This document shows positions 1 through 64,000 of a stretch of 64,000 bases of DNA, piece by piece (position 1 is the stretch's first letter; the number at the start of each line of letters is the position of its first letter). The notes below the pieces were generated by a model, which was not told the origin of the DNA, searched no databases, and saw only the letters and a list, made by a program, of their open reading frames with translations. The translations under genes and the position numbers were made by a program. This DNA is from Tubulanus polymorphus (taxonomy: Eukaryota > Nemertea > Palaeonemertea > Tubulaniformes > Tubulanidae). The DNA lies in the NCBI RefSeq assembly GCF_964204645.1, contig NC_134029.1, positions 3,233,001-3,297,000 on the forward strand, in the 5' to 3' direction.

Positions 1-126
1 ATGTTCTAGTCGATCTGGTCTCGAAAACGTTTTACCACAGTTTTCGAAGGAACACAGATACACTGACGGCCTCGTTGATTTAATTTCACGGTTAGTTTTA
101 CCAGAAACAACGTCCCCGTCAGCCAT
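1..126 (-). CDS. C2H2 zinc-finger protein, N-terminal part only (possibly TFIIIA-like), cut by window edge
   Basis: Reading leftwards from an ATG at 126, the frame stays open for 42 codons to the window edge. It gives a short N-terminal tail followed by the first half of a classical C2H2 finger: YLCSFENCGKTFSRPDRLEH, with metal-binding cysteines at residues 25 and 30 (C-x4-C) and the finger aromatic and leucine at the expected spacing. The first zinc-binding histidine would be residue 43, outside the window. The C-x4-C spacing and the 'CxFxxCGKxF' start recall TFIIIA and related multi-finger nucleic-acid-binding proteins, but one half-finger cannot fix the family. It is transcribed away from the HJURP-like gene, with start codons 345 bp apart, so the two may share a promoter. 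Confidence 0.7.
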   Translation of the reverse strand, partial: MADGDVVSGKTNREIKSTRPSVYLCSFENCGKTFSRPDRLEH

Positions 127-471
127 GTTTGTAGCTCCACATTCTACACATTTCGCGCAGCTCTGAGAAATCGGTTTCGAATCCCGGTTTAATCCGAAGC
201 TTTCACCCAAAGTTTGAGACTCATATCATAGAATTTGTTATACATTTTATAGAATTAATCCATATTATTTGAAAGATCTCAAATATAGGCATATTACATT
301 TCTATAAATATGGTTTCGATATATTTCTTGAATTGAATTGAATATCGTTCTAAGGAGTTTCTGAAATATCCATGCTGTTTTCAGCACTAAATTTCAAAAT
401 GCGAGCTTTTAGATTTAGTATTTTCCCCTGTGTTTAGTTGATTGGTGTTAGCCGATGATGTTATGTTAATC
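127..471. promoter_or_regulatory. Putative divergent promoter between zinc-finger and HJURP-like genes
   Basis: These 345 bp separate the two start codons of oppositely oriented genes. In the frame of the plus-strand gene a TGA at 439-441 lies just upstream of its ATGs at 463 and 472, so translation does not extend further left. No TATA box is obvious. The shared-promoter role is inferred from the arrangement only. Confidence 0.4.
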
Positions 472-3400
472 ATGGAGGATAAGCTAGAACGAATGTTTAG
501 TGGGTTTGCTGATTCGAAGAGTAAATTTATTTACGCTTATGAATCTATCATTGAAAAGGTAATTCTACTAAAAAACTTAAGTCAAGAATAAGAAGATATT
601 GTTTCAATGTTTGTTTATTATCTTCTCGTCTCATCTAGGCCTAATTAATAATAGCGCGTTCGATTATCTTTTCCTAGTAAGCCTGGATGCGTTCGATTTA
701 TCCATCACTTGATAGTTTGGGCTGCCCCGGGCAAGTTAAAGTGAGCGACTCCCAGAGCAGGTTACTTTAAACTTCCCTGGGTAAGCCCGAACTATCACGT
801 GACGGATAAATCAAACGCGTCCGGGCTATCCCTGGGTATACTAAGAGAAGATAATCGAACGCGCTATAAGACAGTCTACCTGGCCTGGCCCTGGTCCTGG
901 AAGGATCACCGACTCCTTGTCTGATGACTGAGTCTCTCACTCTCAGAGGAGTCTGATGGAATTCTTCCTTAACTCAGATAGACAAAGACATTGTTAAACT
1001 TTTCGGACCTGTTATCGCTTCACTACTGCTTTTAGTATTGTATTGTTCCACAGGCACTTGACATAGACACTATTTTTCTCTTTCCTTTTTTTGGTTCAAT
1101 TATATGGTATAATAACTAAGGACTGCAATTTGACTGGCATGAATTATCAGCTTTATCTCATATTGTCACTTTTTTCTCTGTTTATTTAGTATAATCACGA
1201 GTTTCCAGATTGCGACATCATCGATCCAACAAGCTTGACGATCGTTGAGAATAGGGGTATTTAATTGATTATCATTTCGAGCTTCTTTCCGATTAATGAC
1301 CAAATTGTCATTATATAGCTGAATCATTTTTCTTTCTTTGTGTTTTAGGGCAACTGGCAAAGAGCACATTTAAGCCAGTGAAATTAGGGACATCGATCTT
1401 AGTTAATCCATCCACAAGTAATCTCACTTTTGATCTGAGTAAGTATTTGACGAGGAAAGGGATTAGATTTGAGGAGAGTTACTAAACAGTTTTGATGAAA
1501 TCTTATGATTCTATTGATTAAATTTCAGGTAAACCTGATCATGAAAATGAAAACGATATAACGGTAAATACGACATAAGTTCAATAATGAAATATAAATA
1601 TCCTGGTAATTTTTTTTCACCTAGAAATTAGAAAAGTTACTCAGCAGATCCTTAATCGAACTCATGAAAAAACAGCCTAAAATACTATCATTACCACAAT
1701 ACAAAAGAAAGAAGAGTCCTTAAAGTTTCCTTGAGCTTATTGTTTATTTCAACATTTTGACTATCTTTATTTAAATAGTCACCTTCATTTATACTGATGG
1801 ATGAACTAAAATGACTATTAGGAATGCTTATGCACATACGCTAGTTGAAATGTAAAAAACACTCAAGCTGAAGGAAACATTTTGCTGGACTCATTTTTCT
1901 CTTGTAGTATGGACAGAGACGTGTTTCATCAATATTTTCTTTACATAAAGGTGTCGACGAATATTAGCCATGTGTACAGACGATGGGACACTGTGTTAAA
2001 CAAGGCAGAAATAACTGCTGTTGAAGGTATAATATATTGAGTTGAACTATAAAAAAAATGGGCCCTAGCCAGGGAAATAATTGGGATAGATTTGGAATAG
2101 AACACTAACCGCTGTTTGTGAGTTATCCTAATTATTTCTTAACAATTCAAATTTTCAATAATCTTTTCCCCATTTTCTTTATGTAGATTACAAACCATTC
2201 ATTCATTGAAATTAACTCTCTTTAAAGAATTTCCCTTATTATTTTTTAAGAATTATTTTTGGATCACGAAATGTTGGATGATGAAGGACTCGATTGTGAA
2301 ACGATTACTTCTACGTCATCTGTAGATTACGATACCGAAGAGGAAGTGACCCCTAGTGAGGTGAGACTGAAATCGGGATCCCTACGACTCCTTGATTCCT
2401 TAAAAACTCATTCAAAGTAGAAAATGCTTTTAAAAGTGCTTGAAACTCCTTTAATTTGAACAAAATGTCTATGACTCCTTTAAAACTCTTTCAATTTTGA
2501 GAAATAGGCAGTTAGAAATTTGTATTTACTTTTTAGTTTGCAGTTATTTAGTAGACATTTGCATCAACCGAATTAGAAGGTTATCAAATTAGAACCGAGT
2601 TTAATAATGAAAAGGATACAAATTTGCTAACAAAACCACCGAATCAATTAACGGTACCAAATTTAGGGGGAGTCTTCTGGATTGAGATATGAGAGTAATG
2701 CAGATACTTCCTCGAAATTTGAAATTTTCTCCCACATCTATGAAACTCAGCCATGCTTTTCTCATTTTTATTGGATATCCAGGAAAAACTTCTCGAAGAG
2801 GAATCGTCGTTAGAGGAAATCAATTCGTCTAACGTTGATCGAGATGAAAATGCGATTTCACCGTTGAAACGAGAATTATTTCCAGATGCGGACTCGCGCA
2901 CGCGGGAGTGTAGATCTGAAGCGCGATTGGCGAATGAAACGTATCGTGTCATTAAAAAACCATCCCATGACAGCGGATTGTCGTCGTTAAAGACGAGCAT
3001 TTCATTGAGCTCACTGGCGGAACTCGAACACAACGCCGCGCACGAGAAACGCAACCCACAAACAAACTCAAGTCATCGGCGTCGAGTGAATCTAATTACT
3101 TTAAAGAGAAAATCTCCATCTTCGGGACGCGATAGCCCTGAAAATTCTGATCGTTTGATAGTGAATGAAAACACTGGTCGAGTAGTGACGTTAGGGAATT
3201 TTAACGCGACTGTCAGCAGCGTTTGTGATAAAATACACGACGAAACAGACGGTGAAACACTGTTAGAAAATAACTACCAATCTAAAACTCTGAGTACCTG
3301 TCATCAGTATGATGATGATTACAGCGATGATGATGAAATAACGTTGTTAAAGGATGATGAAGTGACATGCATTAAAGAAGATTTCCGAAGTCCCGACCAA

Positions 3401-5566
3401 CTGAAGTTATATCGAAAATACGAAAACAATAAGAAAGTTTCGCAATGGCTCGATAAGGTTGCGCATTCATGTTTTAGTCAGAACGAATCAGATGCGTTTC
3501 GCATGAATCGGGATGAATCTCAGCATTATCGAGAGACTCGTGACGTGTTGGCGATATCTCCAGATGTTTGGAGGGGAAAGGTACTACTGTCTCGGAGTGA
3601 TCCAACTCAGAAGAACCAAGTTACCGGTATGACTCCAAGTATTCGGTTTAGCAGCGGTATGGATTTTAGGAGAGACCCGGTTGATTCACCAAATAGCGAG
3701 AAAGTAACGCCTCGAAGGGACATGATTATTGGATCTCCGATAACTGGAGTTGTATCTCTGAGGGATGATCTCGAATCTCCAACTATCAAAATGAGTAACC
3801 TGTGCTTAGACTCTCCTGCGCGAAGTAAACATTCGTCAGTTTATCAAAACTCAGTTCAAAATGACGCTCCGATAGATTTGACAAAACGTAATTGCGATAC
3901 GCAGATGATATCATACGGTCAGTGCGGAGCGATTGATTTAACTACAAAACCGTCGATGAATATTGAACTGATTTCTGGTCAACGCGAAACACAACAACTC
4001 GAGGCTTTAGATTTAGTTTGTAAACGGATTCAATGTAAAGATTTTAACAAAGTTCAGGATTCGGTAACTCGGTTCGGACATAATGATATCGTTTCTGGCA
4101 ATCTGAGGGAATCGACTAAAGTCGTATATCCTCCGCGTAAAACTCGGGACTATAACATTGCTCGTCGAAGTACTTCATCTTCGAACGAGCATTCAGTCAA
4201 TCGGTCTCCTGGATGTAAGGAATCAGATAAAGTATTTATGGTCCAGTCTCCAAAGACTGCATTGTCTGCTCATGCGCAATCTCCAAAGAGCTATAGTAGT
4301 AATTATGTGGAGGATTGTTCTCTCAAATTTTCTCATGAAAAGAAAATCCCTGAAGTGACGTCTTCTGTTCAGCAATCTCCTCAAACTGCGAGGAATGACA
4401 AAATTCCTCCTGAAGGTGATAAAACTGAAGTACGCATACCCGTAAAATCTCAGCCATCTAAAGATGTTTTCCGATGCCCTGAAGTGCCACGACCTCGGAT
4501 AAAACCATCAGTACCACTAGTGCATGAAATACCTCATTGCAAACTTACTGAATCTGATCGATGTCATGAAACATGCCGGATAGATTTGAAACCGATGAAC
4601 CTAGCACTTCAGCCTTATGTGAGGCTGACTGATCTAGCTGCGCAGCCTCATGTGAGCCCTACCGATACGCTACCAGTTACTCAGCCTCAAGTGAAACCAG
4701 CACTTGTCAATCAGGTGAGACATTGTGTCCAAGTCCATTGTCAAAAGGAGTCTCCGGTGAGACCTGCTGAGCCAGTTATTCAGCGTCAACTGAGATCTAC
4801 TGTCCCAGTTCGGTGCCAGAAAGAGGCTCAAGTTAAACCTGCTGAACCTATCTCTCAGCCTCATGCAAGATTGGCTGATGCTGAATCAGTTGCTGAGCCT
4901 CAAACGAGATCTGCTGAACCAGTCACTACTTCAGTGAAATCAACATCGCAAGTACGGCGTCTACGGCATCAAAAAGAACCTCGCGCAAGACTTTTTAATT
5001 GTATTCAGCCTTCTCCAGCACGACCTACTGAATTAGTGGAACCTTCGTTTAAAACTCTTGTTTATCCATCGCCATTGGTCACTAGTACTCCGCTGGCTAA
5101 ACTTAAAGATAAACTAGAAGTGTCGGATGATATATCCGAAATCACTCCATGTTACCGTCGGCCTGTTGGTGCGAAGCTGGCGATTAGTGAAAAAAAGTCT
5201 GATCCGAAGTATTTGAAAACTGTTTTACCGATACGCGAAGATGAGTTCAAAGTCCTGTGTGATTCTAGTTCTGATGATGTTAGGAAAGCGAATCCGGTTA
5301 AAAGAAAGTTATCTCATGGAGATTTTGCGGTTTCTAAAAATAAGTGTCGTAAACGCGAATCTGATTTTACTGAAAATAATCAAGACTCATCGTCGCTGCC
5401 ACGGAAAGAATATTTGGGCAAGCGGAAGGCTGCGAGGTCGAGAAAACAAAAAACTTTTGAAAAGGAAAATAGCTCGAATAATTCAAATAGAAATTTGTCT
5501 TCTTGCACTGGTCAAGTTTATTGTAAAAAATTGTTCTGTTTTCGATGTTCTGAGAATCAGCCTTAA
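472..5566 (+). CDS. HJURP-like: Scm3/HJURP-domain protein, candidate CENP-A (CenH3) chaperone, long isoform of about 1,082 aa
   Basis: Proposed coding exons: 472-558, 1190-1256, 1349-1438, 1529-1563, 1951-2026, 2251-2360 and 2783-5566. All have GT-AG borders and compatible phases. Exons 1-3 give an Scm3-type domain: a helix ending in SIIEKYNHEFPD, then DPTSLTIVENRGQL. Known HJURP proteins have 'LIEKYNQPFED ... ATLTYET..G' at this point, and fungal Scm3 has a similar KY...D...(T/G)x(I/L)V...G(H/Q)L block. Such proteins bind CENP-A/H4 and load it at centromeres. The last exon (927 codons) is low-complexity, rich in Ser-Pro, acidic and basic patches, with PIDLTKR, AIDLTTK and ALDLVCK motifs at 3869-4026. 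No HJURP C-terminal repeat was recognised. An in-frame ATG at 463 is an alternative start. The exon 1563-to-1951 join is the least certain: a separate downstream gene starting at ATG 1909 is possible. Confidence 0.65.
654..864. mobile_element. MITE with roughly 100-bp terminal inverted repeats in intron 1 of the HJURP-like gene
   Basis: The left end GCGCGTTCGATTATCTT is repeated inverted at the right end (AAGATAATCGAACGCGC). Imperfect pairing continues for about 100 bp on each side (GCGTTYGATTTATCC, TGATAGTTYGGGCT), nearly to the middle. It is flanked by TA at 652-653 and 865-866, which fits a TA target duplication. It has no coding capacity. Confidence 0.75.
1625..1723 (+). CDS. Alternative terminal exon of the HJURP-like gene (short isoform of about 125 aa)
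   Basis: A good acceptor (pyrimidine tract then CACCTAG) ends at 1624. Joined in phase 0 to the exon ending at 1563, it adds 32 residues: a Leu/Lys-rich helix-like stretch (KLEKLLSRSLIELMKK) and a basic end (YKRKKSP) before TAA at 1721-1723. The product would be little more than the Scm3 domain with a basic tail. No in-frame strong donor leads onward and no AATAAA was seen just downstream, so it may be an alternative last exon, a poison exon, or the true end of a short gene separate from the large exon at 2783. Confidence 0.45.
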   Translation, partial: KLEKLLSRSLIELMKKQPKILSLPQYKRKKSP

Positions 5567-6878
5567 AACCGTAAATGATACTGTTTACTTCAAACCGCTG
5601 TCATTTATCAAAAACTCAAATTGGAAACTAAACTTTCCTGCGTGAAGGGAAGATTTGTCAGTTTAATTGGTCAAAGATGGTTTTCAGATAGAAAAAAACA
5701 GTATTTCGATATGATTCATCATTCGATCAAAACATTCGATTTTAGACTCAATTTCGGACTACAGAGTAAACTTTTTCACAGTGCATGTAACCTTTACCCC
5801 ATTTGACACTTTATTGATACCTTTGCTATTTTTGGGACCACAATCAGTTGCATAACTGTAGCTCACGACATGTTCAATGATTGTGTTTGTATCTATATGT
5901 TCACCAGGGGGTGTTGATTATTGAAATTGATAGTTCAGCATCTTAAACCACTTTTCACCAAGTTAGTAACCTGTCTGTGGTTAGACTGGATATTTTCACA
6001 AACCACAAAAAGGTATAAGGTATAAGCCCAACCAATTAATGAAAATGATGAAGTAACTAACTACATTGTGTTCCCAAGTGGGCATGGTGTCCCTGAACCC
6101 CTAGTTTAATGATTAGATCCTTGGCTTCATTTAAATTACATGAATGATATAATTTTAAAACTCTTATCAGTGGTAATTATGAGCGTTTACGTTATTTTTA
6201 CTGTTATGTACTGGTACATAAATATAAGATTGTATCTTTGTTGTAGCCTTCAGTTATTTATGTAAATGTCTTTAAAAAATGTACTTAGCAATAATTCCTC
6301 GTTTGGTTTTTAATTTTAAGGAGTGTATTTCTATGAATGTATGGATGGAGATGACCCATTGCAATTTTCATTTTCCCCAGTACGTAAGAAAAAGGAGAAT
6401 ATCTTTTTTTTCAATTACATTAAGTCTTGGAGGTAACCACCCGCAAGGAACCCAGTGCCCCTATTTCAACCGTACGGTGTCGCCATCTAAATAGTGAAGA
6501 GGAAGGAGTCTCGTGCCAATGACGTCATTTCATATATTTACATAGGCGGCGAACCGGCCATTTCTAGGATTATTCAATGCGCTCAAAATATAGTTCGTAC
6601 TTTATTACAAATTTTCAATATTTTTCCTCGCCGACAAAACACTGATATTACACCAATATATTGATTATACACTCTGAAATATAAAACAATTAGAATAAAG
6701 TAAATTCGGCTTTTGATAGAATCGTTTTAGACGCGCGAACGAATACAGTTCATCTAAAATTAGCTGTAGATTCCGGAGAGATTCATGTTTTCCATCCAAA
6801 AATAGCTCAATAGGACAAACACTGCTCTACTGGTCAGTAAAAATAGACATAATCTCTCCTCATATTTGTTGTCGTTGT
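5567..6878. other. 3' flank of the HJURP-like gene, AT-rich, no gene recognised
   Basis: Follows the TAA at 5564-5566. No canonical AATAAA is seen close to the stop. Short open frames here lack any recognisable motif and overlap each other. Confidence 0.4.
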
Positions 6879-9800
6879 TTATAATGTGTGTTGTAGTCGT
6901 CGTATTCTAATCGAACGCGCTTGTTTCGTATTTGATCGTTGATTGACATACACGGACTGGCCGAGTTTGAGGAGTGACTGAATCTGGTTGTCATGATTGT
7001 CAGTCAGAGTCAGGCCTGTCTCCGCTTCAACCGGCCTCGGTGCTTGTGATTGCGTTAAATTGACATGAATGAATGAGAATGCGCCATCGTGTACTATATG
7101 CTCAGTGGCGCTTGTCAATTTGAACTCATCAAGTGTCTATAAATAACACGGTAACCGGTGGCGGTGTAATGACGGAGACACTGTTGAAAAGCCAGCTGGG
7201 TGGGCAACAGGCCACAACTCGAAATAGCATCCGTTAGGGGATTCCCCAATTTTGATATATCAATTTTGTTTTGGGATTTATTGTATAAGATGAATACTTA
7301 CAGTTCCTCTGTCGATAAAATGGCTACTCAAGTCAACTACCAAAAAGACATGTAGGCCCCTATAATAAATTGAACTGTGGAAGTGTTTTAAGTTGAAACC
7401 ACGGATCAGGGTATTCCCTGATATTGACATTGCATTTTCTCTTCTAAAATTAAAAACCTTTGGGTCTATAAAATGTGCCCTGTTATATGAATTCCAATAG
7501 GACCTAATCTGTTTTAGATAGGCCTAGCCCTAATTAACCCTCTACTAGTAGCTAAGATTACAAATTTACCGCCCTACTAAAATGAAGGCCTAGGCACTTT
7601 TTCACTTTCAGCCTAACCCCAGTATCTTTTCTAGACAATTGTAATTGATCTTTTGTGCCAGAGCTGTGTTTAAGAAAGAGTTTTATCCAATATATTGAAA
7701 CCACCTGAAGTCTCAACTATAAGTTAGCCTACTCTATGCCTACTGTATAGGTCCGGAATGAAATAATTTTCAAGCTGATGTTGATTTGTTTCAGACGCTC
7801 ATCGATAAATAAATCGCCTTCCTGAACATCTTACTCGATCGTTTATAATACTCCTCGAGAATTTGTGCTGCCGACTACAGATTCTTGGTCACAGTTTATT
7901 TATCAGGTAGGCTTCATTTAAGAAAAAACCATCAAGGACCCAGTTCCACAGTTTACTGCATGAATTAGACTTGGAGTGGAAATATTGAAATATATTAGCT
8001 TTAACAGAACCGTCAAATCAAACCGAGAACTAAAGAACTGAGGCCAGTTCTTCAAATTACACTTAAATGACTGCTTTTTTCAGGTAATTCTCGTTACTGA
8101 AATTTTTTATGTCGAGGTTTTCTTATCTTGGACCTAAACTTAAGCAAAAACCCATCGCAAATTAATGGATCGCGATGATAATGCTGAACTGACCTTCTTA
8201 AATGTCTAGTCGTACCACCCTTGGTCCTCCCCTCCCCCTCCCTCCCCAATAAATGCTTCTGATGCATTTTCAATTAGAAAGGATAATCCACTCCACAAGT
8301 ACTTAATGGGTTTAAAAAGTTTTCCTTCTATCTTGTTTTCATCCCTGCTTCAGTACATCTCGAAAGTATAAATTATTCAGACACGATACAGTTCGAGCCA
8401 CAGTTTACTATAGTATCTACATTTTATTTAGGTATTATTTGATACGCGCAGTGAAAACTCTGCCAAATATATAATAATATTGCTATGTCGACGCGGTGAC
8501 TATGTGTTTGTGTATTTTCATTTGTTGTGGATCATCATCGCCTCGAGGGGGAAACACGTGAATTCTAAATGTCAGTATTTCTGCAGGTTTATTCGCAGTG
8601 GGTGTGTCGATGACTCCGAACAGATCTTCTTTCTTTTCACACTTTTATCTATCTATCACGAAGCTTCCATCTCTACCGATGTCACTACTGAGCCGCTATC
8701 GATTTTACGGGTCACGACCAAAACGAAATCCATTCGAGCCTCGGAGGCATAATTTTCAAACGAACTCAAAAAACTTCACGAAAAACGTCTCAGTAAATTG
8801 GTATAGGTTTTATCGGCGAATATTGAATAATTTTCACCAGTTAGTTCTTGTCCATTAAGACAGTCCTTGGGCACATTCAGCTGTGTGGTTTAAACAGGGG
8901 TTCGTGGACTGTCGATCATTCACCTGTTGATGGCTGGTGCTAATGGCCTCAAGCGTTCGGCCTTTTATGTCCTCATGTTCTTCGTGAAAACCGAAATGAT
9001 GATGACATTATTATTTCACTTTTGATATATGAGAACAGTTAATCGACGAACACTGAGAAGTCTGATGCTCCTATCGATTCGTTCGTTTAAATCAAAGACG
9101 TGTTTTATATCCAAAAACGAGGTAATTCCCATGGGGTCTCTAATTGAACTCCTCTGAACGAAGTCAACAGTTCAACTCGTGGCTCGACGTTTTATTCGTT
9201 GAAAACTTCAAACGCTCGTGAAAACATCTTCAGGGTGCATGTTCTCAATCTTGATCACTTTCTGTTTGTTGAGAATGATATGGTTAAAAGTTGAACCAAT
9301 CTCCTTGCAGGTGCGAATCCAGAGGGGTGTTTCAGGGGTCATGACCCTCCCCCCTGCTCAACTACCAAAATTTTTTTAATCATTTTCTTGAAGGAATGTA
9401 CTCAAGACCAAGCGGGCGACAGTACCACATAACATCTTCCATTTGGCCAAACAATCTGCTGTATAGGCCCCTATCATTAGAGATTTTAGTCGGCAGTTTA
9501 ACATTAACGTTTTCTATGAACCCCCTTCTGGAAAAAACGCTGGATCCGCGTCTGCCTCAATTCTCTCTACATCTCTCTGGTAAAAGCTCGATGATAAAAC
9601 CATCCATTGGTTCTTGGTAGCTTTTCATTTCTTCGTGAACTGTTTGTGTTTTAAACCTGAATTTAGGCATTTTTCCGTGAGTATAGACATGGTCTTGGTA
9701 TAGGCATTCGTTTTTCTATTGTATTATGGGATTTTATCATATATTGCCTTATTTTTCAATAAAATTAAGAGATATCGAAGTAAGATTTCACTTCACCTCG

Positions 9801-11360
9801 GATGAAGCTATAAGTCGTATTCGACTACTCTGTTTTGAAGTCTCGTCTGAGTTGACTGCGCTCACTACATTTGTAAGTATTTTTTCTATACAGCGCATTG
9901 AAGTTCACCAGTGACCCGCGGGTATTATCTGACATCCACGCCCATATCTCAACTCAGTCGATATTGACATCATCGCCCGCGATTTCAAACAAACATTGCA
10001 TAAAAATGTTGTTTATTGTCCGTCAACTTCGATTGCAGTTATAACCAGATCATCGAGAGAGAAACTATTTTTAGGGGAGAAAAGAAGTTTTGAAAATCAG
10101 TGTGTTTTATAAATGATTGAGTCGATAAACTGATGATGATCTAGGATGCAGTTTTATAAACGCACTGATCTATTTTCTTCTTTATGGCTAAATGGAGATT
10201 TCATCTGACACTATCTGGGGAATGTTTCATCTCCCAGTTAATTACCCTAAGATTTAGGCTTCACAGAAGTTTTTTTTGTCAGATTCGAAATGTACTCGAT
10301 ATTGAAATTCTAATCAAAGCGTTAGTTTTAATTATATCTGAAAATTCAAATTATTCTAATTAATGATTGATTTTATTTTTTGATAAAACATTTAAGTCAT
10401 AGTTTTTTTAGCTTGACGCAAAAAATTCCAGACAAGACTTTAAGTTGCCTGAATTGAGTAGTTATTTGTGGTATGACTTCAAACAGTTCCGGTACGATAT
10501 GTTAATATATGTCTTTATAATGCTGCCCACTGAAAAACCGATCTTCCGTCCCATGTATATAGAAATAGCAACAAACGTGACTTTAAAAAAATGCTCATCA
10601 CGTTCGTCGTGACTTGTGGAATAGACTTTTAAAAAAAAGTAAGACATCTGGGCGTGTCCATCATGTAAGTTGAATTACTTCCAAGAATCCTAAGTCTAGA
10701 ATGTTCTGTCCTCATTATGGAAAATCATTTTGATTATAATGTGAGGAAGAAAATGAGCAGAAATAAATTTGTTCAAAGCGTTCAATAAGATTCTGTAAAA
10801 AAAAAGCTTGACAATTAAGGAATACAGTAGACCTAGTAGACACTCATATATCGGAGATAACCGTTTAACTCTGATATTTGTTGAAATATTTTTCTGACGG
10901 TGAATCAGAATTATCTACCATTCGTATTCGCGTTCAATTCGGACACATTTTAACGGTCCAAAAAGCCTTGAGCGAAATCTACCCGGTTACCGATTTGAGA
11001 AAATCTACGAGATAAATTTTTGGACGCGGATGTACTCGTATAGTTTCTCGGTATCGGGGTCCGCTTATAGCCCCGAAAACCTCGCAATGCCGCAAAAAGT
11101 CTATTTTCGACACTTAAATCGAATGACGGAAAGGTGATTTTCTTTTTTCGAACGTTATTTTTCAACTCATGACTGTCGTATCACGGGGCGGAATATGATA
11201 CATTTCATATTGCGAAGTCTATGTCGTCGTCGGGTTTCGACCAATCAAAGCGCGCTACGGTAAGCTTCATCTTAACGGCTTATTTTTCAGCGGTTGATAT
11301 TAATCAATGATAAACTGTCTCACAGATAACAAAATAGTTACTCGACTTTTCTCGCGTCGC
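6879..11360. other. Largely non-coding stretch
   Basis: Only small open frames without recognisable motifs occur. A CTATAAATAA element at 7137-7146 could be a TATA box, but no gene start can be attached to it. A diverged inverted-repeat element lies at about 9311-9552. A 20-bp piece at 7934-7953 matches the end of the foldback element at 11839-11930. Confidence 0.4.
9311..9552. mobile_element. Probable degenerate MITE
   Basis: GTGCGAATCCAG at the left is matched inverted by CTGGATCCGCGTC at the right, with GGGGT/ACCCC-rich subterminal sequence. About 240 bp, non-coding. The end type GCGGATCCAG is common in invertebrate MITEs (general knowledge). Confidence 0.4.
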
Positions 11361-11379
11361 CGAGTGACAGGTTCCACAA

Positions 11380-11477
11380 CACTAGACGTTTTTGGTGTTT
11401 TAAGACGGGCTGGATCCTGCTGGTAAAAACACTGACGACGACCGTATTTCATAGCTTGCGCTTTATTTTGTATTAAG
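11380..11477 (+). other. Candidate non-coding first exon ending at a strong donor
   Basis: The segment ends TATTAAG|GTAAGC at 11477/11478, a good 5' splice site, and has no long open frame. It could be a distal 5' UTR exon of MEF2, whose first coding exon has an acceptor immediately upstream of its ATG region. The start is approximate and the link to MEF2 is inference. Confidence 0.25.
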
Positions 11478-11838
11478 GTAAGCGTTATCGGTTGTGATGA
11501 ATTCTGCCAGGAATCTATCTATAGTGTGTGGCTAGTTACACCTGATATTTGCATACGTCTTTTTTCATACGGTTCATCGTTGGTATTTTAGAATTGATTT
11601 TTTAATCGCGTTTGAAGTTGTATTTGATGTTACTGATGTGAATGTCGCGCTCGCGGGTTGATAACGGATTGCTATCAGTTTACAAAATGTTTTCTATTAG
11701 ATTTCGGTTTTTCGATACAATTTCTCAGTCTTTCGCCGATTATTTAATAGTTTCATTCATGTCCACCAGGGGATTCAGTTTGTCCTGTTAGGGTCGTTTA
11801 AATGAGGTACCAGCTGCACACACCAGATGGCGCAAATA

Positions 11839-11930
11839 CCAGGACCCAGTTCCACAGTTGTGAGTTAAGATTTGACTCAAGAGTTAATCATTGAAAATGA
11901 ACTAATTTTAACTGTCGAACTGGATCCTGG
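11839..11930. mobile_element. Short foldback element of about 92 bp
   Basis: CCAGGACCCAGTTCCACAGT on the left pairs with ACTGTCGAACTGGATCCTGG on the right (a few mismatches). A solo end of the same sequence is at 7934-7953, so this is a dispersed family. Confidence 0.6.
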
Positions 11931-12699
11931 GTTGTTTGTTGGGAATTTTAATTTTTAAAGTTGATTTTCAATCAAATTTGAACTGAATTTTTTAGGCTTC
12001 CGAACCTGAATACTATCAAACAAGTCATCGAATAGCTATACGATGATTAATTTTCTCACTCGATGTATGGTATAGATTTCAGTGTAAATTCTTTTTATAA
12101 ATTGGAAAAGTTGATTCAAATTTAACGAAATGTAGAAGACATTGAAGGTAATCGAGTAACCAGTACTAGGGACCAGGAAGTCCAGAAAAGTGTTTGAAAC
12201 CTTTGGCTACAGGCATGGCCACTCTCAGAATACAGCTGAATGTTTTCCAAATACCCTGAACCCATCGCAAATCACTTCACACCTATATTGTAATGGTGAT
12301 GGAGTACATATTTCCCCCCTTTTCTAGAATGCTGGATCTGTCCTTAATTTTGTGTTCAGTTCATCCCTGGATGGAGATCATCATGTGAATGAACGATGGC
12401 TTCAAGGCTATCAGTGACGTGTAATGAATAGTTGCGATGTTCAAGTTCTAAAATATATTCTGGATAAATTGTTGTTATTTTACGTAAGCAATGATGTTCA
12501 AAAATAATAATCATACCGATCCATCATGTGATCTAAAAACAGGCGGTCTCCTCTATCCTTTCTTCATCCCAACAACAATTACTTTGTGGAATACTTTTCC
12601 TATGTCTGTTTCGTAGCCAAAGACAGATATCCCTGTCACTTTCAAAAACTTAGTAAACCTACCTAACGTATATTATATCTCTTTCATTATTATTATTTT

Positions 12700-13085
12700 G
12701 TTGGGTGGATGTTCTGTTGGACCAGTATTCTGTTGGGTGGATGTTCTGTTGGCCCAGTATTCTGTTGGGTGGATTGTCTTGTTGGGCCACTGTTCTGTTG
12801 GGTGGATATTCTGTTGGGTGGATATTCTGTTGGGCCACTGTTCGGTTGGATGGATATTCTGTTGGGTGGATGTTCTGTTGGGTGGATGTTCTGTTGGGTA
12901 GATGTTCTGTTGGGTGGATATTCTGTTGGGTGGATGTTCTGTTGGGTGGATATTCTGTTGGGTGGATGTTCTGTTGGGTGGATGTTCTGTTGGGTGGATG
13001 TTCTGTTGGGTGGATGTTCTGTTGGGTGGATGTTCTGTTGGGTGGATGTTCTGTTGGGTGGATGTTCTGTTGGGTGTATATTCTG
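12700..13085. repeat. 16-bp minisatellite (unit GTTGGGTGGATGTTCT)
   Basis: About 24 tandem copies, with variants GGATATTCT and GGCCACTGTTCT concentrated in the left third and near-perfect units on the right. Because 16 is not a multiple of 3 and the unit has no stop, all frames on both strands appear open; these are not genes. Confidence 0.95.
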
Positions 13086-13327
13086 GCATTGTTCAGTTGA
13101 TGAATTTTTTTCTCTGACACAAACTGAAGTTGATAGTTGATTAAATGATCTGCGTCAGTCAGGTATAAAGTGTCTCCTCAGCAGCACGCAGGCGCACGCA
13201 CGCATGCTGCTCTGATCACTATCGATCCACACTCTATTTACGTCACAAATCCCATGTTATAAATAACTGCAGCCTATTTTCACCCGACGAATGAAGCTTG
13301 GGGGTTTCCATACGTTCCCGGTACTGC

Positions 13328-13362
13328 TGCTGCTGGTGCTGCTGCTGCTGCTGCTGCTGTAC
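13328..13362. repeat. CTG/CAG trinucleotide repeat
   Basis: Imperfect run of CTG (one GGTG interruption). In one minus frame it would read as poly-Gln, but the surrounding frame has no support as a gene. Confidence 0.8.
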
Positions 13363-16300
13363 CCAGCTGACGAAGCCTGCCGCTACGATTCCATTACCAT
13401 GGTTACTGGGATGGGGGTATCCTGACGATGCGTAGGTGCTTATCGTCGTAAGATCATTAGTTAACAAGGCGTGGTGATGTCGTCCCCAAAAGTGTAATTT
13501 GAAACCTGCCACGTGCGTTCATGATCGGCTGTGACCAAATAATTTTGATGGAAATATATTCAAAAATGGTGCACGAGTGGATGAAATTCTATAAATAGCT
13601 ATTGAGGGGATTATCATGAAGTCAGTGCAAGTCCGGCTGTTAATAAATTACTAGAAATGTTATTCGTGGTTTTGCACTCAGAATAGAACTCTCACTTTCC
13701 TCCCTCTCTCTCTCCTCCTCCGGGCTGCAGACTTTATGTCATACGCATTTTATTTTGGAGTCATTTCCAATTTTCTAATTCAAGCCGCGATACTGTTTTT
13801 TCATCAAATATCGCTGGAAATAGATTTCAGGATCGATGGCAAATTTTATTTTTACGCGACAATTTTTACGTGTGTGATTTTGGCAATTGGAAGTGCTGCC
13901 ATCTACATTTTTCTAAAATCTGTTGAATACTAATGTGTATGAACCGGATTCGCGTGACGGATTATTTTTTTCGTAATTTCGCTCCATTCATTCATTCATT
14001 TATATTTTGAGAATATCATTCACTGCGCATATACACAGAACAGTAGAATATAATGGAGTAAAGATTGAACTCTCAAAATTCCTGTTACGGTTCTTGGAAA
14101 TGTTTCATAAGATCATTCGTGTGTCTCGAAAGACACGTTTTGCAACGAATGAGAATCCATTCATTTCCAGCGAAAACACTGCGACCTTGGCCCGCGATTA
14201 AACTGGCCGCCCGGCTGTGCTCATAACCCATAGAAACAAATAAATGTGAGATTTCAAAAGCCCGTACGGGTTTCTGATAGTCGTCTTATTCTTTGTTCGT
14301 TTCGAAATGTAGATTTTACGCTGAAATGGGTGAAACGAACGACAGTCAACATTGGGTCATATTTTGTCCGTTGGCGGTTGTCTGAATGTCGGCGGTTGTG
14401 TCGTGAGCTTTCTGCTCCAGTTACGTTGGTCAATCGTTTAAAAAAAATACGTCACTACGCCCGACTTTTCATTGCAACATAGGACATACAACAGGTTTGA
14501 CGGCACCAGTACCCTGTGACCGTTTTCACGTTAAAGGTCAACTAAAAGTTAAATCCATTAGGCTTCAACCAGTGCCTTTGTGTTTTGGCTGGAAGCTTTT
14601 TAGTTTTCGGTAAAACTCGCTCTTCATTTGGCTGCTGAGTTAATCGTTGGTTTAATGAATTCCCTCCCGGCTGACTTTTTCTTTGATGATGATGATATGT
14701 AGTCGCCATATTAGCCATCTTGAATAATATCGATTTACTCTTAATGGATACCCGGAATTCGCTCATCTCCTTTTTGAATTAGCCCGCAAACTATGTTCAA
14801 ATCACAAAATCAGAAGTTGAAATTCCCCTCACTAGACTAAGAGTTAATGAAAACAAATTGAGAAAGAAGAAGGGATCTGTTCAACCAGTTGCTATTAGCG
14901 CATTATGGAGCTGCTTGTATTGGCTTCAGTTTTGAATGAAAACAAACTTTAAAGGCTCCAAGAGAGAGAGAGATACTTAGCCTGAGGCAATTGAAATTTG
15001 TTTAACAGAATCCCATTCATTCGAGACAATGCGATCCACATGTCTTAAATCCCAGGCGCACAGCTAGTTCTTTAACGTTATGTAATCAAAGCAATTGAAC
15101 TGGATTGAAAGATCACCTGAGGATCTCCAGATTACACAGGGGTTCAACCATAACAAATACACCAGATACTACTGTACATTTTAAATGATGCTAAAATCTG
15201 GCTGTCGACTGCTGGAGACTCGGCTTGTTGCTTAGGATATTTTTTCGAACTATTTCTATGACTGATATTGCTACATGGTCTGAAGGTCCATTTAATTCCG
15301 CGATTTATTTCTTGACCCACTTTTCGAGACATATTTGAGACGGAAAGAAAAAGCATTCAGAGAGGTCATCAGGTTGCTAGAAAATAAAAACGTTTTGTGG
15401 TCACTGTTTCCTGAACCACGGTGGCCTGCATAACACTTGAATAATATTTTATGTTTAGACAGGTTCTTTAGACGGGTGCTTTTTTCTTTTATGTTCGATC
15501 GTCAATCGTTGACCCAGATCGGCGCGTGAAAATATATTACCCTTCTACTAGTTCTAGTATCTACGGTGGTCTCGAGCGGCCAATCCGTGACTAACCTATT
15601 ACTTACTTCTCGGACTCGTGTTGGACCTGCACCAAAAAATAGTTCACTAGACTCGGCGCGCTCATTACACGTGAAATATCCGACGGTTGGTGATCGTTTT
15701 GCTCTGAAAAAAATCTTGAAAATTCGTCGATCGATCGTCTTGTAAAGTAGTCGCCACTCTGTAAGTACAAGTTTAGGTGTGATTTCTTCTTTACGAATGA
15801 AATCACCTGAAGTGCGCGGTTTTTTAATATATTCATCGCTACTGAATTTATATCGGGAAGTTTTTTACTTCGATTGCTTGAGATATAAATATCAGGTGGG
15901 TTTCACGTAATGCGTGTATGGGGAAACACGGTGACCTAATTTAGGCTATTTTAATTTCATTTTGTCCCAGTTTTACCGACAGATGTTGTATATATACTAC
16001 ATTAATGTGACACGTGAAACATCATTGAATCGTTTTTTAAATCAAATTTTAAATGTGTGTTTTCGGTCATACTGACCGAATTCACATTCAGGAATGAACT
16101 AGGAATTGAGAAATGTGACAGTAGCATCAATGACAATCCGTGCATCAATGACAATCCGTGCATCAATGACAGTTGAATGTTAGTCCATATTAGTGACATT
16201 ACTTTATTGATGCCTGGAGCGGAATCGTCATCAGTATCATCAGTTCTGATATTTGATAGGCCTGTCTGTGGTTTACTCCTATTAGTTTTGTTGTTAATAA

Positions 16301-17630
16301 AAAAACAGACTCTTCTGAAATTGATTTAATTGATTGATTGATCAGTATATAAGTTCAATACTCTGATAAGATTAATTTGCATAGAAAACATTGGAAAAAT
16401 TCAGTGAGCAAAATTTAGTGAGCAATTTCAACCAAATTATTTCAATCGGGATTGAAAAGTGATATTTGAAATGTCATGTCCGGCCTGATATTTCATGATA
16501 TCAAATTCGAGCGCAACCCTTGATCGCGTTTGAATTCGAAAGTCAAAGATATATTTTGAAGATTTTCTTGATAACTGATTCAAATAGGACAACTGCGGTT
16601 TTCAATCTATACTGACTCTAGACATGCCTGTGCAGCCCTGAAAAACCTGTTTCATTGTAGAATGTACCGGTTTTTGTGGTCGTCATTTTTGGGCGAGTTG
16701 AAATTCCCTTTTTGATCGATCAGTCCGTAGCATAGCGTCATTTTATGAAGTCTGACAGCAGTTCTTAAATTCTGAAAACTAACGTCACGATTCATTAAGA
16801 AACCGTTGGTTGAAATACAGTCAACTCCTAAAAAGCCGCTGCCCTCGCCTAACGCTATATTTTATTTCTGGGAACTGAACATTATGTATTTTATCGTGGA
16901 ACTCGTCAAAATCACCCACCTATTGACTGCCATACCCTCGACACTGTCAAAATCATAAATCACCTAGGCCGATATGTGGGTTCTCTATCGATCAGGAGTG
17001 GACTGTAAACCCATTTCTCCGTGTGCTGAGACTCGCGCCTTTTTTCTAGCTTTCAAATTTTGTTTCGTATCGTGTTTTTATGCGGGTCAAAAAAATGTCG
17101 GCAACCCGGTAGCCGTGTTTATTCATAAAACTGATCAGCATCCGTCGTCGTAGAAAGTTCATTCAGAAAATCTGATGGAACCCGAGCGAGTGAGGTATTC
17201 TGTATTTTTATGAATGGTCGGATATAATCAGGACTATCGAGTTTGATGATGTATCCTGTATGGCCAGCTGGTCGGAGAACGCGTCGCTGCTACAACCAGC
17301 GACAAAAGCTCCTATTCAAGTGTTTTTTGCTCTAATCGCGGGGTCTGTTCGGTGGCCAAAGCGTTTTTGTCAATATTCACGACGCGGCCATAGTGTTCTA
17401 TTCGCTGCCCGAAGGGTCCACGCCGGACCAACGCATGTTTCTTTTGACCCCGGCTGAAAAAGCATTATGAGCTGAAAATCTCAGCGACTCAATAATGAAA
17501 CAATTGTGTTTTTTCAACCTTGACTAAGGTTCAATAGTCGAGGACTGAGGTTTCAACCTATAGCCGCCAATTTCTATTATACTACGAAATTTTGTGCCGT
17601 TGGTCACATGATGCAGATTTTTATGAACGA
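13363..17630. other. Non-coding stretch, no gene recognised
   Basis: A 65-codon plus-strand frame at 13736-13933 has two hydrophobic segments but no family resemblance. An 18-bp unit (CATCAATGACAATCCGTG) is repeated about 2.5 times at 16130-16170. Nothing else interpretable was seen. Confidence 0.35.
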
Positions 17631-17633
17631 AGC

Positions 17634-17695
17634 TCTCTCTCCTCTCTCTCTCTCCTCTCTCTCTCTCTCCTCTCTCTCTCCTCTCTCTCTCTCTC
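17634..17695. repeat. CT-rich microsatellite
   Basis: Runs of (CT)n interrupted by CC at regular intervals. Confidence 0.9.
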
Positions 17696-20600
17696 CATTA
17701 TCTTTCGGACATTTTATTCATGAAATTTATCGTCACAATAGAATAAAAAATCTGCTCAACTGAACCGTATACGTTCGGTTAGTTATTGAACTGTTCTCTT
17801 TTGAGTCGAAAAGGCAGAAAACTTGACCAATCCCGTCTCCTATACGTGGTTCTAGTTGACCAGCAGCAGCTGCTGGAGTTTCACAGCTCTCGACGGATAC
17901 ATCGAGTTCAGGTAATAAATGTGAAATATCTGACTATAATTAGACTTGTGTCTATAGCTCAAAATCATTAAGACAGACATAGCCCCTGCTCAATTATTGG
18001 CAGATGATTTATGTCGAATTCCTAATTTAAGACGGCCTATAAGTGTAATTCAAATGTGATATTTATCAAACAGTGAAACTGTAACGGTGTTGTCCAGATT
18101 CGAATCAAACATATTTACATATGCGGTTCAATTATTTTTTTAGGTACATACTTACAGTTTAACCATATCCGTTTTTCTGGGGTTTTTTGCTCATCGCGAG
18201 GTATAGATCTAAATATTCCATTCGGTTGTTGATCAGAAAGGCTGGTTACTGTATATTACTGACTGCACATAGAGTCTGGCAGAAACGAGAATAAAACCAC
18301 CACGGAGGATAGAGATCCTAGAATTCTATATTAAAACTGATTGTCTAAATTTAATCTCAAGTGCTCAGATAATGCTATGATTATATAGACGATAGTCAGC
18401 CGTAATAGATTATATATTTACCTGTTCCTGGAGCAGTTCATTCCTACGATTCCCAGAATGGGTTCAGGAAAAAATACTTTTCCCGCATCTCCTTCAATAC
18501 ATCGAAGGAAACAGCCTTTTTATATGAACTGTACTGTAGTTTTTTTTTTAATGGAAGTTTTTGAAACTGCAATTTAGAAAAGTTTGCTTCTGGATTTTCG
18601 AAATATTGTTACGTATATTTATTGATATCATCTTGGAGTAATTATCTGGACAAGATAATTACTCCAAGGTGTTAGATGGTACAGGGAGGCTGCACTTCCC
18701 AGGTGTGTTATATGATGCTTATTAATCAGATTTGAATTTTAATCAGCTTTGAGTAAATGAATGTAGGTCAGCATTAGAATTGGTGCTGATTATCTTCTAT
18801 ATGATACTATATAGTGATATCATGGCAGAAACCAGCTTCAGACCTCCCCCCAATCACTGTCAATTTCAATACAGCATCATCCATGAAAAGTTACATAATA
18901 ATGCCACTCACAAGATGGAGGTTTTGGTAATTCTATCTATGAACCAAGACCCTGAAATTTTAATTTAGTCCTATCCCCTTATAAAGATTAATTGGAAGCA
19001 TGGACGTTCAACGGTATAAAACCATGATGTTTAATTGAAAGGAATAAAACCTTGGCGCTTGATTAGAACGTGTGTGCTGCAAATAATTTTGTATCAAAGA
19101 TTTACTCTTTGTTAGTGAATGAGCAAAAATGAATTTTAAACTAATTTCTTCGCTAATGATAATGTGTAAGATTACGATTCTCGACATGAGAATATAGGGC
19201 TTCTGTAATGGCAGTTATTGTATTTCATTCCGGTATCATTTCATTAGTCTTAAAAGGAAAGATCTAATTCTATTAGAATTAATTGATAAATTAGTAATTA
19301 TTTGGGTATATATCTCTGAGTATGGCTTCTTATATTCAGGTGTCAGGTAACCTATGGTCTTCTATAGCCATATAGACCTCCATTGGCCTTCCTGTTTATA
19401 CAAAGGCTTGCACAAGAATTTAACAACTTTTTGAGATTGCTTCTCATTCTTTTCATTGAATTCCACTCTATAGATGCCATAGTTTAAAAGCCTGTGAATT
19501 TCAAATTAGTCGTCAGTTGAAGACCTTCTCATCATTTGTTATGTTGCCCACGGGAGGCTGCTCAAACCCTGATTCTATTGTCCATATGGGTGGAGAAGTG
19601 TCTAATCCGACATTGCGTAATTTGTGGTAACCTTATGAGGAGAACTGAAACCCCTATTATGATTTACTTTGAATCCTAACTTAGCCCATTAGCTCTAAGG
19701 ACAGCGCCAGGAATAGACCGACATCACGCTCAATCTCAAGGTACGATTTCCTCACTTGCCTAGAAACACATATTTTTAGTTTTCGTGTTATATTTTTGGC
19801 TCAGATTTATTATCGAATTTAGTCGATATATTTATAACCCGGGAACCGGCAGATCGAATTAGACATTGTCGCAGATATTCCAACGATGCGTAATCGTGAA
19901 ATATATTTGTTCAATATTTGGCAATAAACCAAACTGCTTTTCTTCGAAAAAATTGGTAAATTTCAATTTCGGCGTCAATCAGAGCATGACTTCTTGCCGA
20001 TTCTGAAAATAAATATCCACTGGAAAAAGATTGCGAAATTTGATTTTTATTTTTGGGTGAAAATTCTGCGTATAAATTGTATATATTTACAATAATTGAT
20101 GTCATTAATCTATTTTTATGTAAATTACAGTTTTTATTCACACAAACGATGGTTACTGTGAGTAATCATTTTTGTATCTAAGTAATTTTAAGTTTCGCAA
20201 ATTGCAACAATTCGAACTTCACCATTTTAGGCATCAAGCTTGTATACAATTATGTTTTTAAAGTTTAAAAACTTTCTTTTTTATTTTCAATCTTCATAAT
20301 GGAACCAACGCCCGTTGATATTTCGAAATTTATTTTTTTATTTCACTTTTGATATTAAATGAAATTTCCGCCATTTTGTGAAATCGTAAGAGGTTTCAAC
20401 CAACAAAATAGGAAATAGAAAGAAGGTAGCATGAAACAGTGTAAAACCCATTCATTAAAACTTCGAAAGATTCAGTTTAATCAGGGCCATCATAAACTTC
20501 AGGATCCTGTTCAATATTTGTCGGTCAAAATATTGAAAATGAACTTATCTTACTGTTTATGAGTCAAACTGGTAAGTTTCAGATAGAAATGGCCGAGGGA

Positions 20601-21500
20601 GGAGTCTTTCGCACCTCGCTGTTATCACTGAAATGAGCTTAGTTCGGTCTGATCACCCAACTCACCGAGATTCCATCATTCATCATTTCTTCGTTATAAT
20701 CCTCGGGCGACGACGAAATCCACCTGAAGGGTAAAAATCTGTTGTGCCATAAATAAACATTCATATATTTACGGATTTTAATCACTGCTAATAATGTTTT
20801 ATATCATTCTTAACCCAGCGCATTACAACGCCTGAACGCATTAAATCTATTTTTAGTCTATAATTATTCTCTGAAAAAAAAGTCGATGGCAGTTTGAATT
20901 GAAATATCTTTTATGAATTGCAGAAATGTGTTTATCGAATTGTTTACTATTGAAGAATAGTCAAAAGTGCCGTTTGAAGTCAAATGTACTTTCTTTCTGA
21001 CGAAACGCGTGTTTTTAGAATGTATTCCACGACGTTCAGAAAAGTTCATCTTTTTTCTTCTGTCAAGATAAGTAAAAAATGAGAAAATGCTGAGCTCTGA
21101 ATTTTTTTTTAATGGATAATCAAGACGTTATGGGGGCTTCCGTCGAAATAATAACTACATTCATTACCAAATATCAGACCACTCCCTTCCTGACTGGTTT
21201 TTATAATGATGGTTGGATCCTGTCCCTGAGGCTAGCGTAAGATTAGCCCAGACTGCCGTATATTCCTACTGACAGCGGCTGTAGACATGAGGTTTTAATG
21301 CTGTTGGTTGCCGATGACGTCAAACTTTGTGCTGGGTTGCTGGTGTGTCGGTGTCGGCTTACATACAACATCTCTAGTGTGTGCAATAGAACTCTCCTCT
21401 CTCTCTCTCTCAGCTACTGTATAACAGCAGCTATAGGTAGAGAAACAAATTATCTTCAGCTTCTCCACCGGATCCCTGGATGAGCCCGCATTCTTGTGCA
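17696..21500. other. Non-coding stretch upstream of the likely MEF2 promoter
   Basis: Contains a perfect short hairpin at 18632-18668 and a consensus MEF2 site at 20847-20856 (CTATTTTTAG). No gene was recognised. Confidence 0.35.
18632..18668. repeat. Perfect 16-bp hairpin with 5-nt loop
   Basis: CTTGGAGTAATTATCT at 18632-18647 and its exact reverse complement at 18653-18668, loop GGACA. Function unknown. Confidence 0.85.
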
Positions 21501-21529
21501 CTGCGTACATCGTTTTGGTTCCTGCGTCG

Positions 21530-21598
21530 GTCGGTCGTCAGTCTCATTCTAATGCTTGGATAGTCGCCGCTGAGTAGGCTCTATTCTCGTCACTGCCG
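21530..21598 (+). other. Candidate non-coding first exon of MEF2
   Basis: A GC-richer segment with an initiator-like CGTCAGTC near 21536, ending CTGCCG|GTAAGT at 21598/21599, a near-perfect donor. It lies 3.8 kb upstream of the strong acceptor at 25362-25363 that opens the first MEF2 coding exon. The start position and the link are inferred. Confidence 0.4.
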
Positions 21599-24500
21599 GT
21601 AAGTTCTCTGCCTATGTTGTGTTTGTTCCCGATTCTAATTTTGTGGCACAGCGTTTTATTTCCGTTGCGCTTATACATATTTTTAGCATAGACAGTTCTG
21701 ATTTTAGCTTCTCTTCGCGGCCGGCACTGACGTTCTATTTTATAAATTTCTATTTAGAGCTGTAGATACTGAACTGACTACTAGGATCTCTCTCTCTCTC
21801 TCTCTATAGCTCGTGGTGGGAATTCTAATGGTTATTTTTGACTGACTGCCCCTTTATAAACATCTTATAGTATTTGATAGTAGTAACTGCTGGAGTGGTA
21901 CATGCGAAATAGTTTTCGTTGAAAAATGTTCTTTTTTATCACGAATGTTCTAATTCGAAGTTTGGTAAACTAGCTTTTGTGATGATTTCAATTGATTTAA
22001 ATCCGGAATATTTCTAACGATCAAGACGGTCATTTTCTATCAGTTTCAGTTAGTTGGTAGAAGTACTTCTGCTGGAGTACACTTCATCTCACATACATGC
22101 TATTTGCTATTTTTTTCATGAATTGTATGAGAAATCGAATTTACGATCTTATTTCTGTGATTTTGTGTTAAGTAAGTTTTGTAAATCTATCAGTAACTGA
22201 TTCACGCTGTTTCTGTAGGTTGGTCGAGATTTCATTCACACGCCCAAACGTACACGTGACTCCTCCATCATACAGATAGTTATTAAAACTAAAGTATCGT
22301 CTTATGTTCATGGCTATCATCACATCATGATTCAATTTCAATTAGTTTCTCAGAGCATTCTCTAGGGTATTTCACCGCACTGCTAGTAGTTACCTATCGC
22401 TTTGTCGTGATCAAGACATGAAATTCCATTTTCACTAAGAAATAAAGTTTCGATATATGTAACACCATTAGGCAAAAAGCTTAGAAATTAACAAATACAT
22501 GCTGTATATAGATGCTATTCATTTTGACACCTATGATATAACTTGTATACTGGATGTTACGGGCTCATATATCTGGTAGTAAATACACATGAAAAACCCG
22601 TACATTTCAACAGGTCCCACCTCCCTGATTTCAATAAGTCCAAACTTAAAAGAATTTGTCGTAATATTCTTTTGTGAATTTTATTAGCTGACAGGCGAAC
22701 AAGATTAAAGGCACACTTTTTCTCTTCTGTTCACTAATCGCACAATGCATTCTTTTATCAGGTTTTGAGATTTCGTGAGTTTATATTTCAAACATGTGAC
22801 GATTACGTCACCTCGATTCACTCCTGAATATAGCGAGAGCTACGAAGACCTATTGAATGAGCGCAATAAAAATTCAATTGAGAATTCTTCAACTTTTCAT
22901 CCCATTGTTAAAGGCGAAAGTTGACCCCAGAAGCCTCTATTTACTTTGATCTGTGTTTTCTGAGCTATTATTTAAATTAACATGGCTTCATTTAATCTTC
23001 AGGGCCTGTGTGTCCTTTTATTGCTCAGGGGGTGGGTTTTCAAAATGTGAAATGAAGAAATGTTATCAGCGGCAGTGAGTGAGAGCCATTTGATTCAGGT
23101 GAGAGCACAAAAGAATGACTCAGACCCGAGGAGGACCGGGATGGGTGAATTGTGAGCCAAAAAGTGGTCATTATCTCGAGTCCGTTGATTGCCACCAGAT
23201 TCGACACATGGAGACAATTTATTGACCAAATTTCTGTTTTCTTAACTACGAGGAAATTATTTTGACGAAAAATGGGTCATGTTTGATGTTATTTCTTTTC
23301 AAACAATAAAGCGGCTTACGTCCAGGGTCCAGGGCGAGTGAGCTTTATAGAAAAATCCGGCGTCGGGCTAATGGTCGGAACAGCTGTCCAAAATATTAGC
23401 GCAAAGTTTTCTTTTCTTCTTCTTTTGCGAATAAGAGTTAGAAATATGAATCAAACACAAGAGTGAATCCTAAACGATTTTTGTTGACGCTAAAATCCGA
23501 GTCTATTTCCCGGAATTATCCAACACGCCTATATTCAACAATGTTTCATCTCTCTCGGCGGACTTTGTCAACTTCACCACCCTGATTCATCGCAGTTTCA
23601 TCAGACCCCGCAGTACTGCTCCCATGTGGAGCCTCTTTGAGGGAAAGATGATGGATGTAGTGCAACTGGTATCTTGCTCATCAGGACCAGTCTGCATCCA
23701 GCTGGCTTGTTTGTAAAGATAACATGTGCAGTACTCGGTAGTGAATCATCTGAAAGGTCACTCGCTCATGTAAGATTTACCTAACTGTATACTAGCAGTT
23801 TGTAGGTGAAAAACTGATGGCTGCGTGTATATTAACTGTACTCAGAGCTCATACACTTCACCTGCTTTGTCCATAGGTTTACGGATACTTGGGCAGAGAC
23901 TAGGAATCCCCTCCCTGTTACGTCATCAAAGCATTTTTATGACCTGGCCTTAATAACCTATAAAGAAAAGATTGTACCTTATTTTTGTAGAACATTTTAC
24001 ATATGTAAGTACAGTATATCGAAATTTGTACCATTTCATTCGGTTATTGAAATTTTCAGATAAGGCTTGAGTTGAAAAAAAGTTTGTAACCGGGCGTAGG
24101 TCTATTCTTGGGGCATTGCTTCTATTTTCTGTAGCTCCATTCATTGAATGTGTCCGCTGTCAGTCGCTGTTTATATCATTTATCTGTAAATAATCGGTCA
24201 TCGTCGAATTCGATCTTAGACAAAGTTTTCGTGTTCTCGGTAAGAAAGACGACGGTCCCAGGTATTTTTACGTAGCGTGGACACGGAATGGGATGGTGTA
24301 ATTACCCTGGATTTTGCTGAATGTGAAGGTCGATAAAGATTCGCTCCTATTCACTTGATTGAGGCGAGGTTTGGTTCGATAAACTCGACATGAAAACGGC
24401 ATATACTCGGCGCTTGTCTTTCGGATGAAGTCGACGATCTTGAATCGACGAATTTTACCTTTTAGTAGCTGGTGTTTGAAGATCAATGGTAAACGGGATG

Positions 24501-25363
24501 ATGATGATATCGTGTTGTTGCTTTTATTTACGTAGAAATCGCCTTCGCGTAAATCAAAAATGAAACGCGTTGTCATTAAGAGAAATCCGCAATATCGATT
24601 ATAAACAACCGTTATTGTTTTTTCTTTATTTTTCTCCTACATTTCAATCCTTCTTCCCATCTTCAGAGTTCATTTTAAAACATTTGAAAAGAAATTTATT
24701 CGAAATTCAGAAAAAGAATGAAATTTTGAAATAAACTCTGAAGATGGGTGGAAGGATTCCACTCGAAACATGAGAATAAAAAGAATAAAACAATAGTTGT
24801 TTACCTCAATATGATGGGTTTCTCTTAATGATATTCGTCAAGTCTAGATATTCTGGAATTTCAATGATTATTTTTGAGGGGACGTGTACTACGTCATCAA
24901 TGTATCGGGGCTAGTAGACTGGTTGCCGGTCAATTGAATTCAATTATCAGTATCGGTTTATTCAAATCCAAAATAACTTAATATTATATAATTCATATCA
25001 TATTATCTATTGAGCAATATGTTTTATTTTTCAAGGCATCAATAAATTCAGTTTTCGTATTGATATCGGTTTCTCAAGTTGATTAAATGCTCGCTTGGCT
25101 CATTTCTGCAATAGTCATGGACGAACTTTCATTTGTAAATTTCCAGGAAATCTATTGCTATTTTGTTGTTGCGATAATCATTACATGTATTGGTAATCAT
25201 GATGTAATTGATTGAATAAGATCAACAACTTAGAATACAGACTTTTCAAAAAACAAAGTTTATGCGCTTCAGTTTGAAGATCTTGTTCGCTTTTCAGGTC
25301 TACCGGTATCTCTAGTAATGAAGCAACTTGAATGATGTATTTTTTCTCTGTGTTCCATTTCAG
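21599..25363. other. Probable 5' UTR intron of MEF2
   Basis: Bounded by GTAAGT at 21599 and TTCCATTTCAG ending at 25363. It contains a CT repeat at about 21787-21806 and a foldback element at 24574-24830. No coding exon was recognised. Confidence 0.35.
24574..24830. mobile_element. Foldback MITE with about 110-bp arms
   Basis: CATTAAGAGAAA at the left and TTTCTCTTAATG at the right begin two arms that pair imperfectly for about 110 bp. The inner part (CCCATCTTCAGAGTT and AACTCTGAAGATGGG) is nearly perfect, with a short loop around 24685-24725. Non-coding. Confidence 0.75.
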
Positions 25364-25422
25364 ATTTTGGATTATTTTATACGTCATATCTAGAGGCTTC
25401 CACATACTTGTATCTAAACACA

Positions 25423-34994
<9,572 letters not shown>

Positions 34995-35153
34995 CGCGAT
35001 TCGATGATGATGGTTCGAGCCGAAATGTGTTCATCGCATATTACTAACTGTAGTGGACCCTTTGGACCTTGCATGCTATAGATACTGTGACATGTTTGTT
35101 GATCAGCATGCCGCCCCTGCAGCGGTGCACATAGAATGCAGTGTTTCGTTTTC

Positions 35154-35159
35154 AATAAA
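35154..35159 (+). terminator. Proximal polyadenylation signal of MEF2
   Basis: AATAAA 160 bp after the stop codon; a second AATAAA-like motif follows within 15 bp. Confidence 0.5.
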
Positions 35160-38100
35160 TTCTAATAAAAGTCGAAATTTCAAACCACTTTCAACCGGCT
35201 AACGGTTTGAGTCGGTTCGATATTCAGTAAAATGTGCTTTGACAATAACGACTTCAATTTGCGAGACCATCATCATTTGAATGAGTTAGTGGCTGATTCG
35301 CCGCTTCCTGCCCCAAATAGCTGGTGATCCCGTTGTGCTATGAACCCCCAGACATTGAACTGTGTATTGCTATTGTTATGTCTTAAAACATTCGATTCGA
35401 CATTATGCGAAATAAACAACTGTTATGATCTGATCATAGATTATATGAACGTCGCGATCTTATTGCGGTCAGCATACTGAAGCAGTACCGAAGATTTTGC
35501 TACAATAGGGTGACGCACAGACTACGCACCCATGCCACTATATTGTATATCGAAAACACAACTTGATACCAATATTTTGTATATTTAAAAAGTTCACTGT
35601 ATATTACTAATATTATTATTATTATTATTATCATTATTATAATTATTATTATGGTTGATTTGTATAGACTATGACTCAGTGGAGATATACAGTTCAGCTT
35701 TCGAGTAGATAGATTTGTTTATACTGCAGTTCATGACATGTTTAGAACAACTGGTTAGAATAATGAGTTTTTGGTGGGCCCGATTTTTTCTTCCGAGGCA
35801 AGAGAAAAAACTTGAGGCTTGTTAATGTTTTTGACATTTTCACTGTGTATGTCGTTTATATACTGGGTGTCTTGCGGCTTGTCATACGTATCACAAATTC
35901 TGTGAAATTCAAATGTCTCCATCCTGAACAAATATGGATGATTTCTCGCTCTCCTGATTGCTGGACTTCTGTACTGAAATAATATGTTGATTACTGACGG
36001 GGTATGAACGTATAGGTGATTTATAATAGATTATGAACTGAGTAGAGTTTGTTACTATGCAAAATGATTAATTTTCTAGCGAAAGGTAATATTATAAAAA
36101 CAAAGAAATTAGATGAAAAGATCGTAGCAATTTTCTATTTTGACGCGCGTTTGCTTTTGGGGTTACTCATTAAATTACCTATCGGGTAAGAACGTCAGGT
36201 ATGTCTATAACTTTTCACACGAATTATTTGTGTTTTCGTGCGACTGAGAGCCGATTTCTATACGCGCAGCAGGACTGTGCATTCTGAATATCAAATGAAT
36301 TTGCTCTTCTCGTAAGTCTATTGTTGCTCCGTTGATTTGATCCTGGAACATTTTCATCCCAGTTAAAATGTATAAGACAGCAACATCGATTTGTACTAAA
36401 ACGATGAATCCAATTGACATAATCTCTGCCTATATCAACTTGTTTGCTGCCAACTACAAACTGCGAGTTATCTCTTAATTTTGGTTCTGCCGTTATTGCC
36501 ACTATTAGTTTTCTCGATCGGATCCTTATTCACTGTTTGATATTTGCAATCTGGCAGTTGGAATAGCGCAATTCCTGATAGGCTGGCAATGTCAACAAAA
36601 TGCTTCATTCTCAATGTTCATTGGTTTATTTCGAACGATGGCTGACTATGGCCAACTACGAGATAACCTTGCAGCAGATTGTTGGGAAGGAACATGGTGG
36701 TAGCAAACGTGTCTATAGTAAGAAACCACAAATATCTCAGGAAATCTCATTTACCTTATTCGGTTCGACCGATTCAATAAACAAATTTTCATCAGTTTGA
36801 TTTGCCCGCTATTATAGTCTGTTTGAAAATTGGTATCGGTTTCGAAATAGTTTTCACGTGGTCACTCACGAGAAATGAGTTGTTTTTATTCGGGTGTCAG
36901 AAATGTTGGCGTAATGAACACGTGTCGCCGTAAATAGAACAAAAGCTCACTAGCTTTCTTCAGTAATGGTTGTAATTTCCTAAATGCAACTGTTTTTGTG
37001 TTTGTCCCACTCAATACATGATAACTTTAATAGCACTACCAGTATGTTGTGAATATAAGCGTAGGTGTGCTATAACTGGGCAAATTTGTAGGTTTTTTTT
37101 AGGTATCTTAAAGCTATGTATTTGCTGATTCTTGAGTGTGTTTTAGTTTAAAATAACCTCATACTTGTTCATGTACCACCACTCTTCACGAAATTACTTA
37201 TTTTGAACTATGTGAGTGAAACTGAGAACTGTCAAATCGAATGTTTAAATCGAGATTCAAACTCTTGCGAAGACGTAGCTTTAGAATACTTGTCCTGTTC
37301 GAGGTCGCCAGTTAAATTTTCCTTCCGCAGTTTGAATGACTCGCGCCATGTGATTCTGTTGTAAGAATATCGTTCCCCTCCAAATTTTGTACAACCAGAG
37401 GAAACAAATATTGATCAAATTCAATAGAAATGCCATAAATATTATTATTATTGATATTATGATTATTATAATGATAACACTGTTTATTTGACAAGAATAA
37501 TGCTGTTTAACCTACGATTTGCTCACCCTGTTTTGTATAAATGAGATTTTTATGTGATAAAATCAGTTGATATGTGTGTGTGTATGTGGATGAGTGAGTG
37601 GGTGTAAGGCATGGCCTGGTTGTTACTGAAGCCATGTGATAAAATGACAAAGTGTTGTCCGCATAATGTTTTGATAAAAAAATATGTTTGTTTGTTTGTT
37701 TGTACTCCTAATAATGTTATAGCTTAAAACTCTGCTAGAAGTCATAAATGCAGATGGTGTATAGAGGTCGCCTTAGTGCGAATATCATATCGAATATGAA
37801 ATTTTCGCATCAAAATGCGCGGTGCCGAGCAACACTAGTTTTTACGCTCTTGAGGTGATGTTTGTTATTCGCGATGTCACAAAACTGTGGTTGAACAATC
37901 GTGTAAATATAACTATAAGTAGAAAAGTAGTTTTTCCACCGGGTTTGTGGATGAATGAACACATTTCACCTCGAAATCAAATCGGACGAAAAATGTCGAC
38001 GATTGTTTTCATACGGAGATGGTGCATTCACTTTATTTTTTTGTGATGACTTTGTTAGATTTAAGTTTTTTATAGTCTTTCGATAAAAAGTTTCTCATCG

Positions 38101-38845
38101 AGTGTAAATATTTGCACCAGATAGGTTCAATCATTGAACTGCGAAGCGTTACATTGAAATTATTTAAAAAAAAGAATGTTGACCTCCTTGATCTGTTCTG
38201 CGTGTATCAGGCTGGCGAATGTTACCTCAAATATGTCTATGGTGCAAATATATATCCGTGAGTTTCATCGCAAAGATAAGAAATTGTAATTCTCTCCATT
38301 GGCGAAATGTCTCTCGAGGCTATTTCTAATACAGCTACGGACATAATTTTCGATAATTTTTCGATATGTTCACAACCAGCGAAGAAAAATATACATACAT
38401 GTATCGTATATGTTTGATATGATAAAAAAATATGAATAAAGCGAAAGAAATGATGATAATGTTTAAACATATGATAATATATGTATGTATATGTTTTATA
38501 TATATATATATATATGATGATAATGTATAAATTGTTTTTCTGTTGTTTTTTTTTTATTACATGGGTTTGTAAATGATACTTTAAACACAAAAAAACGATG
38601 CTTTATTTAATGAAGAAAAAAAAAACGGTAGTAAATTATTTCCGTATTACGTAATTATTATTGATTATTGTATTGGCAAGAAAAAAGCCGCACATGATTA
38701 TTTTGAGCCGGTTCTTGAGACGTAAGCATTACCCATAGGCACATGTATCATGGGTCCCTTGAGTGCTTCATTAGTGCCCAATAGCCATTTTCTGGTACTT
38801 ATTATTGTACTGTTATAAATGTTAGTTTTAAATCATTATTCTTAT

Positions 38846-38847
38846 TC

Positions 38848-38900
<53 letters not shown>
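38846..38900. repeat. (TTA)n microsatellite
   Basis: About 17 uninterrupted TTA/ATT units. Confidence 0.9.
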
Positions 38901-38901
<1 letters not shown>

Positions 38902-40850
38902 GTGCATGATGGTTGTTTATGTTTTTTTGTGATCTCATGTTTTAGAAACTAAGTATCGAGCATTATTATGAAGATGTGCAGATAATGTTGAGAATGCAGC
39001 ATCGAGACCTTGTTTTGATAAGTATCTCCGTTTGGACCAAGTTTCGGAATAGAAAAAGAAAAAACGTTTCCATTTTCGGGAAATGTTTTTGTTGATTGAC
39101 TGTCTCGGACTGCACACTCTGTATGTTTTTGATAGTTTGATGATATTTTGTAGCTGTGTTTTATGATTAACGATATATTAGAACTTTGGGCCTTTTACAC
39201 ACGTAAATGTTTTATAATATGAAATAAATTCCAAGACAACAAACGAATTAAATGAAAAAGAACGATCGATCAACAACAGGAATTATTATTATAGTTACAT
39301 GTATTATGATTATTGCACAATATATTATTTAAATAGTAAAAAATTAAAAATCAAAATGTTGCATGCTTATATTTGTAGTTTTGCTTATTTGTTTTTCGTT
39401 TTGTGGCATGAAGCGTGGTTTCCCATGGAAATTTCGAATTTCCTAGATTTTGAAGAGGAACGTTGTACGAATATATATCTAACGGAGAATGTCTATATGT
39501 ATTTACCGGTATTTGCTTCAAATTTCAATGATCGGTTAATCAAAGAATGTAAGCGCTTTCGTGGAATTCGAGAATGGACAAGTAAAAAATCATGTCAGTA
39601 TATCTAAAATGGTTAAACTATTTATGTTGTGGTTATGATATATCAAATGCCATTATTAGTTATCATCATTATTACTGTGGTTATTTGTCTTATAATTGGC
39701 GTTCTGTAAGGGGCAGGATCCCCTTACAGTTGAGCGATTTTTGGTATAATTTCCGCATTCATAAGTTGAAGTTTATCCCAGCTGGCTCTGATTTATAACT
39801 GAGGACATCAGCATTATAAAACGATAGTTTAAAAGCATGAAATATATATTATATTGTTATTGTGCTGCAGCCTCGAGAGTTGAACTCTATTTTGATGCAT
39901 TGTGTCAAGATATTACTAAGTTTTTTTCTTGTTTACACTTTTGAATACACCAGGAAAATTGTTTGTGCACTTCGATATCGTATTTCTCGCTTTATCGTTA
40001 CCTGGGTCGGATGTCAAGCTGTCAAATGGTTTTTCACTATTTAGTGCTATTGTACATCTTCGTTTTCCATATCTTTGTGTTTCCACCCCTATACTTCCCA
40101 TTTATAAACCGGCTTGTTAATTACAGTGAAAAATCACCTTTGGCTCCTGTCCAGTATAACACATTGATAAAAATTACAAAATCATTCATATTTGTCCGTT
40201 CGAAATCCGTGGGAAAATTCTTCTTCATATTTTTTTTGTCTTCACATAAAAATTCTAGTTTGAATTATTGTTCACAAGCAGAGTTCAAGCGATCGAAATC
40301 ATATCTTAGAACGCAGTCAACCAACCGTGTGTGGGCTTAAGGAGAAACCGCAACGAAACGTGGTAGAATTTATACCCATTAGTCTATATACACGTTCGAA
40401 ATGACCAAAAATTCAAGACGATAAATGAATGAATTTTTAGTTTTTGTGTTTAAATCTTTAATTTCAAAACTAAATATGAAAGTGGGTTTTATACGTGAGT
40501 TAGACGATAGACGCAGACGGATTAATTAACCAGTTAGCCGTGTAGCATTTAACAGACAATGTATGCAAACATTACTATTAACCGGATTTATATATGTATA
40601 TGAAGAACGAAAAGCAAACATTTTACGAGTTCAAAATAGTAGAATCTGTACATAAGATATATATTTCCTTCACTAGCCAAACTCTGTCTATATGATATGT
40701 AAGATGTGTGCAGTGGTTTTTCAGCTTTCATCACCTATGACCATATTGTACATGGCTGCTGACCATTTTTGTATTGTTCACTGGGAGTTTCTATGAGTGA
40801 TATGTATTGTATAACCAAAATTTAGTCGAGAATTAAAAAGAAATACTCTT

Positions 40851-42190
40851 GACCAAAAAATCGGATTTTCGTGTTTTATTTTTTTTCGTTAGCAATTTTT
40901 GAGATTTCAGACGTTCAACTCCTCCATCTTACCATAAATATCTCAATCTGAGTCTCCAACAGAGAGTTCCAGAGATCGTGCGCCGTGTGGGTGTTGGTCG
41001 GCCTTGCGACCGTTTGCTATGCGATGCAATCTGTTGTAAATTGGCAGGTAGGTCGACGACGACTGGCCCAACCCACCTCTACGCCCGTCTTGAAGATAAA
41101 CTGGAGATCGATCTTGCATGTAACGATATCATCTTTTTCCAAGCGCAAAACATTTGACATTAAATGGACGGCAAACATGTGATTAGACCAACAGAATTTA
41201 CGAATGAATATTTCATAAATATAAACATATTTTGAACATTTGCTGAACGGATCAACCACGTGGTTTGGTCGTCTGAATTCAGCATGAAGGCGAAATCTAA
41301 CTGGAATCTGTCATCTGTCGGTCCTTCAATATTCGGCCATTTCAGTGTATTATCTGAAAACTTTAGACGTACACGTAAAATAATGCTGACATTTTATGCG
41401 GGCATTCATTCGTCGAAGATGAAGTTCATGTATTGGTGGGCGCATGCAGTCATCTATTATGTGAAAACTTCTTGTTTAAGCTTTGATCCATTCGAAAACC
41501 ATATCACGCGCATTTGGACCACGCGAGTCTCCCCGAGCAAATCTTTATCAAAATAGTTTTCTTTTCAATGGATTCTAAATCCTTTTTTACACAGTTCACT
41601 TTTTTCAGGCAGCGCGAGTTTGACATTTTGCACGAAGTCTTAGAAATATCTCGCCGCAGAACAACAAACAGACTAGGACCATCTTACTTATAGGCAATCT
41701 AACAACTTAAGGAGAGTCTTCAGATGCAAGACGTAAACTGCTTCATTGCGCATTTACTGTCGATATTCACAGAATGAAAGAATGAAACCTAAGCAGATAG
41801 AAAGAAAATATCAGTTTTCTATATTCTATGTGTATATCATCTTTTATTTGGAAGCTTCCTACCTTCTATTATAAATGTACATATACGAATTTCATCAGGG
41901 ATAAATACGGTGACATGTCGTTCCACATCTATGGTTTATATCATCTACAATTATCCAAACTCGTATATTCCTCGGAAATACATGAAATGCCATTGTCTCC
42001 AAAACCACACAAAGACCTTCTATCGAAAGATGAAACGTGGGAAAATAACTCACAGAAACCCAAACGAAAAATGAAGAAAAGAAGGCTATATTGAGGGTAC
42101 CAATCCAGCCATTTATTTCATAAGACCATTCTGCACATCAGTTGATGAGACTATTTGATAAACAAGGTGGTATAAGGGGCAAATATAGGA
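40851..42190. other. Intergenic stretch, no gene recognised
   Basis: Several open frames of 65-98 codons on both strands (for example 41260-41556 plus, 41017-41259 minus, 41828-42094 plus) have no recognisable motif and conflict with each other. None can be supported. Confidence 0.3.
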
Positions 42191-42199
42191 AATGTGTGT

Positions 42200-42306
42200 G
42201 GGTGGTTTTTTAATATGTTTGGTAGTGTATGTGATATAGTGGTGCGATGTCGATATTTGGTAGTGTATGTGGAATTAGTGGTGTGATGTCGATGTTTGGT
42301 AGTGTA
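42200..42306. repeat. 38-39-bp minisatellite, left part (before transposon)
   Basis: Units of the form GATGTCGATGTTTGGTAGTG plus TATGTGGAATTAGTGGTGT. The array is interrupted at 42309 by a transposon and resumes at 48087. Confidence 0.9.
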
Positions 42307-42308
42307 TA

Positions 42309-42680
42309 CCCTTACGAAAATGGTACACGTGTAATTGTAAATGAAAATACACGTGTATTTCAAGTACACGTGTAAAATTTGCCCAATTTTACACGTGTAC
42401 TTTATCCCAATTACACGTGTACTTCATCCAAATTACACGTGTATTACACGTGTACTTCATCCAAATTACACGTGTATTACACGTGTACTTCATCCAAATT
42501 ACACGTGTACTTCATCCTAATTACATGTGTACTTCATCCAAATTTCACGTGTATTACACGTGTACTTCATCCTTATTACACGTGTTTTTCATCTTGTATT
42601 ACACGTGTACTTTATCCTAATTACACGTGTATTTCATCCAATATTACACGTGTCTTACACGCTAAATACATGTGTCTTCA
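42309..42680. repeat. Left subterminal array of TACACGTGTA palindromes
   Basis: About 20 copies of ACACGTGTA spaced by short AT-rich linkers such as CTTCATCCAAAT. Each contains the E-box CACGTG. All frames look open through it; these are repeat artefacts. Confidence 0.9.
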
Positions 42681-42840
42681 ATTGCCATTTTTTGTTGAAT
42701 TCAAATCAAACCACCATGTGAGGAAATCTCCTTAATCCATGTGCTGTTTAGAATGAACATACTCAAGAGATTCACATTTTCCATACTAACTGATTTATTC
42801 ATCTTCATAAATTTTATAAATCTTTGAGTTATGGCATGTC

Positions 42841-43081
42841 TTATGTTGGCCTCTTTCGCACCCTTCTCCTTTCGACATTGTTCTGAAATGATAACCATTT
42901 GAAAAAATTAAGCAAAAGTATACAATGATTTCTTTACCCGGATAAATAATTCAACTTCAGCTGCTTGGGATGATGATTGAATTCTGTAGCTTTTTCTAAG
43001 ATTCTTCTGCATATAACAGTTAACAGTTTTTGCACTCTTCAATGACTTGATTTTAAGCCATATGGTGAAATGCTTGACAAT
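42841..43081 (-). CDS. Last two exons of an unrecognised transposon-borne protein (tentative)
   Basis: Minus exon 43081-42938 has acceptor AATTTCCAG and donor CGG|GTAAAG. It encodes 48 residues beginning IVKHFTIWLKIKSLKS and ending AAEVELFIR. A 55-bp intron follows, ending in ATCATTTCAG. The next exon, 42882-42841, continues in phase with the basic tail NNVERRRVRKRPT and TAA. Coding-like composition and matched phases support it, but no family is recognised and upstream exons were not found convincingly. A frame-broken block at about 44590-44690 (DAYSLLDDTTAAAIR) may belong to it. Confidence 0.3.
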
Positions 43082-43297
43082 CTGGAAATTTCAATGTTCA
43101 ACGCCACCTGATGAAAAACAAGGGGTCTAGGGACACCATGCCCATATGGTTTCGAATGCTAACCAATCAACATAATAAAATAGAAACAGGACATTGAAAC
43201 TCACCACTATCATAAAACATGTCACAAGCTACAATTTTATAATTGATCGATGTTATTAAGTATTCATAGGTACCAAAATAAATTAGACAAATTGTAT

Positions 43298-43461
43298 GGG
43301 ATCATTCATTTATTACGTACGCATAAAATTTGAATTTTTCAAACCCCCTCCCCCTTTGTACGCAAAATCAGCCATTTTTTCATATACATTCAGCAATACA
43401 GTACGCAATTGCACTGACCCCTCCCCTTCCCCTAATGCGTACGTAATAAATGAATGACCCC
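43298..43461. mobile_element. MITE nested in the large transposon
   Basis: TCATTCATTTATTACGTACG at the left and its inverse at the right (23-bp perfect core TCATT...GCAT, with GGG outside), CCCCCTCCCC-rich interior, about 164 bp. The 'GGGTCATTCATTTATTACGTA' type of end is widespread in invertebrate MITEs (general knowledge). Confidence 0.8.
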
Positions 43462-44794
43462 TATATAATTCAATATTCAACTCCCCCTGGTGGTGAGAAC
43501 AAAAACCTGGGTAACCCCAATTCCACATGAGATGAATACTACAACAGTGGTAACAATTATCAAATATCAAGACTATATAAGTCAAAACCTGTTGATATTT
43601 TCCTTCAAAAACCTTTTTCTATCTATGAATAAGAACTGATGACACTAAGATGGCTGCCAAATGTGTCACGCTTGACTGATCGAAAAATCAGTCTCGTATG
43701 TTTTAGATTGTTAAGAATGTACACCCATCACAAATTTCAAAGAAAAATTGCAAACCATTAGGGAGCTACAAGACAAAAATGACCTTTTTGGGTACAAAAA
43801 AGGTCACATGATGGCCATCTTGTGTCAAGATTGAAGCATCTTCAAAATTTCCCTTGAAAACTTCAAAAAATTGCATAAGTTATGATTTTGGGGAATGAAA
43901 ATGGCCAATGCAGTTGGCCATCTTGATTCGGACCAGTTTTGGGCAGGAGACATGGCTAGGATAGATATATCTATAACTTAAATATCAAGAGTATTAAAAC
44001 TTCCCAAAATACTGGATTCCAACAACAGACGAACGAAGGGTGAATGCAATAGCCCGCTTGGACTAAAGTCTCAAATGGACTAAAGGTGGGGACACATTAG
44101 GCAATTTCGTTAAGCACTAATGTTGTGCAATGAAATCGTCGGTAAAATCACCTAGTTTGTCAGGGTCTGCGCCGACTGAATCGCCCGAATCCAACACGTC
44201 CTTCGACTGAATCACCCAACGCATCAGGACACGGTGATTGTTCGCCTCGAGCCATATTAAACGTTAAACCCTCCCCTTTTCTGACCAAGTGCCCTTTTGA
44301 ATCACAGGAGAAAAATTCCACCCTATGATCAAAGTGCACAAACCCCATACAACCGTTTCAGACCGGGAGACCTGTATTGACTAGGGCCCTTTTCATAAGA
44401 GCTGAACCCTCGTTCTTCCAGCTTGGATCCGCCCCTGTAAATCAACAACAAATGAACGCTAGCCATTATATATTGAATTCATGTACTTACGTATTATTTA
44501 GCTGACCCGGTTTGGGTCCAACTTTTTTCCTCATGGAAGACTTTCATTGCGTCGCATCCAGTCCAATGCCTTGACAATTAGACTTTTAAATGAGTGGACG
44601 ACAGCATGCATGCACCCAACAGTATTAGGTTTTCCGACTAATCAGCGTATGGCAGCAGCTGTTGTATCATCCAATAGTGAGTAGGCATCCTAAAATGAGA
44701 AGAATTTACAATGCTCACGCTGTAATCTATACTAAAACCATTTCGACGCTCATATAATCTATTATGTAAATACCTGATTTTCATCACACTGTCG

Positions 44795-45420
44795 TTGTTG
44801 AGAAATCAGTGGAGAATTGAAGGCTCTCTCGCACTAACATCGTTTTCCAACAATCCCCTGGTGGACACATTTTTAAGCCAAAAAAATGGGAATTCCAATT
44901 TTATAGTGTCGGTCATTGGATCAATTGTTATTGGTGTAGACCCTATAAAGTTTGAAAAAAAATGGTCAAGAATTGATTACACTAATGTTGTTTTTGTCCC
45001 CAATCGAAACTCCGACAGCGACCTAATTCCAGCATACAAATTTAATGGCGATGATGGGCGCACAACAAAATCAAAATGACCCTGCGGTTTTTAGATTGGA
45101 TGAATAAACACCAAAGACACTCCATTTTTATCCCTCACGATTGGAATGATCACTCACAATTTTTAGGCCTACAAGTACAATATTTACTTAGTCATGTTAG
45201 TTTTCATTCCAATAAACATATTCTTTTAGTGACCTTGTGGTGGCCTGAAGCCCAACACAATAAACCTTTACTTAACTACATGTACATAACAATAATCATA
45301 CCTGAACAATCCACAACGTCCTTTAAACGCGGGATAATAAATGGCCTTCGATTTTTTCTGTTCCACTTCCATTCGAATCCACTCTCTCTACTAATTGTAA
45401 TGAATCTAATCATTCAATGA
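44795..45420 (+). CDS. Two overlapping unrecognised open frames inside the transposon (94 and 114 codons)
   Basis: The first frame (44795-45079) reads as an ordinary globular sequence with NFIVSVIGSIVIGVDPIKF and ends TGA. The second (45076-45420) starts on an overlapping ATGA and is rich in His, Trp and Phe (IPHDWNDHSQFLGLQ, LLVTLWWPEAQHNKP). They may be one gene with a frameshift, two genes, or a decayed exon. No family is recognised. Confidence 0.3.
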
Positions 45421-46713
45421 TCCACTATGTGTTTCACCTCAAACAAAGAAGCAGTGTCACTTTTGGTCCAGTTGTCAATGATCCCCTATTATACATTGTC
45501 ATCCATTAATGCGTTTTGAAATCATTATGAGAATAGAATACTGAATAGATCGTGAAAGCCTGTGAAAACGGCGTGAAAACGTGTTGCTTAACAATGGCAA
45601 TATGGCTGCCACCGCGCAGGGGTGCTTGGGAGTTTAATTGAAATAGATTATTTAATTATTAATAAGTTTTACATCTGCATTTTAGTTCTTTTAGAATTTA
45701 AGAATAATCGTGATTAGTGATATTTAATTAGTAAAAATAACTTATACTAAGTTATTATGAAGCTAAGGCAAAATCAATTAAGTAAGTTGAAAATAACGAT
45801 TCAGTGAAGAAATGACGATCATTTTAATATACGCTGTATTATAAAAATAGACAAAAAAGGTACATGAATAAGGCCTGTTACTATTTAATTCAACATTTAG
45901 ATGAGATTAGATTTGTCTAGGTTTTTTTCTGTTTATTGAAAACCATTTTATCGGAGCTCGTCAGTTCGTCAGTGAGGTTTTCATTTTAGTAGTGTTCCAA
46001 AATGGAAGACAAATAACATTAAGATGCACTTTTTAGTGGAAAAATTACCCGTAAATATCGATGTATACCAACCGAATTCGTCTTTTGCAAGCATGGAGTT
46101 TGAAAAAGAAATTGCAAGTAGCAGGCCAGTTTAAATACGCGAGTAGGCCTACATGTTAAACATTTGGAGGTAAGATCATTTTAAATCTAAGCAAATCAAA
46201 TTGACTTTATTGGTTCTTATCAATTCAATGTTAAACAAGTATATTATTGGTTTGACAATAAAGTTGACAGGACTAACAAGAGACATGGAGAATTATGCAA
46301 TTGCATAGGCCAATTGTTTAGTTTAATGTTAATGTTGTTAGTTTTTACAAGCGGGCTCAGTTCTAATTGAGGGGATGGCCTCTGTCTGTCTCAGTGTCTG
46401 TATATTGGACGATCACATTGTACCACATACTTTTTATGTGTACAACATACAAAATATGGTGTATACATATATAATGGATAATGTATGATAGACAATGCTA
46501 TGTATTTCGTATATAAGCCCTTACAGACAAAAAAGCCAGGTCCGATCTGGTACGTTATGCATGAGGTTTACTGTTCATCGCAACAATAGGCTACGAAATC
46601 GCTAGCTGGAAACCAACCTACGTATAGGCCTACTGTAGCCTTAAGTTCTATATGCTTGGGAATAATTTATTCTCAAATTACTTCTTGTTTTGTAGATGGT
46701 AATATGTTGCTAA

Positions 46714-47112
46714 ATGATGGACATTTCGATTTTTCAAGAAGTCAATTTTGAGAATCTGGAAGATTTAAGAATTGAAAATGGCCACAATCCATCAATAATG
46801 CAGACAATGGTTGTGACGACGTAAGTTAGTAATACAGTGCCTTATGACTAAAGTGAATGCAATCTTAATTGCCAATCTACTCATCCGATATGAACTTGAC
46901 CAATCACCACAATGTTTAATCTAGTTTGCAGCCACAGCTCATTGATGGAAATAGATGATCCTCTCCACACAAATGCTGAGGTGACCCTTCGTGGGGCTGT
47001 TACTACTATTATGACGTTCTCCCTCGAAGCTGGATCCACATCAACTGTTTTGACTGGATTGTTGGATCGGTTGAATTTTCTGTTACTGAGAAGCGGTTCT
47101 ACGCAGTTCTAA
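46714..47112 (+). CDS. Exon pair of an unrecognised transposon-borne protein (tentative)
   Basis: Acceptor TTTTGTAG ends at 46695. An ATG at 46714 starts MMDISIFQEVNFENLEDLR and the exon ends ACGAC|GTAAGT at 46820. A frame-compatible acceptor GCCACAG ends at 46942 and leads into 46943-47112 (SLMEIDDPLHTNAEVTLRG...). Further downstream other frames look coding (EFSVTEKRFYAVLNAYFEK near 47080, FCETVFGFIQRATKACASF near 47520) but are broken by stops, as expected for a decaying element. Confidence 0.3.
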
Positions 47113-47814
47113 ATGCCTATTTTGAAAAGATTTTCTCTATGTGCGGAGGTGAACAAATATTACTGCGCTGTATATAAGACATTATTCAAAAAACTGCAGG
47201 TATGATACAAATGTTCATTATGTGATATACAGTATGATAAGGCAACATTAGAGGAAAAAGGACATTTTTTGTGTACATGCCCATTAATGAACAACTGAAA
47301 AGACTCCTCGGCTAAGAAGAGCTAGCTAGCAAAATTAATGAATGGGCCTACAAGGAAAGCAGAACACTTGGAGCTGGTGACAGCAATATATTCAACATTT
47401 TTCATAAATAACATTGTAATTCGGGGCTTGGGCAGTCCCCTAAGCCTCTAGTTATCTTGATAATAAATGAAATATCCAAAATTTTTTGTTCAGATCATGA
47501 TTTTTGTGAAACAGTTTTTGGATTTATTCAGAGGGCAACAAAGGCATGTGCTTCATTCATACAGGATCCAATCTAGTCAATACAGGACAAACAACATGAC
47601 TTTTTTGACACGGCATCCTGGAAAAAACTACTAAATGAGGATCAAACAATTAAAAAGACAGGAGATTCCTTCAATTCTCCGAACATTACATGCAAAATCT
47701 TACTTTTTATGAAATCATGTGAAGCTAAATGATGTAATTACAAATTTTATTGCAGTTCACAAAAGTGACCAATTATGAGAAACAAGGTACATGTATAATT
47801 TAGTCTAGTACATG

Positions 47815-48084
47815 CATCCAGATTGCACATGTATTTCAGAAGCCACACATGAATTTACACGTGTTTTTAAAATACACGTCCTAAGTTACACGTGTATTTC
47901 AAGATACACATCTTCAGTACACGTGTAATTCAAAATACATGTCCAAACTACACGTGTATTTTAGAAATACACGTGTTTTACACATGTACTTCAAAATACA
48001 CGTCAAAAGTACACGTGTAATTTCATATTACACGTGTATTACACGTGTATTTAGCTAAATACACGTGTACCATTTTCATAAGGG
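47815..48084. repeat. Right subterminal array of ACACGTGTA palindromes
   Basis: Same motif as the left array, more diverged, ending in the right terminal inverted repeat. Confidence 0.9.
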
Positions 48085-49665
48085 TATGGTATAGTGGTGC
48101 GATGTCGATATTTGGTAGTGTATGTGGAATTAGTGGTGTGATGTCGATGTTTGCAAGTGTATGTGGAATTAGTAGTGTGATGTCGATGTTTGGTAGTGTA
48201 TATGGTATAGTGGTGCGATGTCGATATTTGGTAGTGTATGTGGAATTAGTGGTGTGATGTCGATGTTTGGTAGTGTATGTGGTATAGTGGTGTGATGTCG
48301 ATGTTTGGTAGTGTATATGGTATAGTGGTATGCTGTCGATATTTGGTAGTGTATGTGGAATTAGTGGTGTGATGTCGATATTTGGTAGTGTATGTGGAAT
48401 AAGTGGTGTGATGTCGATGTTTGGTAGTGTATATGGTATAGTGGTATGCTGTCGATATTTGGTAGTGTATGTGGAATTAGTGGTATGATGTCGATATTTG
48501 GTAGTGTATGTGGAACTATTGGTGTGATGTCGATGTTTGGTAGTGTATATGGTATAGTGATGTGATGTCGATATTTGGTAGTGTATGTGGAATTAGTGGT
48601 GTGATGTCGATGTTTGCAAGTGTATGTGGAATTAGTGGTATGTTTTTGATGTTTGGTACTGTTTGTGGAATGTGGTGTGATGTCGATGTTTGGTACTGTA
48701 TGTGGTATACAGTTGTATGATATGTCGATGTTTGGTAGTGTATATGGTATAGTGATGTGATGTCGATATTTGGTATTGTATGTGGAATGTGGTGTGATGT
48801 CGATGTTTGGTAGTGTATGTAGAATTAGTGGTGTGATGTCGATGTTTGGTAGTGTATGTGATATAGTGGTGTGATGTCGATATTTGGTATTGTATGTGGA
48901 ATTAGTGGTGTGATGTCGATGTTTGCAAGTGTATGTGGAATTAGTGGTATGTTTTTGATGTTTGGTACTGTTTGTGGAATGTGGTGTGATGTCGATGTTT
49001 GGTAGTGTATGTGGTATACAGTTGTATGATATGTCGATGTTTGGTAGTGTATATGGTATAGTGATGTGATGTCAATATTTGGTAGTGTATGTGGAATGTG
49101 GTGTGATGTCGATGTTTGGTAGTGTATGTGGAATGTGGTGTGATGTCGATGTTTGGTACTGTATGTGGAATGTGGTGTGATGTCGATGTTTGGTAGTGTA
49201 TGTGGTATACAGTTGTATGATATGTCGATGTTTGGTAGTGTATGTGGTATAGTGGTATGTTTTCGATATTTGGTAGTGTATGCGGTAAACAGTTGTATGA
49301 TATGGCGATGTTTGGTAGTGTATATGGTATAGTGGTATGATGTCGATATTTGGTAGTGTATATGGAATAGTGGTGTGATGTCGATGTTTGGTAGTGTATG
49401 TGTTATACAGTTGTATGATATGTCGATGTTTGGTAGTGTATATGGTATAGTGGTATGATGTCGATATTTGGTAGTGTATGTGTTATACAGTTGTATGATA
49501 TGTCGATGTTTGGTAGTGTATATGGTATAGTGGTATGATGTCGATGTTTGGTAGTGTATGTGGAATTAGTGGTGTGATGTCGATGTTTGGTAGTGTATAT
49601 GGTATAGTGGTATGATGTCGATATTTGGTAGTGTATGTGGTATTGTGGTGTTTTGTAATGTAGTT
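48085..49665. repeat. 38-39-bp minisatellite, main array
   Basis: About 40 units built on GATGTCGATGTTTGGTAGTG with alternating linkers (TATGTGGAATTAGTGGTGT, TATATGGTATAGTGGTAT, TATGTGGTATACAGTTGTAT). Variants recur in blocks, so higher-order repeats of several units exist. Confidence 0.95.
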
Positions 49666-50636
49666 AATGTAGGTGCTGTATGGTAATGGTATGTGGTACT
49701 GGTGTATGGCAGTATATGCCTATGGAAGTGGTTTTTAGTTTTATGTAGTGGTTCTTGGTATTGAGTTTTATATAATGGTGTCTAATAATTATTTGTGTCC
49801 TATTCCTTATCCTAGATTGTGAAGAATCGACGAAGAGGATCGGTATATTAAACATATGTTAATATTATGCACTAGCATAGATTTCCTATTGGTCAAATGA
49901 AGTCACGTGCCTATTGAACCCGAGACTGACTGACAATTGAAGACGAAGATAAGTTCAAAATATTTATTTTTATATATCATATCATCATAATCATAATTTT
50001 TGATACAGAGCAGCAGTTTACCACCGGATGTGTTGAATTTCAAATTTTGATGTATATTAAATCGCAGATTATCACTGATTTCTAAGCCAGGACACGGGAC
50101 TTGAAACAAACTTTGCAAGTGTTGGAAGAGTGAGCAATAAGTTGTAACTCGTTGTTTCGGTCATGTTTTCTACCAGGAATGGTCAAATGTCATGTTTTGT
50201 ACATGATAATGATATTGTTTGCTAATTGCGCTTTCTGAATGCGATGTTTCAATGTATAAGTATTGGTGTGCCTGAAGTGTTTCAAGTGTTATCTGGTTTC
50301 AAATAATATGTAATTCATATAAGTAGTTTATGTACATTGTACCTTAAGTATTCGATCGGCCGCAGGATTAGTGCAACAATTTTTAAGTATTTACAGCAAT
50401 TTGTTCAGCATATCAATCGCAAATATTCAAACAAGACCTATGTACCGAGCTATAATATTGAGATACTGCATTTTGATTATAAAATTTAGATACAGTTGAG
50501 AACAAAAGAGAAAATGAAATATTTAATCGTTGTTGGCTCACCCGCCAGTATTTACGTTGTAACTCCCGTTATACTAAACATCATGTATAAAAAAGTCTCT
50601 TCAAAAAAGTGTCTATGAAGTTGAACTAATACGCGT
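49666..50636 (-). other. 3' flank / probable 3' UTR of the cyclophilin gene
   Basis: AT-rich and without recognisable coding. A minus-strand AATAAA at 49963-49968 is one possible polyadenylation signal. Confidence 0.35.
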
Positions 50637-53625
50637 TTATAAATCTTCTGTCAGGTCCAATTCGTCTGCTTTCAAAGTGTATGATTTCTCAAGTTTGTTC
50701 AGACCGCAATCAGCGATAGTGACCTTCTTCTTTGGTCTGGCCGTTGCCATGTCCGATTCGAGATCACCGATAGTTTTGATGACATCCTGAAAATACGAAA
50801 AAAAAGTATTGAAATAGGTTCAAGTTTTAACAATAACTTTCCGCAAACTTAGGTTGTTACATAAATATGCCTACGTAAAAGAAATACTAAAAAATCATGA
50901 TACTGATTTTAAGTGGATATTATACTTACATAACCTCGAATAACTTTGCCGAAAACGACGTGTTTACCGTCCAACCATCTGGCTTTCTGGAGAAGGATGT
51001 AGAACTGTGAGCCGTTTGTGTCTGGGCCGTGGTTGGCCATGGCAACCCATCCAGGTCCTCTGTGGCTCAAGGTGAAGGGTTCGTCATTGAATTTTGGAGC
51101 GTAGATGCTCTTTCCTGGAAACATCCGAAATGGATCGCATTAATCAAAATATCCACCCTTTGTATCAATTATGGGTAGGTTTTATACTGATATGTTGTGT
51201 AATTCGTCATCGGGCTCTGTATAATCAGTAACTTCAGCCGACCTTTAGTCATAAAATGGACTTAAAGTAGTCATTTTCTTTGTTTATTTAACTTCTTTGT
51301 GGCACACGTTATCCTCGTATATTAGTAGAATCGTCTAAAAAGTGATTTGCTAGTTAATTCCGCTTGTTGAGTGTAATTTTGTTATTTCTATCGAAAACTT
51401 GATTACTTTCATTATCACATGCAAAATAAAAAGCTTATCGTCATTTTATTTTGTTCTTGTAGATTCGATTAGATTAGTGGTTCTTGTAGAATTATCTATT
51501 TTTGTCGGCAAATTTCTAACAATCAGAGATTTGAGAAAAGATTTAATTTGACGGTTGCGAAGGAATAGTCATGATTTAATAGCGATTAAAATTCTATCGA
51601 TCAATGTTGACCTCAACTTACCACCGGTTCCATCCCCGACTGTGATATCTCCCATTTGAATGATGAAATCTGGTACTACTCGGTGAACTGGAGTTCCTTT
51701 GTAGTGGAGTTTTTCCTAAGAAAAGAATTCATAAATGATGTTGTAGTCTTGAATAAATACAGTATCAAGTACAGATTACGCAGATTACGTCGACGACCGC
51801 GGTAAGAAACGACTGTTAGACCGCATAAAAACGCGTCATGTTAACGCTTCCTGGTGTACATTCATGTAATATTATAGTGTAGAATAACGTTTAAAAAACA
51901 AAAGACACGTCACACATCAAATATAATCAACATCTACGATCTTGAATGTGCTTTAATCCAACTGTATAAGTTTGAAGTGGGAAGAAAATTAAAATAGTGA
52001 GTGGAAATTAAATCCGTGAAAAAGAATAAAACAATGGATGGATATAATTTCTGTTAGTAGAGGACCATAAAATCCAGGTTTAATTGATTTGTTATTTGTC
52101 ATTTTAATGATTTTCTAATGAATGAGAACACGTGTTAAACTCGGTCGTTGGGCTGTCGCTTACATGTGTACAGAAGTTCTATATATCTCGGGTAGCAGCA
52201 GCTGGGCCTCGACGTGGCACGTCGTGTACAGGCCTGACGCTTGATTTCATTGGCAACATCTGCAGGCGAAAATCACGACCACATTCGATAATGCGTTGTT
52301 TATACGCAGTTGAATGATATACTCGTGAAATTCAAGTTTGTGGTCGAGTTTCAAGTATCACGTGTTCGGATCTTGTTACTGTCGTCCGCGTGGCATAATT
52401 CACACGTCACACAGTAGTAACTTATACTTCAAATCATATTCATATACATTAACTTTTCAAAATTTGAATTTCGGCTTGAAATACAGTGCCTTCCATGCTT
52501 GCCCCCTTCCAGTCAGATCGTGTATGATTTTTACGTATGTTTTGAGCTTATACAAATATTTATGTTTTTAGTTTATGAAAATAGGTATTTTACGTATTTT
52601 CTAGGTAAAGATTAACCGGAGTGATAAAATAAATTTCGTGAATATCATAGAATAGTTAGAAATTATCATTCGTTATCTGTGATGCAATGACTGATTAGTA
52701 AACTGAGTGTCAATACGACAGATGTGTTCAGATTGACACTCTCATCGATCGGACACCGATACAAAGCCAGTCGTCAAATAGCTTCAAACGTGTTGATAAT
52801 TTACTTCCACGTTTATATTCAAATGATTTAAATTCATCATCGCTTGAAATGGTAATTAAAACGCGAATAACTTTATTTCGACGATCATCAAAGAATTAAG
52901 ATTAGCATTGTTTGAATATTCGTCGCTCGTAGTTAAGAACCATTTTTCGCCGGTGGAAAAATGATCAAAACCCGAAACTGATTCTAGCTCATTTAACTTT
53001 ACTTTGAAATGTCGTACATGTAGATCATTGAATTTGAAGCGTGCAAAGAGCAAGAAAGTAGATTCAGAAACAACACAACGGACAGATAGATAGATTAGGT
53101 AAACGCTGATTTGAGACTCACATAAAGTCTTTTGTGACCTTTGGCGATGGACTTGAAGTTCAAGACAGTAATTGGTGCCGTTTCACCGAAAAGTCCGATA
53201 ACGAATCGACCCTTGTAATCGTCTCCGGGCCCGTACATATCTTTGATTTCAATATCAAACCATGCTTCCGATGTAATTGTGTAGTTATCGGCGTTATCGG
53301 CACAGTAGCAAACTGCTACAAGTGCAAACAAGGCTGCAATTTGTGCGTACATCTACAAATACAAAATAAACACAAAAAATACACTTACTGGACCGCGCGT
53401 GTATCCTAAAGTTAAGGCCATAAAGTTCATGACGGTTATCGGGGAAGTTTCGCCGAACAAGGCCACTGTGAATTTCCCAGAGAACGTTTCTCCCTTTTCA
53501 GGATAATCGTGAATTCTGACGTCAAACCAGGCCTCATCTGTAACTGTGAAATTGGACGTTCGGGCTGGATTTAGGACACTGGCCTCGACTATCGTTATAA
53601 GTAGTGGTAGAGCCAAGAACAGCAT
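50637..53625 (-). CDS. Secreted/ER cyclophilin (peptidyl-prolyl cis-trans isomerase), alternative N-terminal exons
   Basis: Common exons: 51715-51622, 51114-50930 and 50786-50637. They are preceded by either 53352-53122 (form A, 219 aa) or 53625-53389 (form B, 221 aa), all in phase. The protein folds proline-containing clients in the secretory route. Seen: an N-terminal signal peptide in each form, then the cyclophilin core with [13 protein letters not shown] (Arg and Phe and Gln of the catalytic site), [25 protein letters not shown] and [11 protein letters not shown] (the Trp of the cyclosporin-binding pocket). The usual GGD after the catalytic Gln is MGD here. The C-terminus is [10 protein letters not shown], without a KDEL-like retrieval signal, so secretion is likely. 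Closest in type to PPIB and to secreted invertebrate cyclophilins. A non-coding exon ending at 54377 probably starts the transcript. Confidence 0.93.
53122..53352 (-). CDS. Cyclophilin alternative first coding exon A
   Basis: 77 codons from ATG at 53352, which follows the acceptor TTTGTAG directly, to the donor TAT|GTGAGT. It begins [18 protein letters not shown] (signal peptide), then [19 protein letters not shown] and [20 protein letters not shown], the first strands of the cyclophilin barrel. It is a paralogue of exon B. Confidence 0.9.
53389..53625 (-). CDS. Cyclophilin alternative first coding exon B
   Basis: 79 codons from ATG at 53625, again immediately after an acceptor (ATTTGTAG), to CCA|GTAAGT. 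It begins [16 protein letters not shown] (signal peptide), then [19 protein letters not shown] and [20 protein letters not shown]. It aligns along its length with exon A but with different loops. Only 36 nt separate its donor from exon A's first base. Confidence 0.88.
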
Positions 53626-54377
53626 CTACAAATATATAGACACGACTCGAGTCGTTAGAAGTCTATTATTGAACTTTGATCAGGGTGGAGGGGTGACTAG
53701 ACTGGGAACGGTTGCGGGTTGAATTGGAAATAGTTAATTCTGCGAGGGAAACTATTCATACGTTACTAACTATATGATACAGTTTATATACTTATGCAGT
53801 TTTGGGACGCGGAATATTCTGCCCAAATACTTTGAAAGCACCTATAACTATATTATGCTATGTATAATTTTTGGTGGAAACTCGAGGGAAGATAATGAGA
53901 TAACAATAAACGGGACTCATTTATCGTACAATATATACAACCTTAAAACCTAAGCATTAATCTATGATCTAATACCAACAATTTCATGTGAGGAATCATA
54001 TCGGTATCTTATGATCTAAATCTACTATTCTAAATGTATTCTAAAAGTTATTGTACTTACTTTCCATCATTAGTTTTGCTTAAAAATTCAAATACCCATC
54101 TATCCGAAATTTCAATAAGATATCATCAACATCGAAATATCACATCTTCGAATTTGAAATTCAGAAATTCAGTTCAGCATCAAGTTAGGAGTTTGGATTT
54201 GTAGAAATTAAATGTTTTTCATAAAATCGTAATGATTACAATCGATCAGGGACACAATCTACATAATTTTGGTTAAAAAATGATTAAGATTCCTAATGTT
54301 AAGAAAATGATTTGAATACGTTTAATTCTAAGTTAAATTCGTAATTATTGATAGTCAATTGAAATGAACAGCTTACC

Positions 54378-54420
54378 TTTTCTGTTTCTGTTTGGTTTCT
54401 GTTACTCTAACTAAAACTAC
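54378..54420 (-). other. Probable non-coding first exon of the cyclophilin gene (end at 54377)
   Basis: On the minus strand the sequence reads ...CAGAAACAGAAAAG|GTAAGC with the donor at 54376, a good 5' splice site upstream of both ATG-initial exons. The 5' limit is not visible. Confidence 0.5.
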
Positions 54421-55510
54421 CACTACTTTAAACTCCGCTGCTTAATTTTGAAGTGACTGAATCATCGATGTTCGGCTGCACATATAAAGACGCCTGGCCT
54501 GTAAAACGTGGTCTCCAAAAACCAATCAGTGCTCGGGCAGCTGTTCAAAACAACCGCTTTCCAGATCATTTTACGGTTGCAGTGATTTTCACGGAGGGTA
54601 GACTAGCTTCCGTTTATCTCGACATGAATCAATCATCTGATGAACTAAACGGCTAAAATTTGGGATAAATAACCCTGATCTTATATCAAGATCTTTACTT
54701 TCGTTTGTTTCATGTAAAGGTTTAATATTTACGGTTTTGTCCGGGAGAGCTAGTGACTGATATTAGTGGGGAAATCACAGCCTGCCCCCCATTTTGGACG
54801 AGTTGATATATCGGGCCGGGTAAATGTCGGGTTGGCAATGTAGATGTGGCGACTAGGACGCGTGGCATAGAAGCCTATGTGTTCCTTATTGATTTCTGTC
54901 GTCAAAAATGGCAGATGTCGTGAAGTTGTCATAATTTCCATCGTTTAGTACAATAACTAACATCACAAATGGTGCATTAAACCAAAGCTGGACACAGTGA
55001 ATAGAAAACCACGTGGAGCCGAAGCTAATATGCCACGAATCAGTTGGTAATTACGTGTTCAATGTGATGATGCGAACGAATAGCTGCTTTAACAAAAACT
55101 GATCTAAAATTTCTCCCTCCAATCTACACGTCTTGATACCCTGAAATCTTTTAATCCTCGTGGCTGAGGAGGTACTGTATAATGGTACTAACTGGTTTTC
55201 AAGTGAGCTTATCACAGCAGATATATCTAAAAAATCAATGCATCAAATACTTGACATTGACCACGACATGTTTTGAGTACATTTATACAAAGTTAACCTT
55301 TTATGTCCGAACCCTTAATCATTGTTGCAAGTGCAACACAGAAAATGAATATGACATGAATATATAAATTGTTGGTTGGATTCTAATTCGAATTAGTTTC
55401 TATCGCAGTATCAGAACTTCTGAGATTTAATTTGTGGTGTTTAGATGAGAAGTGTAATACTTGTGTCCCTCGCTTGATTATTTACTGAATGAACGCATCT
55501 ACTTTTATTC
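54421..55510. other. Intergenic stretch, no gene recognised
   Basis: Contains the likely promoter of the minus-strand cyclophilin gene. Short open frames (54453-54656 plus, 54750-54941 minus) lack any motif. Confidence 0.3.
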
Positions 55511-55517
55511 ATTAGCA

Positions 55518-55656
55518 GCCTCCGTTAGAGGCTATCAAAAATTGCACTACCGACCTTGCGGTCGTCAGTGCGGGGTATTGGGTATAGTTTTCAACTAGCA
55601 ATAACCACGCCTCGGATAAACCTCATTGGCTATGGTACCGCCACTGCGCAAAGCTA
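55518..55656. repeat. 139-bp interspersed repeat, copy 1
   Basis: Starts GCCTCCGTTAGAGGCTATC and ends CACTGCGCAAAGCTA. It differs from copy 2 (57699-57836) by a single T. It contains hairpins (GCCTC..GAGGC, CGACCTTGCGGTCG). No tRNA-like promoter was recognised and no clear target duplication. Confidence 0.9.
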
Positions 55657-55883
55657 GAGACTTTCTCAACACTAAAACTATTCATACCAGGCGATCTACC
55701 TGTAGCTGACAGGTGTTTCTTAAGAATTGGGACCCGTTCTTTAATCATAGATATCGATCAAAAAGTGTAAGATAGTGAAGGGCAATATAGACTACAATTT
55801 ATAGAGTAATTATAACACTCAATCATGAAATATATACAAAGAAGCAAGACAATTAAATTCGTGAATTTAGCATTTTTCTTTAT

Positions 55884-56093
55884 TTAGTCTTTATGGTCAC
55901 TTTTAAACCACATAATCCAGTTTTCATGTACATCGAAAATGCAAAATGTGATTCCTATGAAGATGGCGAGTCCGTCATTTAGATGGGACTTCAGTAGATG
56001 ATTAGTTAATCGTGACGTCAGTGCCAACGAGTTTCCTTTTAGATCGATAACAAATGTTGACGTGTTGCACAGATTGAACGGGTTTAATTTCAA
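55884..56093 (-). CDS. Possible terminal exon of an unrecognised minus-strand gene
   Basis: A 69-codon frame ends in TAA that overlaps an AATAAA signal (minus strand, 55884-55879). It contains one hydrophobic segment (GLAIFIGITFCIFDV) near the C-terminus. Exon-like minus-strand pieces further upstream (about 56731-56806, 57590-57400, 61242-61116) might belong to the same gene, but phases could not be joined convincingly. No family recognised. Confidence 0.25.
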   Translation of the reverse strand: MKLNPFNLCNTSTFVIDLKGNSLALTSRLTNHLLKSHLNDGLAIFIGITFCIFDVHENWIMWFKSDHKD

Positions 56094-56137
56094 TTATCTC
56101 ATTACAAAATAAAATAACTTACCATCCATGACATGTT

Positions 56138-56210
56138 GGCTTTGTGGCTAAGCGGTTAAAGCGCCTGTCTAGTAAACAGGAGATCCTGGGTTCAAATCCC
56201 AGCAAAGCCT
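56138..56210 (+). tRNA. tRNA-Thr (anticodon AGT)
   Basis: A complete 73-nt cloverleaf: acceptor stem GGCTTTG/CAAAGCC, D arm GCTAAGCGGTTAAAGC, anticodon stem CCTGT/ACAGG with loop CTAGTAA (anticodon AGT, read as IGU, threonine ACU codons), variable AGATC, T arm CTGGG-TTCAAAT-CCCAG, discriminator T. No intron. The T-run immediately after it is a normal RNA polymerase III terminator. Confidence 0.97.
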
Positions 56211-56823
56211 TTTTTATTTTTCATCAATTCATTGACATCCATACAATATTTTTCCATCAACATTTTGACCCAAAGGAAATCAGGGCGAGTTTATATAGGA
56301 ACAATCTTCATTCTTCCTGTATTTGATCTGAATCTAGGACATTACCCTTAAAATTACCCCCAGACAGTTTGTCCTGTGCATGGATCTTTTGGGACACATT
56401 TTTCTATTGATACAAGGAATCCAAGAGGCAATTTCCATATGGGAGTTACTTGTCTGGAGTAATTTCCTTAAATAAGGGGATGGGTAATATTCGTGAAAGG
56501 CAATCTGTCCTGATATTGGTGACGGTATATATTTGCTGGCTTGATACTGGTACTCACCGGGTTTACACAGATGCTACGGAAAGTTATTTTTTGAACATTT
56601 GAAGAGAAACAATATTCAACGGTTAGAAAACTAAATTTCCAATCGATCGTCATCGCATCGAAGATTGGTCCACACCTCCCTCTCATTGTATTTGCGACCA
56701 GTTGCTTGCCCAACTTTTTTACAACTTACCTCCAAAGCTATGAACACCATCGCGAGGCTGTCTGGTATCGTAATCGAATTCTATCAGTGGTGGGAATAAA
56801 ATTTTAGTCGACAAAACAGTCGC

Positions 56824-57395
56824 TTGAGAGTTGTAGAGTCCAGATGAGAGTTGTAGAGTTCGGATGAGAGTTGTAGAGTCCAAATGAGAGTTGTAGAGTT
56901 CGGATGAGAGTTGTAGAGTTCGGATGAGAGTTGTAGAGTTCGGATGAGAGTTGTAGAGTCCAGATGAGAGTTGTAGAGTTCGGATGAGAGTCGTAGAGTC
57001 CAGATGAGAGTTGTAGAGTTCGGATGAGAGTTGTAGAGTTCGGATGAGAGTTGTAGAGTTCGGATGAGAGTTGTAGAGTCCAAATGAGAGTTGTAGAGTC
57101 CAGATGAGAGTTGTAGAGTTCGGATGAGAGTTGTAGAGTCCAAATGAGAGTTGTAGAGTTCGGATGAGAGTTGTAGAGTCCAGATGAGAGTTGTAGAGTC
57201 CAGATGAGAGTTGTAGAGTTCGGATGAGAGTTGTAGAGTCCAAATGAGAGTTGTAGAGTTCGAATAAGAGTTTACATGAGAGTTGTAGAGTTCGGATGAG
57301 AGTTGTAGAGTCCAAATGAGAGTTGTAGAGTTCGAATAAGAGTTTACATGAGAGTTGTAGAGTTCGGATGAGAGTTGAAGAGTTTACATGAGAGT
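56824..57395. repeat. 20-bp minisatellite (GAGAGTTGTAGAGTYCRRAT)
   Basis: About 28 tandem units with three common variants (TCCAGAT, TTCGGAT, TCCAAAT), decaying at the right end. As 20 is not divisible by 3, the open minus frames through it repeat every 20 residues and are not evidence of a protein. Confidence 0.95.
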
Positions 57396-57698
57396 TGAAT
57401 CAAAATACAAACAAATGCTATCGTCGCACCTCTGTTTTATTTTGTATCTCTTAATTATTTGATTGCTTTTTGAGTTGTCAAATGATTTCTCCAAGTAGAG
57501 ATCGACGATAGTCAACATGATGAGGTAAAACTTCGCATTGAATCGCGACGAAGAATAAAATATAAGACCCACAATAACGAGCGCGAAAAACTGAAAATAG
57601 CGTCCTTTTTAGCGTAACCCGTAAATTCGACTTTTAACACATGTAAATACCGAGGAAACAGATGGATGGATTAGTTTCTAATTTTCTTTTTGAAGACT

Positions 57699-57836
57699 GC
57701 CTCCGTAGAGGCTATCAAAAATTGCACTACCGACCTTGCGGTCGTCAGTGCGGGGTATTGGGTATAGTTTTCAACTAGCAATAACCACGCCTCGGATAAA
57801 CCTCATTGGCTATGGTACCGCCACTGCGCAAAGCTA
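57699..57836. repeat. 139-bp interspersed repeat, copy 2 (138 bp)
   Basis: Nearly identical to 55518-55656 in the same orientation, implying recent spread or local duplication. Confidence 0.9.
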
Positions 57837-59590
57837 CCGTTTTTTGTAAACTAAAGCGTTAAGTACCGAGAAACCAATAGTAAATTGATCGGTATATTTC
57901 CATTGAGCGATGAGAGGGCAACAATTTTTGATGCGTTACGGGGAGGGTACATTAAAAAACCAGTTGCTGAATAATTCAAATTCTTAAAGTATTTTACTAT
58001 TTACGTTCGTTCAAGTTTTGCTATAATTACAAAATAAGAGCGTTTTACGGTAGTTTTGTTTCCCCGTATTTCGTAGATCCGTGGATAGATGGCGGCAGTG
58101 TGGTGATAACGACACGGCTAGCGCGCGTGGCTATTGTGACGACGATTAAATCTTGACGAATAACCTGTCGTCTATCGGCAGATCATCCGTCTAGTATGAT
58201 TTTTCTAGTGAATGCTAAATAAAATTTTAGTGCAGCATTGTCGGTTATAGCTTTGCGCAGGTTGGCGGTACAATAGCCGTAGCGGTTTAAAAGGTTTCCG
58301 GGCAGTTCTTCCCTTCGTGATGAAAGGAATCTTCAACTTTAACCAATAATTTGTGGATCGTATGAATGAACGCGAAGAAAATTATCGAGATGATTTGTTT
58401 GAAAATGAATTGTATTTTCTATCTATTTGAATCTAGTAATCTGTTTAATTGCACGTCTCTTCCGCGATTTATTAGGTCAGATATCTACGTAATGATCATA
58501 TATATATATAATACTAGCTTTGTCTAGGTTTTCATGTTTTTGAAGGTCTCTACGGCGACGCGCGCTTACGAAGGATACCGTGCTGTCGATACCGTGAAGG
58601 ATCTGGTTCGTTGCGTAAAGGAAATTATATCTCTTGGGGGGGAGGTAACATGAATCAAACTAGAGCGATTTAGTGCGGTATAAATCGAATAATATCGACC
58701 CTACCACCGTGACTGAACATTAGAAGTCACTTTGCGGTGTTATAGGACACGCCGATTTTCAGGAACAAATCATAACAGTAATGATTTTAAGATTTGTATT
58801 ATTTGCAGTATACGGTTGAAAGTCATAATTGGAATTAAGACTAACGGTATATAATAACTGTAAGTATTTCGTGTCCGCTTTCATTTCCATCAACCAGATT
58901 TGTGTGTTTTTAGCTCGGGACCGAATCCTATTCGGCAATGATTATCTCATTTCGCTCCTGTTTACTTTTACTGTTTGCCTCGCAAACATTCCAGTATCAT
59001 GTTATTTCTTGAATGATTTCCATCGAGAGAGCGACGCCTTGGAATCGTTATAAATGAAGAGATCTCGCGAAACGTAGCCTGCCCTCTTATATTATGGACG
59101 AAGAGGGTTGCTGCCAATATTAAGAAGGTGTTTTGTTTACCCTTTAGGCGTTTTATTCATTCTTTAGGTTAGAATAAAGTGCAATTTATTGCGTTATGAT
59201 TTCGTTCGGTTCTGCGTAAATCTGTATATGTAACGCAACACTGATGGAGAAGTCGAACAGGTAATAAATAATATGTCAATTGCCACTTTTCAGATCGCTG
59301 ACAAACAGAGAATGTATCAACGCATGTGGTATAAAACCCGCGATTGTTTATCTGGATGTTATCAAACGAAAGAAATTTTCTGAAGTTTAATATGCATTCT
59401 AATTAAAGCCGGCACGCCTGCTTAATGGTTTCTTAATATTTTTTTCGTTGTTTACATAATCGTCGGTAAAGTTGAGCGCACTCGCTGATGTGCCGGACTG
59501 TCGAGTGTGAACTGGTTTAAGCTGTTCTATAGAGTACCCGAAAAAGTGTAAGACCTCTGGTGATTTTATTTTTTTTTAAACGGTTAAATC
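57837..59590. other. Upstream region of the GPCR gene
   Basis: Contains a diverged inverted fragment of the 139-bp repeat at about 58248-58290 (TAGCTTTGCGCAG...GGCGGTAC). A short frame at 58829-59053 has hydrophobic stretches but no recognisable family. No splice structure leading into the GPCR was identified. Confidence 0.35.
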
Positions 59591-60859
59591 ATGGCGTTAA
59601 AAACGACGATTTACGTAGTTTTATTCGCGTGCTGCTTCGTGGCGGTCGTGGAGAATAGAAGAGAATTCCGGTCGAAAATCAAACTTGCAAAAGTTTACGT
59701 TCACGACATCGAAACCCTTCATGACAGTGATTCGCACGTGGAACACAATCATACGTCATTGCCGGAGAAAACCGCGAAAATGTTTCATCGTTACGGATAC
59801 CCGATAATCTGGACGATAGGGGTAGTCTGTAATCTGTTGAGTCTTATACTCTGGCTACAGCCGCGTTTGCGTAATTCAACCGCGTGTTATTTCGCCGCCA
59901 TTGCTACCGTAGATATCATCGTTTTGACTCTGTATTTCGTACATTCGATGGAGTTCGGTTTTAATCTACAAACGGTGAACCATCCCGTATTTTGTCAGGT
60001 ATTTAATGTGTTACTAGTCGGTGGTCAGTACTGTAGCGTGTTATTAGTGTTGGCGATGACCGTCGATAGATTCATAGTCGTTTGGTTTCCGTTGAGGCGG
60101 CTGACGATGTGCTCAATTCGAAGAACGCGCAAGGTCATCGTTTTGGTGGTCATAGTATCTCACGCATGCGCTACGTTGGAAATATTCATGTGGAGCTACA
60201 ATCCGCACGATATTCATTGTAAAATCAACTGGCAAACGCACACTGATTCTGTTCATCATATTTCGCCACTGGCCATCGCCAATTTATTCATGTTCTGTCT
60301 ATGTAGCACTTTACCGATTATAGCGTCGATGATCATCAACTCAATGATCATTTACAAAATCCGACAAACTCAACTGAAACGCCGATTATTCTCGTCGGAA
60401 TCACGCGAGTCAGATATAACACCTACTCTTACTCTACTGGGAGTTTCTTCTTATTTTATCATCAGTGAATTTTTCGCTTTCGTGTCTTACATTTTGCACT
60501 TCGTATTCCGACCCGGAAATGCTTCCGTGCCGCCGTCGAAGAGGTTTCTCGACACGGATTGGAATCGCTATCACCACTACCTGATCTCGAACCTGGCCAT
60601 TGAGATGTTCTCGGTGACCAGTTACGCGTTGAACATGTTTTTGTTTTCGTTGACTGGAAAACGATTTCGGCAAGCTTTACGGGCTAAACTTTGTTGTCGC
60701 GAGGAGCGTTCGTCGAAAGAGTTCACAAGCGTGGGACTGGTTTCATTCGCCATGTCATCAGAGAATAGAACTACAGTCGACGCCATTAGTACTGCCGTCA
60801 CGTTAAAAGACGATCGTGGAATAAAACATAACCGGAATTTCATAAAAGAAATTCTTTGA
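59591..60859 (+). CDS. Class A (rhodopsin-type) seven-transmembrane receptor, probably a peptide or orphan GPCR
   Basis: Single open exon of 422 codons. Residues 1-22 resemble a signal peptide; Asn53 (NHT) is a glycosylation site. Seven hydrophobic helices fall at about 70-90, 100-120, 135-167, 181-201, 225-257, 279-305 and 329-355. TM1 has the conserved Asn (GVVCN), TM2 an Asp (ATVDI). Cys135 and Cys210 can form the TM3-ECL2 disulphide, and TM3 ends MTVDRF in place of DRY. TM7 has NMFLF where NPxxY is usual. A CC pair at 368-369 may be palmitoylated. This resembles the large, lineage-expanded peptide-receptor-like GPCRs (FMRFamide-receptor type) of lophotrochozoans; the ligand cannot be told. 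AATAAA at 60960-60965 follows the stop by 100 bp. Confidence 0.93.
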   Translation: MALKTTIYVVLFACCFVAVVENRREFRSKIKLAKVYVHDIETLHDSDSHVEHNHTSLPEKTAKMFHRYGYPIIWTIGVVCNLLSLILWLQPRLRNSTACYFAAIATVDIIVLTLYFVHSMEFGFNLQTVNHPVFCQVFNVLLVGGQYCSVLLVLAMTVDRFIVVWFPLRRLTMCSIRRTRKVIVLVVIVSHACATLEIFMWSYNPHDIHCKINWQTHTDSVHHISPLAIANLFMFCLCSTLPIIASMIINSMIIYKIRQTQLKRRLFSSESRESDITPTLTLLGVSSYFIISEFFAFVSYILHFVFRPGNASVPPSKRFLDTDWNRYHHYLISNLAIEMFSVTSYALNMFLFSLTGKRFRQALRAKLCCREERSSKEFTSVGLVSFAMSSENRTTVDAISTAVTLKDDRGIKHNRNFIKEIL

Positions 60860-61115
60860 CGCTTTGATAATTCAAATCATCATCGATCTTCTATTTATTT
60901 CTTTGAGCGAATAGTGTTTATCTTTGTTACGTTTAAATTATTTTTCCCCCATTAAAAGAAATAAAAAGTATTGTCTAAATTCTTGTTTAAATTCGATTGT
61001 TTGCTCGACAAGTTTAACCCAACATTGAATGAGACTACCTTAGCACAAAGCTATGTTGAATAGACGAATTAGAATAAGGAGAATACAAGCGTGTACAAAT
61101 ATACAATATTCTTAC

Positions 61116-61242
61116 AGGAATAATGGTCAAAATCTGTGGGTTAATGACGCCGTCGTCTTGGATTAAGTCCTGCAGAAATGTGGCTAGTTTTTGATGAATC
61201 ACATCCTCCTTTGGTTTATCATAATGGCTTTCCCCGGATAAG
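61116..61242 (-). CDS. Possible internal exon of an unrecognised minus-strand gene
   Basis: The minus frame reads LSGESHYDKPKEDVIHQKLA... through INPQILTIIP to a donor CCT|GTAAGA; an AG at 61244-61243 could be the acceptor, though its pyrimidine tract is poor. Composition is protein-like. In phase it could join the minus piece at 57590 (FFALVIVGLIFY), which would make a membrane helix and leave the GPCR nested in an intron; this is speculative. Confidence 0.2.
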
Positions 61243-61269
61243 CTAAATCACCTAGTTTTCCCTTGACTG

Positions 61270-62235
61270 CTACCAGACTTAATGTTTGCCGCATGCGTAT
61301 AGGATGCTAAAATGAGCTTAGATGTCTTCTTGGAGAAAAGTTGTGAACAACAATGCATTCGGCACGCACGCGTACATAACACGTGAATTTCAATACAGAA
61401 CTTATTGATAAAAATACTGTAGATATATCGGAATCGTTCTAAGAAATTTCAATTTATTGCTATTTCTACGAAGGGGCAGCCGCGGTTATAAGAACGATTG
61501 ATTTGCAAGGTTATCAACACGCAAAATAAAAAAGAATAAATTGCAATGAAGGATGAAAAACAACTAAACTCGCACGGATTCTATATCTTTGAATATCACT
61601 GGCAAAGATAAAGAATTTATAAAACCAATGTTCGTCAATAAACATGTTTTTCGCTTGAATTGTATATTGCTAAGCATATATTTAAACCTCATATATTCAC
61701 CACAAAACATCACGTGTCAAACTATACACAGAGAATGTTTATTCTTATGAACGTATATCATGTACTTCAAAGATTATTTCTATTCACCCAAAATATTCTA
61801 TGACGAAGGAAGAGAAAAGAAACAAAACAGAACTGCGAATGATCTTTATAAAATAAAAGCTACAAGAAAAAAGACTTTGTTATTTTTATTTCATATTTTG
61901 ATACATTTGTTGTTTGTTTGGTAGTCAGAAAGCGTTAATATGTATAATCAGGACTGAAGATGGCACGCAAACGAAAGATGTCTTGATTCAAGTTATAAGT
62001 TTGATAACTTGATTTCTATGTTATCATTCAAACAGTTTGGATCGGTAGAGAATGAGCGTGACGTGAACTAACAGTTCAATTCGTAATTAGGGTTGAATCA
62101 TTGTTTAACTAACTAACCGAAACTTCTCACCGACAGTCTATGACTCGAGGTACTCAATCTGTACTCAAACAATCAGCTAATTTACTCAATTAAAACAGTG
62201 TCTCTTGTATAAAAACAGATCTCCAACACCTCACT
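61270..62235. other. Intergenic stretch, nothing recognised
   Basis: AT-rich, only short unsupported frames. Confidence 0.3.
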
Positions 62236-62239
62236 TCAT

Positions 62240-63195
62240 CAGTAGTCAACATCTCATCTATGTTCCTGGTACAAGTTTAGTGGTAGTTTCAATATTTGAC
62301 TAGCACAGACCTGTGCTGGGAGCACTGAGAGATATTTCAAACTGTGGCACTAACAGAAGCCGAAAGTTGTATGCTAGCTAAGTTTTTATGATTTCCGTAA
62401 CTAGTACTGATCTTGTGCTGGTGAGACTACGACTAATTAGCACAGGTCAGTGCTGGTAACAGCGATCAATACGACTTCAATTATGAATGGAGATAGTAAC
62501 GACATTCTAGTCTAGTATTCATGATTTATATGGTTTTAAATGTTCTTACTAGCACAGGATTGTTGTCTGAAATTTGAGAGAGATCATCTTCTCGAAATCA
62601 AGAAAAAGTTATATGGTCTCCGTGGTCGCCTTCATATTTCTGTTTTGGTCAGATATAAAGAACTAGCACATGAATATGTGGGGATCATTGGGTGGCTGCA
62701 AACTACAGACAACTGGTACAGGGCAGTGCTGGTAACAGAATCTAATTGGTTTATGAGATTTTACCAGGTTTCTGTAACTAGTACCGATCTTGTGCTGGTG
62801 AGACTATGACCAATTAGCACAGGTTAGTGCTGGTAACAGTAAGTAACTGGACTTCAATCATCAATAGAGGCAGTTGTATCATCTTGTTTAGTCTTCCTGG
62901 TATATGTTTAGTGGTAGTTTTGAATGTTTGACTAGCACAGACCTGTGCTGGCAGCATTGAGAGATATATCAATTGGTGGACCAGGATGAATGTTAGGAGT
63001 GATCTAACGTCTATTTCTCCTTGTATCATATGAGGGCCCGTTTTCTTTACAGTACTAGCACCAAATGATACCAGGACAGAAAACACGATTCGACTTGGCA
63101 AATACCGTATAGCGCTCGCAGTTCCCTTCATATTTCTGTTCTGGTCAGATATAAACTACTAGCACATACATATGTGGGGATCAGTGGGTCGCTGA
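62240..63195. repeat. Diverged dispersed/tandem repeat cluster with TAGCACAG..TGTGCTGG motifs
   Basis: Blocks recur: GACTAGCACAGACCTGTGCT at about 62301 and 62930; CGATCTTGTGCTGGTGAGAC near 62412 and 62783; TCAGATATAAA..CTAGCACAT near 62650 and 63147. AGCACAG and (A/C)TGTGCT form small palindromes. Overlapping open frames here are unsupported. Confidence 0.7.
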
Positions 63196-63332
63196 AAACT
63201 TCAGAATTCGAGGATTTCTATAATTTTACTAATGATGCTGATGTGTGATCTTCCATCAAAATCAGATGTGTGCAATAAGATGTATGCTAGGTAACCGCGT
63301 GGGCTCCTACCAATCCCCTGACTCTGTTTCTG

Positions 63333-63398
63333 CTACGAGCAATTATCTAACTAGATTAACTAACTAGATCTAACTTCTATTTAGATAATTGCTCGTAG
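63333..63398. repeat. Perfect 18-bp inverted repeat (hairpin, 30-nt loop)
   Basis: CTACGAGCAATTATCTAA at 63333-63350 and its exact complement TTAGATAATTGCTCGTAG at 63381-63398; the loop itself contains CTAG repeats. Confidence 0.85.
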
Positions 63399-64000
63399 GT
63401 TTTTGTGACCTAAGGCGAACATCGTTGTGTGCACAATATCCGTTCGCAGAAATACCACCAGGAGACCGTATGGTGCTGCCACCAAATTCTTGGCGTGGTT
63501 TCTGAAAACCAAGCCCAAGTTCGAACAAGCATACCCCATTATGGACACCATAATGTTGATCCATAATAAAAATAAACAAATCCCAAAAATTAGCGAACGA
63601 TTTCTTTTCATCTAAAAATCATCACTTAGTCAAAGCAGTAACCAAATCTTATCATCACGAATAATCCGTCTATTTGGGCGGTATCCGTCAACGACTGCCA
63701 GGGGTAGACGATCATATAGAATAGTTTATTCATAAAAGCATTTGTAGTGAATTTCACGAGCCAGTCTGCATTTTGGGTGTATCATGTTGTGGAAATGATT
63801 TCGGGGGAAAATCTAAAACTAATTGGGCTTTTATCTAATAACCGCGTTTAATAATTAATGCGCCAATGTCCGTTTGCATTGTATTAATACCGCTTGTTTA
63901 CCTTGGTCGCATGAAAGGCAATAGTAACGCGTTTGACATTAGTACAATAGCTTTTCGTATCAGATTTTCCATTTGTGATAATCAGCAGGTCGAATTAGTT
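63399..64000. other. Window end, no supported gene
   Basis: A minus frame at 63381-63611 starts at an ATG right after an AG and has a hydrophobic start, but it lacks a convincing donor or family and shares its DNA with other open frames. Confidence 0.25.

Follow-up and report, generated by a model that had tools for sequence, protein, structure and literature searches.

Human HJURP is a protein of 748 residues that carries mid and C-terminal repeat domains, both with their own Pfam models, and long tails are a feature of vertebrate HJURP and of Drosophila CAL1 alike. An article in Sci Adv (PMC13322267; 1 July 2026) reports orthologs of Scm3/HJURP across Metazoa, zebrafish and C. elegans serving for its functional genetics, and names candidates that include proteins of Biomphalaria glabrata, C. 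teleta, Priapulus caudatus and the sponge Geodia barretti, among others. As described there, the conserved feature that defines deuterostome HJURP is the scm3 domain, very little homology is found outside this domain in other animals, and the family evolves fast. Its marks, according to the same passages, are a KY dipeptide followed by an acidic/short-hydrophobic strand, as well as a DXGXL motif considered ancestral and said to be less constrained in animals (PMC13322267). The article also argues that CAL1 is a diverged but true ortholog of Scm3/HJURP, which contradicts the first-pass annotation of the DNA here analysed, where Drosophila was said to use an unrelated CAL1. Besides this article, no paper devoted to metazoan Scm3/HJURP appeared among the literature matches listed, and none joining "Scm3 domain" with "mollusc" was found. 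Since animal Scm3/HJURP is already in print (PMC13322267), the gene described below is another member of the family, and the general point is known.

The window, by which the whole 64,000-nucleotide stretch of Tubulanus polymorphus DNA is meant, contains near its beginning a five-exon gene (Table 1) that, judged from sequence, is most likely the Scm3/HJURP ortholog of the species, a chaperone that would escort new CenH3-H4 and load it at centromeres; we hold this reading with high confidence. Its predicted protein shares with human HJURP (3R45 chain C) the same helix-then-strand domain, with the IEKYN run followed by F.D and LT common to both, although human HJURP, at 748 residues, is far longer than the 125-residue model. 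Fungal Scm3 gives its name to the Pfam family PF10384, the profile of which the window protein matches; the likeness observed is one to this profile. The protein ends its domain with NRGQL at the DXGXL site described in PMC13322267, keeping two of the three fixed letters while N replaces D. With the metazoan candidates of that article, compared by description and unaligned, it has in common an Scm3 domain in an otherwise non-conserved protein and the presence of a CenH3 in the genome. CAL1 has the same role and, according to this article, the same ancestry; it differs in that DF takes the place of KY in D. melanogaster and in that its C-terminus holds a domain binding CENP-C (PMC13322267).

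Gene model and domain assignment

Spliced translation of the window DNA joins the five exons into 125 residues up to the stop codon. The introns separating exons 1, 2 and 3 are GT-AG, and these exons encode MEDKLERMFSGFADSKSKFIYAYESIIEK, YNHEFPDCDIIDPTSLTIVENR(G) and GQLAKSTFKPVKLGTSILVNPSTSNLTFDL(S), respectively. The start codon lies in the context ATCATGG, with a second in-frame ATG at 463. The exon 1-3 join put forward in the first-pass annotation, which leads through the helix IIEK/YNHEF to a strand reaching NRGQL, is indeed present on the forward strand. The three exons and their GT-AG introns stand as described, the term "clean" applied to their splice sites being slightly generous, as donors 1, 2 and 3 score 9.4, 3.6 and 5.6 bits, respectively, with a simple generic donor matrix, and the value of donor 2 is equalled or exceeded by 11.25% of all forward-strand GT in the window. 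Position 1438, formerly given as the end of the gene, is only the end of exon 3, the frame continuing through two further exons to the stop. Codon usage, evaluated with a test trained on the 2783-5566 exon and a GPCR ORF and uninformative for small exons, ranked four of the exons (all but exon 4) no better than random open stretches, 13% to 63% of which scored as high.

Table 1. Coordinates of the Scm3/HJURP gene, of adjacent features in the window and of the candidate CenH3 gene on C7.
Feature	Coordinates	Strand	Description
Exon 1	472..558	+	start codon and most of the predicted CENP-A-binding helix; ends IIEK, phase 0
Exon 2	1190..1256	+	YNHEFPDCDIIDPTSLTIVENR; completes the KY motif across intron 1; acidic/hydrophobic strand
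Exon 3	1349..1438	+	GQL, closing the scm3 domain; the remainder, a linker, lies beyond the match
Exon 4	1529..1563	+	short linker, acidic; entered in phase 1 and left in phase 0; donor 7.0 bits
Exon 5	1625..1723	+	basic C-terminal peptide KLEKLLSRSLIELMKKQPKILSLPQYKRKKSP and stop
Palindromic element, intron 1	651..867	.	two inverted repeats, one inside the other (outer arms 651-679/839-867, inner arms 680-740/767-827)
C2H2 zinc-finger gene start	1..126	-	MADGDVV...VYLCSFENCGKTFSRPDRLEH; oriented divergently (head to head) to the Scm3 gene
Next gene or possible long C-terminal part	1909-2026, 2251-2360, 2783-5566	+	1003 residues, polar
CenH3 (on C7)	2674537-2674771, 2674085-2674197, 2673539-2673616, 2672379-2672507	-	four exons, 184 residues

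When confronted with the Pfam Scm3 profile (PF10384), the curated cut-off of which is 24.3 bits, the 125-residue protein scores 30.1 bits (E 3.9e-7) and its first 57 residues, ending GQLAKS, score 32.4 bits (E 7.5e-8), the match covering profile positions 9-50 of 53, while the next-best Pfam family reaches 12.6 bits against a cut-off of its own of 24.9. Neither exon 1 nor exon 2 has a Pfam match when taken alone, whereas both joined reach 25.4 bits to Scm3, and 32.4 once the start of exon 3 is added. Since the match thus draws on sequence from either side of two splice junctions, it speaks in favour of the splicing as modelled. The KY dipeptide is found at the end of the helix, where intron 1 splits it, and is followed by the acidic/short-hydrophobic strand DCDIIDPTSLTIVE.

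Among PDB chains, human HJURP (3R45_C) ranks first, with E-values of 0.16 for the 57 residues and 0.63 for the 125 residues that are not significant alone; its ungapped alignment contains 11 identities in 41 residues, including IEKYN..F.D and LT. A two-sequence profile built from the human and window proteins reached in the PDB only HJURP (3R45) and unrelated chains, and no chain of fungal Scm3 or CAL1. With the human and window sequences compared, the earlier view of this domain as intermediate between HJURP and Scm3 remains a conjecture. In a large protein collection whose share of animals is uncertain, nine candidates yielded no match at E <= 10.

None of nine controls made from the first 57 residues (one reversed, eight shuffled) matched Scm3, although two gave faint matches elsewhere in Pfam (E 0.057 and 0.14), while a fragment of human HJURP scored 35.8 bits. 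These data bear on the reading that three open stretches join by chance into something resembling Scm3, with no gene present. The failure of exons 1 and 2 to score in Pfam when alone and the uninformative codon usage would agree with such a coincidence. Nonetheless, considering that (i) the E-value of 3.9e-7 for the protein, set against the 661 two-exon start joins that the two strands of the window offer at similar splice strength (a rough count in which three-exon joins, which would be more, are uncounted), yields a corrected chance expectation of the order of 3e-4, (ii) no control matches Scm3, (iii) the frame is open across five exons with compatible phases, and (iv) a CenH3 and a CENP-C-type cupin occur in the same genome, a chance join is extremely improbable. 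The assignment of this locus as an Scm3/HJURP-domain gene, and hence as a likely CenH3 chaperone, is upheld by a sequence-versus-profile score above the curated cut-off, with the next family far below.

C-terminal end and neighbouring features

The last 33 residues of the protein have a pI of 10.5, and exon 5 alone matches in Pfam only HipN (E 0.029, 14.5 bits), under the HipN cut-off of 23. At E <= 10, PF10384 alone is matched within the 125-residue model, and nothing is matched in the downstream 940-residue ORF (2744-5566); the first 140 residues of the downstream unit are also devoid of Pfam matches at E <= 1. A likeness of exons 4-5 to the human HJURP region preceding the HMD, noticed by eye, was discarded, its best local score of 28 being reached by 1335 of 2000 shuffles, and so was the motif alone compared between exons 4-5 and human HJURP, with a score reached by 1369 of 2000 shuffles. 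The downstream protein contains the stretches PIDLTKR and AIDLTTK, which we take to be CtBP-motif-like.

The scm3 exons might instead be the N-terminus of a far longer HJURP, in which the large polar exon at 2783-5566 would be spliced to exon 4, or to exon 5 in truncated form. Exon 4 (phase 0 out) and position 2783 (phase 0 in) would fit in frame, and the forward strand is free of AATAAA and ATTAAA from the stop of exon 5 up to 1908. This missing poly(A) signal says little, however, since the next forward-strand AATAAA is located at 6694, 1.1 kb past the downstream stop. On the contrary, exon 5 shows a good acceptor and is closed by a stop codon, and the one donor inside it that would keep the frame into 1908 scores 1.3 bits, a value equalled or beaten by 27.8% of all GT. 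The downstream unit, moreover, opens with an ATG of its own at 1909, 185 bp past the Scm3 gene and with an acceptor one base before it. Such a long protein is therefore considered unlikely, though deserving of weight, and two separate genes, the Scm3 gene ending at 1723 and the downstream unit, are favoured; co-transcription of the Scm3 gene with the downstream polar protein is a possibility.

On the opposite side, about 345 bp separate the start of the zinc-finger gene from the Scm3 start codon, and a promoter common to both genes is possible. The first finger of this gene (window 1-126, reverse strand, and locus L003) is above the Pfam zf-C2H2 cut-off and gives an E of 0.069 with the TFIIIA finger model, its finger series being presumably TFIIIA-like. 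Within intron 1, the nested arms of the palindromic element suggest a MITE-like nature.

Other features were recorded further along the window. Two U4 snRNA genes (55519-55655 and 57700-57835, reverse strand) are spaced by about 2.2 kb, and the interval contains a tRNA-Thr gene (56138-56210) and a 20-bp minisatellite (56825-57397). A 16-bp minisatellite occupies 12699-13085, and a repeat array with periods of 77, 116 and 309 bp occupies 48085-49651; long ORFs in both are probably not genes, since the arrays are open in several frames. A single-exon rhodopsin-type GPCR is encoded at 59588-60859 on the forward strand (7tm_1, E 5.6e-18).

Copies and centromeric partners in the same genome

The genome surveyed comprises 267.8 Mb in 77 contigs. 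No second Scm3 copy was found in this assembly, four of the five own-genome matches being the gene of the window itself; the fifth, on C9 (E 0.36, 31%, 2 stops), was considered as a paralog and rejected as a chance match. Searching the same genome with the PF10384 family, a procedure that works exon by exon, gave no matches, and the 14 control genomes were equally silent, in agreement with a domain cut at its KY motif by an intron escaping such a search.

The CenH3 search, for which a fragment of the human CenH3 fold was the query, returned 11 matches, distributed as seven on C10, two on C4, one on C1 and one on C7. The seven C10 matches have one common E-value, and the locus translated, L006, is a canonical H3, while the C4 matches are two exons of an intron-bearing H3. 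Upstream of the exon matched on C7, three further exons complete the gene (Table 1), in the model of which the first exon and its start codon are the least secure. The C7 protein is without the ARTKQ start, and its L1 loop, in which a tryptophan occurs, exceeds that of the species' own H3 by two residues. In the PDB it is matched best by an H3/CENP-A chimera, with plain H3 chains within a few bits behind. The divergent H3 on C1 was ruled out by eye as a CenH3 on account of its ARTKQ-type tail and H3-length L1 loop. This locus (L015, C1:26716223-26716372), with a tail that is ARTKQ-type but otherwise altered and with changed residues in the last helices, is possibly a lineage-specific H3 variant.

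A CENP-C_C exon on C2 reaches 31.7 bits, above the cut-off of 29, and corresponds to a partial cupin; the same piece also exceeds the cut-off of the general cupin family Cupin_3 (26.6 versus 23.5), and the CENP-C_C search gave below-cut-off signals in four of 14 control genomes. The stretch GLRRSRRVRVKPLAYY in this locus, which has no Pfam match, presumably resembles the CENP-C motif. No Mis18 was detected in one Yippee/Mis18 profile search of the genome, in which a single candidate was scored; we take this match to be YPEL5 rather than Mis18.

These surveys are also relevant to the reading of the locus as a real scm3-domain gene that has either diverged to another role or become a decaying copy, with some other protein loading CenH3. 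The fast evolution of the family, as stated in PMC13322267, the shortness of the protein in its simplest model and the failure of one search to find Mis18 would all fit such a fate. Against it, the frame is open throughout, the KY motif is intact and the 267.8 Mb assembly contains no other copy, so that we regard divergence or decay as improbable and retain the gene as the candidate CenH3 chaperone.

Proposed mechanism and meaning

In the mechanism proposed for this candidate chaperone, the helix (SKSKFIYAYESIIEKYNHEF), to which exon 1 and the first part of exon 2 contribute, would lie antiparallel on CenH3 alpha-2, as in the known structures of the family, and the KY pair, placed at the intron 1 junction, would meet the conserved glutamate on CenH3 alpha-2, by analogy with the family's solved complexes. 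The strand after the helix (CDIIDPTSLTIVENRGQL) is expected, from the same known structures, to cover the CenH3 L1 loop, and we propose that in this way the chaperone tells CenH3 from H3. CenH3-H4 so held would then be handed over at centromeres, as the solved complexes suggest, while the basic tail encoded by exon 5 might act in nuclear localisation or as a DNA-binding tail.

A further, tentative and rather doubtful suggestion is that of a minimal CenH3 chaperone of 125 residues, hardly more than an scm3 domain with its basic tail, in which the long part that binds Mis18/CENP-C would be absent. Were this true, and Mis18 really missing, recruitment would go via CENP-C or via the tail itself.

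The locus adds to the family a new Scm3 domain that passes the family cut-off and whose score comes near that of the human fragment (32.4 versus 35.8 bits). The interest of the gene lies in this profile score, in its matched CenH3 and in its possibly minimal length. Moreover, with the Scm3 gene and the CenH3 coming from the same genome, chaperone and client are testable as a pair.
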